DNA from: Sinomonas gamaensis
Lineage (GTDB): Bacteria; Actinomycetota; Actinomycetes; Actinomycetales; Micrococcaceae
DNA: 64,000 bases
NCBI RefSeq assembly: GCF_005876955.1
Contig: NZ_SSCL01000009.1
Coordinates: 62,001 to 126,000, forward strand
Direction of reading: 5' to 3'
Shown here: piece by piece, positions 1-64,000 of the stretch
Layout: every line of letters begins with the position of its first letter
Numbering within the stretch: position 1 is the first letter of the stretch
The notes under the pieces: generated by a model
Told to the model about the DNA's origin: nothing
Database searches by the model: none
The model's input: only the letters and a program-made list of their open reading frames with translations
Program-made: the position numbers and the translations under genes

Positions 1-1
1 G

Positions 2-739
2 CATCGGCGCACCCCTCTCGATGAGCACACCTTCATCTGGTACTACCGGACCCTCCCGACGGAGGCGCGGCTCCCCGTCGAGCTGAGCGTGCTCCACCGC
101 GACGACCATCTCATCGTCGTCGACAAGCCCCACTTCCTCCCCACGACGCCCGGCGGCACCTACATCCAGGAGTCCGCGCTGGTGCGGCTCCGCAACGAAC
201 TCAACCTCCCGGACCTCGTGCCCATCCACCGCCTCGACCGGATGACCGCCGGCGTCCTCCTCTTCGCCGCGAACCCCGAGACGCGCGGGAAGTACCAGGT
301 GCTCTTCGAGCGGCGGCACGTGGAGAAGGAGTACGAATGCGTGTCGCTCATCGGCCCCGAAACGGCCCAGCGATTCGCCTCGCCCGTCGTCGTGCGCAAC
401 CGGATGGTGAAGTCGCGCGACTACCTGCTCGCGGGGGTCGTGGAGGGCGAGCCGAATGCGGAGACCCGGGTGAGCCTCGCCCGTGCTGCGGCCGATCGCG
501 GGCTGTTCCGGCTCGAGCCCCATACGGGCAAGACGCACCAGCTCCGCGTACACATGGCCGGGCTGGGACTGGGGATCCTGCGCGACCCCTTCTACCCCGT
601 CCTCCTCGACAAGGCGCCCGACGACTACGACAAGCCCCTCCAGCTCCTCGCCCGCGCGATCCGCTTCCGCGATCCGTTCACAGGGCGCGAGATCGAGTTC
701 CGCAGCCAGCTCGAACTGAAGGAAGCGCCGGCGGTCTAG
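2..739 (+). CDS. RluA-family pseudouridine synthase, 5' truncated
   Basis: This enzyme would isomerise a uridine in rRNA or tRNA to pseudouridine in the cytoplasm. The frame is open from base 2, and the residues before the first in-frame GTG (base 89) already read as protein (DEHTFIWYYRTLPTEARLP), so the true start lies off the window. HRLDRMTAGVLLFA carries the family's catalytic aspartate, with DDHLIVVDKP before it and GKTHQLRVHMAGLGL after it. No S4 domain is visible in the part present. The rRNA or tRNA target cannot be told from sequence. The SDR gene follows 10 bases downstream on the same strand. Confidence 0.9.
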   Translation, partial: HRRTPLDEHTFIWYYRTLPTEARLPVELSVLHRDDHLIVVDKPHFLPTTPGGTYIQESALVRLRNELNLPDLVPIHRLDRMTAGVLLFAANPETRGKYQVLFERRHVEKEYECVSLIGPETAQRFASPVVVRNRMVKSRDYLLAGVVEGEPNAETRVSLARAAADRGLFRLEPHTGKTHQLRVHMAGLGLGILRDPFYPVLLDKAPDDYDKPLQLLARAIRFRDPFTGREIEFRSQLELKEAPAV

Positions 740-749
740 GGTTGCGTCC

Positions 750-1475
750 GTGGGAAATCAACAGATTCTGTGGGTCACGGGCGGCGGAAGCGGCATGGGA
801 CGTGCGGCGGCGCTCGCGGCATCTCGGTCCGGGTGGACGGTCGCGGTCAGCGGGCGACGAGCCGAGGCGGTCGCCGCGGTTGCCGAAGCCCTCCGTGAGG
901 AGGGAGGCGAAGCGCTCGAGGTTCCGGTCGACGTGCGGGACATTGACGCGCTGCGCGAAGCTCACGACCGCATCGTCGACGAATGGGGTCCAGTCACCGA
1001 CGTCGTCATTGCCGCGGGACTGAACGCCCCACGGCGGACCTGGGCGGACCAGTCCCTGGAGGAATTCTCCACCATTGTCGACACCAACCTCACAGCCGTG
1101 GCCCGCGTCATCGACCTGGTGCTCCCAGGGATGAGGTCGCTCGGGCGTGGCGGCATTGTGGTGGTCTCCTCGTACTCCGCGTGGCGCTTCACCCCGGGCG
1201 CGGGTGCCGCCTACATGTCGAGCAAGGCGGCGCTCGGCATGCTCGTGGCGTCCCTCAACGACCAGGAGGGCCCAAATGGGATCAAGGCGTGCCACCTTTG
1301 TCCCGGCGACGTGGACACCGAGTTCCTGTCCCTCCGGCCGAATGTGCCGGGCGAGGAACAGCGCGCGTCCATGCTGAGTGCCGAGGACGTGGCCCGCTCA
1401 GTCCAGTTCGTCCTGGACAGCCCGCCGCACGTCCGCATCGACGAGCTCGTCATCACGCCCATCGGGCAGCGGTAA
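750..1475 (+). CDS. SDR-family NAD(P)-dependent oxidoreductase
   Basis: Classical short-chain dehydrogenase of 241 residues, the normal size. The nucleotide-binding glycine motif TGGGSGMG lies near residue 10, the AAGLN segment (equivalent of NNAG) near residue 90, and the active-site serine and YMSSK pair lie around residues 138-155 (VVSSYSAW, then AYMSSKAA). The GTG start follows the RluA gene by 10 bases, so the two are probably co-transcribed. The arginine-rich segment SGRRAEA after the second strand suggests NADP(H) preference. The substrate is unknown. Confidence 0.88.
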   Translation: MGNQQILWVTGGGSGMGRAAALAASRSGWTVAVSGRRAEAVAAVAEALREEGGEALEVPVDVRDIDALREAHDRIVDEWGPVTDVVIAAGLNAPRRTWADQSLEEFSTIVDTNLTAVARVIDLVLPGMRSLGRGGIVVVSSYSAWRFTPGAGAAYMSSKAALGMLVASLNDQEGPNGIKACHLCPGDVDTEFLSLRPNVPGEEQRASMLSAEDVARSVQFVLDSPPHVRIDELVITPIGQR

Positions 1476-1514
1476 GGCTTCCGCGGGGCGACTCCCCGAC
1501 TTCGCGCCTCAGTG

Positions 1515-1545
1515 CCCTCGTTCCCTCGTTCCCTCGTTCCCTCAG
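1515..1545. repeat. Tandem octamer repeat CCCTCGTT
   Basis: Three perfect copies of the octamer CCCTCGTT followed by a partial fourth (CCCTCAG), between the SDR stop and the macro-domain gene. If the upstream ATG at 1512 or 1569 were used, the repeat would be partly translated as a non-conserved leader, which is why the start at 1587 is preferred for the next gene. Confidence 0.8.
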
Positions 1546-1586
1546 GGACCATTGGCGCAAATCCAGTTATGGGACAAACTGGTCGC

Positions 1587-2093
1587 ATGAGGATCGACAT
1601 TGTCACGGGTGACATCACCACCCGTCGAGTCGACGCGATGGTGAACGCCGCCAACAGTTCGCTCCTCGGGGGCGGCGGGGTCGACGGCGCCATCCATCGG
1701 GCCGCCGGCCCAGAGCTCCTTGCGGCGTGCCAGGCACTGCGCGAGAAAGAGTACCGCGACGGGCTCCCCGTGGGGCACGCCGTTGCGACCCCCGCCTTCC
1801 GGCTCCCGGCCCGCTGGGTGATCCACACCGTCGGCCCCAACTGGCATGCCGGGCAGCGAGACCCGGACCTCCTCCACTCCGCCTTCGAGGAGAGCCTTAC
1901 CCTCGCCGACAGGCTGGGCGCAACGTCCGTCGCCTTCCCGGCGATCTCCGCTGGCATCTACGGCTGGGACCCCCGCGTGGTCGCTCGCACCGCCGTGGAC
2001 GCGGTCCGTGGAGCTGACACCGAGACCGTCGAGTTGGTTGAGTTTGTCCTCCGCACGCCGGACATGGCGGACGTCTTCGTGGCCGCTTCGTGA
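1587..2093 (+). CDS. Macro-domain protein (O-acetyl-ADP-ribose deacetylase type)
   Basis: Macro domain of 168 residues that should bind ADP-ribose derivatives and hydrolyse O-acetyl-ADP-ribose or mono-ADP-ribose esters. The protein is one domain from end to end: [19 protein letters not shown] forms the binding loop with the Asn and Asp expected of MacroD/YmdB-type enzymes, and [10 protein letters not shown]-like residues ([12 protein letters not shown]) form the second phosphate loop. The start at 1587 gives [10 protein letters not shown], the usual family beginning; in-frame ATGs at 1512 and 1569 would add residues encoded by a tandem repeat. It is convergent with the next gene across a long hairpin. 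Confidence 0.9.
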
Positions 2094-2106
2094 CGCCAAC
2101 TCCCCC

Positions 2107-2166
2107 ATCGATTGCTCCATAACTGACGTTTTGGGGGCTCATAACGACAGTCGTGGAGCAGTCGAT
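2107..2166. terminator. Long imperfect palindrome between convergent genes
   Basis: Arms 2107-2119 (ATCGATTGCTCCA) and 2154-2166 (TGGAGCAGTCGAT) pair with one mismatch, and the inner part (AACTGACGTT against AACGACAGT) continues the stem imperfectly around a GGGGGCT segment. It lies between two convergent genes and probably terminates transcription from both sides. Its mirror-like layout resembles dispersed REP/BIME-type elements, but only one copy is in this window. Confidence 0.6.
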
Positions 2167-2474
2167 CAGCCGACGGGCACCCACTTCCCGCGCCGCTGGC
2201 GCAACAGCCTGAGGCGACCTGTCGTCGCGACGTCCTCCACGGCGTCGTGCATCGCGAAGGCGGACTCGCGCGCCGCGGCGAGTTCGTCGTCGTCGTTCGC
2301 TGCCTCGACAAGGAAGCGCAGGGTGATCTCGGGAACGCCCCGCACCACGTTGAGCTGGGTTGCCTCGACCAGGTGTCGCGAGCCCAGAGCCTCGGCCGCG
2401 GCCTCCATCACGCGCTCGGGCGGGTTGCCTGGCCGGAGGCCTGTGATCTGCAGAACGGCGCGGTAGCTGGGCAT
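2166..2474 (-). CDS. Conserved small protein of unknown function
   Basis: About 102 residues, no signal peptide, no membrane segment, no cysteine. I do not recognise a named domain. The sequence starts MPSYRAVLQITGLRPGN and reads as an alternating alpha/beta protein (ITGLRPGN.., then RFLVEAANDDDE, ending RQRRGKWVPVG). Codon use is like that of its neighbours and the frame is clean, so it is likely real. A GTG three codons upstream (2483) is an alternative start. It is divergent from the LysE gene with only about 25-35 bases between them, so the promoters must overlap, and it is convergent with the macro-domain gene. Confidence 0.65.
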   Translation of the reverse strand: MPSYRAVLQITGLRPGNPPERVMEAAAEALGSRHLVEATQLNVVRGVPEITLRFLVEAANDDDELAAARESAFAMHDAVEDVATTGRLRLLRQRRGKWVPVG

Positions 2475-2508
2475 GAAGGCCACTCTAAGCGCGACCTATC
2501 CTTGACAG

Positions 2509-3171
2509 GTGACGCTCCAAGACTCCCTGCTCGGTTTTGCCGCGCTCGCCGCGCTCATCACGGTGATTCCCGGGACGGACACGGCCCTCGTGCTCCGCTA
2601 CACGCTCAGCCAGGGCCGGCGACACGCGTACGTGGCCGCGCTGGGAATGATCTCGGGGGCGTTCGTGTGGGGCGCCGCTGCGGCGACCGGCGTCTCGGCG
2701 CTGCTGACCGTTTCCACGGTCGCCTACGACATCCTGCGCTACGCCGGCGCCGCCTACATGGCGTGGCTCGGAGTGACCCTGTGGCGTGCGTCATTTGGGA
2801 AGGGCGGGGGCACAACGAACGACGGCGGCGAGGCACCTTTGGGACTCGCTCACCTCGCGTACGAGCCGCTCGGGCGAACTTGGACTAAGGGCCTGGTTTC
2901 GAACCTGCTCAACCCGAAGTACGGCATGTTCTGCATCGCCGTGATCCCGCAGTTCCTCGTCCCGGGCGTCCCGCCCGTGTGGATGGGCCTCATGCTGACC
3001 GTCGTGAGCAACGTCGAGGCGATCATCTGGTTCATCGCTGTCGTCGGCGCGGCCCACTTCTTCCGGAGATGGCTCGAGGGGCCCTCGTTCCGCAAGTGGA
3101 TCGACCGCGTGACGGGGACGGTGCTCGGGGCGTTCGGCGTGGCGGCCGTGCTCGAGGCTAGTCGCGCCTGA
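2509..3171 (+). CDS. LysE/RhtB-family amino-acid exporter
   Basis: Inner-membrane exporter of 220 residues, normal for the LysE/RhtB family that exports amino acids and their derivatives. The N-terminal motif PGTDTALVLRYTLSQGRRHA matches the family's PGP..hhhhh..hxxGrr signature, and NLLNPKYGMFCIAV is the conserved second half motif. About six hydrophobic segments are visible. The start is GTG. The substrate cannot be assigned. It is divergent from the small unknown gene and followed by the DUF1684 gene on the same strand. Confidence 0.88.
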   Translation: MTLQDSLLGFAALAALITVIPGTDTALVLRYTLSQGRRHAYVAALGMISGAFVWGAAAATGVSALLTVSTVAYDILRYAGAAYMAWLGVTLWRASFGKGGGTTNDGGEAPLGLAHLAYEPLGRTWTKGLVSNLLNPKYGMFCIAVIPQFLVPGVPPVWMGLMLTVVSNVEAIIWFIAVVGAAHFFRRWLEGPSFRKWIDRVTGTVLGAFGVAAVLEASRA

Positions 3172-3219
3172 CCGGCGCAAAGCCTTGCCGGATTGCTTCG
3201 GCAGGGCCAAGGTGGGTGC

Positions 3220-4056
3220 ATGACGGACACCACTGTGCAGAACGCCGGCACCGACGCCGAGCAGCTCGCCCGCTGGCAGCGCTTCCGCGAGAACCGCAAC
3301 AAGGCCCTCGCCGAGGAGCACGGGTGGCTCACCCTGACCTCCCTCCAATGGCTCGACCCTGAACCGTCCCCCGTCGAATTCGTGCCGGGACTCTGGTCCA
3401 CTTCTGAGTCGGTGGGGCTCGAGACGGCAGTGCTGACCGCTCGGGCGGACGAGGGTCTGGTCTTCGACGAGGAAGGCGTCCCTGTCGATGGGACGTTCAG
3501 CGCCCACCTCGCCAACGAGGAATCACTCGATTGGGTGCGGTACGGGCCCATCCTTGTGGAACTCGTGATGCGCGGCGGCCGGTACGCGATCCGCACGCGC
3601 GACTCGGAATCGCCGACCCTCACCGAATTCCGCGGGGTTCCGGTCTACGACTTCGATCCCGATTGGGTCATCGAGGCCACGTGGGAGCCGTATCCGGAGC
3701 CGCGAGAGGTCCCCATCTCGACAGCGAACCCGCTCGTGGACGGCATCCATCTCTCGGCCGGCGAAGTCGTGTTCCACCGGAACGGCCACGAGTACCGACT
3801 TCAGGCCGAGCAGCGCCGCCTCGGCGACCTGACCATCACGTTCCACGACGAGACGAACGGCAAGACCACCGACGACTGGCGCAAAGTCACCACAGCCAAA
3901 CCTCGCCCGGACGGCACGGTCATCCTCGACTTCAACCGCGCGATCAACTATCCGAGTGCGTTCACGCCGTACGGCACGTGCCCGATGCCCGTCAGGGACA
4001 ACTCCTTGGACCTCCCCGTCGAGGCCGGAGAGAAGATGCCGAACCCCGAACCCTAA
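3220..4056 (+). CDS. DUF1684 family protein
   Basis: Cytoplasmic protein of 278 residues covering the whole DUF1684 family. Recognisable parts are the N-terminal RENRNKALAEEHGWLTLTSL and the C-terminal signature ILDFNRAINYPSAFTPYGTC followed by P-x-P and a conserved Asn. The family is widespread but has no established enzyme activity. The ATG at 3220 follows AAGGTGGG at good spacing; an upstream in-frame TTG at 3193 would add nine non-conserved residues. A strongly inverted repeat lies just after the stop. Confidence 0.88.
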   Translation: MTDTTVQNAGTDAEQLARWQRFRENRNKALAEEHGWLTLTSLQWLDPEPSPVEFVPGLWSTSESVGLETAVLTARADEGLVFDEEGVPVDGTFSAHLANEESLDWVRYGPILVELVMRGGRYAIRTRDSESPTLTEFRGVPVYDFDPDWVIEATWEPYPEPREVPISTANPLVDGIHLSAGEVVFHRNGHEYRLQAEQRRLGDLTITFHDETNGKTTDDWRKVTTAKPRPDGTVILDFNRAINYPSAFTPYGTCPMPVRDNSLDLPVEAGEKMPNPEP

Positions 4057-4058
4057 CC

Positions 4059-4160
4059 GTTTCGGGTACAGATAAGTCGCCTCTCCTTCACCACGGGTAC
4101 GAGACCACGAGATTAGCCGTACCCGAGTCGGCTGAGGAGGGCATTATCTGTACCCGAAAC
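4059..4160. repeat. Nested inverted repeat built from the CGGGTACAGATA element
   Basis: Perfect 17-base inverted arms at 4059-4075 and 4144-4160 (GTTTCGGGTACAGATAA and its complement) enclose a second, shorter pair (CGGGTACGAG near 4094 and CCGTACCCGAGTCGG at 4118-4132). All four are versions of one element whose core is CGGGTACAGATA; the same core, with the CCGACT flank, recurs twice in direct orientation at 46405-46460. Here it separates two convergent genes and may act as a two-way terminator or cruciform. Confidence 0.85.
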
Positions 4161-4176
4161 AGGAGGTGGGGGTGGG

Positions 4177-5358
4177 TTAGGTGAAGGCCGAGACGCCCGT
4201 CGCGTCGCGGCCTGCGATGAGGCTGTTGACCTCGAACGTGCCCTCGTACGTGTAGACGGCCTCGGCGTCGGCGAAGATCTTGGCCATCCGATAATCGGAG
4301 ACGATCCCGTTCCCGCCGAGGATCGCCCGGCCGAGGGCGACAGTCTCGCGCATACGGGCCGTCGCCCAGGCCTTCGCGAGGGCAACGCGCGGCATCGTCG
4401 CCTCCTCCGCGTCCTGAAGCCGCGCGAGCTGGGCGAGCATGGCCATCGACGCCGTCGCGTTGCCGAGCATCTGCGTGAGCTGGCCCTGCACGAGCTGGAA
4501 CGAGGCGAGCGGCCGCCCGAACTGCTCCCGCTCGACGGCGTACTTCCGGGCGACGTCGAACGCCGCGAGCTGCTGCCCCACGGCCTGCCAGGCGACGAGG
4601 AGCCGCGAGCTGAGCAGGAGGGTCCGGGCGTCGTCGAACGACGCGACGCCGGGGAAGCGATCCGCCTCGGCGACCCGAACGCCGTCGAACGCCAGGTCCG
4701 CATTCTGGACGGTGCGCAGCGCAATCTTGTGCTCGATCTTGCGGCGCGTAAGCCCCGCGGAATCCCCGGCGACGATGAAGCAGCGGAGCTGGCCGTCATC
4801 CGGGCCGTCGGAGACGCGCGCCCACACGAGCAGGTGATCGGCGAAGGTGCCGTTGCCGATCCACCGCTTGGCGCCGTCGAGCACCCAGTCCTGCCCCTCG
4901 CGGCGAGCGCGCAGCGAGAGGCCGCGGGCGACGTCCGACCCGTGCTCCGGCTCCGTCAGCGCGAAGGCGCCCGTGGCGCGGAGGGCCATGGCGTCGGCGA
5001 GGTACCGTTCGCGCTGTTCCGGGGTGCCGAACGCTTGAAGCCCCTCGACGAACAGATCGTGGTGGACCATGAAGAACGTGGCGATCGAGGTGTCGGCGCG
5101 CGTGAGCTCCGCGATGACGAGGCCGTGGAAGAGCCGAGAGTAGGCGGGGCGGTCGGGCTGGGCGCGGTGCGGCGTGGACAGGCCGAGCGAACCGAGCTTG
5201 GGAAGGAGCTCGAAAGGGAACTCCTCTCGGTCCCACCAGCCCTGAGCGTGGGGCGCCACCTCGGCGGCGAGGAAGTCGCGGAGTTCCGCGAGCTTCGCGC
5301 GTTCGCGCCGGTCGAGGAGCGCCTGGACGTCGTAGTAGTCAGCGTCGGGGAGGGTCAT
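4177..5358 (-). CDS. Acyl-CoA dehydrogenase, glutaryl-CoA dehydrogenase-like
   Basis: FAD-dependent acyl-CoA dehydrogenase of 393 residues. Flavin and substrate regions are visible: [15 protein letters not shown] in the middle domain, KRWIGNG, and [10 protein letters not shown] in the C-terminal helical domain. The likely catalytic base is the Glu of [15 protein letters not shown], which sits as in glutaryl-CoA dehydrogenases rather than in the isovaleryl type. It overlaps the upstream SDR gene by ATGA, so the two are translationally coupled. The pair suggests beta-oxidation-like breakdown of a branched or dicarboxylic acyl-CoA; the exact substrate is inference. Confidence 0.88.
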
Positions 5359-6152
5359 CGCGGGGCCATCCTGATCGCTCCGTCGAGGCGGATCGTCTCA
5401 CCATTGAGCATGGCGTTGTCCACGATGTGGGCCACGAGATTCGCGTACTCGGCGGGCCGACCCAGCCGCGCCGGGTGCGGCACCTGCTTCCCGAGCGACT
5501 CCTGCGCCTCCTGCGACAGACCTGCCATCATCGGCGTCTCGAAAATGCCGGGCGCAATCGTGACCACGCGGATGAGCGAACGTGCCAGTTCCCGGGCCAA
5601 GGGGAGGGTCATCGCGTGCACCGCACCCTTGGAGGCGGAGTACGCTGGCTGCCCGATCTGGCCGTCGAACGCGGCAACCGACGCCGTGTTCACGATTACC
5701 CCCCGCTCCGGCCCGCCCAGCTCGGTGCTCACCGGATCCGTCTGCGCCATTGCCGCGGCCGCGAGGCGCAGCACGTTGAACGTCCCGAACAGGTTCACGC
5801 GCACCACGCGCTCGAACTGCTCGAGCGGGAGCACGCCGTCGCGCCCGAGCACCTTTCCCGGCGTCGCGATGCCCGCGCAATTGACCACGACGCGCAGCGG
5901 CGGCAGCGAATGCTCGCTCCCCACCGCGCGGTCGACGGCGGCCGCCACCTGATCCTCGTCCGTCACGTCGGCGGGGGCGAACGCGGCGGGCGCGCCTTTG
6001 GCGGCGAGCTCTTCGGCGTACTCCGCGCCGCGGCTCCCCGGCAGGTCAACGATGACGACGGCGGCACCCCCCTCGTGCAGTCGTCGCACCGTCGCGGCGC
6101 CGAGGCCGGACGCCCCGCCCGTGACGAGCGCTGTCGCGCCAGAGAGCTGCAT
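5355..6152 (-). CDS. SDR oxidoreductase, 3-hydroxyacyl-CoA dehydrogenase type II-like
   Basis: Short-chain dehydrogenase of 265 residues resembling type II 3-hydroxyacyl-CoA dehydrogenase (HSD17B10 group). It has TGGASGLG near the N-terminus, an acidic residue after the second strand (IVDLPGS) fitting NAD+ use, [10 protein letters not shown], and an active-site serine/YSASK set ([20 protein letters not shown]). The long insertion between the fifth strand and the active site is typical of that group. It is first in a two-gene unit with the acyl-CoA dehydrogenase, which would feed it after a hydratase encoded elsewhere. Confidence 0.87.
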
Positions 6153-6168
6153 GGCTTCCCCTCACTTC

Positions 6169-6186
6169 AGTTAATGACGACTAACT
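6169..6186. promoter_or_regulatory. Candidate operator upstream of the SDR/acyl-CoA dehydrogenase pair
   Basis: Inverted repeat AGTTA-N8-TAACT located 17-34 bases upstream of the SDR start, a size and place typical of TetR-type repressor sites. The rest of the 6187-6362 gap holds several GGTTTCG/CGAAACC words around 6270-6340 in both orientations, which could form weak hairpins; I see nothing clearer there. Confidence 0.4.
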
Positions 6187-6362
6187 GGGCTCATCCTAGC
6201 GGGAAGGGGTGACAAGCGTCACGTGGGTGCTCAGCGGCGAGGGCCTCGGGTTCCGCGGGGCGGCGATCACGAAACCCCGGACATGCACCCAGACCCCGGG
6301 CTGCAGCCGAGGGTTTCGCTGGAACCCCGAGGTTTCGCGAGCGGGGGGATAGCGTGGGGGTA

Positions 6363-7475
6363 ATGGAGACGTCGGAGGAGTCCCTGGACGCACGCGCCCG
6401 AGCCGCAGCAGAGTCAGTCAAGGGCGCCTTCGGGCACGAGTTCCTCGGGATGCGCGGGACGTGGCTCGCGTGGGTGTGGGCGCCGCACCCTCGACCGCAG
6501 CTGCCGTGGAGCGAGTGGCACTACTGGTGGCAGGCCCACCTGCTGGACTGCCTCGTCGACGCCGCGCTCCGGGAGCTCCGCACCGGCGACGCCGCCCCGG
6601 AGCAAGGCCTTCCGCCGTCGCTCGCCCTCGCACAGCGCCACCTGAAGGGGATCCGGCTGCGGAACTTCGGCCGGTTCCCCAACCTGTTCTTCGACGACAT
6701 GGCATGGCTCGCGCTGGCCTCGGCGAGAACCGACGGGCTGGCCCGGAAGCTCACCGGCAGCGGCCTCCCGCCGGCCGGCGACGCCGTTCAGGTCCTCGCG
6801 GAGAAGCTCAGGGCCGGCCATACCGACGACCTCGGCGGGGGCATGTTCTGGAACACCCGCCGGAAGTACAAGAACACAGCCACCACCGGCCCCGCCGCCC
6901 TCTTCTTCGCGCGGACGGGAGACACCGAACGAGCCCAGGCGCTCGTCGACTGGCTCTACAGGAACCTCTTGGACCCCGAATTGGGACTGTTCCTCGACGG
7001 CCTCCACCTCGAAAACGACGGCGGAACGCGCCTCGACCGCGCCGTCTACGCCTACAACCAAGGCCCGGTCCTCGGGGCACTTCTGGAACTCGGCGGAGGC
7101 AACCTTGGACCGGCCGAGGAGCTCGTCCATGCGGTCGACGCCGGCCTCACGGACGAGCTAGGGCGCGTGAAGGCCCACGGGGGCGGAGATGGAGGCCTCT
7201 TCATGGGGATCCTGGGACGCTATCTCGCAGTCGCGGCGGCTGACCGGCGACTGCCCGAGGGAACCAGGGCCACGGCGCGACGCCTCGTCGTCGATACCGC
7301 CGAGGCGATCTGGCAGGGGCGGGACAAACGTGACCACCAGATGGTTTTCCCGGCCCACCCGGGCGAGGCTGCCACGTCGTCGTACCCGCCGGGGAGCCCA
7401 GTGGAGCTCTGTACGCAGCTCCAAGCCTGGATGCTGCTCGAAGCAGCGGCGACTCTGGCAGCAGACGGTAATTAG
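6363..7475 (+). CDS. Glycoside hydrolase family 76-like protein, no signal peptide
   Basis: GH76 enzymes cleave alpha-1,6-mannan. The protein (about 370 residues) has the paired-aspartate catalytic motif in FFDDMAWLALA, the FWNTRRKYKNTATTGPAAL segment and YAYNQGPVLGALLEL, which match the family in order along the (alpha/alpha)6 barrel. Nothing like a signal peptide or lipobox precedes METSEESLDARARA, so the enzyme appears cytoplasmic. An in-frame GTG at 6354 is an alternative start. The substrate could be an imported mannan fragment or an intracellular glycan; that is inference. A GlxR-type site lies just behind the stop. Confidence 0.82.
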   Translation: METSEESLDARARAAAESVKGAFGHEFLGMRGTWLAWVWAPHPRPQLPWSEWHYWWQAHLLDCLVDAALRELRTGDAAPEQGLPPSLALAQRHLKGIRLRNFGRFPNLFFDDMAWLALASARTDGLARKLTGSGLPPAGDAVQVLAEKLRAGHTDDLGGGMFWNTRRKYKNTATTGPAALFFARTGDTERAQALVDWLYRNLLDPELGLFLDGLHLENDGGTRLDRAVYAYNQGPVLGALLELGGGNLGPAEELVHAVDAGLTDELGRVKAHGGGDGGLFMGILGRYLAVAAADRRLPEGTRATARRLVVDTAEAIWQGRDKRDHQMVFPAHPGEAATSSYPPGSPVELCTQLQAWMLLEAAATLAADGN

Positions 7476-7489
7476 GAAACATCAAAATT

Positions 7490-7522
7490 GCGTAATTGAT
7501 GTGATTTAGGTCACAATTACGC
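7490..7522. terminator. Inverted repeat after the GH76 gene
   Basis: Arms GCGTAATT (7490-7497) and AATTACGC (7515-7522) enclose a 17-base spacer that itself holds a GlxR-type palindrome. It may end transcription of the GH76 gene, or belong to a larger regulatory site for the iron transporter. No T-run follows, which weakens the terminator reading. Confidence 0.4.
7500..7515. promoter_or_regulatory. GlxR/CRP-type binding site
   Basis: TGTGATTTAGGTCACA fits the actinobacterial cAMP-dependent GlxR consensus TGTGANNTANNTCACA at every fixed position. It lies 140-155 bases upstream of the iron transporter start and 24 bases upstream of the IdeR box, so carbon-source and iron control could meet at this promoter. 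Confidence 0.7.
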
Positions 7523-7538
7523 CAGAATCGACGCGTAC

Positions 7539-7557
7539 TTAGGTGTGGCTAACCTAC
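7539..7557. promoter_or_regulatory. IdeR/DtxR iron box
   Basis: TTAGGTGTGGCTAACCTAC agrees with the 19-base IdeR/DtxR consensus (TTAGGTTAGGCTAACCTAA) at 16 of 19 positions, including both TTAGG and CTAACC half-sites. It sits about 100 bases upstream of the iron-transporter start and would repress the operon when Fe2+ is plentiful. Confidence 0.85.
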
Positions 7558-7654
7558 AGTCGTTCTCGAAGGAAGCGAACGCCCCCGGCTCCGAGCATCC
7601 TTCCCCTCGACGTCGAAATGCCATCACCGCGCCCCATGAATGAAAGGACCTTCT

Positions 7655-8710
7655 GTGAAGATCCGCTCCCAGGCCCTCACCGGCATCGCGCTCGCCGCGG
7701 TGGCCGCTCTGGGCCTCACCGCGTGCGGCGGCGCCACGAGCTCCGGCTCGGCGTCCTCCGGCGCTTCCGGCTCAGGCTCCGGCGACACCATCACGGTCTA
7801 CAACGCGCAGCATCAGGAACTCACGCAGGCGTGGGTCGACGCGTTCACGAAGCAGACCGGCATCAAGGTCAACCTCCGCAACGGCGATGACACCGAGATG
7901 GCCCAGCAGATCATCCAGGAGGGCAAGAACTCCCCCGCGGACGTCTTCCTGACTGAGAACTCCCCGGCGATGAGCGCCGTCGAGAACGCTGGACTCTTCG
8001 GCGATCCCGGCACCGATGCGAAGAACAACGTCCCCGAGGCGTACCGCCCGTCCACGGCCAAGTGGGTCGGCATCGCGGCCCGCTCCACCGTCTTCGCCTA
8101 CAACAAGGACAAGCTCAAGGAGAGCGACCTCCCGAAGTCGATCATGGACCTCGCCAAGCCGGAGTGGAAGGGGCGGTGGGCCGCCTCGCCGTCGGGCGCC
8201 GACTTCCAGGCCATCGTCTCCGCGATGCTCCAGCTCAAGGGCGAGAGCGCCACCCTCGACTGGCTCAAGGCCATGAAGAACAACTCGAAAGCCTACAAGG
8301 GCAACAGCACGGCCATGAAGGCGGTCAATGCCGGCGAGGTCGACGCTGCCGTCATCTACCACTACTACTGGTTCGGCGACCAGGCGAAGACGGGCGAGAA
8401 CTCGAAGAACGTGGGCCTGTACTACTTCAAGAATCAGGACCCGGGCGCGTTCGTGTCAGTCTCGGGCGGCGGAGTGCTCGCCTCGAGCAAGCACCAGACC
8501 GCGGCCCAGAAGTTCCTTGCCTTCATCACGGGCTCTGACGGGCAGAAGGTGCTCCAGACGGGTTCCTCCTTCGAGTACCCGGTCGGCTCGGGGGTTGCTG
8601 CGAACCCCAAGCTCACGCCGCTGCAGGACCTCCAGGCGCCCGCCGTGGACGCCGCGAAGCTCAACTCGCAGAAGGTCACCGACCTCATGACCCAGGCAGG
8701 ACTGCTCTAA
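7655..8710 (+). CDS. Iron(III) ABC transporter substrate-binding lipoprotein (FbpA/FutA type)
   Basis: Extracytoplasmic iron-binding lipoprotein of about 350 residues. Reading from the GTG at 7655 gives MKIRSQALTGIALAAVAALG with lipobox LTAC, and AAAGGA lies at the right distance before it; an in-frame ATG at 7640 adds five residues and overlaps that ribosome-binding site. After a Ser/Gly-rich linker the fold begins ITVYNAQHQE, as in FbpA/FutA proteins. The ligand-type tyrosines are present in IYHYYWFGDQ, the usual Tyr pair that binds ferric iron. It is the first gene of a receptor-permease-ATPase operon behind an IdeR box. Confidence 0.92.
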   Translation: MKIRSQALTGIALAAVAALGLTACGGATSSGSASSGASGSGSGDTITVYNAQHQELTQAWVDAFTKQTGIKVNLRNGDDTEMAQQIIQEGKNSPADVFLTENSPAMSAVENAGLFGDPGTDAKNNVPEAYRPSTAKWVGIAARSTVFAYNKDKLKESDLPKSIMDLAKPEWKGRWAASPSGADFQAIVSAMLQLKGESATLDWLKAMKNNSKAYKGNSTAMKAVNAGEVDAAVIYHYYWFGDQAKTGENSKNVGLYYFKNQDPGAFVSVSGGGVLASSKHQTAAQKFLAFITGSDGQKVLQTGSSFEYPVGSGVAANPKLTPLQDLQAPAVDAAKLNSQKVTDLMTQAGLL

Positions 8711-8713
8711 CCC

Positions 8714-10333
8714 TTGCTCCAAGCACCAGCCAAGCCGGCACGCCGGTCGCCCTCAGCGGGCGGAGGATCCACCCTCCGCCCGCTGAGGGCCGTCCGCACC
8801 CTTCGTCGAGGCAGGACGGGGGCGCCCTGGACCGTCCTTGTCCTGAGCCTCCTGGTCGGGGCGGTCTCGCTGGTTCCGCTCGGCTTCGTGATCGCGATGA
8901 CGATCGCGACCGGCTGGGACACCGCCGTCGCGCTCATCTTCCGGCCGCGGGTCCTCGAGCTGCTGGGCAACACGGTCTGGCTGGTGCTCATCACGGTGCC
9001 GCTGTGCCTCGTGCTGGGGGTGGCGGGCGCGTGGCTCGTTGAACGCACCAAGCTGCGGGCCCATCGCGTGTGGGCCGTCCTCCTGGCAGCGCCGCTGGCC
9101 ATCCCGGCGTTCGTGAATTCGTACGCGTGGGTCTCGGTGGTGCCGTCGATGTCCGGCCTCGGCTCGGGCGTCCTGCTCGCGACGCTCTCCTATTACCCCC
9201 TCGTCTACATCCCAGCGGCGGCCTCACTCTCGCGGCTCGACCCGGCCATCGAGCAGTCCGCAGCCTCGCTCGGGCTTGGCCCGTGGCGCGTGTTCTTCCG
9301 TGTGATCCTCCCGCAGCTCCGCATCGCCGTGGCCGGCGGCGGGCTCCTCGTGGGCCTTCACCTCCTGGCCGAATACGGCGCCTTCGCCATGATCCGCTTC
9401 GACACGTTCACGACGGCGATCATGGAGCAGTACCGCTCGACGTTCAACGGCGCCGCGGGCAACATGCTCGCGAGCGTCCTCGTGACGCTGTGCCTCGTCA
9501 TGCTCGTCATCGAGGCCCGCGCCCGTGGCAACGCCCGGTACGCGAAGCTCGGCTCCGGCGCCCAGGCCGCGCCGACCCGCCTCTCTCTCCGCGCCTGGCA
9601 GCTACCTGCCCAGCTGGGCCTTCTGGTGCTTGCGGTCCTCGCGCTCGGCGTCCCGTGCTGGGTGATCGGGCGGTGGCTCGTGAGCGGCGGCGCGGAGATC
9701 TGGGAGACCGCGGACCTCGCCGCCGCGCTCGGCCAGACCCTGTGGCTCGGCCTCCTCGGCGCAATAGCGACGACGGCGGCGGCCTTCCCGCTCTCGTGGC
9801 TCGCAGTGCGTTTCCCCGGCTGGCTCTCGAAGTCCCTCGAGCTCGCGAACTACGTGACGAGCTCGATGCCCGGCATCGTCCTTGCCCTTGCGTTCGTGAC
9901 GGTGGCACTGCGCTTTGTCCCCGACATCTACCAGAGCACGCTCCTGCTCATCGTGGCATACGTCCTGCTGTTCCTCCCGCGGGCGCTCGTGAGCCTCCGC
10001 GCGGGCCTCGCCCAGGCCCCGAAGGAGCTCGAGGAGGCTGCACGGGCCCTCGGCCGGCGGCCCATGGCGGCGTTCTTCCGCGTGACCCTGCGGCTGGCGG
10101 CCCCCGCGACGGCGGGCGGTGCCGCCCTCGTGTTCCTCGCCATCGTCAACGAGCTCACGGCGACGCTCCTGCTCGCACCGACCGGGACGAGCACGCTCGC
10201 CACCCAGTTCTGGGGCCTCTCGAGTGGGATCGACTACGCGGGCGCGGCCCCCTACGCGCTGCTCATGATCCTGCTCTCCGCGCCCATGACCTACCTTTTG
10301 TTCCAGCAGTCGAAGAAGGCGGCCGGCCAGTGA
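8714..10333 (+). CDS. Iron(III) ABC transporter permease (FbpB type)
   Basis: Inner-membrane permease of 539 residues carrying two fused transmembrane permease halves, as in FbpB-type ferric-iron importers. Each half has the EAA loop that docks to the ATPase: EQSAASLGLGPWRVFFRVIL in the first and EEAARALGRRPMAAFFRVTL in the second. About twelve hydrophobic segments are visible. The start is a TTG three bases after the receptor's stop; no strong ribosome-binding site is seen, so translation probably depends on coupling. The stop overlaps the ATPase start by four bases. Confidence 0.92.
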   Translation: MLQAPAKPARRSPSAGGGSTLRPLRAVRTLRRGRTGAPWTVLVLSLLVGAVSLVPLGFVIAMTIATGWDTAVALIFRPRVLELLGNTVWLVLITVPLCLVLGVAGAWLVERTKLRAHRVWAVLLAAPLAIPAFVNSYAWVSVVPSMSGLGSGVLLATLSYYPLVYIPAAASLSRLDPAIEQSAASLGLGPWRVFFRVILPQLRIAVAGGGLLVGLHLLAEYGAFAMIRFDTFTTAIMEQYRSTFNGAAGNMLASVLVTLCLVMLVIEARARGNARYAKLGSGAQAAPTRLSLRAWQLPAQLGLLVLAVLALGVPCWVIGRWLVSGGAEIWETADLAAALGQTLWLGLLGAIATTAAAFPLSWLAVRFPGWLSKSLELANYVTSSMPGIVLALAFVTVALRFVPDIYQSTLLLIVAYVLLFLPRALVSLRAGLAQAPKELEEAARALGRRPMAAFFRVTLRLAAPATAGGAALVFLAIVNELTATLLLAPTGTSTLATQFWGLSSGIDYAGAAPYALLMILLSAPMTYLLFQQSKKAAGQ

Positions 10334-11544
10334 CCGAACAGAGCCCCACCCCGACCTTTGCATCCCGGCTCCCCGAGCCGCGGGTCGCACCCTCCATCGC
10401 CGACACCGCGGACCATCACCTCGAGATCGAAGGCGTCACCAAGACGTTCGGCCGGGGCGGCTCCCGCGGCGGGAGGAACGAGGTGCTCAAGGGCATCAAC
10501 CTGCACGTGGCGCGCGGAGGGACGACCGCGATCGTGGGCCCCTCGGGGTCCGGCAAGACGACGCTGCTGCGGCTCATCGCAGGCTTCGAGTCCCCCGACG
10601 CCGGGCGGATCACACTCGATGGCGAGGCCGTGGCCGGCGAGAGATGGGTCCCGGCGCACCGACGCAACATCGGCTACGTGGCCCAGGACGGCGCCCTGTT
10701 CCCGCACCTCTCCGTGGGACAGAACATTGCATTCGGGCTCGACCACGGAAAATACCGGGGGCGCAAGGTGGTCGCCGCGCGCGTCGAGGAGCTCCTCGAG
10801 ATGGTCGCGCTCGACGGCTCCTACGCGAAGCGCCGCCCCCACGAGCTCTCGGGCGGCCAGCAGCAGCGCATCGCCCTCGCGCGGGCGATGGCGCGCGAGC
10901 CCGAGGTCATGCTGCTCGACGAGCCGTTCTCGGCGCTCGACGCCGGCCTGCGCGTGGCGACCCGCCGCGCGGTCTCGAAGGTGCTCGCCAAGGCGGGCGT
11001 CACCACGATCCTCGTGACCCACGACCAAGCCGAGGCACTGAGCTTCGCCGACCAAGTCGCCGTCATGCGAGGCGGCAAGCTCGCGCAGATCGGCAACCCA
11101 TTCGTCGTCTACACGCGCCCCGCGGACCGGGCGACCGCCGAATTCCTGGGCGACGCCGTCATCCTCGACGCCTGGCTCGAAGGCAGCCTCGCGATGTGCT
11201 CGCTCGGGCCCATCCCGGTGCGGCACCCCACCACGCAGGGCCATGTCCAGATCATGCTGCGGCCCGAGCAGGTGCGGATCGCGAGCGACTCCCCCATCCA
11301 CGGGACCGTGCTGGACTGGGACTACTTCGGCCCCGAGTCCTCCGTGCGGATCAAGCTCGCGGACCGCCCGGCCGACCTTGCCTTGGACTCGAGGGTCCCC
11401 GGCGGCGGGGAGGTCATCACGATCCGCCACTGGAACGCCGCCATGGCGCGCAAGGGCATGGACCTCGCGCTCAAGGTCATCGGCGAGGGAGTCGCGTTCC
11501 CTTTGGGGGAGCCCGCTGCGGGGCCGAGCCGCCTCGCCGAGTAG
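10330..11544 (+). CDS. Iron(III) ABC transporter ATP-binding protein (FbpC type)
   Basis: ATPase of 404 residues that energises ferric-iron import. Walker A is GPSGSGKTT, the signature is LSGGQQQR, Walker B is VMLLDEPFSALD and the H-loop is LVTHDQAEAL. A C-terminal TOBE-like domain (IMLRPEQVRI onward) is present as in FbpC/PotA proteins. The GTG start overlaps the permease stop (GTGA). An N-terminal extension of about 30 residues and an insertion RGGSRGGRNEVL before Walker A are longer than in typical homologues. Confidence 0.93.
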   Translation: MTEQSPTPTFASRLPEPRVAPSIADTADHHLEIEGVTKTFGRGGSRGGRNEVLKGINLHVARGGTTAIVGPSGSGKTTLLRLIAGFESPDAGRITLDGEAVAGERWVPAHRRNIGYVAQDGALFPHLSVGQNIAFGLDHGKYRGRKVVAARVEELLEMVALDGSYAKRRPHELSGGQQQRIALARAMAREPEVMLLDEPFSALDAGLRVATRRAVSKVLAKAGVTTILVTHDQAEALSFADQVAVMRGGKLAQIGNPFVVYTRPADRATAEFLGDAVILDAWLEGSLAMCSLGPIPVRHPTTQGHVQIMLRPEQVRIASDSPIHGTVLDWDYFGPESSVRIKLADRPADLALDSRVPGGGEVITIRHWNAAMARKGMDLALKVIGEGVAFPLGEPAAGPSRLAE

Positions 11545-11566
11545 GCTCACTGGATAGGCTTGCGCC

Positions 11567-12349
11567 GTGACTGACAACCGCTGGGTCCACAGCTCCGAGC
11601 TCACGCGCTATCGCCTCGCTCCCAATCCGGGACCGATGAGCCTCGACGGGACCAATTCGTACGTTCTGGGAGCGTCGGGTCAGGCGGGTGCCGTCGTCGT
11701 CGACCCCGGGCCTCTCGACGCTGCTCACCTCCAGGAGCTCGCGGCCGCGGGACGGGTCGAGCTCGTTCTCATCACGCACCACCATCCCGACCACACCGAG
11801 GGCTCGGCGGAATTCCACCGGCTCACCGGCGCGCCCGTCCGCGCGCTCGACCCCGCCCTGTGCTTCGACGCGCCCGCCCTGGCCGACGGCGAGCTCATCG
11901 ACGCGGCCGGCGTGCGGATCGAGGTGCTCGCCACCCCCGGGCACACCGCGGATTCCGTGTCCCTCCATCTGGCGGACGACGACGGCGGGCGCGGCTCCGT
12001 CCTGACCGGCGACACGATCCTGGGCCGGGGAACGACCGTCATCTCCTACCCCGACGGTCGCCTGGGCGACTACCTCGCCTCGATGCGGCGGCTCGAGGAA
12101 CTGGGCCAGAAGACAGTCCTCCCGGCGCACGGCCCTGTGCTGCCCGACCTCGCCGCCGTCGCCCGCGCGTATATCGCGCACCGCGAGGAACGCCTCGACC
12201 AGATCCGCGCAGCGCTCGCCCGACTCGGCCACGACGCGCCGGCAGGGGACGTCACAGACCTGGTGTACGCCGACGTCGACCCTTCCGTGCGGCGTGCGGC
12301 CGAACTCTCGGTGGCGGCGCAGCTCGACTACCTGCGCGGCTGGGTCTAG
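11567..12349 (+). CDS. Metallo-beta-lactamase-fold hydrolase (LACTB2-like)
   Basis: MBL-fold hydrolase of 260 residues. Metal ligands are in THHHPDHTEG, GHTADS, GDTILG and LPAHGP, which is the complete set for a binuclear zinc site. The C-terminal winged-helix-like part (HREERLDQIRAAL onward) is found in LACTB2-type endoribonuclease relatives, so RNA cleavage is one possibility and general thioesterase-like chemistry another. The start is GTG, 22 bases after the iron-transport operon. Confidence 0.85.
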   Translation: MTDNRWVHSSELTRYRLAPNPGPMSLDGTNSYVLGASGQAGAVVVDPGPLDAAHLQELAAAGRVELVLITHHHPDHTEGSAEFHRLTGAPVRALDPALCFDAPALADGELIDAAGVRIEVLATPGHTADSVSLHLADDDGGRGSVLTGDTILGRGTTVISYPDGRLGDYLASMRRLEELGQKTVLPAHGPVLPDLAAVARAYIAHREERLDQIRAALARLGHDAPAGDVTDLVYADVDPSVRRAAELSVAAQLDYLRGWV

Positions 12350-12356
12350 CTCACGT

Positions 12357-12638
12357 TCACCAGACGGAGAACCGGGTGAACTCTCCGGTCGGTGGCCCGA
12401 TCGTTGCCTCGACCCCATCCACGCGGCCGGGGGTGTCGCCGGACTGAAGCCACTTCAGGAACTGCTCGACGTCGTCGAGATTCCCCTCAGCCACGATCTC
12501 CACCGTTCCGTCGAGCTTGTTGCCGGCGCTTCCCACGAGCCCCAAGCGGTCCGCTTCGCCGCGCGTCCAGTAGCGGAACCCGACGCCTTGGACCATGCCC
12601 TTCACGGTGGCGTGCAGGCGCGCTTCGGGAGATTTCAT
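12357..12638 (-). CDS. acyP: Acylphosphatase
   Basis: Small enzyme of 93 residues hydrolysing acyl phosphates. It carries the family motif GMVQGVGFRYW, whose Arg binds phosphate, and the later GNKLDGTVEIVAEG, whose Asn orients the water. The ATG at 12638 gives MKSPEARLHATVKG, the normal beginning; the frame stays open much further upstream but that part overlaps the next gene. It is convergent with the MBL gene, with only eight bases between them. Confidence 0.92.
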   Translation of the reverse strand: MKSPEARLHATVKGMVQGVGFRYWTRGEADRLGLVGSAGNKLDGTVEIVAEGNLDDVEQFLKWLQSGDTPGRVDGVEATIGPPTGEFTRFSVW

Positions 12639-12672
12639 GGGACTCAGTGTGCTATTCCTTGGCAGCTTGGGG

Positions 12673-13263
12673 CTAGGGACGTCGCTTCTGCGGGTAGATC
12701 GTCTCGTGCCGCGCAAGCATGTCGACGTACTCCGCGATCTTCCGGGCCCGCGTCTCGGGCTTCTTGACCGTCCCGAGGCGATAGATGATGGCGTAGCGGT
12801 TGACGGAGGTGAGCGCCCCGAACATCTCCTGCGCCTCGGGGTTCGCAGCGATCGCCGTGGCGAGATCGTCCGGGACTTCTGCCGTCGCCTGGCCCGCGTA
12901 GGCCATCTCCCAGCGCCCGTCAGCCTTCGCGGACTCAACCACAGCGCGCCCCGCGTCAGTCATCAGGCCAGCCGCCTCAAGCCGCTCGACATTGGCCACG
13001 TTGAGCTTCGACCACTTGCTCTTGGGTCCGCGCGGCGTGAAGCGCGTGACGTAGCTGCCCTCGTCGCGACGGCCGATCTGGCCGTCCACCCACCCGAAGC
13101 ACAGGGCGTGATCCAGCGCCTGCTCGTAGGTGAGGCTCGTGACGGCCCCACCCTTCTTGTGCTGCACGAGCCACACGCCGCGGCTCGTCGCGTGGTTCTC
13201 GGCAAGCCATGCGCGCCAGGCGTCCGCGTCGGGCAGCAGCAGCTCGGGAAGCTCGGGGGCCAT
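12673..13263 (-). CDS. YdeI/OmpD-associated family protein
   Basis: Cytoplasmic protein of 196 residues matching the YdeI/OmpD-associated (DUF1905/DUF1801-like) family. Visible signatures are LTYEQALDHALCFGWVDGQI near residue 45 and FTPRGPKSKWSKLNVANV, which together define the family. In some bacteria members have been linked to bacteriocin tolerance, but the biochemical role is not established. The C-terminal part carries the KKPETRARKIAEYVDMLA helix. It lies 34 bases upstream of the acylphosphatase gene on the same strand. Confidence 0.85.
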   Translation of the reverse strand: MAPELPELLLPDADAWRAWLAENHATSRGVWLVQHKKGGAVTSLTYEQALDHALCFGWVDGQIGRRDEGSYVTRFTPRGPKSKWSKLNVANVERLEAAGLMTDAGRAVVESAKADGRWEMAYAGQATAEVPDDLATAIAANPEAQEMFGALTSVNRYAIIYRLGTVKKPETRARKIAEYVDMLARHETIYPQKRRP

Positions 13264-13354
13264 GGGGTCAGCCTAGACCCGAGAGATGACCTAATCCCCT
13301 TTCGGCCCCCGGACGGGCGTGCGACCTTTGAAGTCGGGAACCGGGAGAATCGCT

Positions 13355-14797
13355 GTGAAGAAGACGTTCAGAGCCCTTGCCTTGGCGCTCATCATGCTGC
13401 TCGCAGGCAGTCCTGCCGCGCTCGCCGTCGTGCCCGCGGCGATCGTCGTCGAGGACCACGCCGGCGTGCTCGACCACAACTCCCTCATCTCGGCGGTGGG
13501 AAAGCTCGAGTTCTACGAACCGACGACCGTGGCCGTTTACACCTACAACGGCAGGGCCGAGGACAACCTCAACGAGGAAGTGCTGCGGTTCGCCCGCGCC
13601 AACCACCCCGAGTGGATCAGCGCTGACGGGCAGAAATGGGCCAACGGGCTGTTCATCTTCGCGCTGGATCCCGTAGGCCGGCACGTGGGAACGTACATGG
13701 GGGAAGACCGAAAAGTCAGCCTCGACCAGCGCACAGACATCCAGAATGCCACCAAGGACCTCTTCCGCGACGCGCAGTGGACAGACGGAACCATCGCCGG
13801 GATTCGCCGCGGCGCCGAACTGATCAATCAGCCGTGGTACCGCTCCACCGGTGCCGCGATCGCCGTATGGTCTCTCGGTGGCGCTCTGGCCCTCGGCACC
13901 GCCGGCTGGCTCACGGTGCGAGCAGTCACGCGGTCGGCAAGCCGCCGGGAGATAGAACGCGGCGACCGCAGCTACTCCAGCGTGAGCACGGATCTGGACG
14001 TCACCGAGTTGAACGCGAGCACCATCCCCAGTTCCTCGAGCTACGGAAGCCTCGTCTTGGAAAAGCACCTCACGTTCCTGGACCGCTACAAGGCGGCGAC
14101 CCAGCTCTCCCGTCGCGTCCATGCCCTCACCCCGGCGAAGCTGGGTCACCGACAGTCCCTCAAGTTGGCACGCGAATACGCCAATGCCGCCGCGGAACTC
14201 GACGCGCTGGACGACGTCATCGCGGACACCAACGCGCTGCTGAACAGAGGCAGCACCTGGCGTGCGGCGTGGGAACACCAAGTCGCTCCCTTCCGCAAGG
14301 ACCTGGAAGGGCTGGACGAGCTGCTCAGCGAACACCACGGGCAGGGGGACTCGGCGACGGCGGCCGCGCTGCGGTCGTTCCGGGACCGGAGCTGTCAGGA
14401 CCTCGAACAGTGGAGCGCTGAGCTGGCCGACGGAGCCCTTCAGCCTGAACGGGCGTTGGACCGCCTTAGGGAGGCGCGGACCCAGTTGTCCTGCCTGCTC
14501 GAAGATCATGCCGCTACAGTGATCGCGGGCTTCGCCAAGAACGAGCGCGAGGCAGAGGTCATGCGCAACAAGATGGAGACCGCACGCAAGGGGACCAAGA
14601 ACCATCGGCGACCCCCACAGCCGAACATCCTCGGAACCATCTACCCGTCGTACTATTTCGTCTCTGTCCCGATGTTCACTTCCGGCCTCGACTCAGGAGT
14701 GAGCAGCGTCACCGCATCGCGAGGCGGAGGCGCCACCACCGGCTATGGGAGCACCGGCGGAAGCTTCTCGGGCTCCGGCAGTTCCTCGAGCTTCTAG
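13355..14797 (+). CDS. DUF5129 / TPM-like membrane protein with signal peptide
   Basis: Exported, membrane-anchored protein of about 480 residues. The signal peptide KKTFRALALALIMLLAGSP is followed by a TPM-like domain (VVEDHAGVLDHNSLI... to roughly residue 170), a single membrane segment near residues 168-190, a long Glu/Arg-rich region probably helical, and a Gly/Ser-rich tail ending GSGSSSSF, a tail style common to TPM proteins. GTG at 13355 is preferred because GGGAGAA precedes it; an upstream ATG at 13319 would put twelve polar residues before the signal. The role is unknown; TPM domains are linked to membrane-protein quality control. Confidence 0.8.
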   Translation: MKKTFRALALALIMLLAGSPAALAVVPAAIVVEDHAGVLDHNSLISAVGKLEFYEPTTVAVYTYNGRAEDNLNEEVLRFARANHPEWISADGQKWANGLFIFALDPVGRHVGTYMGEDRKVSLDQRTDIQNATKDLFRDAQWTDGTIAGIRRGAELINQPWYRSTGAAIAVWSLGGALALGTAGWLTVRAVTRSASRREIERGDRSYSSVSTDLDVTELNASTIPSSSSYGSLVLEKHLTFLDRYKAATQLSRRVHALTPAKLGHRQSLKLAREYANAAAELDALDDVIADTNALLNRGSTWRAAWEHQVAPFRKDLEGLDELLSEHHGQGDSATAAALRSFRDRSCQDLEQWSAELADGALQPERALDRLREARTQLSCLLEDHAATVIAGFAKNEREAEVMRNKMETARKGTKNHRRPPQPNILGTIYPSYYFVSVPMFTSGLDSGVSSVTASRGGGATTGYGSTGGSFSGSGSSSSF

Positions 14798-14837
14798 TCC
14801 CTGCGCCTATTCAGACCCGCCGCCCTAGACTGAGGCG

Positions 14838-15491
14838 GTGCTTCGCGTCCGCCCCACGTTCTTCACGTCCGACCTCGACTCCGCGCGACGGGTCCTTGCA
14901 GCGCTAGGCCTGGTGGCGACCGAGGAGGGCTCGGGTTCGGCGATTCTCGAAGCGGGAAGCGGCCGGGTTGAACTGCGGCGAGTCGACGCGGGACTGCCAG
15001 CGGACGGAACGGCCGAGTTCGCCGTCGAAATCCGCGACCCCCAGGAGTTCGCGCGCCGCACGCTTGAGGCGGGGGGCGCCGCCGTCGTCCTCGATGATGT
15101 AGTGACCATCAGCGGAGGCGACGGATTCGAATTCCTCGCCCACCGGACCATCCACGCCCCAGCGGGCGCAGAAGCTGACCAGCGGATCACCGTGCGCGCA
15201 GTGTGGCTCACGCCCGACGCCGCCGCGGCGAGAAGGACACTGGCCGCCATAGGCGCGAAGCCCGCGGAAGCCGGCGATTTTCGGGCGAAGAACGGGGGCG
15301 TCCTCAGCGTGCGCCCCGCCGACGCCGCCGGCTCTGGCCCGCTTTGCTTCGAGTACGACGGCGACTTGGTCGCCGTGGCACAAAAGCTCACCGATGCGGG
15401 GGCACAAGTGACCGTCGGGCAGTCGCACCTTGAGGTCAATGGCCCGGGCCTCGCCTTCACGGTCATGACTCCCAGCCACCCCATGCTGTAG
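14838..15491 (+). CDS. VOC-superfamily (glyoxalase/bleomycin-resistance fold) protein
   Basis: Protein of 217 residues with two beta-alpha-beta-beta-beta modules (about 1-105 and 112-217), each beginning with a strand such as RPTFFTSDLDSARRVLAALG and AVWLTPDAAAARRTLAAIGA. This is the paired-module arrangement of the VOC superfamily. Metal-ligand positions are not clearly preserved, so binding rather than catalysis is possible. The start is GTG; a small hairpin (CCGCC...GGCGG) at 14819-14837 precedes it. The NUDIX-like gene follows 10 bases later. Confidence 0.78.
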   Translation: MLRVRPTFFTSDLDSARRVLAALGLVATEEGSGSAILEAGSGRVELRRVDAGLPADGTAEFAVEIRDPQEFARRTLEAGGAAVVLDDVVTISGGDGFEFLAHRTIHAPAGAEADQRITVRAVWLTPDAAAARRTLAAIGAKPAEAGDFRAKNGGVLSVRPADAAGSGPLCFEYDGDLVAVAQKLTDAGAQVTVGQSHLEVNGPGLAFTVMTPSHPML

Positions 15492-15501
15492 AAAGTTAGT
15501 C

Positions 15502-16041
15502 ATGGCAGTGCGCACACCCGACCCCTATCCTGGCTGGCTCTCCCCGGAGGACCTCTATGAGGCCAGGAATCGACTGCCGATGCTCTACGTCGAGGCGGTC
15601 CCCGTGCGCCTCGACCCCCTGGGGTATGTCAACGAGGTCGGACTGCTGCTGCAGGCCGACGACGAGGGCAACATGATGCGCACCCTCGTTTCGGGTCGCG
15701 TGCTCTACAAGGAGACCATCCGCGCAGCACTCCTGCGCCATCTCGAGAAGGACCTCGGCCCGCTCGCGCTCCCCCAGCTTCCGGTGAGCCCGGTGCCGTT
15801 CACCGTCGTCGAATACTTCCCCTCGCCGTCGCAGACGGGGTTCACGGACGAGCGGCAGCACGCCGTCGCCCTCGCCTACGTGATCCCCGTGGCGGGCGAG
15901 TGCCAGCCGCGGCAGGACGCGCTCGAGCTCACGTGGATGTCCCCGGCGGACGTGCTCAGCGGCCCGGTCCAGGCCGAATTCATGGGCGGGCGCGGCGAAC
16001 TCGTGCGCCAGGCGCTCGCCTTCGCAGGGGTGGCCGGCTAG
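15502..16041 (+). CDS. NUDIX-fold family protein (DUF4916)
   Basis: Protein of 179 residues of the actinobacterial DUF4916 NUDIX-like family. It starts PDPYPGWLSPEDLYEARNRL and contains EVGLLLQAD, SGRVLYKETIRAALLRHLEK and HAVALAYVIPV, in NUDIX-fold order. The canonical NUDIX box (GX5EX7REUXEEXGU) is degenerate: RVLYKETIRAALLRHLEKDLG lacks the REUXEE core, so pyrophosphohydrolase activity is doubtful. It follows the VOC gene closely and probably shares its transcript. Confidence 0.82.
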   Translation: MAVRTPDPYPGWLSPEDLYEARNRLPMLYVEAVPVRLDPLGYVNEVGLLLQADDEGNMMRTLVSGRVLYKETIRAALLRHLEKDLGPLALPQLPVSPVPFTVVEYFPSPSQTGFTDERQHAVALAYVIPVAGECQPRQDALELTWMSPADVLSGPVQAEFMGGRGELVRQALAFAGVAG

Positions 16042-16132
16042 CTTTCAGCCGCGCGCTCAGGCGCGCCTCGCCCCGGCCGTTACCGCATCTTTATAGACTG
16101 GGCGGCGGACCGACAGCGACTTGGAGGCCTGA

Positions 16133-17272
16133 ATGCAGTTTCGCCGTGAATCCGAGCAGAGCGGGTCGAACCCCGCCGAGCACTTCCGAAGCATCGACGC
16201 CTCGGAGCTCAGCTCCGGGCATCGGCTGGTCCTGCCCGACGGCGAGACAACGGCCCACGTCGTTGAGGTGGACGCCGTCCTCGATGACTACGACAACCCA
16301 GCGCTGTACTTCGCCGTGCTCGACAACCACATGAACCTTCGCGTGGCCCACGGCACGTCCGTTCGGATTGCCGTGCCGCGCCCGACGCGGCCCGCCGACC
16401 TGCTCTTCGCGGGCCCGGCGGCGGCGCCTGAGCCCGACCTCGGCGGCGTGGGCCACGACCTCGGGGTCACAGGGCCCGACCTCGGCGGCGTGGGGCCCGA
16501 CCTCGGCGGTGGGGGCCCCGACCTCGGCGAGGAGCAGGCGGAGGCCGAGCCGGAGCCGGAACCCGCGGCGGAGCCGGTCTCGATCACGCTCGACACGGGG
16601 GACGTCGTCGTCGTTCCGGGGAAGGTGCGCGCAGCCAACCCCAACCCGCCACGCTCCCAGCTCCGCCACATCCCGCCGCTCGAGGGCGAGCCGGAAAACC
16701 TCATCCGGCACATCGACGCAGTGCACCCAGGCCGGCACGCCGTGCACGAACTGTCGGAGCGGCTGGTGAAGGGGATCAATCCCAAGTCGGGGGCGTGCCT
16801 CAAGGACCTGCGCGATCTCGCCTACGAGCTGTACGTCGGCCAGAACGACGCGGAGAACGCCCTCAAGATCGCGGACCTGCTCGCCGTGGTGCCGTTCGAC
16901 GGCAATCCCGGACGCTGGTCCTCGGTCGAGTCCGGGCTTGCGCTGGCCCACCATCTCGCCCGCGAGCGCAACGAGACTGACCGCGCCGCGGCCTACTCGG
17001 TGCTCCTGCGCGCGCCCGAGACCGCCGAGAAAGACCCCTTCCGTGCGCGGATGGCGGCGCGCGTCCGGCAGCGCACGCTCAACGAGCCGAACCTCTACGA
17101 CAAAGAGGTCGCCCGGGCGGCGGAGGCCCGCGACGAGGCCGAGGAGCGCAACTGGCGCATCCTCCGGCTCGACACGCTCCTCCACCTGCGCGCCCACGGG
17201 GGCTCGGAGGCGTTCGACGACGCCGAGCTCGACCGTCGGATCCAGATCGAGCTCGACGTCGTCAGGCGCTGA
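16133..17272 (+). CDS. Conserved actinobacterial protein with a 7-residue tandem repeat
   Basis: Protein of 379 residues. The N-terminal 85 residues are a beta-rich conserved part (LVLPDGETTAHVVEVDAVLD). Residues about 101-133 are five tandem copies of a PDLGGVG-like heptad followed by an acidic EP-rich stretch. The C-terminal part (from about 185) is alpha-helical and resembles the DUF6707 family (LIRHIDAVHPGRHAVHELSE, then RDLAYELYVGQNDAENALKI); TPR-like helices are possible. No signal peptide is seen. The heptad region is encoded by a 21-base DNA repeat that recurs in dnaX in another frame. Stop codons of this gene and the symporter gene are three bases apart. Confidence 0.7.
   Translation: MQFRRESEQSGSNPAEHFRSIDASELSSGHRLVLPDGETTAHVVEVDAVLDDYDNPALYFAVLDNHMNLRVAHGTSVRIAVPRPTRPADLLFAGPAAAPEPDLGGVGHDLGVTGPDLGGVGPDLGGGGPDLGEEQAEAEPEPEPAAEPVSITLDTGDVVVVPGKVRAANPNPPRSQLRHIPPLEGEPENLIRHIDAVHPGRHAVHELSERLVKGINPKSGACLKDLRDLAYELYVGQNDAENALKIADLLAVVPFDGNPGRWSSVESGLALAHHLARERNETDRAAAYSVLLRAPETAEKDPFRARMAARVRQRTLNEPNLYDKEVARAAEARDEAEERNWRILRLDTLLHLRAHGGSEAFDDAELDRRIQIELDVVRR
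16433..16530. repeat. 21-base minisatellite, five units
   Basis: Five units at exact 21-base spacing (starting 16433, 16454, 16475, 16496, 16517) with core GGGCCCGACCTCGGCGGC. Here the units are read as Pro-Asp-Leu-Gly-Gly-Val-Gly. Bases 16468-16490 are identical to 62241-62263 inside dnaX, where the frame is shifted. Confidence 0.9.
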
Positions 17273-17275
17273 CCC

Positions 17276-18946
17276 CTACGCGACCGGCGACGGGCCGCCC
17301 GGCTCCACGAAACGCTGCGAGCGTTCAATCTGGGCGACCTTCGGGTCGGTCTCGTCGGCACCGTAGTCGGACGGGCGGGTCAGGTCCTCGCCCTGCGGCA
17401 CCTTGAGCGCGCGGAACACAAGTGTGAGGACGACGGCGACAATCAGGTTGAGCACGAACGCCGACACCGCGATGTACACCGAGATGTCCGTGCCGGGGAT
17501 CGCCGCGGTCGAGCCGCCGAAGTGGGCCTTGGTCACGGGGTTCACCACGCTGTATGCCGAGATGGTCCCGAAGGTGATGCCGACGGCCCAGCCGATGAGC
17601 AGCGCCCAGCGGTCGAACCAGCGCGTGTATAGTCCCGCGACGACGGCCGGGAATGTCTGGAGGATCCAGATGCCGCCGAGGAGCTGCATGTTGATGGCTG
17701 TGGACTGGTCCATCGCGATGACGAAGATGAGTGCCCCGACCTTCACCACGAGCGAGACGATCTTCGAGACGTTCGCCTCCGTCTTGGCATCGACGTCCGG
17801 CTTGAAGAAGTCCCGGTAGATGTTCCGCGTGAACATGTTCGCGGCCGCGATCGACATGATGGCCGCGGGGACCAGTGCGCCGATCGCGATGGCGGCGAGC
17901 GCAATGCCAGCGAACCACGCCGGGAAGTGGTCGATGAACAGCTGCGGGACCACGAGCTGCGGATTCGTGGAGCCGTCGAGGTCCGTCGGCTTCGTCCCGG
18001 CCTTGATCGCCACGAAGCCCAGGAGGGCGAGGAAGCCCAGCATGAGCGAGTACAGCGGCAGGACGGCGGCATTGCGGCGGATCGTGTTGCGTCCCTTCGA
18101 CGCGAGCACGCCCGTGATCGAGTGCGGGTACATGAACAGCGCCATGGCCGAGCCGAGCGCGAGCGTCCAGTACGCCGAGTAGCTCGAAACGCCGGGGATG
18201 AACACGCCGGCCGGCTTCCCGGTCGCCTGGCTCACTGTGTTGAGCTTCGTCTGTGCAGCCCCGAAGATCGAGTCCCACCCGCCGAATTTGATCGGCAGGT
18301 AGATGACCGCCACGATCACCGCGAGATAGATCAGCAGATCCTTGACGACGGCGATCATCGCCGGGGCGCGGAGGCCAGACGTGTACGTGTAGGCGGCCAG
18401 GACCACGAAGGCGATGATGAGCGGAAGGTCCGTCAGGAGCGCGTTCTGCGAGCTTCCGAGGCCGAGTACCGTGAGGACGGCCTTGATGCCCACGAGCTGC
18501 AGGGCGATGTACGGCATGGTCGCGACGATCCCCGTCATGGCGACGGCGAGCGACAGCCACCGGCTGCCATAGCGTCCACCCACGAAGTCCGCCGACGTCA
18601 CGTACCCGTGCCGGTGGGAGACCGACCAGAGGCGGCTCATGATGATGAAGATGATCGGGTACAGCACGATCGTGTAGGGCACAGCGAAGAAGCCGCTCAC
18701 GGCGCCGGTGGCCCACATGGCTGCCGGGACCGCCACGAACGTGTACGCCGTGTAGAGGTCGCCGCCGAGGAGGAACCACGTGATCCAGGTGCCGAAGCCG
18801 CGTCCGCCGAGGCCCCACTCGTCGAGGCTGTGCAGTCCTGTCGATTCCTGGCTCCGGCGCCATCTGGCGGCCATGAAGCCCATGACCGCGACGATCACGA
18901 ACAACAGGACCACGATGATGAGCGCGACCCAGTTGATGTCCCTCAT
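17276..18946 (-). CDS. Sodium:solute symporter (SSS family, monocarboxylate permease-like)
   Basis: Inner-membrane symporter of 556 residues with about thirteen hydrophobic segments. WFLLGGDLYTAYTFVAVPAA near the N-terminus and GRYGSRWLSLAVAMTGIVAT in the fourth segment match the MctP/acetate-permease branch of the SSS family, which takes up acetate, pyruvate, lactate and similar acids with Na+ or H+. The short hydrophilic C-terminus is normal. It is coupled by an ATGA overlap to the DUF3311 gene upstream. With the ace genes 12 kb away this would fit growth on short carboxylates, which is inference. Confidence 0.88.
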   Translation of the reverse strand: MRDINWVALIIVVLLFVIVAVMGFMAARWRRSQESTGLHSLDEWGLGGRGFGTWITWFLLGGDLYTAYTFVAVPAAMWATGAVSGFFAVPYTIVLYPIIFIIMSRLWSVSHRHGYVTSADFVGGRYGSRWLSLAVAMTGIVATMPYIALQLVGIKAVLTVLGLGSSQNALLTDLPLIIAFVVLAAYTYTSGLRAPAMIAVVKDLLIYLAVIVAVIYLPIKFGGWDSIFGAAQTKLNTVSQATGKPAGVFIPGVSSYSAYWTLALGSAMALFMYPHSITGVLASKGRNTIRRNAAVLPLYSLMLGFLALLGFVAIKAGTKPTDLDGSTNPQLVVPQLFIDHFPAWFAGIALAAIAIGALVPAAIMSIAAANMFTRNIYRDFFKPDVDAKTEANVSKIVSLVVKVGALIFVIAMDQSTAINMQLLGGIWILQTFPAVVAGLYTRWFDRWALLIGWAVGITFGTISAYSVVNPVTKAHFGGSTAAIPGTDISVYIAVSAFVLNLIVAVVLTLVFRALKVPQGEDLTRPSDYGADETDPKVAQIERSQRFVEPGGPSPVA

Positions 18947-19293
18947 TTCCGCTCACCGCCCTCGTATCCGGCTGTGCCCACGCGAGCCTCTCTGCGCCGT
19001 CGTCGGTCTTCTGTGGTGACCAGCCAATAGGCGAGGCCGCTGAGGCCCGCCGAGATCGGCACCCACAGCAGCTGGTACCAGTAGAAGAACGGCATGCCGC
19101 CAAGCCGCGGCGAATCGAACGAATAGGTCTGCGGCAGGAGCGGGAGCACGATGGCCGCCGCCAACAGAATCCCTGCGATGACGTAGGGCGCAGGCTTGGC
19201 CGGAGCTCGTGTTGGAGTATCGCGCGTCAATCCGTTGGGTGCCACCGCCGGAATGGGGCGCTGGTCGGGCGCTGGACTGTCATGACCGGACAT
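18943..19293 (-). CDS. DUF3311 small membrane protein, symporter partner
   Basis: Protein of 116 residues with two membrane segments (APYVIAGILLAAAIVLPLLP and YWYQLLWVPISAGLSGLAYW) and a basic C-terminal tail. DUF3311 proteins are regularly encoded directly before SSS symporters, and this one overlaps the symporter start by ATGA, so it is probably an accessory subunit. The ATG at 19293 has an excellent ribosome-binding site (AAGGAGG, six bases upstream). The frame stays open farther upstream, but without conservation. Confidence 0.85.
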   Translation of the reverse strand: MSGHDSPAPDQRPIPAVAPNGLTRDTPTRAPAKPAPYVIAGILLAAAIVLPLLPQTYSFDSPRLGGMPFFYWYQLLWVPISAGLSGLAYWLVTTEDRRRRREARVGTAGYEGGERK

Positions 19294-19411
19294 CAGGACC
19301 TCCTTGTCGAGCCGTCCCGGTGCCTGAGGGATACCCAGATCGTGGGGTCCCAAAAGCAGCAGGACGGAGGCGCAATTGTCGTCCCCCGCCGTCTTTGTAC
19401 CGCAGATTGAC

Positions 19412-21952
<2,541 letters not shown>

Positions 21953-21955
21953 GCC

Positions 21956-22926
21956 TCAGCCGTGGAACTCGCGGTAGGCCTCCTCGGCCGAGGGGTGCAG
22001 GGGAATCCCGGCCGTGTTGATGAGGGTCTCGGGACTGAGGAACTGGACACCGAGGCTTGACGCGGGCACCAACTCGTTCGCGCGTCTCAGGAGAAGGTCG
22101 ACTGTGCCGCGGACTACGTCGCCGTCGAGGTCGGCCCGGCAGAGCAGGAGGTTGGCTGCTCCCACCGTCCACGTGGACGGCACTCCCTCATAGGCACCCT
22201 CCGGGACCAACACCCGATCGTAGAACTCCCCGTAGCGGGCCCGGACGGGTGCAATGAGCGCCGAGAGGTCGAGGAGCCTGAGGCCGATCTCCTTCGCGGC
22301 TGCCGCGACAGCCGCTGTGGGCACGCCTCCCGACCAGAAGAGCGCCTCGATGCTCTGGCTCCGCAGGGCCGCGAGCCCGTCGTTGAGGCCGAGGTTTTCC
22401 TCGCGGACACTGAGCCTCGCCGTTGAGAGCAGCCTGCGCGCCGTGAGCGCGGTCCCTGCCCCGGGAGCCCCGAGGCCGACGGTGCGTCCTCCGAGGTCGC
22501 CCATCGCGGTGATCCCACTGTCCGCGCGCACGAGGCAGTGGACATAGTTCTCGTACACCCTTCCGAGGGCGACGAGCCTCGGTGCCGATGAGGACTCCGC
22601 CTGCGCCTCCGCTCCGATGCGTTCTGTGGCGGCGTCGGCGAGGGCGATGGCCACAGTCGCTTCGCCGCGTGCCAACCGGTCCATGTTGTCCAGGCTTCCG
22701 CCGGTGACCAGCGCTGATGGCTTTCGCACGAGGCCATGGCGTTCGAGGGATGCCGCGAGAAGGGTGGCGAACTCAAGGTAGAAACCGCCTGACTCGCCAC
22801 CCGCCACCACAAGGGAGTCGAGGCGTGGACCGGGCATGCAGGCGGTCGAGCGGCAGCTTCGAGGCCCGCGACGCCTGCCGCGAGACCGAGCCGCAGGGCA
22901 TGGCGACGCGACACCGTCTCAGGCAT
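21956..22926 (-). pseudogene. TAXI-family solute-binding receptor, frameshifted in the signal peptide
   Basis: The 294-codon frame ending at 21956 encodes a TAXI-type TRAP receptor domain: VAGGESGGFYLEFATLLAA, TGGSLDNMDRLARGEATVAI, GLNDGLAALRSQSIEALFWS. Its first ATG (22837) gives no signal peptide. The ATG at 22926, overlapping the kinase stop by eight bases, opens another frame with a signal sequence (SRRHALRLGLAAGVAG). Adding one base near 22858-22866 joins the frames and creates a lipobox of the form L-x-S-C, since the receptor frame there reads SCRSTACMPG. This is therefore a one-base deletion or a sequencing error. No TRAP membrane subunit genes are near, so the receptor probably serves the adjacent kinase. 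Confidence 0.75.
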
Positions 22927-24340
22927 TGGCGGCTTCCTCGTAAAGAGGGAACTCGACCTTCGCCACGAGCCCGTGCGGCTCCGCCAGGGTCAGGACCAAG
23001 TGCCCGCCGTTCGCGTCGGCCAGACGCTCGACGATCGTGAGTCCGAGGCCCGTGCCCCGCGTGTCCCGGTGTTGCGGAGACCGCCAGAACCGCGTGGTCG
23101 AGGCAGCGAGCTCGTCCGCGGAGAGCCCGGGGCCGTCGTCGGCCACCTCAAGCGTCACAGTGCCCTCCCGCTCACTGACGCTGACCCGGATGTTCGCGCC
23201 CGAGGCGTACTTGATCGCGTTCTCAAGCAGTTCCCGAATGATGTCTGAGAGGTCCATGCTGTTGCAGGAGATCCTCACCGGCGGTTCGGGCGGATCGGCG
23301 AGCACAAGCCGGGCGCCAGCCCGAAAGGCCGCTGGCTCCGCCCGCTCGACGGCCTCCTGAAGGACGGTCCATGGATCCAGCGGCCGGGCGCCCTCATCGA
23401 AATCTGGGCCCGCTCTACCCGGCGCCTTGCCTTCCTGGACCCGGTGCTCGGCAGCTGCGAGGCGAAGGAGCCCGTCGAGGATCTCCTCGACATGCTCGAG
23501 TTCGCTTGTCACGCCTGCCGCCGCCGCTCGCTGGGCAGAGGTCTCGAGCTCGAGGGCAAGGAGGTCCGCCCGCAGGCGGAGGGCGCCGATCGGGTTGCGC
23601 AGCTGGTGCGAGGCGTCCGCGATGAGCTGGCGTTGGGCCTGCATGCTTGCGCCGATGTGCTCGGCCATCGTCGAAAACGCGCTGCTCAGCCTCTGGAGTT
23701 CCGGCGGTCCCTCCTCGCGTAGGCGCGCGGCTCGCCCGGTCTCTTCGAAGTCGACGACGGCGGCTGTGAGCCTGTGCACTGGCCGCAGGACCCACGCGGT
23801 GACCCGCTCCGCCCCGACGAGCAGGAGCGCCCACACGGCGAACGCTCCCAGGAGCACCTGCAGCCAGCGCTCCCGCAGCTTCTGCTGGGCAGCACCCAGA
23901 TCGACGTCGAGCGCCGCCGCCCCCAGCACTTGGTTCGCCGTCCCGAACGAGCGGGCAATCACCTCCGAGCGTGGGCCGAATGGCTGGAGGGGCTCGAGCG
24001 TCGTGTCGTTGAGGTTGAGGCGCGCGCGGGCGAGGGCGTCTCGCACCTCCCTTTGGTCAGCGCTGACGCCGCCCGAGCTCAGGGTGGTCTGGGGAGTGCG
24101 GACCACGATCCCCTCTCCGTAGAGCTCCGAGTAGCGGGCCATCTCGCGTTGGAGCTGGTTGCTGTCTCCGCTCGACGTCGCGTCGTCGGCGACTTGAGCG
24201 AACCGGTTGAGCGTCGCAACGCGGTTGATCTGCAGTTCTTGGGTGAGTTCCCTGCTAACCGAGGCGAGGATCGAGGCGGACACAGCGGCCACCACGAGGA
24301 TCGAGAACAGGCTCAAGATGCCGAGTACCCGCAGCCTCAT
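22919..24340 (-). CDS. Sensor histidine kinase (TctE-like)
   Basis: Membrane histidine kinase of 473 residues. A first membrane segment spans about residues 7-29, an extracytoplasmic sensor domain 30-155, a second segment 160-180, then HAMP. The phosphorylated His is H245 in ADASHQLRNPIGAL; the ATP lid has N-box LLENAIKYA (N374), DDGPGLS and RGTGLGLTI. The start overlaps the response-regulator stop by four bases and the stop overlaps the receptor start by eight. The arrangement of regulator, kinase and extracytoplasmic receptor resembles TctDE/BctDE carboxylate-sensing systems. Confidence 0.9.
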   Translation of the reverse strand: MRLRVLGILSLFSILVVAAVSASILASVSRELTQELQINRVATLNRFAQVADDATSSGDSNQLQREMARYSELYGEGIVVRTPQTTLSSGGVSADQREVRDALARARLNLNDTTLEPLQPFGPRSEVIARSFGTANQVLGAAALDVDLGAAQQKLRERWLQVLLGAFAVWALLLVGAERVTAWVLRPVHRLTAAVVDFEETGRAARLREEGPPELQRLSSAFSTMAEHIGASMQAQRQLIADASHQLRNPIGALRLRADLLALELETSAQRAAAAGVTSELEHVEEILDGLLRLAAAEHRVQEGKAPGRAGPDFDEGARPLDPWTVLQEAVERAEPAAFRAGARLVLADPPEPPVRISCNSMDLSDIIRELLENAIKYASGANIRVSVSEREGTVTLEVADDGPGLSADELAASTTRFWRSPQHRDTRGTGLGLTIVERLADANGGHLVLTLAEPHGLVAKVEFPLYEEAANA

Positions 24341-25041
24341 CGGGCTGCGCTCCCGTCCTCATGCGCAGTGCCCTCGCTGGCGTCTCCCTCGACCCGGTAC
24401 CCGACTCCGCGGACGTTGATGATGAATCCCGGGAGCTTGAGCTTGGACCGCAGCCCCGTGAGGTGCACGTCGAGGGAACGGGAGTTGGCAAGAAACGCGT
24501 CCCCCCAGAGCGCGTCGAGGATCTGCTCGCGCGTCACCACTAGACCGGCATGCCTCGCAAGGAGTGCGAGGAGGTCGAACTCGGTGGCGGTCAGCTGGAG
24601 TTCCCGGCGGCCGACGGCGGCCGCTCGCCTGTCGAGGTCGATGCTTACCTCGCCCACGTGAAACTGCCGCCGCTCGACCCCGCTACCGCGGACGACTCGC
24701 CTGGCGACGGCCTCGATGCGCGCCAGGAGTTCGACGAGCTTGACGGGCTTCACCAGATAGTCGTCCGCGCCCGAGCGGAGGCCGAGAACCACGCTGCGCT
24801 CGTCGTCGCGGGCCGTCAGGATGAGGATCGGCACGTGCGTGACCTGCCGCAGCTTCCGGAGGACGTCGAGGCCGTCCAGGTCCGGCAGGCCCAGGTCGAG
24901 CAGGATCGTTTCCTGATCGCGGTGGGCGAGGAGGGCGTCCGCGCCCCGGCTCACCCGAGTTGCCTGATGGCCCGCCGAGCGCACGGAGGCCGTGAGCGCG
25001 CCGGCCATTGCGTCGTCGTCCTCGACGATCAGCACGCGCAT
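24337..25041 (-). CDS. OmpR-family response regulator (TctD-like)
   Basis: DNA-binding response regulator of 234 residues. The receiver domain (1-115) has the acidic pocket VEDDDAM, phospho-acceptor D49 (LLDLGLPD) and the Lys of DDYLVKPVK. The winged-helix output domain (125-225) has the OmpR-type ELQLTATEFDLL and NVRGVGYRVEG. It is first in a regulator-kinase-receptor operon and divergent from an MHS transporter, the likely target; two palindromes lie in the shared intergenic region. Confidence 0.92.
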   Translation of the reverse strand: MRVLIVEDDDAMAGALTASVRSAGHQATRVSRGADALLAHRDQETILLDLGLPDLDGLDVLRKLRQVTHVPILILTARDDERSVVLGLRSGADDYLVKPVKLVELLARIEAVARRVVRGSGVERRQFHVGEVSIDLDRRAAAVGRRELQLTATEFDLLALLARHAGLVVTREQILDALWGDAFLANSRSLDVHLTGLRSKLKLPGFIINVRGVGYRVEGDASEGTAHEDGSAAR

Positions 25042-25092
25042 ACCCCTACCTCCGGCTCCTTGGCAGAGACTACTCCTTGCCCGGAAGGCCCG

Positions 25093-25115
25093 AGTCCTAA
25101 GGAAGTGTTAGGACT
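25093..25115. promoter_or_regulatory. Palindrome in the two-component/transporter intergenic region
   Basis: Perfect inverted repeat AGTCCTAA-N7-TTAGGACT between the divergent response-regulator and transporter genes. Its size and position fit an operator for the adjacent response regulator, which is inference. Confidence 0.55.
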
Positions 25116-25142
25116 TCACGGCCGAGCTTGGGCTGTGTTCCG

Positions 25143-25169
25143 TGTCACCCCTAGCGTGAACGGGTGACA
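25143..25169. promoter_or_regulatory. Second palindrome before the MHS transporter
   Basis: Inverted repeat TGTCACCC-N11-GGGTGACA, 36-62 bases upstream of the transporter start. It may be a second operator or a hairpin in the transporter leader. A GGCGCC pair at about 25171-25188 follows it. Confidence 0.5.
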
Positions 25170-25204
25170 GGCGCCGAGGGCGGCGCCGAGCAGGGAGTAC
25201 AGCT

Positions 25205-26581
25205 ATGACCATCACCCATGAGGCGATGAGCGGCGCCGCGCAGACGCGGCGCGCCATCGCCAACACGCTCAAGGGATCAGCAGGCAACCTCATCGAGTGG
25301 TACGACCTCTACGTCTACGCGGCGTTCTCGGCGTACTTCGCGAGCTACTTCTTCAACGCGAAGGATCCAGTCCAGGCCCAGATCGACGCGTATCTGACGT
25401 TCGCGCTCACGTTCCTCATGCGGCCCGTCGGCTCGTGGTTCTTTGGCCGATTCGCGGACCGTCGCGGTCGTCGTGCCGCGCTGACCCTCAGCGTGAGCCT
25501 CATGGGCGTTGGCTCGCTCCTCGTGGCGGTCCTGCCGGGAATGGCGCAGATCGGCGTTTGGTCCACCATTCTCATGTACTTCTCGCGCCTCCTCCAGGGC
25601 TTCTCCGTGGGGGGCGAGTACGGAACGAGCGCAACCTACATGAGTGAGGTGGCGACGGCGAAGCGCCGTGGCTTCTTCTCGAGCTTCCAGTACGTGACCC
25701 TCGTGGGCGGTCAGGTGCTCGCGCTCCTCTCACTCGTCGTGCTCCAGGGCCTTCTGGGCGAAGGGGAGCTCAAGGCGTGGGGTTGGCGGATTCCGTTTGT
25801 GATCGGCGCCATCGCCTCCCTCATCGTCCTGTGGCTGCGCCGCACCATGGACGAGACCATCCCGAACGAACAGGTCAAGGCGGCGCAGGCGCGAGCCGCC
25901 GAAACGCCCAGCAGCACTGAGCCGGGTTCCCTCAAGCTGCTCTTCACCAAGCACTGGAAGGCGTTCCTCGTCGTCGTCTTCCTCACGATGGGCGGAACGT
26001 GCGCGTTCTACCTCTACACCACGTACATCCTGAGCTTCATGAACAGCGTCTCGAAGATCCCGAAGACCCAGACCTCGGTGATCAACTTCTGGGCCCTCTT
26101 CGTCTTCATGCTGCTCCAGCCCGTGTTCGGGCTCCTCTCGGACAAGATCGGCCGCCGGCCCCAGCTCATCGCGTTCGGCGTGCTCGGCGCGATCTTCACC
26201 TGGCCCATCATGTCAACGCTCGCCGGGGTCAAGGACCCTGTGATGGCGTTCCTGCTCATGCTCGCAGGCCTGGTGATCGTGGTGAACTACACCTCAATCA
26301 GCGCCCTCGTGAAGGCCGAGCTGTTTCCCTCCTCGGTGCGCGCGCTCGGCGTCGGGCTGGGCTACGCCGTTGCGAACTCCCTCTTCGGCGGAACGGTGCC
26401 GTTCATCGGCGAGTGGCTCTCGAGCTCAGGCCACAACGAGTGGCTCTTCACGTACGTGACCATCACGATCGTGATCTCACTCGTCGTCTACGTGTTCTTC
26501 TTGGGGAACAAGAAGCAGACTCCGCTCGACGACGAATTCGGCGAAGCCTTCAGCACGCGAGCGACGAGCCGGCTTGATTGA
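25205..26581 (+). CDS. MHS-family MFS transporter (organic acid:H+ symporter)
   Basis: Inner-membrane transporter of 458 residues with twelve predicted segments. The metabolite:H+ symporter subfamily is shown by NLIEWYDLYVYAAFSAYFAS in segment 1, RFADRRGRRAAL in the loop between segments 2 and 3, and LSDKIGRRPQL in the equivalent loop of the second half. Members import citrate, alpha-ketoglutarate, shikimate, proline betaine and similar compounds. A purine-rich AGGGAG lies upstream of the ATG. Being divergent from a TctDE-like system with a carboxylate-type receptor argues for a di- or tricarboxylate substrate. Confidence 0.9.
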   Translation: MTITHEAMSGAAQTRRAIANTLKGSAGNLIEWYDLYVYAAFSAYFASYFFNAKDPVQAQIDAYLTFALTFLMRPVGSWFFGRFADRRGRRAALTLSVSLMGVGSLLVAVLPGMAQIGVWSTILMYFSRLLQGFSVGGEYGTSATYMSEVATAKRRGFFSSFQYVTLVGGQVLALLSLVVLQGLLGEGELKAWGWRIPFVIGAIASLIVLWLRRTMDETIPNEQVKAAQARAAETPSSTEPGSLKLLFTKHWKAFLVVVFLTMGGTCAFYLYTTYILSFMNSVSKIPKTQTSVINFWALFVFMLLQPVFGLLSDKIGRRPQLIAFGVLGAIFTWPIMSTLAGVKDPVMAFLLMLAGLVIVVNYTSISALVKAELFPSSVRALGVGLGYAVANSLFGGTVPFIGEWLSSSGHNEWLFTYVTITIVISLVVYVFFLGNKKQTPLDDEFGEAFSTRATSRLD

Positions 26582-26637
26582 ACGGCGTTCTTCTGGGAAA
26601 CCAACGGCGGCAGGAGCGCGTCCGAAGGGAGCATGCG

Positions 26638-27279
26638 ATGAAGGACGATCAGAACATGGAGCCGTTGTCCGACGAGGAGCTCGCGGCAGAGGGCATCACC
26701 CCCCTGCCGGACAAGGAGGTGGCCTCGATCCTTGACCTCAACGCAGACCTGAATCTCGGGATCGAGGCTGCGGCGCCGATCGATTTGGGGGTCGCCGCCA
26801 ATGCGAATGTGGCGGCGCCCATCGATGCCTCGGCCTCAGCCAATGTCCTCTCGGTGGGGTCCACCTCTGCGGGGATTGCCGATCAGGGCACCTTGATCGA
26901 TCAGGGCATCAACGCCGACGCGACGGCCAACTCCGTCCAGGACAGCAACATCGATCAAGGAACAGCTCCGGTGCCGGCTCCGACCAGCGATCCGACCTCC
27001 ACCACCACGACCACCACCGACCCGACCGCTGTTGCCGACGGCAGCCTCCTGAACGTCGACGTGAACCTCGACGCGAATGCCGGTATCGCTGCTCCGATCA
27101 ACGGTGCAGTGGCAGCGAATGCCAATGTGGCCGCTCCGATCAATGCCGGGGTCGCAGCGAACATCGGTACCGTCGACAGCACTGCCGTCGCCGATGCCCA
27201 GCAGCAGGCGATCATCACCCAACACATCGACGGAGCTGCTACGGCGACGTCTGAGCAGCATTCGGATCTTCAGCAGTAG
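26638..27279 (+). CDS. Ala/Asn-rich duplicated repeat protein, candidate substrate of the adjacent peptidase
   Basis: Protein of 213 residues, unusual in composition: no Cys, Trp, Phe or Tyr, and Lys only at residues 2 and 26. An acidic leader-like start (LSDEELAAEGITPLPDKEV, about residues 10-28) is followed by two copies of a roughly 75-residue unit (about 34-107 and 138-213), each with AAPI(D/N)..VAANANVAAPI(D/N), separated by a Pro/Thr linker with six consecutive Thr. ATG at 26638 follows AAGGGA; an upstream ATG (26578) overlaps the transporter stop and adds unrelated residues. The M50 peptidase gene begins six bases after the stop. No signal peptide is seen. Function unknown; a secreted or processed peptide is plausible. 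Confidence 0.7.
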   Translation: MKDDQNMEPLSDEELAAEGITPLPDKEVASILDLNADLNLGIEAAAPIDLGVAANANVAAPIDASASANVLSVGSTSAGIADQGTLIDQGINADATANSVQDSNIDQGTAPVPAPTSDPTSTTTTTTDPTAVADGSLLNVDVNLDANAGIAAPINGAVAANANVAAPINAGVAANIGTVDSTAVADAQQQAIITQHIDGAATATSEQHSDLQQ

Positions 27280-27285
27280 GCCGGC

Positions 27286-29610
27286 ATGGCGGTCGTCCAA
27301 GAGCATGTGCCGGCTCGTGCCGACGGCCTCGAACTGATCGGCGAGCTGAAGGGCTCTGGCTACCGGACCGCTCCCGCGCTCGTGCGGCGCGGGGATGGCC
27401 AGACCCTTCAGCTGACGCCGCTGCTTTACTCCGTCCTGTCCGCCGTGGACGGCAACAGCAGCATCACCGAGCTAGCGGACCGAGTGAGCCACGAGCTCGG
27501 CCGCCGCGTGACGGCGGAGAACATCCAGACGCTCATCGATTCACGGCTGCGCCCGCTGGGGCTGCTGACGCTGGCGGACGGGTCGCAGCCGAAGGTGCAA
27601 CGGTCGAATCCGCTGCTCAGCCTGCGCTTCCGGTACACGGTGACCGATGAAGCGAAGACGCGTCGACTGACGGCACCCTTTGCGCCTCTGTTCCAGCCAC
27701 TCGTTGTGGCCCCTGTAGTGGCGGTCTTCCTGTTCGTCTGCTGGTGGCTATTGGCCGAGAAGGGCCTGGCCTCGGCGACCTATCAGGCTTTCGAGAACCC
27801 CGGCTTTCTGCTGCTCGTCGTCGCCGTCACCATTCTCTCCGCCGGATTCCACGAGTTTGGGCATGCCGCTGCCGCACATTACGGCGGGGCCACGCCGGGG
27901 GCCATGGGCGCAGGCCTCTACCTCTTCTGGCCCGCCTTCTACACCGATGTGACGGACTCCTACCGTTTGGGGCGCGGCGGCCGCATCCGCACCGACCTCG
28001 GCGGCCTCTACTTCAACGCCATTGTCACGGTCCTGATCGGCGGCGTCTGGTGGGTGACCCGCTACGACGCGCTGCTCCTCGTCATCCTCACCCAGATCCT
28101 GCAGATGCTCCGCCAGCTCACGCCGCTGGTCCGTTTCGACGGGTACCACGTGCTCGCGGACGTCACCGGAGTCCCCGATCTCTTCCACCGCATCCGGCCG
28201 ACTCTGCTCGGCCTGCTGCCGTGGCGTTGGAGCCACCCCGAGACAAAGGTTCTCAAGCCATGGGCCCGGGCCATCGTCACCCTCTGGGTTCTGGTCGTAG
28301 TCCCCGTCCTGCTGGGGAGCGTTGTGCTCATGGCCATCACGCTCCCGCGAGTGTTGGCCACCGCTTGGGCGAGCGTTGCGCACCGGGGTGCAGCCCTGAC
28401 TGCGGCTTCGAGCCGTGGCGACCTGATGGAGGCCGGGGCGCAACTTGTCATGATCCTCGCCGCGGCCCTCCCCGTCCTCGGAATGGGGCTCATCTTCCTT
28501 CGGATGGCCAGCCAAGGTGTCCAAAGGACATGGCGGAAGACTCGGGGGCACCCGGTTCAGCGCACGCTCTCAGCCGTCGCGGGGGTCACGGTCCTTGCAG
28601 TGCTCGCTGCCGTCTGGTGGCCGACGGGATCAACTTATCGGCCGATCCAGCCCTACGAGCGCGGCGCTGTCACCGATGCCTTCAGCGTCGCCCCTCCGAG
28701 GACCGACCGGCTCGTGCAGGGACAAAAGGGCCGCCTCGCCGCCGTCTGGCCCGAGGGAGTTGCCAGGCCGACGGCGGACAAGCCGCGGTTGGCCATGGTG
28801 CTCGTCCCTCGGCCAAGCCAGACGACCACCACGAAAACCGGTCCCGCTCACGCCCCGGCCTGGGTCTTTCCCTTCAGCAAGCCGCTGCCGCCCCAGAGCG
28901 GCGGGAACCAGGCCTTGGCAGTGAACACCCAGGACGGATCGGTGGTCTACGACGTCGCGTTCGCAATGGTGTGGGTCGAGGACGGGGTGGCGCTCAATAC
29001 CAACGAGGCGTACGCCTTTGCCAGCTGTCGGGACTGCGCCGCGGTCGCCGTCGCGTTCCAGGTGGTGCTGATCGTGGGGCAGGTCAACGCCGTGGTCCCC
29101 GAGAACTTGGCCGTGGCCGCCAATTACAACTGCGCCCAGTGCCTCGCCGTCGCCCTCGCAAATCAGCTCGTCCTGACTCTGGATGGACCCCTCAGCCCTG
29201 CCGGAATGGAAGAACTGGCGAAGGTGTGGGACGAGATCGGCAGGTTCGAGGCCTCCATCCAGACCGTTCCGCTCTCGCAGCTACAGGATCAGCTGAACCA
29301 GTACATTTCCCGGATTCGGCAGATTGTCGAGCAGGACCCGTCGGCGACTCATCAGACTTCGGCTAGCCCTACGCCGAGCCCGACGCCGACGGTGACGGCA
29401 GCGACCGGCACGTCGGCGAGCGGCGGTTCCAGTGCCTCACCGGCTGCGCCGGGCACGGCCACCGCGCCAACGACGCCAGAGCCTCAACTTCCGATTGCAC
29501 CCGGCATCGATGCTTCTTCCGGGACGGTGGCCCCTGCACCCACCGCGGCACCGCAATCTCCGGCTCCCGCCGAGACTCCCGTCCCTGTGGCAACCGCCTC
29601 TCCGAGCTGA
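27286..29610 (+). CDS. Membrane M50 metallopeptidase with PqqD/RRE-like N-terminus
   Basis: Protein of 774 residues. Residues about 12-100 look like a PqqD/RRE winged helix (LQLTPLLYSVLSAVDGNSSI, then TELADRVSHELGRR), the domain that grips leader peptides. A membrane domain of about seven segments carries the zinc site: H189-E-F-G-H193 in GFHEFGHAAAAH and FDGYH (about 284-288) supplying the third ligand, as in YydH/SpoIVFB relatives. The outer part (about 460-690) has two CxxC pairs (SCRDC, NCAQC) around helices ending QVVLI and QLVL, then a Pro/Ser/Thr tail. It shares an AVAAN motif with the upstream repeat protein. Co-transcription is near certain; the reaction is inferred. Confidence 0.8.
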   Translation: MAVVQEHVPARADGLELIGELKGSGYRTAPALVRRGDGQTLQLTPLLYSVLSAVDGNSSITELADRVSHELGRRVTAENIQTLIDSRLRPLGLLTLADGSQPKVQRSNPLLSLRFRYTVTDEAKTRRLTAPFAPLFQPLVVAPVVAVFLFVCWWLLAEKGLASATYQAFENPGFLLLVVAVTILSAGFHEFGHAAAAHYGGATPGAMGAGLYLFWPAFYTDVTDSYRLGRGGRIRTDLGGLYFNAIVTVLIGGVWWVTRYDALLLVILTQILQMLRQLTPLVRFDGYHVLADVTGVPDLFHRIRPTLLGLLPWRWSHPETKVLKPWARAIVTLWVLVVVPVLLGSVVLMAITLPRVLATAWASVAHRGAALTAASSRGDLMEAGAQLVMILAAALPVLGMGLIFLRMASQGVQRTWRKTRGHPVQRTLSAVAGVTVLAVLAAVWWPTGSTYRPIQPYERGAVTDAFSVAPPRTDRLVQGQKGRLAAVWPEGVARPTADKPRLAMVLVPRPSQTTTTKTGPAHAPAWVFPFSKPLPPQSGGNQALAVNTQDGSVVYDVAFAMVWVEDGVALNTNEAYAFASCRDCAAVAVAFQVVLIVGQVNAVVPENLAVAANYNCAQCLAVALANQLVLTLDGPLSPAGMEELAKVWDEIGRFEASIQTVPLSQLQDQLNQYISRIRQIVEQDPSATHQTSASPTPSPTPTVTAATGTSASGGSSASPAAPGTATAPTTPEPQLPIAPGIDASSGTVAPAPTAAPQSPAPAETPVPVATASPS

Positions 29611-29622
29611 CTCCAGGATCCC

Positions 29623-31113
29623 TCAGGTGCCCGAGTGGGCCTCGAGGAAGGAGTAGACCTCGGTCTCATCGACACCGGGGAAGGCGCCCGGCGGCATGGC
29701 TGCGAGCAGGTGGGAATGAGCCCGCGCAGAGGGCCAGGCGCTTCCGGCCCAGTGGTCGCTCAGCTCGGCGGGAGGGCGCCGGCAGCACGAGGGGTCGGGA
29801 CAGCGTGAGGTGGCGCGCGCCGTCGTCTCTCGCCCCCTGAACCACTTGACGTGCTGGTAGGGGACACCCACGCTCAGGGAGAACTCGCCTGTTGAGCTCC
29901 GCTCGGTGCGGGCCGTGCACCAGAACGTTCCGTTGACCGTGTCGGTGTACTGGCTGTACGAGCTGAATTTGTCCGGGACGTCGAAGACCGCGCGGCTCGT
30001 CCAGGCCTTGCACGCCGGCTGGCCCTCAATGGCCCCGGTGTGGTCCATGGGGAAATTGACACCGTCGTTCTCGTAGGCCTTGTAGATGATGCCGCTCTGA
30101 TGGGTCTTCTGGAAGTGCGTCGTGATACCGAGGTGCTGCGTCGCGAGATTGGTGAACCGATGTGCTGCGGTCTCGTAGCTGACAGCGAAGGCGTCGCGGA
30201 GGTCCTCGACCGAGATCTCCTTGCGGGCCTTTGCCTGTTGGAGGAACTCAACCGTCGTGTGCTCGGGCAGCAGGAGCGCGGCGGCGAAGTAGTTCGTAGC
30301 GACGCGCTGGGCCAAGAAGTCCCCATAGCTCTGCGGCGTCTCATGGCCCAGGACGTAGTGGCCGAGCGCCTGAAGGAGGACCGAGCGGGGGTCGTGCTCC
30401 GAGCGCTGATTGTGCGTGAGATAAATCCTGCGATTCTTCAAATCAGTCACGGAACGCGTGGAATGCGGAAGATCGCCCACATGGTGAAGGGTGAAGCCGA
30501 GGTGGCTCGCGACGTCCGAAATGAGATGCTGGCTCAGAGGGCCCCCCGCATAGCCGACCGCCTTCAGGACCTTCTGCGCCTGGGCCTCGTACTCAGGAAA
30601 GTAATTCCCCCGCTCGCGCATCATGCGGCGCAACTCGCCGTTCGCACGCCGGGCTTCCTCCGGCGTCGCGATCTGTTCGTTGAGCTTGCGCTCGAGCTCC
30701 TTGAGCAGGCCGAGCTGGGACTCGAGAACGTCCAACGGCGTCCTCGAGCCAATACGGATTTTCGGCAGATTGAGCGATTCGTACAGCGGGCTGCGCTGGT
30801 AGCGCTCAAGCTCGATCTCCAACGCCGCCCGCCGGTTGGGCGGCTCCGCGCCGAGCAGCTGGTCAACGCCCACGCCGAGAGCGCCCGCTAGCTGCTGCAG
30901 CAGCCCGAGTTTCGGCTCCCGCTTGCCGTTCTCGATGAGACTCAGTTGGCTCGCCGCCGCGCCCACGGCGGTGCCGAGCTCTTCGAGCGTCAGGCCGGCG
31001 GCCTTGCGGAGGTGACGGACTCGGCGGCCGAGGCTGATCACGTCGACGTCTCCGCCCTTCCGGGCGGCGGCGGACAGTTCGGCAGGGCGAGTCCACGAGG
31101 CTGCAGGCAACAT
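29623..31113 (-). CDS. ramB: RamB-like regulator (XRE HTH, ImmA/IrrE-like, ScfR C-terminal domains)
   Basis: Regulator of acetate metabolism. An N-terminal Cro/CI-type HTH (LGRRVRHLRKAAGLTLEELG, then LSLIENGKREPKLGLLQQLA) is followed by a linker, an ImmA/IrrE-like domain around residues 200-320, and a C-terminal domain with paired cysteines (SRCPDPSCCR). The peptidase motif HExxH is not intact: the matching segment reads QALGHYVLGHE, so proteolysis is unlikely. It is divergent from aceA, which RamB homologues repress in Corynebacterium and mycobacteria. The ATG at 31113 adds about 25 residues before the HTH; a GTG just before ISLGRR is the other option. Confidence 0.85.
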   Translation of the reverse strand: MLPAASWTRPAELSAAARKGGDVDVISLGRRVRHLRKAAGLTLEELGTAVGAAASQLSLIENGKREPKLGLLQQLAGALGVGVDQLLGAEPPNRRAALEIELERYQRSPLYESLNLPKIRIGSRTPLDVLESQLGLLKELERKLNEQIATPEEARRANGELRRMMRERGNYFPEYEAQAQKVLKAVGYAGGPLSQHLISDVASHLGFTLHHVGDLPHSTRSVTDLKNRRIYLTHNQRSEHDPRSVLLQALGHYVLGHETPQSYGDFLAQRVATNYFAAALLLPEHTTVEFLQQAKARKEISVEDLRDAFAVSYETAAHRFTNLATQHLGITTHFQKTHQSGIIYKAYENDGVNFPMDHTGAIEGQPACKAWTSRAVFDVPDKFSSYSQYTDTVNGTFWCTARTERSSTGEFSLSVGVPYQHVKWFRGRETTARATSRCPDPSCCRRPPAELSDHWAGSAWPSARAHSHLLAAMPPGAFPGVDETEVYSFLEAHSGT

Positions 31114-31150
31114 TTTTTGAGAATACGTGAAGAACGGCGTTTCTTTCCAG

Positions 31151-31190
31151 AACTTTTCTCTACCGGAGGGGTTGCAGAGCCGGAAAAGTT
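31151..31190. promoter_or_regulatory. Candidate RamB operator between ramB and aceA
   Basis: Inverted arms AACTTTTC (31151-31158) and GAAAAGTT (31183-31190) lie in the 128-base divergent intergenic region. The left arm with its flank (AGAACTTTTCTC) resembles the AACTTTGCAAA-type RamB site known from Corynebacterium. Controlling both directions from here would make the regulator self-repressing. Confidence 0.5.
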
Positions 31191-31241
31191 GATGTCACGA
31201 AGAAGTTCCCGTTCATGAGGTTCAGGTCGAAGGAGACAACG

Positions 31242-32543
31242 ATGAACGCAGCAGCTGAAGCCCTCAAGCTCGAGTGGTCCGCCGATCCCCGCTGGGATGG
31301 AATCCAGCGTGACTACACGGCGGAGGACGTCGTGAAGCTGCGCGGGCGGGTTGTCGAGGAGCACACACTGGCCCGCCGAGGCGCGGAGAAGCTGTGGAAG
31401 GCCGTGACCGAGGGCCGCGAGAACGGCACCGGCTACATCAACGCCCTCGGCGCCCTGACCGGCAACCAGGCGGTGCAGCAGGTCAAGGCCGGACTGAAGG
31501 CCATCTACCTCTCGGGCTGGCAGGTCGCCGCGGACGCGAACCTCTCGGGCCACACCTACCCGGACCAGTCGCTGTACCCCGCCAACTCCGTGCCCGCCGT
31601 CGTGCGCCGGATCAACAACGCGCTCCTTAGGGCTGACCAGATCGAGTTCTCCGAGGGGAAGGCCTCAGTCGAGGGCTGGCTGGTACCGATCGTCGCGGAC
31701 GCGGAGGCCGGCTTCGGCGGGCCGCTGAACGCGTACGAGCTCATGAAGTCGATGATCCAGGCCGGCGCCGCCGGGGTGCACTGGGAGGACCAGCTGGCCT
31801 CGGAGAAGAAGTGCGGCCACCTCGGCGGCAAGGTGCTCATCCCGACCCAGCAGCACATCCGCACCCTCAATGCTGCTCGGCTCGCCGCCGACGTCGCCGG
31901 CGTGCCGAGCGTCATCATCGCCCGCACCGACGCCGAGGCCGCGACCCTCATCACCTCGGACGTGGACGAGCGGGACCAGGAATTCATCCTCCGCGAAGGG
32001 GGACAGCCGGTGCGCACGCCGGAGGGCTTCTACAAGGTGCGCAACGGCGTCGAGCCCTGCATTGCCCGCGCCAAGGCCTACGCCCCGTACTCGGACCTGA
32101 TCTGGATGGAGACCGGCACCCCGGACCTGGCCCTGGCGCGGAAGTTCGCCGAGGCGGTCAAGGCCGAGTTCCCGGACCAGATGCTGGCCTACAACTGCTC
32201 GCCCTCGTTCAACTGGAAGAAGCACCTCGACGACACCACGATCGCGAAGTTCCAGCGCGAGCTGGGCGCGATGGGCTTCAAGTTCCAGTTCATCACCCTT
32301 GCGGGCTTCCATGCCCTGAACTACTCGATGTTCGACCTCGCCCACGGCTACGCCCGCAACGGGATGAGCGCGTACGTCGAGCTCCAGGAGCGCGAATTCG
32401 CCTCCGAGGACCGCGGCTACACCGCGACCAAGCACCAGCGCGAAGTGGGCACCGGCTACTTCGACCTGGTCTCCACGGCGCTGAACCCGAACGCCAGCAC
32501 CCTTGCCCTGGTGGGATCCACCGAAGAGGGCCAATTCCACTGA
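31242..32543 (+). CDS. aceA: Isocitrate lyase
   Basis: Cleaves isocitrate to glyoxylate and succinate, the first glyoxylate-shunt step needed for growth on acetate or fatty acids. The 433 residues match the short bacterial form. The catalytic loop [10 protein letters not shown] is intact, with magnesium-binding [10 protein letters not shown] and [12 protein letters not shown] in place. ATG at 31242 follows GAAGGAG; an upstream in-frame ATG at 31215 adds nine residues. aceB follows 44 bases later. Confidence 0.97.
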
Positions 32544-32587
32544 CAGCGCTCAGTTCGCTGAGCTCACGGTTCACCAGGAGACCTCCC

Positions 32588-34267
<1,680 letters not shown>

Positions 34268-34278
34268 GGGCGGAGACT

Positions 34279-34341
34279 TCCCGACGCCGGCACGCGCCAC
34301 TCGCAACACGCACCCCGAAAGTCGGGGGCCGGCGTCAGGGA
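34279..34341. terminator. Hairpin between aceB and the convergent acyl-CoA dehydrogenase
   Basis: Arms TCCCGACGCCGG (34279-34290) and CCGGCGTCAGGGA (34329-34341) pair with a one-base bulge; a smaller hairpin CCCCGA-AAG-TCGGGG (34312-34326) sits in the loop. It probably ends transcription from both converging genes. Confidence 0.65.
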
Positions 34342-34391
34342 AAAACAGTTGAGGGGTCGATCAGCGTAGTGGTGCTGCGCGGGTCGGCCCC

Positions 34392-35531
34392 TCAGCCTTC
34401 CACCAGCATGCGCCCCACGATCAGGCGCATGATCTCGTTCGTGCCTTCAAGGATCTGGTGGACGCGAAGGTCGCGGGCGATCTTCTCGACGCCGTACTCG
34501 TGCAGGTAGCCGTAGCCGCCGTGCAGCTGGATCGCCTGATTGGCCACCTCGAAGCCCGCATCCGTGGCCACGCGCTTCGCCATCGCGCAGAGCCGGAGTG
34601 CGTCCCGATCGTTCCGGTCGAGGGCCTCCGCGGCGCGCATGAGGAGGCTGCGGCCGGCCTCGAGCTTCATCTCCATGTCCGCTAGGTCGAACATGAGAGC
34701 CTCCTTGTCGGCGAGCCGGCCCCCGAAGGCGGTGCGCGACTTGAGGTAGGCGACCGTCTTCTCGAGCGCCGCCTGGCCTCCGCCCAAGGAGCAGGCGCCG
34801 ATGTTGAGCCGGCCCCCGTTGAGCCCCTTCATCGCGATCCCGAAGCCCGCGCCCTCCTCGCCGAGGCGGCTCTCCGCGGGGACTCTGACGTTCTTCAAGA
34901 CCACCTGGCTCGTGGGCTGGGCGTTCCAGCCCATCTTCTTCTCGTTGAGGCCGAACGACAGGCCGGGAGCGCCGCCCGGCACCAGGAACGCGCTGATCCC
35001 CCTCGCGCCGGGCGCGCCCGTCCGCGCCATGACGATGTACAGAGCCGACGTTCCCGCCCCCGAAATGAATTGCTTGACGCCATTGAGGACGTAGTCATCG
35101 CCCTCGCGGGTCGCCTTGGTGATGAGGGCCGCGGCGTCCGAACCCACCCCGGGCTCCGTGAGGCAGTAGCTCCCGAGCGACTCCATGGACGCGAGCTGCG
35201 GCACCCATTCCTCGCGCTGCTTGTCGGTGCCGAACGAATCGACCATCCACACAATCATGTTGTGGATGGAGATGTAGGCCGCGATGGTGGGGTCGGCTTT
35301 CGCGAGCTCCTCGAAGATCAGGACGGCGTCGGCCCGGGAGAGTCCCGTGCCCCCGTAGTCCTCGGCCACGTACAGGCCTCCGAGTCCGAGCTCGCCCGCC
35401 TCCCGCAGCACGTCCACCGGGAAGTGCTTCTCTGCGTCCCATTGGAGCGCGTGCGGGGCGATCCTGTCGGCGGCGAAATCGCGGACCGTGTCGATGAGTG
35501 CCTGCTGGTCCTCCGTGAGCTGGAACGTCAT
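34392..35531 (-). CDS. Acyl-CoA dehydrogenase (isobutyryl/short-chain type)
   Basis: FAD enzyme of 379 residues, usual size. YCLTEPGVGSDAAAL and FISGAGTSALYIVMARTG are the flavin/substrate loops, and the catalytic Glu lies in QILEGTNEIMRLIVGR. IQLHGGYGYLHEYGVEKIAR is the conserved C-terminal helix turn. The sequence is closest in feel to isobutyryl-CoA or short-branched-chain dehydrogenases used in valine breakdown, which is an inference. ATG at 35531 gives MTFQLTEDQQALIDTVRDFA, the standard start; longer frames upstream overlap the divergent DsbA gene. Confidence 0.9.
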   Translation of the reverse strand: MTFQLTEDQQALIDTVRDFAADRIAPHALQWDAEKHFPVDVLREAGELGLGGLYVAEDYGGTGLSRADAVLIFEELAKADPTIAAYISIHNMIVWMVDSFGTDKQREEWVPQLASMESLGSYCLTEPGVGSDAAALITKATREGDDYVLNGVKQFISGAGTSALYIVMARTGAPGARGISAFLVPGGAPGLSFGLNEKKMGWNAQPTSQVVLKNVRVPAESRLGEEGAGFGIAMKGLNGGRLNIGACSLGGGQAALEKTVAYLKSRTAFGGRLADKEALMFDLADMEMKLEAGRSLLMRAAEALDRNDRDALRLCAMAKRVATDAGFEVANQAIQLHGGYGYLHEYGVEKIARDLRVHQILEGTNEIMRLIVGRMLVEG

Positions 35532-35604
35532 GACGTCAGTCTTGCCCGCGATGGGCCGCAAGAACAGAGGGAATATCCCCGCGCACGGATTACTTGAAGC
35601 TTTC

Positions 35605-36324
35605 ATGAACGTAGACATCTGGTCCGATATCGCCTGCCCGTGGTGTTTCATCGGCAAGCGCCGTTTTGAAAAAGCCCTCGCGGCGTTCCCCTTCAAGGAC
35701 CAGGTCACGGTGACGTGGCACAGCTTCCAGCTCGACCCTTCGCTCCCCGAGCATTACGACGGGACCGAGCTTGAGTACCTCAGCCAGCGCAAGGGAATGC
35801 AGCCCGCCCAAGTTGCGCAGATGTTCGACCACGTCACCCAAGTCGCCGCCGCCGAAGGCCTCGATTACGACTTCGCCAACATCGTCGTCGCCAATTCCTT
35901 CCCCGGCCACGAGCTGATCCACCTGTCCGCCGCGCGTGGTCCGGCGGGTGCGGCCGACGCCGTCAAGGAGGCGTTGCTCTCGGCGCACTTTGAGCAGGGG
36001 CGCAACATCGGGAACCGCGAGGTTCTCGTGGAGATCGGCAGCGCCGCCGGGCTCGCCGAGGAGGACATCACCGCAGCGCTCGACGGCGGCACGTACCGCG
36101 ACGCTGTCCGCGCCGACATTCGGCAGGCACAGGTGCTGGGCATTCAGGGGGTGCCGTTCTTCGTCCTCGACAACAAGTACGGCATCTCCGGCGCGCAGCC
36201 GTCGGAGCTGTTCGCGCAGGCGCTCGAGACGGCGTGGCGGGAGTCGAACCCGCTCGTGATGGTGGGCGACCGCACGCACACCGACGAGCTCAACGGCGAG
36301 GTCTGCGGCCCGGACGGCTGCTGA
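35605..36324 (+). CDS. DsbA-family oxidoreductase, FrnE-like
   Basis: Cytoplasmic thioredoxin-fold protein of 239 residues in the FrnE/DsbA2 branch. The active site is CPWC in SDIACPWCFIGKRRFEKAL, and the cis-Pro loop is GIQGVPFFVLDN. A helical insertion (about residues 45-150) is typical. FrnE proteins act as disulfide isomerases or 2-hydroxychromene-2-carboxylate isomerase relatives; no signal peptide is present. The C-terminus ends CGPDGC, a second cysteine pair. The ATG at 35605 is chosen from the family start MNVDIWSDIA. Confidence 0.9.
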   Translation: MNVDIWSDIACPWCFIGKRRFEKALAAFPFKDQVTVTWHSFQLDPSLPEHYDGTELEYLSQRKGMQPAQVAQMFDHVTQVAAAEGLDYDFANIVVANSFPGHELIHLSAARGPAGAADAVKEALLSAHFEQGRNIGNREVLVEIGSAAGLAEEDITAALDGGTYRDAVRADIRQAQVLGIQGVPFFVLDNKYGISGAQPSELFAQALETAWRESNPLVMVGDRTHTDELNGEVCGPDGC

Positions 36325-36406
36325 CCGCCCGGGTTCCGACCGGGACTTGTCCACATAGTCGCCGATCCGGCGGTGATGCGATGGCGAAGGCCCCGAGGAT
36401 GGGCTC

Positions 36407-37261
36407 ATGGGGGATTCTTTCGACCGGCTGAACCATGTCATGAGGCTGTTCCACGGCGTCTGCCGTCTCCGCGATCTGCTCTCAAGGGGAGTCTCCGAGC
36501 GCGAGGTGGCGGACGCCGTCGGACGAGGGGAACTCGTTCGCGTGCGCAAGGGGCTCTATGCCGTCCCGGGTGCGGACCCGGTGTACGTCGCAGCGAGGCG
36601 GACTCGCTCGCTTCTGACCTGCGTCTCCGGCGCGACATTCCACGGCCTGTGGACGCTCGTGCCCCCGGGTCAGCTGCCAGACCGTTTCCACCTCTTGCGG
36701 CGAACGGGCGAAGGCCGGCCCGATGCCGTGGTTCACCGGGACACGTGGGTGCCGCCCGATCCGTACGCGCCGGTGGCGGGGCTGGCCGACGTCGTACTTC
36801 ACTCGCTCCGGTGCCTCCCGGAGCTGGAGGCCCTGCTCATCGCCGAGTCCGCTGGGAATCGGGGCCTCTCCTTGGACTTCATCCGGGAGCGTCTGCCCGG
36901 TAGCCGGAACGCCGCAGCCCGGCGCGTCTTGGACCTCGTCGACACGGGATCGGAGTCGCCCCTCGAGACCCTTGGGCGGACCCACCTCCGGCGAGCCGGC
37001 TTGCAGGTTGAAACGCAGGTGGAGATTTCGGGAGTCGGATGGGTGGATGCGCTCGTTGAGCGACGGCTGATCCTCGAACTCGACGGGAAGACGCACGAGG
37101 AGCGTCGTCAGCGGGACAAGGACCGACGTCGGGATCGAGCGGCCCAGCTGGCCGGCTATCCAGTCTTCCGCTACGGGTACGCCGACGTGGTGTACCGGCC
37201 GGAGCTCTTCGTCTCAGAGGTGACCCGGATGCTCGGGTTTCCGACCGGGATCGATCGGTGA
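36407..37261 (+). CDS. AbiEi-antitoxin-like N-terminus fused to DUF559 (Vsr-like) domain, solo
   Basis: Protein of 284 residues. The first 60 residues look like the winged-helix AbiEi-type antitoxin domain (SRGVSEREVADAVGRGELVR, then VRKGLYAVPG). The C-terminal third (about 185-275) is a DUF559 / very-short-patch-repair-like endonuclease fold with the PD-(D/E)xK pattern: VDALVERRLILELDGKTHEE gives the D and E-x-D residues, and RDRAAQLAGYPVFRYGYADV follows. No nucleotidyltransferase toxin gene is beside it, so it is not a complete type IV toxin-antitoxin pair. Function unknown; DNA processing is plausible. Confidence 0.78.
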   Translation: MGDSFDRLNHVMRLFHGVCRLRDLLSRGVSEREVADAVGRGELVRVRKGLYAVPGADPVYVAARRTRSLLTCVSGATFHGLWTLVPPGQLPDRFHLLRRTGEGRPDAVVHRDTWVPPDPYAPVAGLADVVLHSLRCLPELEALLIAESAGNRGLSLDFIRERLPGSRNAAARRVLDLVDTGSESPLETLGRTHLRRAGLQVETQVEISGVGWVDALVERRLILELDGKTHEERRQRDKDRRRDRAAQLAGYPVFRYGYADVVYRPELFVSEVTRMLGFPTGIDR

Positions 37262-37271
37262 ATTGGGCCCT

Positions 37272-37304
37272 TGCATCGGCGTGTCGCGCGGACACGCCGA
37301 TGCA
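37272..37304. terminator. Perfect 14-base hairpin between convergent genes
   Basis: Arms TGCATCGGCGTGTC (37272-37285) and GACACGCCGATGCA (37291-37304) with a five-base loop GCGCG, flanked by CCC and GGG that can extend the stem. This is a strong terminator for the AbiEi/DUF559 gene and probably for the converging surface-protein gene. Confidence 0.85.
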
Positions 37305-37306
37305 GG

Positions 37307-37328
37307 GATTTCGATCCCGGTCGAAATC
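37307..37328. terminator. Second hairpin of the convergent terminator pair
   Basis: Arms GATTTCGA and TCGAAATC around a TCCCGG loop, three bases after the first hairpin and just beyond the surface-protein stop. The two stem-loops form a stacked bidirectional terminator. Confidence 0.7.
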
Positions 37329-37339
37329 AAACGGGCTCC

Positions 37340-37918
37340 TCAGACGGCGCGCCGCTGGCGCCGCAGGAACGCGAGCGTCCCGGCGGCTGCGGCGGCCAGG
37401 ATGAGCGCCCCGGCGCCGACCCAGGCCAGCAGCAGCGGCAGCGGCGCGTTGGCGCCGACGACGGCGGGCGGGGCGGGGTTCGGCGTCACGTCCTGCGGCA
37501 CCACGGTGGTGGCTGCCGTGCCGACGTTGCCGGACTCGGCCCCCGTCGCCGTGATGGTCTGAGTTCCGACCGCGTCCTCGGGGAGCGTCATGGTGACTTT
37601 GAGGGACCCGTCGGCCGAGGCCTCCTTGTCCAGACCCGGGACCTCCGCCTTCAAGGCGCCAAGAGTCACGCCGTGGCCATGTCCCCCGCCTACGGTTCGG
37701 CCCCCGACGATGACCGTCACGTGTTCCCCGGGGCGGAAGGACCCAGGGGCGAAGATGATGACGATCGTCCCACCCGGAATGGGCAGCCCCGTGATGGTGA
37801 TGGTGCGGTTCGGAACGTAGCCGGTGTGCGTGTTGTCGGCGGCGGTCGCGGCCGAGGGCTGAATCCCCACCAAGGCGACGAGCGCGAAGATCAGGGCAGC
37901 GAAAGCCTTCTTCAACAT
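37340..37918 (-). CDS. Secreted/anchored surface protein with C-terminal membrane segment
   Basis: Protein of 192 residues: signal peptide MLKKAFAALIFALVALVGIQ ending near AATAAD, two short Ig-like beta domains (TITITGLPIPGGTIVIIFAP, later KVTMTLPEDAVGTQTITATG), a Pro-rich spacer and a C-terminal membrane segment (LLLAWVGAGALILAAAAAG) followed by RRQRRAV. The layout is that of a cell-wall-anchored protein, but I see no LPXTG, so it is probably held by the membrane segment itself. The loop GGGHGHGVT may bind metal. ATG at 37918 fits the signal peptide. No family assigned. Confidence 0.78.
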   Translation of the reverse strand: MLKKAFAALIFALVALVGIQPSAATAADNTHTGYVPNRTITITGLPIPGGTIVIIFAPGSFRPGEHVTVIVGGRTVGGGHGHGVTLGALKAEVPGLDKEASADGSLKVTMTLPEDAVGTQTITATGAESGNVGTAATTVVPQDVTPNPAPPAVVGANAPLPLLLAWVGAGALILAAAAAGTLAFLRRQRRAV

Positions 37919-38005
37919 TTTTGGGTCCCCCACAGATTCGGTCGATTGACGTCAGGCACGCTCACCGTAGCCAAAATCAACTGAATGGCGAAAGGGACAA
38001 AACGG

Positions 38006-38029
38006 AACTTGTTGCAATGTTTACAAGTT
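38006..38029. promoter_or_regulatory. Palindrome upstream of the surface-protein gene
   Basis: Inverted repeat AACTTGT-N10-ACAAGTT in a locally AT-richer gap, about 90 bases upstream of the surface-protein start and just beyond the aldo/keto reductase stop (same strand). It may be an operator for the former or a weak terminator for the latter. Confidence 0.4.
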
Positions 38030-38036
38030 AGTCATC

Positions 38037-39005
38037 TCAGAATCCCGCGGACTCGTGCGGGGTGTACGGCTGCTCGAGCTCCGCCGCCTCGGCATCGTCG
38101 AGCTGCACGTCGAGGGCGGCGATCGCGTCGGTGAGGTGCGAGCTCTTGGTCGCGCCGACGATCGGCGCCGTGATCACGGGATTCCGCAGGACCCACGCCA
38201 ACGCGACCTGCGCGCGGGGAACGCCCCTGCGCTCGGCCACGCGGCCCACGGCCTCGACGATCTCCTTGTCGCCCTCCGGATAGAGCCGGCTCCCGAACGC
38301 ATCGCTCTCGGTGCGGGCCGTCGTCGTGCCCCATTCGCGGGTGAGGCGACCGCGGGCGAGCGGACTCCACGGGATTACGCCCACTCCCTCGTCTGCACAG
38401 AGCGGGAGCATCTCCCGCTCTTCTTCCCGATTCAGCAGGTTGTAATGGTCCTGCATCGAGACGAAGGGCGTCCAGCCGTTGGCCCGCGCGAGGTGCTGGG
38501 CCTTAGAGAATTGCCAGGCCCACATCGACGACGCCCCGATGTACCGGGCCTTTCCAGCCTTGACCACGTCGTGGAGGGCCTCGAGGGTCTCCTCGATCGG
38601 CGTGTGCGGGTCCCAGCGGTGGATCTGATAAAGGTCCACGTAATCGGTGCCGAGGCGCTGCAGGCTCGCGTCGATCTCCGACATGATCGCCTTGCGCGAG
38701 AGGCCCCCGCCGTTCGGACCTTCGTGCATCCGGCCGTGAACCTTTGTCGCAATCACGAGCCAGTCGCGGTCGGCGAAGTCCTTCAGGGCCCTGCCCACGA
38801 TCTCCTCGCTGCTGCCCGCCGAGTAGACGTTTGCGGTATCGAAGAAGTTGATACCAGCCTCGACGGCCTGCTTGATGAGGGTCCGGCTCTCCTCCTCGGG
38901 GAGGCTCCAGGGATGGTTCCCCCGCTGCGGATCGCCGAAGCTCATGCAGCCGATCGCGAGGCGCGAGACCTCGAGGCCAGTCTTTCCGAGACGCGTGTAA
39001 TGCAC
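38037..39005 (-). CDS. Aldo/keto reductase
   Basis: NADPH-dependent reductase of 322 residues with an (alpha/beta)8 barrel. The catalytic tetrad is visible: Asp in FFDTANVYSAG with its Tyr, Lys in ATKVHGRM, and His in LYQIHRWDPH. The C-terminal ITAPIVGATKSSHLTDAIAA is the cofactor-binding segment. The type resembles the YakC/Tas-like group that reduces aldehydes. The GTG start at 39005 gives MHYTRLGKTGLEVSRLAIG, the standard family opening, despite an open frame further upstream. The baeRF-like gene ends 29 bases upstream on the same strand. Confidence 0.92.
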   Translation of the reverse strand: MHYTRLGKTGLEVSRLAIGCMSFGDPQRGNHPWSLPEEESRTLIKQAVEAGINFFDTANVYSAGSSEEIVGRALKDFADRDWLVIATKVHGRMHEGPNGGGLSRKAIMSEIDASLQRLGTDYVDLYQIHRWDPHTPIEETLEALHDVVKAGKARYIGASSMWAWQFSKAQHLARANGWTPFVSMQDHYNLLNREEEREMLPLCADEGVGVIPWSPLARGRLTREWGTTTARTESDAFGSRLYPEGDKEIVEAVGRVAERRGVPRAQVALAWVLRNPVITAPIVGATKSSHLTDAIAALDVQLDDAEAAELEQPYTPHESAGF

Positions 39006-39033
39006 AGTTCTCCTTCTTCTGAGGGGCAGAGCT

Positions 39034-40128
39034 CTACCAGCGCAGGATTGCGGCCGCGGCCTCGCCCGAATCGAGGGCGCCCCGCGGGAACAGCACGGTG
39101 TCCGCGCGCGTGAGCACAGCAGCCCGGAGGAGCGCCGCGGAGGCGTCCACGCTCCCGAGGACCGGAGCACCGAGGGCCTCGGACTCGTCGTTCGCGATCC
39201 AGGGTTCAGCCCCGAGCGCCAGAAGCCTGCGCCCCTCGGCCGCCTCGGGCGAGAGGAGCAGGGTGTCCACCCGCGCCTCCTGGAGGGCGCGCAGGGTCTC
39301 GGCCCAGCCGCCGGCCGCAACGCTCCCGAGCCCGCCGACGAGCCGCTCGAGCATTTCGTGCTGGCGCCGTGCGGCGACGCCCGCGACGACGGCGTCCACC
39401 GCTTCCTCGAACCGGTCGCGGTCAGCGCCGGCGGCGGCGGAATTCATGTCCACGGTCTGCGCGAGCCCGGCTGCCCGCTCGCTCAGCGCGTCCTGCACCA
39501 TGAGGCGCGCCCGCTCGTCGCCCGCAAGGACCACGAGCTGGATGCCTCCGTCCTCGACGAGGCGGTTGACCTCGGCGGCGACATCGGCACCGTTGCGCTT
39601 CCAGATCTCCTCGGTCCGGTGCTGGTACTTGCCCTGAGACCAGCCTCCCACCGGGACCTTCCGGATGTTCTCCGTCTCGCCGGTCACTTCCTGACTCTCG
39701 ATGGGCGACCGGGTGGACGCGCGGAAGCGGCTGATCTTCGCCTCGGCACGCTCCGCCTCCACCACGAGGTACTCGACGTCGGACCCCCGCACGGCGGCGA
39801 GCGGCAGGAGGTTCGGAATCGGCGCGCATTCCACGAGGGGTTGCGTCGTCCCGCCGGGAAGGATCTCGTTGACCACCACCTCGCCCTGCCGGATGAGGAC
39901 GAAGCGGGAGACGGGGCCCGCCGTCCCCTTCGCCGACCAGACGAGGGTTTCGGCCGCTTTGGCGTCTTCCTCGCGCGCCCCCGCATCAACCAGCTGGCGG
40001 GCCATGTTCTCACCGAGCACCTCGGTGGCTTCGAGGCTGCTGACCGTCCCTGTGCTCACGTCCGCGTGGACTGTGCACCACGGGCCGCTCTCCCGAAGCG
40101 ATTCGGCGAAGTCCCTCAGGGCATGCAT
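39034..40128 (-). CDS. Vms1/baeRF-type peptidyl-tRNA hydrolase family protein
   Basis: Protein of 364 residues of the bacterial/archaeal eRF1-like family (baeRF, Rv2629-like). The characteristic loop is GGWSQGKYQHRTEEIWKRNG near residue 165, at the place of the GGQ-like catalytic loop in eRF1/Vms1 relatives. The C-terminal half resembles an eL30-like domain (LLLSPEAAEGRRLLALGAEP, ending with an ALDSGEAAAAILRW tail). Relatives free nascent chains from stalled ribosomes; for this actinobacterial branch that is an inference. Unrelated neighbours give no clue. Confidence 0.8.
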   Translation of the reverse strand: MHALRDFAESLRESGPWCTVHADVSTGTVSSLEATEVLGENMARQLVDAGAREEDAKAAETLVWSAKGTAGPVSRFVLIRQGEVVVNEILPGGTTQPLVECAPIPNLLPLAAVRGSDVEYLVVEAERAEAKISRFRASTRSPIESQEVTGETENIRKVPVGGWSQGKYQHRTEEIWKRNGADVAAEVNRLVEDGGIQLVVLAGDERARLMVQDALSERAAGLAQTVDMNSAAAGADRDRFEEAVDAVVAGVAARRQHEMLERLVGGLGSVAAGGWAETLRALQEARVDTLLLSPEAAEGRRLLALGAEPWIANDESEALGAPVLGSVDASAALLRAAVLTRADTVLFPRGALDSGEAAAAILRW

Positions 40129-40187
40129 GTGCTTCCTCCTCGATTCGATACGTTCGCCCTACCCGCGCGGAGCGATCTCACGCACGG

Positions 40188-40221
40188 CGATTCCCGCGGC
40201 AAAAGAGCCACGCGGGAATCG
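40188..40221. terminator. Perfect 11-base hairpin after the DUF1918 gene
   Basis: Arms CGATTCCCGCG (40188-40198) and CGCGGGAATCG (40211-40221) with a 12-base loop, just downstream of the minus-strand DUF1918 stop. A terminator that separates it from the baeRF-like gene. Confidence 0.75.
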
Positions 40222-40234
40222 GCCGGCGCAGGAA

Positions 40235-40423
40235 TCAGCTGTGTGCTTTCTCGACGGCGAAATCCCCTCCGGGGTACACCACAGATTCGTGCCCATCGTC
40301 GAAGCGGACCAGGTAGGGCGGCTCTCCATTGGCACCCTTGACCTCGACGATTTCTCCGTGCCGATCCGCCGATTCTACGGTTCGGCCGCGGATGACGATC
40401 CGATCACCTTGCACTGCGTTCAT
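40235..40423 (-). CDS. DUF1918 protein
   Basis: Small protein of 62 residues covering the whole DUF1918 family: GDRIVIRGRTVESADRHGEI followed by GEPPYLVRFDDGHESVVYPG. It forms a compact SH3-like beta barrel, and members are frequent in actinobacteria, often under stress control; the role is unknown. A clear AGGAGG lies before the ATG (the plus strand shows CATCGTGGATCACCTCCTT). It is a single-gene unit with its own terminator. Confidence 0.88.
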   Translation of the reverse strand: MNAVQGDRIVIRGRTVESADRHGEIVEVKGANGEPPYLVRFDDGHESVVYPGGDFAVEKAHS

Positions 40424-40561
40424 CGTGGATCACCTCCTTAGACCCACGAGCCTACGTAGGGTCACCGCCGCGCGGAAGGGCCCGCGAAGCCCTTGCGGAG
40501 GGCCTCCGACGAAGCCGCAGGTTCCCTTGCGCTGCGGCCGTTCCACCGATAGGAGTGGTGC

Positions 40562-41203
40562 ATGGACACCGCCGACAAGCCGCGCCCTTCCGAGTTCTGG
40601 GACGAGTTCTACAGCGAGCGCCACCGTGTGTGGAGCGGAAAACCGAACGCGTCGCTCGTCCGAGAAATCACCATGGTCGCCCCCGGCCGGGCCCTTGACC
40701 TCGGCTGCGGGGAGGGGGCGGATGCGATCTGGCTCGCCGAGCGCGGCTGGACGGTCACGGCGGTCGATATCTCCGCCGTCGCCCTCGATCGCGCAGCACA
40801 GCACGCGGAGGAGGCTGGCGTGGCCCAGCGGATCACCTGGCTGCGCCGTGATCTCACCGAGTGGACGCCGGAGGGCGAGTTCGACCTCATTTCGGCCGAG
40901 TTCCTCCACTCCCCCATCGAGCTCCCGCGCGAGCAGATCCTCCGCCGGGCGTCGGAGGCGGTGGCTCCGGGCGGGCTGCTGTTCGTCGTGGGGCACGTCG
41001 CGTTCCCGCCGTGGTCCCGACACGGGCACGACGAGGCCGAGCAGGCACAGCTTCCGACGGCGGAGGAGCTCGCCGTCTCGCTGGGCCTCCGCGCCGACGC
41101 GTGGGAGGTCGAGACGAGTGCCTCCGACGGGCGCGAGGTGACGGGTCCCGAAGGCCAGACCGCCATCATGACGGACGCGGTGCTCAAAGCCCGGCGCCGC
41201 TAA
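40562..41203 (+). CDS. Class I SAM-dependent methyltransferase (TehB-like)
   Basis: Methyltransferase of 213 residues. The SAM-binding motif I is ALDLGCGEGADAIWLAERGW, with motif II VTAVDISAVALDRA and later FDLISAEFLHSP. The N-terminal SEFWDEFYSERHRVWSGKPN is typical of the thiopurine/TehB-like group that methylates small molecules such as tellurite or thiols. AGGAGTG precedes the ATG at good spacing. It is divergent from DUF1918. The substrate is unknown. Confidence 0.87.
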   Translation: MDTADKPRPSEFWDEFYSERHRVWSGKPNASLVREITMVAPGRALDLGCGEGADAIWLAERGWTVTAVDISAVALDRAAQHAEEAGVAQRITWLRRDLTEWTPEGEFDLISAEFLHSPIELPREQILRRASEAVAPGGLLFVVGHVAFPPWSRHGHDEAEQAQLPTAEELAVSLGLRADAWEVETSASDGREVTGPEGQTAIMTDAVLKARRR

Positions 41204-41277
41204 CCGCCCCGCCGAACTCCCCGTGAAGATGGGAGCTCGGAGCTAGGCTCGTAGGCAGCAGCCCCTTCTTCTTCGAG

Positions 41278-41937
41278 GTGCACAGGGATGGCAATGGCGT
41301 GAGAAGCACGACGACGGCGAACGCCGCCGAGCTGGTTGACCTCGCCGCCGCATTGGCTGCGTCGGGAGAGAGGGCGATTCTGGGCATCACCGGCGCACCC
41401 GGCGCCGGGAAGTCGACGCTCGGGGAACGCATCGTCTCGGCGCTCGGTCCTGATCGTGCCGTCCTCGTGCCGATGGACGGCTTCCATCTGGCGAACGCGG
41501 TGCTCGCCTCCCGCGGGCTCCGCAACGTCAAGGGCGCGATCCAGACGTTCGACGACGCAGGCTACGCCGTGCTCCTCGAGCGCCTCCGAGGCCAGCTTCC
41601 CGGCGAGACCGTATACGCGCCGAGCTTCGATCGGGCGCTCGAGGAGGCCATTGCGGGCAGCATTCCTGTTCCGGCTGAGGTTCCGCTTGTGGTCACCGAA
41701 GGGAACTATCTCCTCGCCGACTCGGGGGCGTGGCCCCGGGTCCGCGCGTCCCTCACCGAGTGCTGGTTCCTGGACGCGGACCCGGAGCTGCGAAGGGAGC
41801 GTCTCGTAGCCCGGCACGTCGCCTTCGGGAAGGCTCCCGACGACGCCCGTGCCTGGGCGCTCGGCTCCGACGAGGAGAACGCCGTGCTCATCGAGGCGAT
41901 GGCGTCGCGGGCCGACCGCGTGCTCCGGGTCCTGTGA
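41278..41937 (+). CDS. Nucleoside/nucleotide kinase family protein (uridine kinase/PanK-like P-loop)
   Basis: P-loop kinase of about 215 residues. The Walker A is GITGAPGAGKSTLGERI, the substrate-side motif is VPMDGFHLANAVLASRGL, then KGAIQTFDDAGY and VVTEGNYLLAD. This matches the fructose/uridine/pantothenate-kinase superfamily, in which the Asp of MDGFH is catalytic. Start uncertain: GTG at 41278, or GTG at 41299 which begins closer to the family start. The substrate (a nucleoside or a sugar) cannot be fixed. It converges on the ROK gene. Confidence 0.83.
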   Translation: MHRDGNGVRSTTTANAAELVDLAAALAASGERAILGITGAPGAGKSTLGERIVSALGPDRAVLVPMDGFHLANAVLASRGLRNVKGAIQTFDDAGYAVLLERLRGQLPGETVYAPSFDRALEEAIAGSIPVPAEVPLVVTEGNYLLADSGAWPRVRASLTECWFLDADPELRRERLVARHVAFGKAPDDARAWALGSDEENAVLIEAMASRADRVLRVL

Positions 41938-41961
41938 GGGAAAGCTGCGCCTCCCAGGCGG

Positions 41962-43203
41962 TCACGCAGTCGCCATCGCCGTCAGCGTCGCTTCGATGCC
42001 GGAGGGCGAGAGCACGTGCTGCGAGACGAGCTGGCTGGCGCCCATGACGGCCGCCCGCTCGCCAGCGCGCGAGAGGACGATGCGGAGATTCGTCGTCGCA
42101 AGCGGCGGCGAACGGTGGTACACGACTTCGCGGACTCCTGCCATGATGTGCTCTCCCGCCGCAGCCATCGATCCTCCGAGGACGATCACGCTGGGGTTGA
42201 GGAGGTTGACGCACGTGGCCAGGACCTCGCCGATGTCGCGCCCGGCCTGCCGCAAGGCCTGGATCGCCGCGAGGTTTCCATGGGCGGCCAGTTCGACGAC
42301 GTCGGCGCCCCTGCTGGCATCCACACCTTCCGCGGCGAGGAAGCTGGCGACGGCGGCGCCCGAGGCGAGCGCCTCGAGGCACCCGATGTTGCCGCACCGG
42401 CAGACCACGCCGTCGCCGCGGGAGACCCGGACGTGCCCGAGGTCGCCTGCCGTTCCATCGGCACCCCGCTGCAGCTGACCGCTGCTGATGATCCCAGACC
42501 CGATGCCGGTGGCGACCTTGATGAACAGGAGGTCATCGACGTCGGGCCAGAACGCGGCCCGCTCTCCGAGCGCCATGATGTTCACGTCGTTGTCCACAAG
42601 GACTGGCACCGCGAAGCCGCGCTGGACGAAGCCGACGACGTCGAAGCCGTCCCAGCCGGGCATGATCGGCGGTTTGACGGGTCGGCCCGTTGCATGTTCC
42701 ACGGGCCCGGGAAGTCCAATGCCGACGCCGGCCAGCAGCCTCTCGGGTCTGCGCGACGAGGCCAGAAGGCGCTTTCCCGCTTCCACAACGTGACCGAGGA
42801 CCGGCTCGGGTCCCGTTGCGACCGGCAAGGCAGTGCGCTCCTCGGCCTGGACCTCGCCTTTGAGATCGGTCAGGGCGACCCGGACGTGGCTCGCCCCGAC
42901 GTCGACCGCGAGCACTGAACGTGCCTGAGCGTGGAACGCGAAGCGTGACGGAGGTCGGCCTCCACTGGAGAGCGCCTCGCCGACCGAGACGATCAAGCCC
43001 GAATTCAGCAGGAGATCGACCTTGCCAGCGACCGTTGACCGGGCAAGCCCGGTCGTCATGGCCAATTCGGCCCGGGTCCACGGCTTTCCGTCGCGCAAGA
43101 GCTGGAATAAGTCGCCGGTGCGCGAGATGGCCGCAGCGAGCATCTGCTCGCTGGGCGTTGCCTCTTCGGAGACTCGGCGCCCACCGCGTCGCTCGTCAGC
43201 CAT
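41962..43203 (-). CDS. ROK-family transcriptional repressor
   Basis: Repressor of 413 residues with an N-terminal winged helix (PWTRAELAMTTGLARSTVAG, then SGGRPPSRF) and a C-terminal ROK sugar-kinase-like domain. The ATP-site motif is VLAVDVGASHVRVALTD; GIGLPGPVEHATG and VDNDVNIMALGE carry substrate residues; the zinc site is CRCGNIGCLEALASG. Being a fused DNA-binding ROK protein, it probably senses a sugar or polyol and controls the divergent catabolic operon; a candidate operator lies between them. ATG at 43203 is chosen from the family start; the frame is open farther. Confidence 0.9.
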   Translation of the reverse strand: MADERRGGRRVSEEATPSEQMLAAAISRTGDLFQLLRDGKPWTRAELAMTTGLARSTVAGKVDLLLNSGLIVSVGEALSSGGRPPSRFAFHAQARSVLAVDVGASHVRVALTDLKGEVQAEERTALPVATGPEPVLGHVVEAGKRLLASSRRPERLLAGVGIGLPGPVEHATGRPVKPPIMPGWDGFDVVGFVQRGFAVPVLVDNDVNIMALGERAAFWPDVDDLLFIKVATGIGSGIISSGQLQRGADGTAGDLGHVRVSRGDGVVCRCGNIGCLEALASGAAVASFLAAEGVDASRGADVVELAAHGNLAAIQALRQAGRDIGEVLATCVNLLNPSVIVLGGSMAAAGEHIMAGVREVVYHRSPPLATTNLRIVLSRAGERAAVMGASQLVSQHVLSPSGIEATLTAMATA

Positions 43204-43267
43204 GACGGTCAGTGTTTCACAGGCACTTCCGCAAATCCACCATGCTAAAGGTTGTCCACATAGGAGG

Positions 43268-43293
43268 ACTTTTGCTTGCCAATCGTCAAAAGT
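43268..43293. promoter_or_regulatory. Candidate ROK operator
   Basis: Inverted repeat ACTTTTG-N12-CAAAAGT in the divergent region between the ROK repressor and its likely target operon, about 85-110 bases upstream of the first isomerase gene. Its AT-rich arms stand out from the surrounding sequence. Confidence 0.5.
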
Positions 43294-43376
43294 GTCTTTA
43301 GGCTCAAAGTGAAGCAGCTCACGGTCCCGCCGGTCATCGTCTCGACCACTCACTCCAGCGAGAGGACACTGTCCCC

Positions 43377-44138
43377 ATGGCCTATTCAGTCCAGCTTTAC
43401 ACCGTCCGTGACGCAATTGAAAAGGACCTGCCCGGCGCCATCAGACGTCTCGCCGAGATCGGCTACACCCAAGTCGAGCCCTACAAGTTCGCCGAGCGCG
43501 CCGAGGAGTTCGCCGCGGCGTTCGAGGAGAACGGCATCACGGCTCCCACCGGCCACGCCCCGCTGCTCTCGTCGGATCAGGAGGAGATCTTCGCAGCGGC
43601 CAAGCGCCTCGGCATCGGCACCGTGATCGATCCATACATCCCGGCAGAGCACTGGCAGGACGCCGACTCGATCCGCGACACCGCCGAGCGGCTCAACGCG
43701 GCAGCGAAGAAGGGCGCGGAGCACGGAATCCGCGTCGGGTACCACAACCACGCCTGGGAGCTGGCCTCGAAGATCGAGGGCACGACGGCGCTCGAATACT
43801 TCGCGTCTCTGCTCGACCCCGAGGTCGTCCTCGAGGTGGATACCTACTGGGCCGCCGTCGGCGGGGAAGATCCCGTGGCGCTGCTCAAGCGTCTGGGCGA
43901 TCGTGTCGTCGCCATCCATATCAAGGACGGCCCAGTGAACGACGACAGGAAGGCCCAGCTTCCCGCAGGCCAGGGCGAGGTCGACATTTGGGGCGTGATT
44001 GCCGCCGCGAAGAACCTCGAGGTCGGCGTCGTGGAGTTCGACGACTACTCCGGTGACATCTTCGAAGGCGTCGCGGCCTCACTGCGGTATCTCGAAGCGG
44101 GCGCCGCCGCGGCAAGCACCTCGGAGGCGGCGCGATGA
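43377..44138 (+). CDS. Sugar phosphate isomerase/epimerase (xylose isomerase-like TIM barrel)
   Basis: TIM-barrel protein of 253 residues in the IolE/IolI-like AP-endonuclease-2 superfamily. Metal-binding residues are seen in VGYHNHAWELAS, VLEVDTYWAAVGG and VAIHIKDGP, with a final Glu in GVVEFDDYSGD. It probably epimerises or isomerises a sugar or inositol derivative. It is first in a tight operon, the next gene overlapping its stop by ATGA. ATG at 43377 is preceded by GAGAGGAC. Confidence 0.87.
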   Translation: MAYSVQLYTVRDAIEKDLPGAIRRLAEIGYTQVEPYKFAERAEEFAAAFEENGITAPTGHAPLLSSDQEEIFAAAKRLGIGTVIDPYIPAEHWQDADSIRDTAERLNAAAKKGAEHGIRVGYHNHAWELASKIEGTTALEYFASLLDPEVVLEVDTYWAAVGGEDPVALLKRLGDRVVAIHIKDGPVNDDRKAQLPAGQGEVDIWGVIAAAKNLEVGVVEFDDYSGDIFEGVAASLRYLEAGAAAASTSEAAR

Positions 44139-45253
44139 GCCGCGGCCCGGTGGGCGTCGCCGTCATCGGCGCGGGCGTCATCAGCAAGCAGTACCTGGAC
44201 AACCTGACCAAGTTCCCTGACCTGAAGGTCCATGTGATCGCGGACCTGTTCCCCGAAGCGGCAAAGGCCCGCGCCGAGGAGTACGGGATCGCCGAGCACG
44301 GGACGCCGGAGCTGGCCCTCAACCATCCCGACGTGGACATCATCGTCAACCTCACGATCCCCGCAGCGCACGTCGAGGTCGCCACCGCCGCGGTCCGCGC
44401 AGGCAAGCATGTGTGGAGCGAGAAGCCGTTCTCCCTTGACCGGGAGAGCGGGCTGGGTCTGCTGAAGGAGGCGGACGACGCCGGCCTGCGCCTCGGGTGC
44501 GCCCCGGACACTTTCTTGGGGGCGGGCCTGCAGACGGCGCGGCGCGTGATCGAGCGCGGCGACATCGGCACCCCGCTCACCGCCCAGACGGTCTTCCAGA
44601 CCCCCGGCCCGGAGTCGTGGCACCCGAATCCTGCGTTCCTGTTCCAGCGCGGGGCTGGCCCGCTGTTCGACATGGGTCCGTACTACTTCACCGCCCTCAT
44701 CCAGACCTTCGGCAGCATCCGACGCGTCGCGGCGCTGGGCAATATGGCGAAGGCCACCCGGGTGATCGGGTCCGGGCCGAAGGCTGGCGAGGAATTCGAG
44801 GTCGAGGTCCCCACGCACGTGAGCGCGCTGGCCGAGTTCGAATCCGGTGCCTCCTCGCACAGCATCTTCAGCTTCCAATCCCCTCGGACCCGGATGGGCT
44901 TCGTGGAGATCACCGGAACCGAGGCCACGCTGTCGCTGCCGGACCCGAACTACTTCGACGGAGACCTGGAGATTTGCAAGGCGGGCGAGCACGAGTGGAC
45001 CAAGGTCCCCACCACGGGACCGGCCAACGGGCGCGGAATGGGGGTCTTGGACATGGCCCGCTCGATCCGCACCGGCGTCCCCCACCGGGCCACGGGCCAG
45101 CTCGCCTACCACGTGCTGGACACCATGGTCTCGGTCTCGGAATCCATCGAGTCCGGCGCGTTCACCGACGTCGTCAGCTCGGCGCCTTCGTCCGCTCCCC
45201 TGCCCGAGGACTGGGCGCCTGAGCAGGCGACCCTCGACGGGGTGCTCGCGTGA
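44135..45253 (+). CDS. Gfo/Idh/MocA-family oxidoreductase (first)
   Basis: NAD(P)-dependent sugar/polyol dehydrogenase of 372 residues. The Rossmann motif is VAVIGAGVISKQYLDNL, the catalytic Lys is in HVWSEKPFSLDR (EKP motif), and the C-terminal beta domain carries GPLFDMGPYYFTALIQTFG, the conserved D-x-G-x-H-like helix. It starts within the stop of the isomerase (ATGA) and its stop overlaps the next oxidoreductase (GTGA), so the three are one translational unit. Confidence 0.9.
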   Translation: MSRGPVGVAVIGAGVISKQYLDNLTKFPDLKVHVIADLFPEAAKARAEEYGIAEHGTPELALNHPDVDIIVNLTIPAAHVEVATAAVRAGKHVWSEKPFSLDRESGLGLLKEADDAGLRLGCAPDTFLGAGLQTARRVIERGDIGTPLTAQTVFQTPGPESWHPNPAFLFQRGAGPLFDMGPYYFTALIQTFGSIRRVAALGNMAKATRVIGSGPKAGEEFEVEVPTHVSALAEFESGASSHSIFSFQSPRTRMGFVEITGTEATLSLPDPNYFDGDLEICKAGEHEWTKVPTTGPANGRGMGVLDMARSIRTGVPHRATGQLAYHVLDTMVSVSESIESGAFTDVVSSAPSSAPLPEDWAPEQATLDGVLA

Positions 45254-46395
45254 GCCCTCAGCAGGCAGGCCGCCCCCTGGGGGTCGCCGCGATCGGGTAC
45301 GCGTTCATGGGCAAGGCCCACTCGCAGGCGTGGCGGAACGTGGGGGCGTTCTTCGACGTCCCCGCCGTGGAGCAGCGCGTGCTCGTGGGCCGGGACCCCG
45401 AGGCCGTGGCGGAGGCCGCGGCCCGTTACGGGTGGGCGGAGTCCGCGACCGACTGGCGCGAGGTGATCGCCCGGGACGATGTGGACATCGTGGACATCTG
45501 CGCCCCGGGGTGGCTGCACGCCGAGATCGCGATTGCCGCGCTCGAGGCCGGCAAGCACGTGCTCGTGGAGAAGCCGCTCTCGAACACCCTCGCCGAGTCC
45601 GAGGCCATGGTCGCCGCCGCCGTTGCGGCTCGGGCCCGCGGAGTGCAGTCACTGGTCGGGTTCAACTACCGCCGGGTCCCGGCCCTTGCCTACGCCCGCC
45701 AGCTCATCGCCGACGGCCGGCTCGGCACGGTCCGGGAGGTGCGCGCGGCGTACCTGCAGGACTGGCTCGCCGATTCCGAGTCGCCCATGACGTGGCGGCT
45801 GCGGAAGGAGACGGCCGGGTCCGGGGCGCTGGGGGACATCGCCTCGCACGCGATCGACCAGGTCCAGTTCCTCCTCTCCGACACCGTCACCGAGGCCTCG
45901 GGCCGGCTGCACACCTTCGTGGGACAGCGGCCGGGACGGGACGGTGCCCTGGAAGAGGTCACAGTCGACGACGCCGCCTGGGCCACGCTGGCCCTGGCCA
46001 GCGGGGCGATCGCCTCGGTCGAGGCCTCCCGGGTCGCGCTGGGGCGGAAGAACTCGCTGCGGGTCGAGGTCTACGGCACGGACGGGGCACTGGCGTTCGA
46101 CCTCGAGCGGCTCAATGAGCTCGAGTTCCTCGACGCCACCGCCCCCGCGCCCGAGCAGGGCTTCCGTCGGATCGTGGTGACCGAGCCCGAGCACCCCTAT
46201 CTGGACGCGTGGTGGCCGCAGGGCCACATCATCGGCTGGGAGCACACTTTCGTCCACCAGGCGCGCGACTTCCTGCTCGCGATCCGCGACGGGAACCCGC
46301 CCTCGCCGTCGTTCGAGGAGGGCTTGCAGGTCCAGCGCGTCCTGGCCGCGATCGAGGAATCCGCCGCCGCCAAGTCCACCGCCGTCCAGCTGTAG
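45250..46395 (+). CDS. Gfo/Idh/MocA-family oxidoreductase (second)
   Basis: Second NAD(P)-dependent dehydrogenase, 381 residues. It opens PLGVAAIGYAFMGKAHSQAW, has EKPLSNTLAESEAM as catalytic Lys motif, and SGALGDIASHAIDQVQFLL holding the conserved Asp and His. It is diverged from the previous gene rather than a recent copy, so the two probably act on successive or alternative intermediates, as in inositol or inosose pathways. GTG start overlapping the previous stop. A repeat array follows its stop. Confidence 0.9.
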   Translation: MSPQQAGRPLGVAAIGYAFMGKAHSQAWRNVGAFFDVPAVEQRVLVGRDPEAVAEAAARYGWAESATDWREVIARDDVDIVDICAPGWLHAEIAIAALEAGKHVLVEKPLSNTLAESEAMVAAAVAARARGVQSLVGFNYRRVPALAYARQLIADGRLGTVREVRAAYLQDWLADSESPMTWRLRKETAGSGALGDIASHAIDQVQFLLSDTVTEASGRLHTFVGQRPGRDGALEEVTVDDAAWATLALASGAIASVEASRVALGRKNSLRVEVYGTDGALAFDLERLNELEFLDATAPAPEQGFRRIVVTEPEHPYLDAWWPQGHIIGWEHTFVHQARDFLLAIRDGNPPSPSFEEGLQVQRVLAAIEESAAAKSTAVQL

Positions 46396-46404
46396 ACCCC
46401 CTCC

Positions 46405-46460
46405 CCGACTCGGGTACAGATACCGACGCCCCACACCGACTCGGGTACAGATACCGACGC
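46405..46460. repeat. Two direct copies of the CGGGTACAGATA element in the leader of the next gene
   Basis: Two identical 25-base copies (46405-46429 and 46436-46460), each CCGACT + CGGGTACAGATA + CCGACGC, at 31-base spacing. The ribosome-binding site AAGGAG of the isomerase gene begins immediately after the second copy. The core also occurs in both orientations at 4059-4160, so it is a dispersed element rather than a local duplication. Confidence 0.9.
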
Positions 46461-46475
46461 AAGGAGAAGAACCTC

Positions 46476-47480
46476 ATGCCCCGCCCGTTCACTCTGTTCA
46501 CCGGCCAGTGGGCCGACCTGTCTCTGGAGGAGGTCGCCGGGCTCGCGGCGGGGTGGGGGTACGACGGGCTCGAGATCGCCGTCTCGGGCGAGCATCTGGA
46601 CGCGTGGCGGTGGGACGACGAGGCGTACATCGCCGAGCGGCTCGGGATCCTGGAGAAGCACGGCCTGAAGGTGTGGGCGATCTCGAACCACCTCAAGGGC
46701 CAGGCCGTGTGCGATGACCCGATCGACTTCCGCCACCAGGCCATCGTCGGCTCCAGGGTGTGGGGCGACGGGGACCCCGAGGGCGTCAGGCAGCGGGCGG
46801 CGGAGGAGCTGAAGAACACCGCCCGCCTCGCCCGCGCCCTCGGGGTGGACACCGTGGTCGGGTTCACCGGCTCCTCAATCTGGCAGTACGTGGCCATGTT
46901 CCCGCCCGTCCCGGCCGAGGTGATCGAGGCCGGGTACCGGGACTTCGCCGAGCGCTGGAACCCCATCCTGGACGTCTTCGACGAATGCGGGGTCCGCTTC
47001 GCCCACGAGGTCCACCCGAGCGAGATCGCCTACGACTACTGGTCCACCCGGCGGGCCCTGGAGGCGGTGGGGAACCGGGAGGCGTTCGGGCTGAACTGGG
47101 ACCCCTCCCACATGATGTGGCAGGGCATCGACCCGGTCGCGTTCATCTCCGACTTCGCGGACCGGATCTACCACGTGGACTGCAAGGACACCCGGATGCG
47201 CATGGGCAACGGCCGGGCCGGGATCCTCTCCTCCCACCTGCCCTGGGGCGACCCCCACCGCGGCTGGGACTTCGTCTCCGCCGGCCGCGGCGACGTCCCC
47301 TGGGAGGACGCCTTCCGCGCCCTGACCGCGATCGGCTACACCGGGCCGATCAGCATCGAATGGGAGGATGCCGGAATGGACCGCCTCCAAGGCGCCCCCG
47401 AAGCCCTCACGGCCCTGAAGAAGTTCGACTTCGCCCCCTCCACCGCCTCCTTCGACGCCGCCTTCAGCAACCAAGCTTGA
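46476..47480 (+). CDS. Sugar phosphate isomerase/epimerase (second)
   Basis: TIM-barrel protein of 334 residues, larger than the first isomerase. Metal ligands appear in FAHEVHPSEIAYDYW, LNWDPSHMMWQGIDP and YHVDCKDTRMR, with Glu in PISIEWEDAGMDR. The WDPSH and HxDxKD motifs are typical of the IolH/hydroxypyruvate-isomerase-like group. ATG at 46476 lies nine bases after AAGGAG, which directly abuts the repeat pair. It continues the catabolic operon. Confidence 0.88.
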   Translation: MPRPFTLFTGQWADLSLEEVAGLAAGWGYDGLEIAVSGEHLDAWRWDDEAYIAERLGILEKHGLKVWAISNHLKGQAVCDDPIDFRHQAIVGSRVWGDGDPEGVRQRAAEELKNTARLARALGVDTVVGFTGSSIWQYVAMFPPVPAEVIEAGYRDFAERWNPILDVFDECGVRFAHEVHPSEIAYDYWSTRRALEAVGNREAFGLNWDPSHMMWQGIDPVAFISDFADRIYHVDCKDTRMRMGNGRAGILSSHLPWGDPHRGWDFVSAGRGDVPWEDAFRALTAIGYTGPISIEWEDAGMDRLQGAPEALTALKKFDFAPSTASFDAAFSNQA

Positions 47481-47537
47481 CCCCGTCGTTGCGCCGTCAG
47501 CAACCGTTTGGGAGGGCGCACCTTTTGGAGAGAGCAC

Positions 47538-48425
47538 ATGAACTCTTATCGTGAATTGCGCTCAGGACAGCGTTCTCAGGTCTGGATCGGCGGCCCCACA
47601 ATGCGGACCCCGACTTTGCTCCTCGAAACCGACGACATCCTGCTCGAGGCTCCGAATTGGTCCCTCGACGGGCGCTTCCTCTATGTCAATGGCCACGGCG
47701 TTCTCTGGACCATTGATGTTGACACGGCTGATCTCCGCGAAGTCCCGTTCGACCGCCTCCCCGAGATCAACAACGATCACGTCCTCTCGCCCGACGGAAG
47801 ATCCATCTACATGTCCGCCGCGGACGGACAGATCTACAAGGGAGCCCTGAACGGAGGCCCGGTGGAGCGCCTCACGGCGGACGACGGAGTGTGGCACTTC
47901 CTCCACGGCGTCAGTCCCGACGGCGGCGAACTCGCCTGGGTTGAAATGTCCGACTTCTCGGAGCCCGGTCGGCTCGTGATCGGTTCGTCCTCTCCCGGGG
48001 GCAATTCCAGGACAATCGACACGGGCCCCGGCCACCTTGACGGTCCGGAATGGTCGCCCGATGGCACGTGGATCTATTTCAACACCGAATCATTCACCAC
48101 CGACCCCGGTCATGCGCAATTGGCCAGAATCAATGCCCAAGGCGGCCTTCCCGAATTATTGGTGAAAAGCGGTTCGGTCGACTGGTTCCCGCACCTCTCC
48201 CCCGACGGCCGTTTCGCCGCCTACGTGTCCTTCCCACCAGGAACTCGCGGGCACCCCGCTGACCTCGACGTTCGCGTGAACGTGGTCTCAACCGAGGATT
48301 GGCCGACCTCGATCGAGAACTACGCGCTGTTCGGGGGACAAGGCACGATGAACGTGAACAGCTGGTCCCCCGGCTCTGACCGCTTCGCCTTCGTTGCCTA
48401 TCCCCTCCACCGGGTACAGGGGTGA
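47538..48425 (+). CDS. TolB-like beta-propeller protein
   Basis: Protein of 295 residues built of WD40-like PD40 repeats: [87 protein letters not shown]. No signal peptide, so it is cytoplasmic; such proteins are often encoded in oligosaccharide or polyol clusters. Parts of the gene look richer in A+T than neighbours (for example 48100-48160). The C-terminus ends YPLHRVQG inside a degenerate CGGGTACAG copy (48411-48419), so it may be shortened. ATG at 47538 follows GGAGAG. Confidence 0.75.
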
Positions 48426-48522
48426 AAGGGGTACTGCCAGACCCCGGATCATCAGAGCCCTCGTTGGATCCGCCCGCACCGGGTTGGATGGAAGGGCAAG
48501 ACCAACGACTCAAGGAGAACCC

Positions 48523-49566
48523 TTGCTCACCGTCAACGCCTACGCAGCCCCCAGTTCCGACACCCCTCTCGAGCCGGTCACCATTACCCGCCGGGACGTC
48601 GGCCCGAAAGACGTGCTGATCGAGATCAGGTACGCCGGCATCTGCCACTCCGACATCCACACCGTCCGTGAGGAGTGGGGACCCGTGAAGCACCCGCTCG
48701 TCGTAGGGCATGAGATCGTCGGGCTCGTCGCGGAGGTCGGCTCCGAGGTGACCAAGCACGCGGTAGGCAACCGGGTCGGCGTCGGCTGCCTGGTCAACTC
48801 CTGCAAGGAATGCGAGAACTGCCTCGCCGGAGAGGAGCAGTACTGCCTCAACGGCAACGTCGGCACCTACGGCAGCGTCGATCGCGATGGCACCATCACC
48901 CAGGGCGGCTACTCCACCCATGTGGTGGTGGACGAGGACTTCGTTCTTCGCGTTCCCGAGTCCCTCGATTTCGCCGCCGCCGCCCCACTCCTGTGCGCCG
49001 GGATCACGACCTACTCGCCCCTGCGCCACTGGGGGGCCGGACCCGGGAAGCGGGTCGCCGTCGTCGGCATGGGCGGCCTGGGCCACATGGCAGTCAAACT
49101 CGCCCACGCCATGGGCGCCGAAGTCACCGTGCTCTCCCGGAGCCTGTCGAAGAAGGACGACGGCCTCCGCCTGGGCGCGGACCACTACTTCGCCACCGAG
49201 GACGCGACGACGTTCGAGGAGCTCAAGAACAGCTTCGACCTCATCGTCAACACGGTTTCTGCACCGATCGACCTCGCCGCCTACCTCGGGCTCCTCCGCA
49301 GGAACGGCACGATGGTGAACGTTGGCGCCCCGGCCGAGCCCCTCCCGGTGACCGTCTTCACGCTCTTCCGCAACCGCCGCTCCTTCGCCGGCTCGAGCAT
49401 CGGCGGAATCCGCGAGACCCAGGAGATGCTCGACTTCTGCGCCGAGCACAACATCGTCCCGGACACCGAGCTCATCGACGCCTCGTACATCAACGAGGCG
49501 TGGAAGCGGGTGCTCTCCTCCGACGTCCGCTACCGCTTCGTCATCGACGCGGCGACCTTCGCCTGA
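48523..49566 (+). CDS. Zinc-dependent NAD(P) alcohol dehydrogenase (cinnamyl-type, YahK/AdhC-like)
   Basis: Medium-chain dehydrogenase of 347 residues. Catalytic zinc ligands are in [18 protein letters not shown] and [15 protein letters not shown]; the structural zinc is held by four Cys in [16 protein letters not shown]. The Rossmann motif is [17 protein letters not shown]. The type is the cinnamyl-alcohol/YahK branch that reduces many aldehydes with NADPH. The TTG start at 48523 follows AAGGAGAACCC. The 98-base gap before it may hold its own promoter. Confidence 0.92.
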
Positions 49567-49589
49567 GCGAAACCAGACTCCAGGAACCA

Positions 49590-49634
49590 ACGACGACGGC
49601 GGCCCCAGCCAGCGCGGTGCGGGGCCGTCGTCGT
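49590..49634. terminator. Rho-independent-type hairpin after the alcohol dehydrogenase
   Basis: Left arm ACGACGAC...GGCCCC and right arm GGGGCCGTCGTCGT pair along 14 bases with a three-base bulge and a loop of about 14 bases. It ends the catabolic operon; TCC TTGG follows rather than a T-run. Confidence 0.75.
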
Positions 49635-49664
49635 CCTTGGCCGAGTCACAGCTTGTGCTCACCC

Positions 49665-49688
49665 TTTTAGTGACACAACGACCTAAAA
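49665..49688. promoter_or_regulatory. Candidate TetR operator
   Basis: Inverted repeat TTTTAG-N12-CTAAAA ending seven bases before the TetR-family gene's ATG. Its position suggests autoregulation. Confidence 0.5.
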
Positions 49689-49695
49689 TGTGGTT

Positions 49696-50340
49696 ATGCC
49701 CCGAATTCAGGCCGAATCGAACGCCGCGCAACGAGCCATCACCCAGCGTCGGATTCTCGATGCCTTCGGCGAGCTCCTCTTCACGCGCGGCCTCCCGGGG
49801 CTCACGATGACGGACGTCGCGCGTCAGGCCGGGGTGGGGCGCACAGCGGTTTACAACTACTACGCCGACATCGAGGAGCTGCTGATCGGCTACGCCCTCG
49901 ATGAGACCGGCAGGTTCCTGAGCGAGCTCAAGGACGAGCTGCGCAAACTCGACAACCCGGTGGACCGCCTCGCCGTCTACATCCGGGCGCAGGTCGAGGA
50001 CCTCTCGCAGCGCCACCTCCCGCCCGGGCCCGCTATGCGGGCGGTGCTGTCGCCGTCGTCGTTCGCAAAACTCGGCGACCACGTCGGTGAGCTCAACACC
50101 GTGCTGCGCAACATCCTGCTCTCGTGCATGGAGGAGGGCTTCATCCCCCAGGCCGATCTCGAGGAGCTTGCCCAGCTCGTCCTCGGATCCCTTGCCGCAA
50201 GCGCGGATCGCGGACGCAGGGATGCTGACACCGCGCGGCACACCGAGGCCACAGTCCGCTTCATCCAACTGGGGGTGGGCGCACGCTTCGACGAGGACGG
50301 CCGCCCCATCAGGGCACAGGAAAGCTCCCAGCTCCTCTGA
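49696..50340 (+). CDS. TetR/AcrR-family transcriptional regulator
   Basis: Regulator of 214 residues. The N-terminal helix-turn-helix is RRILDAFGELLFTRGLPGLT followed by DVARQAGVGRTAVYNYYADI, the usual TetR motif; the rest is a helical ligand domain without recognised family signature. ATG at 49696 is preferred over the GTG two codons upstream. The palindrome in front is probably its own site. It follows the operon terminator and may also control the sigma factor locus or the alcohol dehydrogenase. Confidence 0.9.
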   Translation: MPRIQAESNAAQRAITQRRILDAFGELLFTRGLPGLTMTDVARQAGVGRTAVYNYYADIEELLIGYALDETGRFLSELKDELRKLDNPVDRLAVYIRAQVEDLSQRHLPPGPAMRAVLSPSSFAKLGDHVGELNTVLRNILLSCMEEGFIPQADLEELAQLVLGSLAASADRGRRDADTARHTEATVRFIQLGVGARFDEDGRPIRAQESSQLL

Positions 50341-50361
50341 CACCCTAAGAAGCTCTGCTGC

Positions 50362-50377
50362 TCGAACATACGTTCAG
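50362..50377. promoter_or_regulatory. LexA-like SOS box upstream of the sigma factor
   Basis: TCGAACATACGTTCAG agrees with the actinobacterial LexA consensus TCGAAC-N4-GTTCGA except for the last two bases. It lies about 200 bases before the sigma-factor ATG and 35 bases before a small upstream frame. No other damage gene is adjacent, so this needs a binding test. Confidence 0.45.
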
Positions 50378-50381
50378 GGGT

Positions 50382-50399
50382 AGACAGAATCGTCTGTCT
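50382..50399. promoter_or_regulatory. Perfect palindrome AGACAGA-N4-TCTGTCT
   Basis: Seven-base arms with an ATCG centre, four bases after the LexA-like box. It could be a repressor site, or the loop of a short terminator for the TetR gene upstream. Confidence 0.45.
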
Positions 50400-50411
50400 G
50401 CTCTTAGCGTC

Positions 50412-50573
50412 ATGAGAACAGGCGCAGTCATGCAGGAGCTGCGCGGACCTCGGGGCACGAGGCATCTGGCCGGTTTCGGTTCAGGCCTCGCAGCAGTCGA
50501 CCTCCACTGGGACGGGCCGACTTGGTGCTTCTTCTCGGTTCTCCGCTTCGCCCCAGCTTGGAGACCACCATGA
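50412..50573 (+). CDS. Candidate small upstream ORF coupled to the sigma factor
   Basis: Frame of 53 residues from ATG at 50412, beginning MRTGAVMQELRGPRG and ending within ATGA shared with the sigma-factor start at 50570. Composition (five Trp/Cys, many Arg) does not suggest a known family, and no ribosome-binding site is seen, so it may be only a leader whose translation couples to the sigma gene. An in-frame ATG follows at 50430. Confidence 0.3.
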   Translation: MRTGAVMQELRGPRGTRHLAGFGSGLAAVDLHWDGPTWCFFSVLRFAPAWRPP

Positions 50574-51370
50574 CTCTCGTTCATCCTCTGTACGCGACCG
50601 TGCGCCCCATCGACGAGACGCTCTCGGGGCCGTGGACCGAGACCACGCCCCCTCCCGAGACTGCACCCCCGGAGACCCTGGCCAGAGCGCAGGCCGCAGG
50701 CGATCTCGCGATCGAGTACTTGGGCGTGGCCGATGCCGTAGCCCGGCGCTTCCACTGCCCGGGCCACGATCCCGAAGACCTCCGCCAAGTCGCCCGGCTA
50801 GGACTCATCAAGGCCGCCAACCGCTACCGCGCCGATCTGGGCCACGGGTTCGTCCCCTACGCCGTGCCCACCATCAGCGGGGAGATCAAGCGCTACCTGC
50901 GCGACCAGTCCTGGATCGTCCGCCCCCCGCGCGGCATTCAGGAAATGCGGCTGAAGGTCAACGCTGCTCGCCCCGGTCTGGCCCAATCACTCGGCCACGA
51001 GCCGACGACCCTCGAGCTCAGCCGCGAGCTGAACGTCGGCGTCGCGGAAGTCGCCGAGGCCCAGATCGCCGACGCCTCGATGGTCCCCGAGACGATCGAG
51101 CACACCGACGACCCGGGGGAACCTCAGAGCCGCCGGTTGAGCGTCGTCCCAGCCTCGGAAGATCCCGGTTTCGAGCGCGTCGAGTCCCTGCACGCCCTCG
51201 CGAGCGCTCTCGAGGGCGCCTCCGATCAAGACCTCCGCCTGCTGCGGCTGCGCTTCGGCCAGGAGCTGACGCAGGAGGAGATTGCCCAGCAGCTGGGGAT
51301 CAGCCAAATGCAGGTTTCCCGGCTCCTGCGCCGCCTCCTGGACCGGCTCCGCCGTCGCATGTCGGCCTGA
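50570..51370 (+). CDS. SigB/SigF-type alternative sigma factor
   Basis: RNA polymerase sigma factor of 266 residues in the SigB/F/G family. Region 2 is DLRQVARLGLIKAANRYRAD and TISGEIKRYLRDQSWIVRPP; region 3 follows; region 4.2 is the helix-turn-helix TQEEIAQQLGISQMQVSRLL. Residues 1-55 are an unconserved Pro/Thr-rich start. In actinobacteria such factors direct stress or sporulation-like genes and are usually held by an anti-sigma factor; none is seen beside this one. ATG at 50570 overlaps a small upstream frame. Confidence 0.9.
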   Translation: MTLVHPLYATVRPIDETLSGPWTETTPPPETAPPETLARAQAAGDLAIEYLGVADAVARRFHCPGHDPEDLRQVARLGLIKAANRYRADLGHGFVPYAVPTISGEIKRYLRDQSWIVRPPRGIQEMRLKVNAARPGLAQSLGHEPTTLELSRELNVGVAEVAEAQIADASMVPETIEHTDDPGEPQSRRLSVVPASEDPGFERVESLHALASALEGASDQDLRLLRLRFGQELTQEEIAQQLGISQMQVSRLLRRLLDRLRRRMSA

Positions 51371-51420
51371 GGGAAACCGCCCGCTGGTGGGCCGGGGGCT
51401 GGCCGGGTAAGGGTTGGAGT

Positions 51421-52881
51421 ATGGACCACAGCGAGGCACCGATCCTTGACGGCATCAACGAATACCATCGCCTGGACAGGTACGGGTTCACCCCACCCGG
51501 GCACAGGCAGGGCAGGGGCGCCGATGAGCGCACGGTCGAAGCACTGGGCCTCGATCCCTTCCGTTCCGACCTGCTGGCCACCGCCGGGCTCGACGATCGC
51601 AAGTCTTCCGGCGGGCTGCTCAAGAAGGCTCAGGAGCTGATGGCCGACGCCGTGGGCGCCGAGCATGCCTTTTTCTCGACCTGCGGCAGTTCGCTTTCGG
51701 TCAAGGCGGCGATCCTCGCCGTCACCCGGGGATCAGGCGAAATCCTCATCGGCCGCGACGCCCACAAGTCCGTCACGGCCGGGCTCATCCTCTCCGGACT
51801 GCAGCCGCGCTGGATCCGGCCGACCTGGGACGAGGAACTGCACATCGCCCATCCGCCGTCGGCGGAGACCGTTGAGGCAATGTGGGAGCGCTACCCTGAC
51901 GCCTCAGCCGCGCTCATCGTCAGTCCAACTCCCTACGGCACCTGCGCGGACCTTTCGGCAATCGCGGAGATCTGCCACCGGCGCGGGAAGCCGCTGATCG
52001 TCGACGAGGCGTGGGGGGCCCACCTGCCGTTCCACGAGGACCTTCCCACGTGGGCCATGTCGGCCGGCGCAGACATCTGCGTGGCGAGCGTGCACAAGAT
52101 GGGCATGGGCTTCGAACAGGGCTCGGTGTACCACCTCCAGGGCGGTCTGGTGGACCCGATCAGGCTCTCCCAGTGCGCGGACCTGCTTGCCACGACAAGC
52201 TCGAACGTCATGCTCTACGCGGCGATCGACGGCTGGCGGCGACAGATGGTCGAGCGCGGCCACGACCTTCTCGGGCGAGCCCTGGACCTGGCCCGGGGGT
52301 TGCGCACCAAGATCGACGCCATCGACGGGCTGCACACGGTGACCGAGGAGCTGGTCGGCGCCGAAGCGTCGCACGACCTTGACCCGCTGCACGTCCTCAT
52401 CGACGTGGCAGAGCTGGGGATCAGTGGCTATCAGGCCGCGGACTGGCTCCGCGCTGAACCGCGGGTCGACGTCGGCCTCAACGACCACCGACGGATCGAA
52501 GCGACCCTGAGCCAGTCCGACGACGACGACACGGCCGACCGTCTGGTGCAGGCGCTGACCGACCTCGCCAAGGCAGCACCGTCGCTGCCCACGCCCTCGC
52601 CGGTATCCCTGCCGAGTTCTGCGGACCTTGAAATGGACACCGTGATGCTGCCCCGGGAGGCGTTCTTCGGACCTGTCGAGGTTGTGCCCGCAGACGAGGC
52701 GGCCGGCCGCGTGGCCGCCGAGCAGATCACCCCGTATCCGCCGGGAATTCCTGCCATCCTGCCCGGCGAGCGGATCAACGCGGCCGTGGTCGAGTACCTC
52801 CGCACGGGCGCGGAAGCCGGAATGGTGCTGCCAGACCCCGCTGACCCGACAGTCAAGACGATCCGCGTCGTGAGGGCCTAG
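51421..52881 (+). CDS. PLP-dependent Orn/Lys/Arg decarboxylase-family protein
   Basis: Fold-type I PLP enzyme of 486 residues. PLP-binding motifs are FFSTCGSSLSVKAAILA, SPTPYGTCADLSAI, IVDEAWGAHLPFHEDLP and the Schiff-base Lys in ASVHKMGMGFEQGS. The C-terminal domain carries EQITPYPPGIPAILPGERI, as in the Orn/Lys/Arg decarboxylases. It is the short actinobacterial form without the N-terminal wing domain. The substrate may be an amino acid or a related acid. It follows the sigma factor by 50 bases. Its stop shares the CTAG at 52878-52881 with the convergent gene. Confidence 0.88.
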   Translation: MDHSEAPILDGINEYHRLDRYGFTPPGHRQGRGADERTVEALGLDPFRSDLLATAGLDDRKSSGGLLKKAQELMADAVGAEHAFFSTCGSSLSVKAAILAVTRGSGEILIGRDAHKSVTAGLILSGLQPRWIRPTWDEELHIAHPPSAETVEAMWERYPDASAALIVSPTPYGTCADLSAIAEICHRRGKPLIVDEAWGAHLPFHEDLPTWAMSAGADICVASVHKMGMGFEQGSVYHLQGGLVDPIRLSQCADLLATTSSNVMLYAAIDGWRRQMVERGHDLLGRALDLARGLRTKIDAIDGLHTVTEELVGAEASHDLDPLHVLIDVAELGISGYQAADWLRAEPRVDVGLNDHRRIEATLSQSDDDDTADRLVQALTDLAKAAPSLPTPSPVSLPSSADLEMDTVMLPREAFFGPVEVVPADEAAGRVAAEQITPYPPGIPAILPGERINAAVVEYLRTGAEAGMVLPDPADPTVKTIRVVRA

Positions 52882-53519
52882 CCGGGCGCGGGCGTCACCG
52901 GGACCTGAGGGCTCTGCGTGGCGCCCGCGCACATCAGCGGCCCGGGAGTCTGGTCCACGAGAGAGACCTCCTGGAGCTGCTTGAACGAGGGCAGGAGGAC
53001 GAGGTCGACGCTCGCGTCGCCTCGCGAGTCGAGAGAGAAGACGCTCCCCGGGACGTTGCGCTGGAGCGTGAACGCTGCACTCTCGCCCGCAGGTCCCGAC
53101 ACGATGAGGGCAGAGGTGGAACCCGCCCCTTTCGCGTTGTCCACCTTCCCGACGGCGAACTTCCGCTGGGCGAGCTGGTCCGCGACGGCACGGGCCAGGC
53201 CCTCCTTCGCGGCCGCGTTGTAGACGTTGACGTGCACCGAGTCAGGCGCGGCGTAGTCGAAGGGGCCCTGGGGACAGCCGAGCGTCGCAGACGCGCTAGG
53301 GGCCGCCTGCGGGAGAACCAGGTTGCCGGTCAGGATCGCCCACGCCGTCCAAGCACCCGAGACGACGATCGCCACGAGCAGCGTGAGCATGAAGCCGTGC
53401 CAGATCCTGCGGAGCAGCCGCGGACTGTCGGGATCCGGTGCGAACTGCGAGCGCAGCTCGCTTCCGTCGACCACGTGGTGCCCATGCCATACCGTGAGGT
53501 CCTTGGGCTTCCGGCTCAC
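52878..53519 (-). CDS. LytR C-terminal-domain membrane protein
   Basis: Protein of 213 residues with a cytoplasmic start (MSRKPKDLTVWHGHHVVDGS), one membrane segment (FMLTLLVAIVVSGAWTAWAI) and an extracytoplasmic LytR_C domain (SVHVNVYNAAAKEGLARAVA, then LQRNVPGSVFSLDSRGDASV). This domain accompanies LytR-CpsA-Psr cell-wall ligases; here it stands alone with no transferase domain. Three Cys lie in the outer part. The gene for the next protein ends just 15 bases upstream. Confidence 0.85.
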   Translation of the reverse strand: MSRKPKDLTVWHGHHVVDGSELRSQFAPDPDSPRLLRRIWHGFMLTLLVAIVVSGAWTAWAILTGNLVLPQAAPSASATLGCPQGPFDYAAPDSVHVNVYNAAAKEGLARAVADQLAQRKFAVGKVDNAKGAGSTSALIVSGPAGESAAFTLQRNVPGSVFSLDSRGDASVDLVLLPSFKQLQEVSLVDQTPGPLMCAGATQSPQVPVTPAPG

Positions 53520-53534
53520 CGTGATGCCTCCGCG

Positions 53535-53834
53535 TCAGGCGTCCAGGTCCAGGACGCGGGCGTGGATCGCGGTCCGCTGGTGCAGGGCGGTGCGCAGTGC
53601 GCGGTGGAGCCCGTCTTCGAGGTAGAGAACCCCGCGGTACTGCACCACGTGCGGGAAAAGGTCGCCGAAGAAGGTGGAATCCTCGGCGAGGAGGGCTTCG
53701 AGGTCCAAGGTCCGCTTCGTCGTGACGAGCTCGTCGAGCCGTACCGGTCGCGGAGGAAGCGCGGCCCAGTCCTTGGGCGTGTGGTACCCGTGGTCCGGAT
53801 ACGGGCGCCCGTCCCCCACTGCTTTGAAGATCAC
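53535..53834 (-). CDS. Conserved actinobacterial protein of unknown function
   Basis: Protein of 99 residues starting MIFKAVGDGRPYPDHGYHTP and ending HRALRTALHQRTAIHARVLD. I recognise no catalytic motif. Its final segment DGLHRALRTALHQRTAIHA resembles the ParB-like-fold helix rather loosely. It is followed closely by the LytR_C gene on the same strand and the pair is conserved in related genomes as far as I recall; some databases label it VapB-like, which the sequence does not support to my eye. Confidence 0.7.
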   Translation of the reverse strand: MIFKAVGDGRPYPDHGYHTPKDWAALPPRPVRLDELVTTKRTLDLEALLAEDSTFFGDLFPHVVQYRGVLYLEDGLHRALRTALHQRTAIHARVLDLDA

Positions 53835-53906
53835 GCGACTAGCGTAGGCACGGCTGCCTCACGCGTCATGCCGAACTGCGCGCCCCGGAGGATTGTGGCC
53901 GAACGG

Positions 53907-54506
53907 TTACGCGCCAGTACTGGTCGGCCCGCTGTGCAGGCCGATGAGCAGCGCGCCCATCTGGCGTGCCTGCTCGACTCCTTCCTCGTCCCCCTCGACG
54001 GCCGCGACCACGGCCCCTTCGAGGAGGATGAGAACCTTGCGCGCGAACCCCTCCGGGTCGCGCAGCCCCTCTGAGCGCGCCAGGGCCGCGATCTGTTCCC
54101 GGGTGCGGGTGAGATATTCCGCGCTTGCCCGCCCCAGGGGATGCTCAGGGCCCATTTCGAGCAGCACATGGACGAACGAACTTCCATCGTTGATGTGTGG
54201 CCTGACCGCCTCGGCGAACACGTCGAAGACCGCCAGCAACGCAGTGGGGCCGTCGTCCGTCGCGCGGATCGCCGCGTCGATCGACTTGCTGCGCGCTTCG
54301 TGAAGGCGCTCGAGATAGGCCAGGACGAGTTCGTCCTTGGAATGGAAATGGCTGTAGAACGTGGCTTTCGCCACATTTGCACGTTCGATGAGTTCGTCGA
54401 CGCCCACCGCGCGAATGCCCCGCTTCGCAAACAGCTCGAACGAGGCATCGAGGATGCGCTGGTGCGCTTGCCTGCTCTTGGTCGCCGCCCGACCGGACCC
54501 AGTCAT
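53907..54506 (-). CDS. TetR/AcrR-family transcriptional regulator
   Basis: Regulator of about 199 residues. The HTH is HQRILDASFELFAKRGIRAV, then IERANVAKATFYSHFHSKDE, the standard TetR motif; the ligand domain has a long hydrophobic helix set ending VLILLEGAVVAAVEGDEEGV. ATG at 54506 is used; a GTG three codons upstream is possible. The HAD gene is divergent with about 70 bases between. Target and ligand are unknown. Confidence 0.88.
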   Translation of the reverse strand: MTGSGRAATKSRQAHQRILDASFELFAKRGIRAVGVDELIERANVAKATFYSHFHSKDELVLAYLERLHEARSKSIDAAIRATDDGPTALLAVFDVFAEAVRPHINDGSSFVHVLLEMGPEHPLGRASAEYLTRTREQIAALARSEGLRDPEGFARKVLILLEGAVVAAVEGDEEGVEQARQMGALLIGLHSGPTSTGA

Positions 54507-54575
54507 CGCCGCCACCCCGATTACCTACCCACGTCGCGCGTCGGCAACCCATCTTGGGGCTGAAAGAATGAGCTC

Positions 54576-55466
54576 ATGGAGACCCGTCCCCCTTTTGCCC
54601 TCCTTCTCGACGTCGATGGACCCATCGCGAGCCCCGTCACCCGAACCGTCCAAGAAGAAATCATCGCGCTCCTGCTGGAACTGGGGGAGGCCGGAATCCC
54701 GCTGATCTTCAACACCGGGCGGTCCGACACGTTCATCGCACAGCAGGTCATGGAGCCCATGACCGCAGCCGGGATGCCCGATTCCCTCACTGTGCACGCC
54801 ATTTGCGAGAAGGGCGCCACGTGGTTCTCGTTCACCAGCTCAGGGGCGGGTCCGGTCCACGTGGACCGTGAACTGTCCGTCCCGTCCGACTTCGCCGACG
54901 ACATCCGGCAGCTCGTAGCCGAGTCCTACTCAGACTTCATGTTCTTCGACGAGACGAAGCGGGCGATGGTGTCCGTGGAGCAGCGTCTCGACGTCCACAA
55001 CAGCAGGTATCGCGAGGTGCAGGAGCATTTCGACGCCGACGCCATGGCGATGATGGCCCGCCGCGGTCTCGGCGCCGTTCGGCTGGACCACCATGCCCCC
55101 GGCCAGGACGACACCGTCGACTTCCGTGTCGACCCCACCATCATCTCCACGGACATCGAGTCGGTGCGGCTAGGCAAGGATCTGGGCGCGAGCCGGGCAT
55201 GCGAACTGCTGGGTCGTGATGGGATCGTCCCGCAGGCCTGGTTCACCATGGGCGATTCGCGCACCGACTACGCGATGGCCGACTGGCTGCACCACAACGA
55301 CCACGAGGTTGCCCACGTGGACGTCCGGCCCGAGGACGGCGTCCCCCAGAAGCCCTACGACATCCTCACCGCCGGCTATCTGGGGCTGGGCGCCGAGGTA
55401 ATTCACGACGACGCCGGGCTGGCCTTCCTACGCGAGTGGCGCAAGGCGTTGCTCGCCACGCGCTAG
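54576..55466 (+). CDS. HAD-superfamily hydrolase
   Basis: Phosphatase-fold protein of 296 residues. Motif I is LLLDVDGPIASP with the nucleophile and acid/base Asp, motif II is FNTGRSD, the Lys of motif III is in RLGKDLGASRA and motif IV is MGDSRTDYAMADW. A cap insertion of about 110 residues lies between motifs II and III, as in Cof-type (IIB) enzymes. The substrate is likely a sugar phosphate or nucleotide, not determinable. Convergent with the glutathione peroxidase gene. Confidence 0.85.
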   Translation: METRPPFALLLDVDGPIASPVTRTVQEEIIALLLELGEAGIPLIFNTGRSDTFIAQQVMEPMTAAGMPDSLTVHAICEKGATWFSFTSSGAGPVHVDRELSVPSDFADDIRQLVAESYSDFMFFDETKRAMVSVEQRLDVHNSRYREVQEHFDADAMAMMARRGLGAVRLDHHAPGQDDTVDFRVDPTIISTDIESVRLGKDLGASRACELLGRDGIVPQAWFTMGDSRTDYAMADWLHHNDHEVAHVDVRPEDGVPQKPYDILTAGYLGLGAEVIHDDAGLAFLREWRKALLATR

Positions 55467-55476
55467 GCTGCGCCGC

Positions 55477-55977
55477 TTAGGCGCGTACTCGCTCGGGAAG
55501 GGCCGCCTCAATGGCGTCGAGGAGCTCCGGAGCGTCTGGGGTCACCGCCGACCGGAACCGGCCGACCACCTCACCCGAGGGATCGATCAAGAACTTCTCG
55601 AAGTTCCACCGAACCTTCTCGCCGTGCTCGTCGCCGGCCGGGAAACGGGTCAGAGCCGCGTACAGCGGATGCTGGTCGCTCCCGAGAACGTTCGCCTTCG
55701 CGGCGAGCGGGAACGTGACCCCGAAGTTGAGGCGGCAGAATTCCTCGATCTCCTCGTCAGATCCCGGTTCCTGCCCCGCGAACTGGTTGCACGGGACGCC
55801 GAGAATCACGAGCCCGCGGTCGCGGTAGGTGCGGTTGAGGTTCTCGAGCCCGTCGTACTGCTTCGTGTAGCCGCACTTCGAGGCGACGTTGACGACCAGG
55901 ACAGCAGAGCCCTCGAAGCGGCCGAGAGTCGTCTCGGTGCCGTCATTGAGCGTCAGAGGAATTTCGTGCAAAGTCAC
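55477..55977 (-). CDS. Glutathione peroxidase-family thiol peroxidase
   Basis: Thiol peroxidase of 166 residues. The peroxidatic cysteine is in VNVASKCGYTKQYDGLENL (Cys codon TGC, so no selenocysteine), the Gln/Trp partners are in PCNQFAGQEPGSDEEI and RWNFEKFLIDPSGE. Bacterial forms of this family usually take electrons from thioredoxin. It converges on the HAD gene with ten bases between stops. No signal peptide, so cytoplasmic. Confidence 0.94.
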   Translation of the reverse strand: MTLHEIPLTLNDGTETTLGRFEGSAVLVVNVASKCGYTKQYDGLENLNRTYRDRGLVILGVPCNQFAGQEPGSDEEIEEFCRLNFGVTFPLAAKANVLGSDQHPLYAALTRFPAGDEHGEKVRWNFEKFLIDPSGEVVGRFRSAVTPDAPELLDAIEAALPERVRA

Positions 55978-56018
55978 CGGACAAGTCTAGCCGCGGCCGT
56001 TCGCCGAGCCATCGCTGG

Positions 56019-57116
56019 TCATGGGGCCGGCGTTGGCGTTGAGGTGACGGTCGCCGCGGGCGTCGATGAGGAGGTCGTGGGCGACGACGCGGCCGCAGTC
56101 GTCGGCGATGCCGTGGCGGTTGGCGTCGGTGTCGGGCTCGGCGCGGCGGTGGGGGAACTCGTAGGCGTCGGGGTAGGCGTGCTCGTCTGAGGCGGAGCTG
56201 ACGTCGGCGTCGAGGACGGAGTAGGCGACGGCGCCGCAGAGCTTCCCGTGCCCGAGGGCGACGGGCTCGGCGTGGTGGACTTCGTCGGAGCCGCCGGAGC
56301 GGGAGGTGCGGGCGGCGTCGGAGCCGGCGCCTTCTGGATCTGCTCGTTCGGAGCCGGTTCGCTGAGCTGGGTGGGGATGCTCCACTGCGTCGGCTGGCCC
56401 GGTGCCGGCTGCCCGTCCTTGGGCGTGTAGTCCGTGAGGGTGAGGTCGCCGACGGGATTCTTCTGCTGGAGGGGCAGGAACTTCCACTGCATCGGATCCT
56501 CGTAGTGGCCGTTCAGGATTGTCTCGAAGTGCAGGTGTGGCCCGGTGGCGCTCCCCGTCTGCCCCACGACACCCACGACCTGCCCGGACTCGACGCTGTC
56601 CCCGGTTTTCACCGCGGCGGCCTTCATGTGGTTGTACGTGGTGACGAGGCCGTTCCCGTGGTCGACTTCAACCCGGTTGCCGCCGCCCCACGGATGCCAC
56701 CCGGCGGCACGCACCACTCCGGCGTCGGCCGAGTAGATCCTGGTGCCGTCGGCAGCGGCGAAGTCCTGGCCCCAGTGGAACTCCCCCGGCTGCCCGGTCA
56801 GGGGATTGATGCGATAGCCGAAGGGAGAAGTGGGTACTAGCGTCTCGAGAGGAGCATAGAGCTGCCCCTGAGCGGGACGCGGGAGATCGGAGGAGGCGAC
56901 GACTACAGCACCAGAGTGATTGCCTGCGGGGATCGAACTGACCCCGGCACGATCGAAGACCAGCACAGCGTTGGGATCGGCCTTCACCGAATCGCTGGCA
57001 CCCGAATCGGCAAACGCGGGAGTGGCTCCGCAGCCCACGATGAATGCCACGGGCATCACGATGCGGACGAAATCCCGTCGGCCGATGTGACCGCTTCTAC
57101 GCTGTGACAGCTCCAC
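56019..57116 (-). CDS. Secreted M23-family (LytM) metallopeptidase
   Basis: Exported protein of about 365 residues. A basic start (SQRRSGHIGRRDFVR) and hydrophobic IVMPVAFIVGCGATPAFA form the signal peptide. The LytM domain (about 100-220) holds the zinc ligands in EFHWGQDFAAADG and TGPHLHFE, with SPFGYRINPLTG before them and NHMKAAAVKTGDSV between. A long Pro/Ser/Thr tail (from about 250) could span the cell wall. It probably cleaves peptidoglycan cross-bridges. GTG at 57116 is preferred over TTG at 57128. Promoter region 57117-57284 has no named riboswitch that I can see. Confidence 0.87.
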   Translation of the reverse strand: MELSQRRSGHIGRRDFVRIVMPVAFIVGCGATPAFADSGASDSVKADPNAVLVFDRAGVSSIPAGNHSGAVVVASSDLPRPAQGQLYAPLETLVPTSPFGYRINPLTGQPGEFHWGQDFAAADGTRIYSADAGVVRAAGWHPWGGGNRVEVDHGNGLVTTYNHMKAAAVKTGDSVESGQVVGVVGQTGSATGPHLHFETILNGHYEDPMQWKFLPLQQKNPVGDLTLTDYTPKDGQPAPGQPTQWSIPTQLSEPAPNEQIQKAPAPTPPAPPAPAAPTKSTTPSPSPSGTGSSAAPSPTPSSTPTSAPPQTSTPTPTPTSSPTAAPSPTPTPTATASPTTAAASSPTTSSSTPAATVTSTPTPAP

Positions 57117-57284
57117 GCGACTCCCCAATCAGTCTTGCGCCATGGGCCGAATGCTTCCATTGTTGGGCGTAGCCTCGGCTTACCGCTAGCACTGCTCAGC
57201 GTCACACAGCGCTTCTCTAGGTTGTCAAACAACTGACAGCAGAGGTGCACTTTTGCGCCACGGCCTAGGCACTCTCTGAAAGAC

Positions 57285-57318
57285 AGAACACCCCCGAGCC
57301 GAAGCCCGGGGGTGTTCT
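57285..57318 (-). terminator. Strong hairpin downstream of tRNA-Ser
   Basis: Perfect 12-base arms AGAACACCCCCG and CGGGGGTGTTCT around a loop containing CCGAAG. Read on the minus strand it follows the tRNA 10 bases downstream and is followed by a T-rich stretch (TGTCTTTC), as for a Rho-independent terminator. Confidence 0.85.
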
Positions 57319-57328
57319 GCCACGAAAG

Positions 57329-57413
57329 CGGAGGATGGGGGATTTGAACCCCCGAGGGCGTGAACCCAACACGCGTTCCAGGCGTGCGCCATAGGCCGCT
57401 AGGCGAATCCTCC
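57329..57413 (-). tRNA. tRNA-Ser (anticodon GGA)
   Basis: Minus-strand cloverleaf of 85 nucleotides. The acceptor stem GGAGGAT pairs with ATCCTCC and the discriminator is G. The anticodon arm CACGC-CTGGAAC-GCGTG has anticodon GGA, which reads UCC and UCU. The long variable arm (TTGGGTTCACGCCC) is typical of serine tRNAs, and the T arm is GGGGG-TTCAAAT-CCCCC. CCA is not encoded. It is a single-gene unit with its own terminator. Confidence 0.95.
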
Positions 57414-57522
57414 AGATTGCTCCGCGCACAGCCGTACCCGAACGAGCACCCCGTGCAGAGCAGACTCTAGAATACCCGAGGTTCCCAGAAGCGCCGAATC
57501 GACCCGTGCCAGACTGTCCGGC

Positions 57523-57858
57523 ATGGAGGAGTTCGACTGCCTTGTGGTCTACGTCCCGACGCCGGACGCCGACGCCCTCCGCAGCGCGCTCGCCGCTGCG
57601 GGCGCTGGTCGGCTCGGCAACTACGCGGCCTGCAGCTTCAGCGTCGACGGCATGGGACGCTTCACTCCCCTCCAGGGCGCGAGCCCTGCCATCGGAACGG
57701 TGGGCGAGCCGGAACAGGTCCCCGAGACGCGCATCGAAGCGATCTACCCGCGCGGTCAGCGGAACAGGATCGTCAGCGCGCTCATCGCGGCACATCCATA
57801 TGAAACGCCCGCGTTCATGACGTTCCCCGTTGACATCAGCCTGCCGTCGGAAGCCTGA
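57523..57858 (+). CDS. NIF3/CutA-like insert-domain protein, stand-alone
   Basis: Protein of 111 residues resembling the CutA1-like middle domain of NIF3/YqfO proteins: LGNYAACSFSVDGMGRFTPL, then GEPEQVPETRIEAIYP and AAHPYETPAFMTFPVD match the GxGNY..CSF..G.G.F.P, E.R.E and HPYE..A motifs of that insert. The metal-binding NIF3 halves are absent, so this is the ligand- or ion-binding unit alone. Its end overlaps the 3' end of the convergent kinase gene by 23 bases. Function unknown. Confidence 0.75.
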   Translation: MEEFDCLVVYVPTPDADALRSALAAAGAGRLGNYAACSFSVDGMGRFTPLQGASPAIGTVGEPEQVPETRIEAIYPRGQRNRIVSALIAAHPYETPAFMTFPVDISLPSEA

Positions 57859-59182
57859 GCGAGAAGCACGCGCCCCCCTCCGGTGCGCGACCAGCCGTGA
57901 GCTGGATGCCGAGACGGGACGCGAGACGGTGCGCGATTGAGAGTCCCAGCCCCGTTCCCACGGCACGCTCCCCCGCATAGCGCGCTCGGAGCGCGCCGCG
58001 CTCGAAAGCGTGGGCGAGGTCGTCCTCGCTGAGGCCCGGACCGCCGTCGCGCACTTCGAGGACGACGGCGTTGCCTTCCCGCCGCCCGGCGAGCACCACG
58101 GGCGCGCCGGCGGGAGCGACACGCAGCGCGTTCTCGACGAGCCCGTCGAGAAGCTGTCGGAGGCGCCGTGCGTCGGTGAGGACCGGAAGCGGTCCGGCAA
58201 CGTCCACGCGGAGTCGCACGCCGGCGGCCCCAGCCACGCCGCGCCACGCCTCAAGGACGGCCGGCAGAATCAGGGCAGCGTCCACGGGTTGAACGTCCAC
58301 GCGGAAGTCGTCCGCTTCGAGTCGCGCGAGCTCGAGCAGGTCGCTCACGAAGTGGTCGAGCCGGCCCGCCTCGGACCCCAGTGTCTGGCCCACACGGGGG
58401 ACGTCCTCCTCCGGGATCATGCCGTCCGCGAGCGCTTCGGCGTAGCCGCGGAGGGCGGTGAGTGGCGTGCGCATCTCATGCGAGACCGAGAGGAGGAACT
58501 CCCGCTGGCGACCTTCGCTCGCCGCGAGCGACGCGTCGAGCGAGGCGAGCGCATGCGACACCTGCGCAACCTCGGTGGGGCCTCCGCCGTCGACCGCTAC
58601 GCCCCGCTCGCCGTCGGCGAGCCGCCGTGCCGCACCCGCGAGACGCACGAGCGGCTTGGCGACCCAACGTGCCACCAGCGCACCGCCGAGGACGGCGCAC
58701 GCGAACCCGAGGACGAGCGCCCAGAGGAGCCGGGTGACCAGCGCGCCCGCTGCCTGGTTGACGGCCGAGACGGGCTCCACGAGCACGAGTCCGCCCCCAG
58801 AAGCGAGCGGCCGGGCCTCGACGACGACCGGCGTCGCGGCGACGGTTTCTGTCTGAGAGACCGGTTGGCCCGCAAGGATCTTCTTGATCGCCGCTTGGCT
58901 CACCAGGCGCCGGCCGGCCCCCGTGACCGTCCCGTCCGGCTCGACGAGCGCGATGCGGCCCTCCTCGCCGACCGCGACCTCGCGCAACGACGCGAGGTCC
59001 GTCACGGAACCGGAAGCGCTGAGCGCCTGGGCCTCGCGCGCGAGACTCGTGCGGGCTTGGTCGACAGCCGCGGCGCGGATGAGCTGAGCGCCGACCAGCC
59101 CGGCCACGAGCGTGGCCACCGCGGCCACAGCCGCCGTCACAAGGGTGACCCGGGCATACAGCGATCGGAGCCAGGCCTTCAC
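57836..59182 (-). CDS. Sensor histidine kinase
   Basis: Membrane kinase of 448 residues. Membrane segments lie at about 14-36 and 150-172 with an outer sensor domain between them, then HAMP (ARWVAKPLVRLAGAARRL). The phosphorylated His is H235 in LLSVSHEMRTPLTALRGY; the ATP region has VENALRVAPAG, RDGGPGLSEDD and VGTGLGLSIAHR. The GTG at 59182 overlaps the response-regulator stop (GTGA), fixing the start despite a longer open frame. Partner of the regulator upstream; signal unknown. Confidence 0.9.
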   Translation of the reverse strand: MKAWLRSLYARVTLVTAAVAAVATLVAGLVGAQLIRAAAVDQARTSLAREAQALSASGSVTDLASLREVAVGEEGRIALVEPDGTVTGAGRRLVSQAAIKKILAGQPVSQTETVAATPVVVEARPLASGGGLVLVEPVSAVNQAAGALVTRLLWALVLGFACAVLGGALVARWVAKPLVRLAGAARRLADGERGVAVDGGGPTEVAQVSHALASLDASLAASEGRQREFLLSVSHEMRTPLTALRGYAEALADGMIPEEDVPRVGQTLGSEAGRLDHFVSDLLELARLEADDFRVDVQPVDAALILPAVLEAWRGVAGAAGVRLRVDVAGPLPVLTDARRLRQLLDGLVENALRVAPAGAPVVLAGRREGNAVVLEVRDGGPGLSEDDLAHAFERGALRARYAGERAVGTGLGLSIAHRLASRLGIQLTAGRAPEGGACFSLRLPTAG

Positions 59183-59934
59183 GGCGCGGCCGAACCGTCC
59201 GTCGACGCGCTGTAGCCGACGCCACGCGTGGTGCGCAGCGGGCTCGCCTCGCCGAGCTTCGCGCGGAGCTGCGCGACGTGCACGTCCACCGTGCGCCCGC
59301 CGCCATAGTCCGCTTGTCCCCACACCGCAGAGAGGAGTTGCTCGCGGCTGAACACGCGGCCGGGCTGGGACATGAGGTGGGCCAGAAGGTCGAACTCCAT
59401 GGCGGTGAGCTGCACAGGCAGGCCGTCTGCCTCCACCGTGCGGCGTCCCAGGTCCAGACGCACCCGTCCGACCGTGAGGATGCGCGGTCCCTGGGGTCCG
59501 GAGGCTCGCCGGAGGACGCTTCGCACCCGGGCCACGAGCTCGCGGGGCGAAAACGGCTTGGTCAGGTAGTCGTCAGCGCCCAGTTCGAGGCCGAGCACAC
59601 GGTCCACCTCGTCGTCCCGCGCGGTCACGAAGATGACGGGCGTCCAATCGTCCTCCTCACGGAGGCGGCGGCAGATCTCCACGCCGTCGAGCCCGGGGAG
59701 GCCCACGTCGAGCACGATCGCCACCGGTCTCAGCTGACGGATCCTCGCGAGCGCCGCGGCTCCGTCGCGCTCGACGTGCACGCCGAAGCCTGCGCGGGCC
59801 AGATACAGACGCTCAAGGTCGGCGATGGCGTGCTCGTCCTCCACCACGAGCACGAGCCCGCGCCCCTCGCCGGAGTTGTCCACGGGACCATTCAAGCGCA
59901 CGACGACGCCACTCGGCTCAGTCTCGAGGGGCAC
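59179..59934 (-). CDS. OmpR-family response regulator
   Basis: Response regulator of 251 residues. The receiver has VVEDEHAIADL, phospho-acceptor D76 (IVLDVGLPGLDG) and DDYLTKPFSPREL. The winged-helix domain has LPVQLTAMEFDLLAHL and TTRGVGYSAS. The first 26 residues are unconserved, so the start could be later (a GTG within VVVRLNG). It is divergent from the secreted Ala/Pro-rich protein gene with about 70 bases between them, making that gene a likely target. Confidence 0.9.
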   Translation of the reverse strand: MPLETEPSGVVVRLNGPVDNSGEGRGLVLVVEDEHAIADLERLYLARAGFGVHVERDGAAALARIRQLRPVAIVLDVGLPGLDGVEICRRLREEDDWTPVIFVTARDDEVDRVLGLELGADDYLTKPFSPRELVARVRSVLRRASGPQGPRILTVGRVRLDLGRRTVEADGLPVQLTAMEFDLLAHLMSQPGRVFSREQLLSAVWGQADYGGGRTVDVHVAQLRAKLGEASPLRTTRGVGYSASTDGSAAP

Positions 59935-60006
59935 CGACGCGAGACTTTACATTCCTCGAACACGGGCCGAACACCGCGCTTGCGGACCGCTGCCACCATC
60001 GACGCC

Positions 60007-60648
60007 ATGGAAGGAAACCAGACCAGGAAATCCGGACGCCGCTGGGCCGCGGGCATCGCCTCGACGCTCGCGGCAGCACTCCTCGCGGGAGGAGGCATCG
60101 CCGTGGCCCTCCACGCTCAAGAGGCTCAGCCGCAGGCCGCAGCCGACAGCACGACGCAGGCCGCCGGCGACGACGAAAGCCTCGCGAGCCTCACCTCGCT
60201 GGACGACCTCGCCCCCGATGTCGCCCAGCCCGCCGCGCTCGTGGAGCCGGCAGCGGCAGCCACGCCGTCGCCGTCGGCCAGTGGTTCTGCCGCTGGGGCG
60301 GCAGCTGGGGCGGCGAAGCATCCGGCGCGGGCGGCACTGCGGCGAGTGCTCGCCGTCATCATCCGCCAAGATGGCACTGCCCAGTACGGCCCGAACGCGC
60401 AGAAGGCTGCCCGTGCCGCCGTCAACCGCTTCCCCGCTGCCTTCCGGCATCTGCCGGCGAAGATGCAGCAGGACCTCTGGACGCTCGCCGGCGCAGCAGC
60501 AGACCAAGAGGTCTCTGATGCGCAGGCGGTCAAGGACAACGCGCTGAATGGAACCTACGGACCGGAAGTTCAGAAGCTCGCCCAAGCGATCCAGAAGGCG
60601 CCGGCAAAGTCTCCCGCGCCGTCGCCAAGCCCCTCGGCGGGGAGCTGA
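60007..60648 (+). CDS. Exported Ala/Pro-rich protein of unknown function
   Basis: Protein of 213 residues. A basic start (NQTRKSGRRWAAGIA) and hydrophobic segment (ASTLAAALLAGGGIAVALHA) form a signal peptide or anchor. An Ala/Ser/Thr-rich spacer (about 40-105) leads to a helical conserved part: RAALRRVLAVIIRQDGTAQY, then KAARAAVNRFPAAFRHLPAK and QDLWTLAGAAADQEVSDAQA, ending in a Pro/Ser tail. No Cys. I do not recognise a family. It is divergent from a two-component system. ATG at 60007 fits the signal peptide although no strong ribosome-binding site is visible. Confidence 0.72.
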   Translation: MEGNQTRKSGRRWAAGIASTLAAALLAGGGIAVALHAQEAQPQAAADSTTQAAGDDESLASLTSLDDLAPDVAQPAALVEPAAAATPSPSASGSAAGAAAGAAKHPARAALRRVLAVIIRQDGTAQYGPNAQKAARAAVNRFPAAFRHLPAKMQQDLWTLAGAAADQEVSDAQAVKDNALNGTYGPEVQKLAQAIQKAPAKSPAPSPSPSAGS

Positions 60649-60696
60649 AACCGGCCGATTCGAGGCCCGCGCGGAACTCCGCTAAGATGAAACCCA

Positions 60697-60782
60697 GCCC
60701 CTCATGTGGCGTCATCCTGCTGAACTCCCCCAGGACCGGAAGGTAGCAAGGGTAGGTGGGCTCTGGCGGGTGCATGAGGGGC
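60697..60782 (+). ncRNA. ffs: Signal recognition particle RNA, small bacterial type
   Basis: Ends GCCCCTCATG (60697-60706) and CATGAGGGGC (60773-60782) pair as the closing stem, and the conserved SRP core is present: GTCATCCTGCTGAACTCCCC, then CAGGACCGGAAGGTAGCA with the GGAA tetraloop of helix 8, then GGGTAGGTGGGCTC. It binds Ffh and guides membrane-protein targeting. A T-run (CTTTTCATG) follows as terminator. Location just before dnaX is usual in actinobacteria. Confidence 0.95.
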
Positions 60783-60841
60783 CTTTTCATGCCTGTGGAT
60801 AACCGGCTTCGGTGTCGGTCCGGATTGGTAGGGTTTTCTCT

Positions 60842-63580
60842 GTGAGTTCTCCGACTGCCCTCTATCGCCGGTATCGGCCGGACACGTTCCAGGACGTGAT
60901 CGGGCAGGAGCACGTCACCGAGCCGCTCATGACGGCGCTGCGCAAGGACCGCGTCAACCACGCCTACCTCTTCTCCGGGCCGCGCGGCTGTGGCAAGACG
61001 ACGTCGGCCCGCATCCTTGCGCGCTGCCTCAACTGCGAGAAGGGCCCGACGCCGGAGCCATGCGGCGTGTGCCCGAGCTGCGTCGAGCTGGCGCGCGGCG
61101 GCTCCGGGTCGCTCGACGTCATCGAGATCGATGCCGCGAGCCACGGCGGCGTCGACGACGCGCGGGACCTCCGCGAGCGCGCGACCTTCGCCCCTGTGCG
61201 GGACCGCTACAAGATCTTCATCATCGACGAGGCCCACATGGTCACGTCGGCCGGCTTCAACGCGCTGCTCAAGATCGTCGAGGAGCCGCCGGAGCACATC
61301 AAGTTCATCTTCGCGACGACAGAGCCGGACAAGGTCATCGGCACCATCCGCTCGCGCACGCATCACTACCCTTTCCGGCTCGTTCCGCCCGAGCCGCTCA
61401 TGGCCTATCTCGAGAAGCTGTGCGCCGAGGAGCATGTTGCCGTCGAACCCGGCGTGCTATCGCTGGTCGTGCGGGCTGGCGGCGGCTCCGTGCGCGACTC
61501 ACTGTCCGTGCTCGACCAGCTCATGGCCGGAGCCGGCAGCCGCGGCATTGACTATGAGCTCGCCGTCGCGCTGCTCGGATACACTCACGCGGCGCTGCTC
61601 GACGACGTCATCGACGCGGTGGCGGCCGGCGATTCCGCTACGGTCTTCCGTGCCGTCGACCGGGTGATCCAGACGGGGCACGACCCCCGGCGCTTCGTCG
61701 AGGATCTGCTGGAGCGCTTCCGCGACCTGCTCATCGTGCGCGCCCTTCCCGACGCCGCCGAGTCGATTCTCCGCGGTGTCCCCGCGGACCAGCTGGCGCG
61801 CATGCGGACCCAGGCTCAGGCCCTCGGCGCCGCCGAGCTCTCGCGAGCGGCCGACGTGACGAACGCTGCCTTCAACGAGATGACCGGCGCCACCTCGCCC
61901 CGACTGCATCTCGAGCTCCTGTGTGCGCGGCTCATGCTGCCCGGCGCCGATGGCGATCACGGCGTGGCGGCGCGACTCGATCGGCTCGAACGGCGGCTCT
62001 CCTTCGAGCAGCCCCAGACGACGGCCCCCACCGAGGCGGCGCCGGCTGCCGCGGCTCCGGTGGCGCCTGCGCCCGTGGAGCCCCCGGCTCCCGCAGCGCC
62101 TCCTGCTCCCGTGGCGCCTCCTGCTCCCGTGGCGCCTCCTCAGGGAGCGGTGCGTGAGGAGGCACCGATGTCGGCGCCACCCGCCCCGACCTCGGCGCCA
62201 CAGGGCCCGACCTCGGCGGCACCCGCACCGACTTCGGCGGCACAGGGCCCGACCTCGGCGGCGCCCACCCCGACCTCGGCGCCACAGGGCGCGACGAGCG
62301 GCGGCGCCGGGAGCGTCGAGATGTTCCGCCGCGCGTGGCCGGAGATCCTCGACGCCCTCACGTCGATCAAGCGCCTCACCTGGATTCTGGTCAGCCAGAA
62401 CGCGAACATCGCAGGGTTCGACGGGAAGACCCTCACCCTCGCCTTCGCAAATTCCGGCTCAGTCAACTCGTTCACCCGCAGCGATCATCCCGACAATGTG
62501 CGGAAGGCCGTTCAGCAGGTGCTCGGTGTCGACGTTCAGGTCGATGCGACAGTCGGCGGCAACGGTCCTTCTCCCGCTCCCGCGAGAGGGGCTGAGGCGG
62601 GCCCAAAAGCACCGTCTGAAAGACCCACGGACTCCCGCGCGCGCACAAGCGCTCCGGCGTCCCCTTCGCCCGCCCCGGCGCGGCCATCGGCGTCGGCAGC
62701 ACCCACGGCCCCAACCCCGCCTGCCGCACCCTCGGAGGCCGATATCGCCTGGGGCCTCGCCCCCGCGCCCGCCGCCCCTGCCCCTGCCCCTGCCCCTGCG
62801 CCTCCTGCCCCTGCCCCTGCGGCTCCGGTTTCTGATGCCCCGGTGCCCACGGTCCCAGCGACAGAGCCGCCTCGGCCCAAAGCCGGCCAACCAGAACCAG
62901 CCCCCTCGGAACCCCGAGAGGCGGAGGCAGCTCCGCGCGGGACAGCTCAGCCTTCGCGATCGGCGGACCCCTACGCCGACATCCCTTATGCCGACGAGGA
63001 GCCCCCTGCCGACTGGGACGAACCTCTGCCAGAGGACACCGGCGCACGGCGGACTCCCGCTCCCAGCGCGCCCGCGCGCAAGCCCGAGCCCGGGCCCGCG
63101 CCCAAGAGCCGTGACGAACCCGAGACCAAGACCGCGTCGCGCGACCCGTGGGCCTACGCGCAGGAATCGTCGCCGGGCGTCTGGACCGTAGGGAACCAGC
63201 CGAACACCGCGCGCGGCGAACAAGCCAATGACAGCGCCCCCGAGGGGTCGGCACCCGCCGCAGCGCCGCCGTCGTACGCGCCCGCGGCGGCCCAGCCGCC
63301 CGCCCCGGAGCGGCAGGGCCCTCCGCAGACGGACGGCGGCGGCGAGCGTCTGAGCATGTACCAGCGCCTGTCCAGGCGGGCCGCCCAGCAGGTGGAATCG
63401 TCGGCGCCCGTTCGGACGGTGGAGCGCGAGAAGCAGCCGATCGTCGAGGACATCCCCAGCGCGGACGATGAGACGATCGAGGCCTCCGGTCTGTTCGGCC
63501 GTGCCGCCGTGGAGCGGATTCTCGGCGGGAAGCTGATCGAGGAGCGCGGGCTGGACGGCACGGTCATCCCTCCGCGGTAG
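60842..63580 (+). CDS. dnaX: DNA polymerase III subunits gamma/tau
   Basis: Clamp-loader subunit of 912 residues. The AAA+ domain has Walker A GPRGCGKTTSARIL (from about residue 46), the zinc Cys set C64, C74, C77, C80 (RCLNC and CGVCPSC), Walker B IFIIDEAHMV and sensor IFATTEPDKVIGTIRSR. Domain III ends near 375. A very long Pro/Ala linker (about 380-490 and 560-800) and a short C-terminal tail follow. Residues 443-486 are a heptad repeat (APTSAPQ type) encoded by the 21-base minisatellite also seen at 16433-16530. GTG at 60842 gives SSPTALYRRYRPDTF, the family start. Confidence 0.96.
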   Translation: MSSPTALYRRYRPDTFQDVIGQEHVTEPLMTALRKDRVNHAYLFSGPRGCGKTTSARILARCLNCEKGPTPEPCGVCPSCVELARGGSGSLDVIEIDAASHGGVDDARDLRERATFAPVRDRYKIFIIDEAHMVTSAGFNALLKIVEEPPEHIKFIFATTEPDKVIGTIRSRTHHYPFRLVPPEPLMAYLEKLCAEEHVAVEPGVLSLVVRAGGGSVRDSLSVLDQLMAGAGSRGIDYELAVALLGYTHAALLDDVIDAVAAGDSATVFRAVDRVIQTGHDPRRFVEDLLERFRDLLIVRALPDAAESILRGVPADQLARMRTQAQALGAAELSRAADVTNAAFNEMTGATSPRLHLELLCARLMLPGADGDHGVAARLDRLERRLSFEQPQTTAPTEAAPAAAAPVAPAPVEPPAPAAPPAPVAPPAPVAPPQGAVREEAPMSAPPAPTSAPQGPTSAAPAPTSAAQGPTSAAPTPTSAPQGATSGGAGSVEMFRRAWPEILDALTSIKRLTWILVSQNANIAGFDGKTLTLAFANSGSVNSFTRSDHPDNVRKAVQQVLGVDVQVDATVGGNGPSPAPARGAEAGPKAPSERPTDSRARTSAPASPSPAPARPSASAAPTAPTPPAAPSEADIAWGLAPAPAAPAPAPAPAPPAPAPAAPVSDAPVPTVPATEPPRPKAGQPEPAPSEPREAEAAPRGTAQPSRSADPYADIPYADEEPPADWDEPLPEDTGARRTPAPSAPARKPEPGPAPKSRDEPETKTASRDPWAYAQESSPGVWTVGNQPNTARGEQANDSAPEGSAPAAAPPSYAPAAAQPPAPERQGPPQTDGGGERLSMYQRLSRRAAQQVESSAPVRTVEREKQPIVEDIPSADDETIEASGLFGRAAVERILGGKLIEERGLDGTVIPPR
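62167..62300. repeat. 21-base minisatellite within dnaX, six to seven units
   Basis: Units at exact 21-base spacing (GACCTCGGCG-type core at 62167, 62188, 62209, 62230, 62251, 62272 and a degenerate one at 62293). They are read as Gly-Pro-Thr-Ser-Ala-Ala-Pro. Bases 62241-62263 are identical to 16468-16490 in an unrelated gene read one base out of phase. Confidence 0.9.
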
Positions 63581-63621
63581 CAGCGTGCTCCGGCAGGAGC
63601 GCGAGGCGGTAGCGTTAGGGG

Positions 63622-64000
63622 GTGTATGAAGGCGCAGTCCAGGATCTGATCGACGAGCTCGGAAGGCTCCCCGGCATCGGACCGAAGTCGGCTCAACGGC
63701 TGGCCTTCCACATCCTCGAGGCCGATCCGGACGACATGAAGCGGCTCGTCACCGCGATCACCGCGGTGAAGGAACGCGTCAAGTTCTGCCAGATCTGCGG
63801 CAACGTGTCCGAGCAGGAGACGTGCGCAATCTGCCGGGACCCGAGGCGGGACCCGAGCGTCATCTGCGTCGTCGAGGAGTCGAAGGACGTGCTCGCCGTC
63901 GAACGCACGCGAGCCTTCCGGGGCCGATACCACGTCCTTGGAGGCGCGATCAACCCCATCGCGGGAATCGGGCCGGACCAGCTCCGCATCCGCGAGCTCC
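63622..64000 (+). CDS. recR: Recombination protein RecR, 3' truncated by window end
   Basis: Recombination mediator that works with RecO/RecF to load RecA. From the GTG at 63622 the frame reads [20 protein letters not shown] and runs off the window. The helix-hairpin-helix [17 protein letters not shown], the four-cysteine zinc finger ([16 protein letters not shown]) and the start of the Toprim domain ([14 protein letters not shown]) are visible. It follows dnaX by 41 bases in the conserved dnaX-recR arrangement; the usual ybaB-type gene is not between them. Confidence 0.96.

Follow-up and report, generated by a model that had tools for sequence, protein, structure and literature searches.

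A repeat protein and an RRE-M50-type membrane peptidase as a candidate two-gene system for an extracellular beta-forming protein in Sinomonas gamaensis

What does a membrane peptidase with a putative leader-binding domain act on when no peptide-modifying enzyme is encoded beside it, and what becomes of the product? This question is raised by two adjacent genes, A and B, in a 64,000-nucleotide stretch of Sinomonas gamaensis DNA, here referred to as the window:

26638..27279, + strand: gene A, 213 amino acids plus stop; leader and two core repeats; putative substrate
27286..29610, + strand: gene B, 774 amino acids plus stop; RRE-like domain, M50-type membrane peptidase and outer domain

Both genes lie on the same strand and are separated by a spacer of six bases (27280-27285), in agreement with an earlier reading made from the sequence alone (the sequence-only reading). 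Judged by eye from the translations of the window, the neighbors comprise a two-component system, an MFS-type transporter, an XRE/RamB-like regulator, aceA and malate synthase. These translations show neither a modification enzyme nor an ABC transporter, immunity gene or peptide exporter adjoining the pair, and the absence of the first three had been noted before. The position of aceA next to the pair recurs in three loci of the Mycobacterium branch and is tentatively taken as synteny plus coincidence. Neither a promoter-like nor a terminator-like pattern was found in 26400-29800. Pfam returned nothing over its cut-off in A or B, PADLOC gave no match, and the PDB, as far as searched, holds no sequence relative.

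The peptidase is not confined to this genome. At the set limits, alignments of B found matches in 12/100 genomes sampled from the family, in 60/394 from the class and in 26/396 from the phylum. Subtracting matches that were weak and only distant (2, 2 and 1) leaves 10, 58 and 25 genomes in these overlapping samples, so that within the class roughly every seventh genome sampled (58/394) carries the peptidase family with a strong match. The plasmid search yielded two records from Streptomyces, plus a weak, partial match in Muribaculaceae. No relative of B occurred among viral contigs, and phage records, searched with the outer domain only, gave no match. A supposed relative from Gemmatimonadales (L003) was rejected as a chance match to a short helical piece. 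The survey comprised 95 loci, namely the window, a Mycobacterium locus (L002), two Streptomyces plasmid loci (L004 and L005) and 91 genome stretches, with some contigs ending inside the 6 kb examined. Family members account for 93 of these loci, and L121 and L122 are distant. Left out of the survey were eight further matches, in G206, G217 (twice), G228:C449, G349, G602:C23, G719 and G641:C6, as well as the distant G397, G063 and G022.

Two architectures emerge from the 93 family members. In 30 of them, B is fused to the outer domain as in the window, and all 30 have A directly upstream, which answers positively the co-occurrence test named by the sequence-only reading. The A-B distance ranges from -3 to 44 in 26 of the 30; in L026, L072, L074 and L158, the longest B reading frame overlaps A, and the proper start in L026 lies 8 bases after A. 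The 30 fused proteins form one side of a single branch (SH-aLRT 100) in a quick tree of the 93, which carried long-branch warnings elsewhere; the nearest relative of the window's B in this tree is L022. Besides A and B, the families recurring within 6 kb of the fused loci reach at most six loci (kinase-like) and then four, based on crude gene calls. With A upstream in 30/30 loci and no other family in more than 6/30, the A-B pair is a real unit. In the sister architectures, the outer domain forms a protein of its own, here called the partner, and small precursors take the place of A, with several per cluster. A separate partner gene was found in 25 of the 63 non-fused loci, 24 of which also encode small precursors; the one locus with a partner and no precursors is L085, whose contig ends 70 bases upstream of B. 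No partner is seen at 38 of the 93 loci, so it is not needed by every member; several of these loci are cut off by the end of a contig, and 18 make up a single family (f25) whose precursors match in their leader part only. The genome of the window itself carries a second cluster of the separate type on G000:C31, with a partner, three precursors and a 451-residue B without outer domain (L027). Neither the precursors nor the partner match any Pfam or NCBIfam model over its cut-off.

We then consider what B is. Its main features outside of the outer domain are:

27313..27576, + strand: RRE/PqqD-like domain, about residues 10-97, from hhalign to PqqD members and a predicted model
27688..28635, + strand: M50 membrane region, about residues 135-450, from NCBIfam matches, hydrophobic segments and motifs
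27850-27864, + strand: HEFGH, residues 189-193
28135-28149, + strand: FDGYH, residues 284-288
29338..29607, + strand: Pro/Ser/Thr/Ala-rich C-terminal tail, residues 685-774, from sequence

The HEFGH and FDGYH motifs, two CxxC pairs and, in the outer domain, an AVAAN motif are all present in B, as had been read from the sequence before. HExGH and DGY are intact in 93/93 family members, and hydrophobic segments were found in all eight B proteins tested. By these features B is an M50/site-2-type protease, with HExxH and a distal Asp amid predicted membrane segments. The best NCBIfam match of B is daptide_HExxH, the daptide intramembrane metalloprotease (residues 29-299, E 1.8e-31), with 110 bits (109.6) against a cut-off of 300; the paralogue L027 reaches 93.6 bits with the same model. 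The second match, YydH/LiaK, also stays below its cut-off (38 of 225 bits, E 1.1e-9), and the Pfam family PF02163 matches weakly (8 of 15 members, best E 0.01).

For the N-terminus of B, which the sequence-only reading had described as PqqD/RRE-like, a comparison of 82 B N-termini with 29 PqqD members (hhalign) gave E 4.1e-5 and a probability of 69.9% over 63 columns. The score of 28.1 was reached by none of 200 column-permuted controls, the best of which scored 17.3. An RRE-type model (ApyI) matches residues 39-94 below its cut-off (E 0.011). No RRE match in B exceeds any Pfam or NCBIfam cut-off, and the Pfam PqqD model has no match in the window at E 0.001. The AlphaFold models of B and A were built from two-row alignments and are mostly of low confidence; residues 16-88 of B, the part of the chain with the best confidence (pLDDT about 55-78), are modeled as strand-strand-strand-helix-helix-helix. 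Foldseek with the whole low-confidence model of B gave no meaningful match among the 50 of 87 matches listed. An RRE/PqqD-like domain at the N-terminus of B is thus supported by profile comparison. Of the three results that would have refuted the sequence-only reading, two, a lack of co-occurrence and a lack of an RRE, were looked for and not observed, and its interpretation is supported.

Gene A provides the features of a candidate substrate:

26638..26739, + strand: leader region, with the LPDKE motif at 26704-26718 (residues 23-27)
26800..26907, + strand: first full core unit, residues 55-90, from a single-unit precursor profile (E 2e-9)
26959..27039, + strand: Thr/Pro-rich variable linker between the units, from an alignment of A proteins
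27118..27225, + strand: second full core unit, residues 161-196, from the same type of profile (E 1e-12)

An LPxK leader motif is present in 30/30 A proteins and recurs in the small precursors (as LPx[K/R]). A total of 68 small precursors were recruited with profiles of A and of the first precursors, and 33 single-unit cores were chosen from these by sequence pattern. The resulting profile finds two full core units in each of the 30 A proteins; when A was shuffled 600 times, just one match fell below 0.01 (0.0097). Since recruitment relied on profiles based on A and the cores were picked by pattern, this unit test is only partly independent; the independent evidence that came first was a match of the A profile to single-unit precursors with E about 1e-6 to 1e-7. 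With the motif and two full units in every one of the 30, A resembles a leader followed by two core peptides that a variable linker joins. The two repeat units of the sequence-only reading are borne out by profile; their description as tandem is loose, given that a Thr/Pro-rich linker parts the wider units of about 75 residues. Its statement that A lacks Cys, Trp, Phe and Tyr is correct, and Arg is absent as well. Cys occurs in none of the 30 A proteins and a C-terminal Thr likewise in none, while the latter is present in 12 of the 68 small precursors. This excludes, for these A proteins, both thioether chemistry at Cys and daptide-type chemistry at a C-terminal Thr. A contains no hydrophobic segment fit for a signal or membrane helix, a point against the reading favored below, in which it would leave the cell.

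An indication of what may happen beyond processing comes from the outer domain of B:

28906..29181, + strand: outer domain with three repeats, residues 541-632, from an alignment of 56 outer domains/partners and homology to precursor cores
29026-29037 and 29131-29142, + strand: CxxC pairs, residues 581-584 and 616-619

A profile comparison of the 68 precursor cores with the 56 outer domains/partners scored 26.4 (E 5.4e-5, probability 66.5%), against 15.3 for the best of 200 column-permuted controls. The precursor consensus and the third partner repeat have a common spacing of N, N+6, T/S/C+9, S/C+12, A+18 and Q+20. It reads D63, N69, S72, S75, A81 and Q83 in the first unit of A, N169, N175, T178, S181, A187 and Q189 in the second, and N607, N613, C616, C619, A625 and Q627 in B, spaced as in the second unit of A. 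As judged from profile and spacing, the substrate repeat and the outer domain of B are homologous, with cysteines only in the outer domain. This goes beyond the sequence-only reading, which had seen only the AVAAN motif as common and to which both the homology and the occurrence of the domain as a separate protein elsewhere are added. The profile probabilities of both this comparison and that of the RRE (66-70%) are moderate. One stretch within the outer domain (residues 586-604 of B) has membrane-like hydrophobicity on a simple scale, so its placement outside the cell is putative. The separate partners have a hydrophobic N-terminus in 4/4 cases tested. A zinc ribbon was considered as the identity of the outer domain and rejected, with only sub-cut-off matches to DUF6276 (16.5 of 27 bits) and Zn_ribbon_3CxxC (18.3 of 23). 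In L028, one repeat has lost both cysteines together, a joint loss that suits a cysteine pair within one repeat better than a four-cysteine site.

Hints about the fold come from the pattern of conservation. In the cores it alternates with a period of 2.0, which 0/2000 permutations reproduced in each of three subfamilies (n = 21, 13 and 34), whereas the helix period of 3.6 is not enriched (p 0.44-0.97 by subfamily and 0.99 for all 68). The signal is weaker in the two units of A (p 0.009 and 0.0045), absent from two sets of leaders (p 0.58) and present in the partner (p 0.0135 at 2.0 and 0.001 at 2.1). This suggests that the repeat core is conserved as a beta-strand rather than a helix, as one invariant strand face (Asn, Ser, Ala, Gln) would give a period of two and an amphipathic helix would not. 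Counting against a strand are the hydropathy of the cores, which does not alternate at 2.0 (p 0.19-0.91), and the two-row AlphaFold model of A, which is helical with a pLDDT of 40. At 2.1, core hydropathy gives p 0.004 in one subfamily and 0.04 overall. Fibre-type Pfam families, including the curlin repeat, had no match in eight proteins at E up to 10, with most of those above 0.1 removed by HMMER filtering.

In the reading that best explains these data, to which we assign a probability of about 0.5, the two genes would together produce an extracellular protein that is unmodified and beta-forming, and assemble it. One part of it, the processing of A by B, is very probable. The RRE-like domain of B would grip the LPDKE leader of A, as suggested by the combination of an RRE with a common leader motif, and the membrane-embedded M50 site would remove the leader and free the repeat part. 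Leader capture by the RRE and cleavage at the M50 site would follow the known behavior of these families. The freed repeats may then stack outside the cell on the outer domain, which would be the same repeat stapled by CxxC pairs, and B would combine the roles of protease, exit and nucleation or anchor point. We infer this assembly step from the shared repeat and from the fusion of the partner in just that clade which has doubled cores (30/30 versus 0/63). Together, the homology between outer domain and repeat, the separate partner and the beta-like conservation point beyond mere processing, to an extracellular assembly step.

Curli-type and other surface amyloids (CsgA/CsgB, chaplins, rodlins) combine repeat subunits with a homologous anchored nucleator. 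The present pair resembles them in this idea only, as it has no such Pfam match and would use a leader/RRE/M50 route. Closer in enzymology, the TMcin protease TmcP is a DUF3267 site-2 protease that removes a leader in the membrane with the involvement of an escort membrane protein (PMC13252029). B is likewise of the site-2 type, and the escort may be compared with the outer domain or partner. Yet TmcP belongs to another protease family (PF11667) and its substrate has a membrane helix, which A lacks. The M50 epipeptide protease EpeP/YydH/LiaK is thought to cleave and export a ribosomal peptide (PMC10885120). B shares the M50 enzyme and the sub-cut-off LiaK match and differs in its RRE-like domain, its outer domain and the absence of an epimerase gene beside the window pair. 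In daptides, an RRE-dependent intramembrane peptidase (MpaP/DapP) takes off the leader (PMC10036551). Shared with that system are the fusion of an RRE to M50, a conserved leader motif in the precursors and, in the sister architecture, several precursors per cluster. In contrast to daptides, no oxidative decarboxylase, aminotransferase or methyltransferase was seen near A-B, A never ends in Thr (0/30), the core pattern is of the beta type and substrate and outer domain are homologues. The enzyme is thus of a known kind; new are the two-unit substrate, the repeat common to substrate and protease, and the partner. Outside subscription journals and most preprints, a literature search recognized no description of any of these three. 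Tentatively, and at somewhat less than even odds, the leader/RRE/M50 machinery of peptide natural products may have been turned into a secretion-and-nucleation pathway for a surface beta-polymer, in which a cysteine-stapled copy of the subunit, on or partnering the protease, serves as template, unlike known routes to surface amyloids.

An unlikely alternative is that the outer domain or partner acts as an escort, receptor or holdase by like-to-like binding, with a soluble or wall-bound product and no polymer. The same data on homology and architecture speak for this, and the unrelated TMcin pathway offers a described escort protein (PMC13252029); the period-two conservation over about 40 residues and the two cores in 30/30 A proteins favor stacking instead. 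Rather improbable is the maturation by B of antimicrobial peptides or proteins, in which case the outer domain or partner would mimic the repeat and serve for immunity or as a decoy. The sister architecture, in which a cluster holds several small precursors, would suit this, and peptide natural products provide known cases of RRE-M50 peptidases. Yet across eight locus pairs, some with synonymous sites near saturation, dN/dS is 0.07-0.40 for A and 0.18-0.39 for B and is lower for A in five. A is under purifying selection, conserved rather than diversifying, which also marks it as a real gene. In addition, the 30 fused loci have no recurring family of transporters or immunity proteins, and the cores lack a helical pattern.

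Regulated proteolysis is the best-known role of M50 site-2 proteases. This role makes it conceivable, at lower odds again, that in response to a cue B cuts A or sheds its own outer domain and that the products signal. Around the 63 non-fused loci, SARP-like regulators occur near seven, an ABC-type family near 11 and a LuxR-like family near eight (all named by eye from crude gene calls). At the fused loci, however, the commonest other family, kinase-like, is found in just six, and A has neither a membrane segment nor a known domain. Finally, a daptide-type modified peptide with its modifying enzymes elsewhere in the genome is scarcely tenable: of all families B matches daptide_HExxH best, but its 110 bits lie far under the cut-off of 300, terminal Thr is absent from all 30 A proteins, daptides are described as alpha-helical (PMC10036551), and modifying enzyme families were not recognized among the recurring neighbors in crude gene calls, including those at four or more of the 63 non-fused loci, where several families are without a name.

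If the assembly reading is true, RRE-M50 machinery would operate here without modification chemistry, and actinobacteria would possess a pathway of export and assembly with one molecule as both protease and template. For genome miners, it would then be a reason for caution in deducing a modified peptide from the presence of an RRE.

The genome that carries the A/B pair (putative repeat substrate and RRE-M50 membrane peptidase) also encodes, as a second system, a cluster of the separate type, in which the CxxC outer domain is a protein of its own (the partner) and small precursors replace A. This cluster comprises the CxxC partner, three precursors and an RRE-M50 protein of 451 aa. Coordinates of the clusters and aceA genes discussed here include:

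L027 7731-10906 (own genome, G000:C31), separate-type cluster
L004 7265-10480 (linear Streptomyces plasmid), complete separate-type cluster
window 31215-32543, aceA (isocitrate lyase)
L002 10924-13224 (Mycobacterium), aceA (isocitrate lyase)

Five clusters (L086, L091, L093, L097, L101) each hold three distinct single-unit precursor paralogues, which look as if they formed an obligatory three-subunit set. Across the 18 loci of family f25 (L103-L120), the precursors match in the leader, the cores appear to differ and no partner is seen.

Among neighbours named by eye, a SARP-like regulator lies near separate-type clusters in L028, L030, L031, L082, L084, L087 and L165, adjoined in L030 and L031 by a related acidic protein of ~80 aa. 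A lipoprotein-like family (~263 aa) recurs downstream of separate-type clusters in L085, L093, L152, L153 and L159. In the window and three Mycobacterium-branch loci (L002, L068, L070), 2.5-4 kb separate aceA from the start of B, a proximity that may reflect synteny or coincidence.

Finally, because the complete L004 cluster sits on a plasmid typed as mobilizable, the system may travel.
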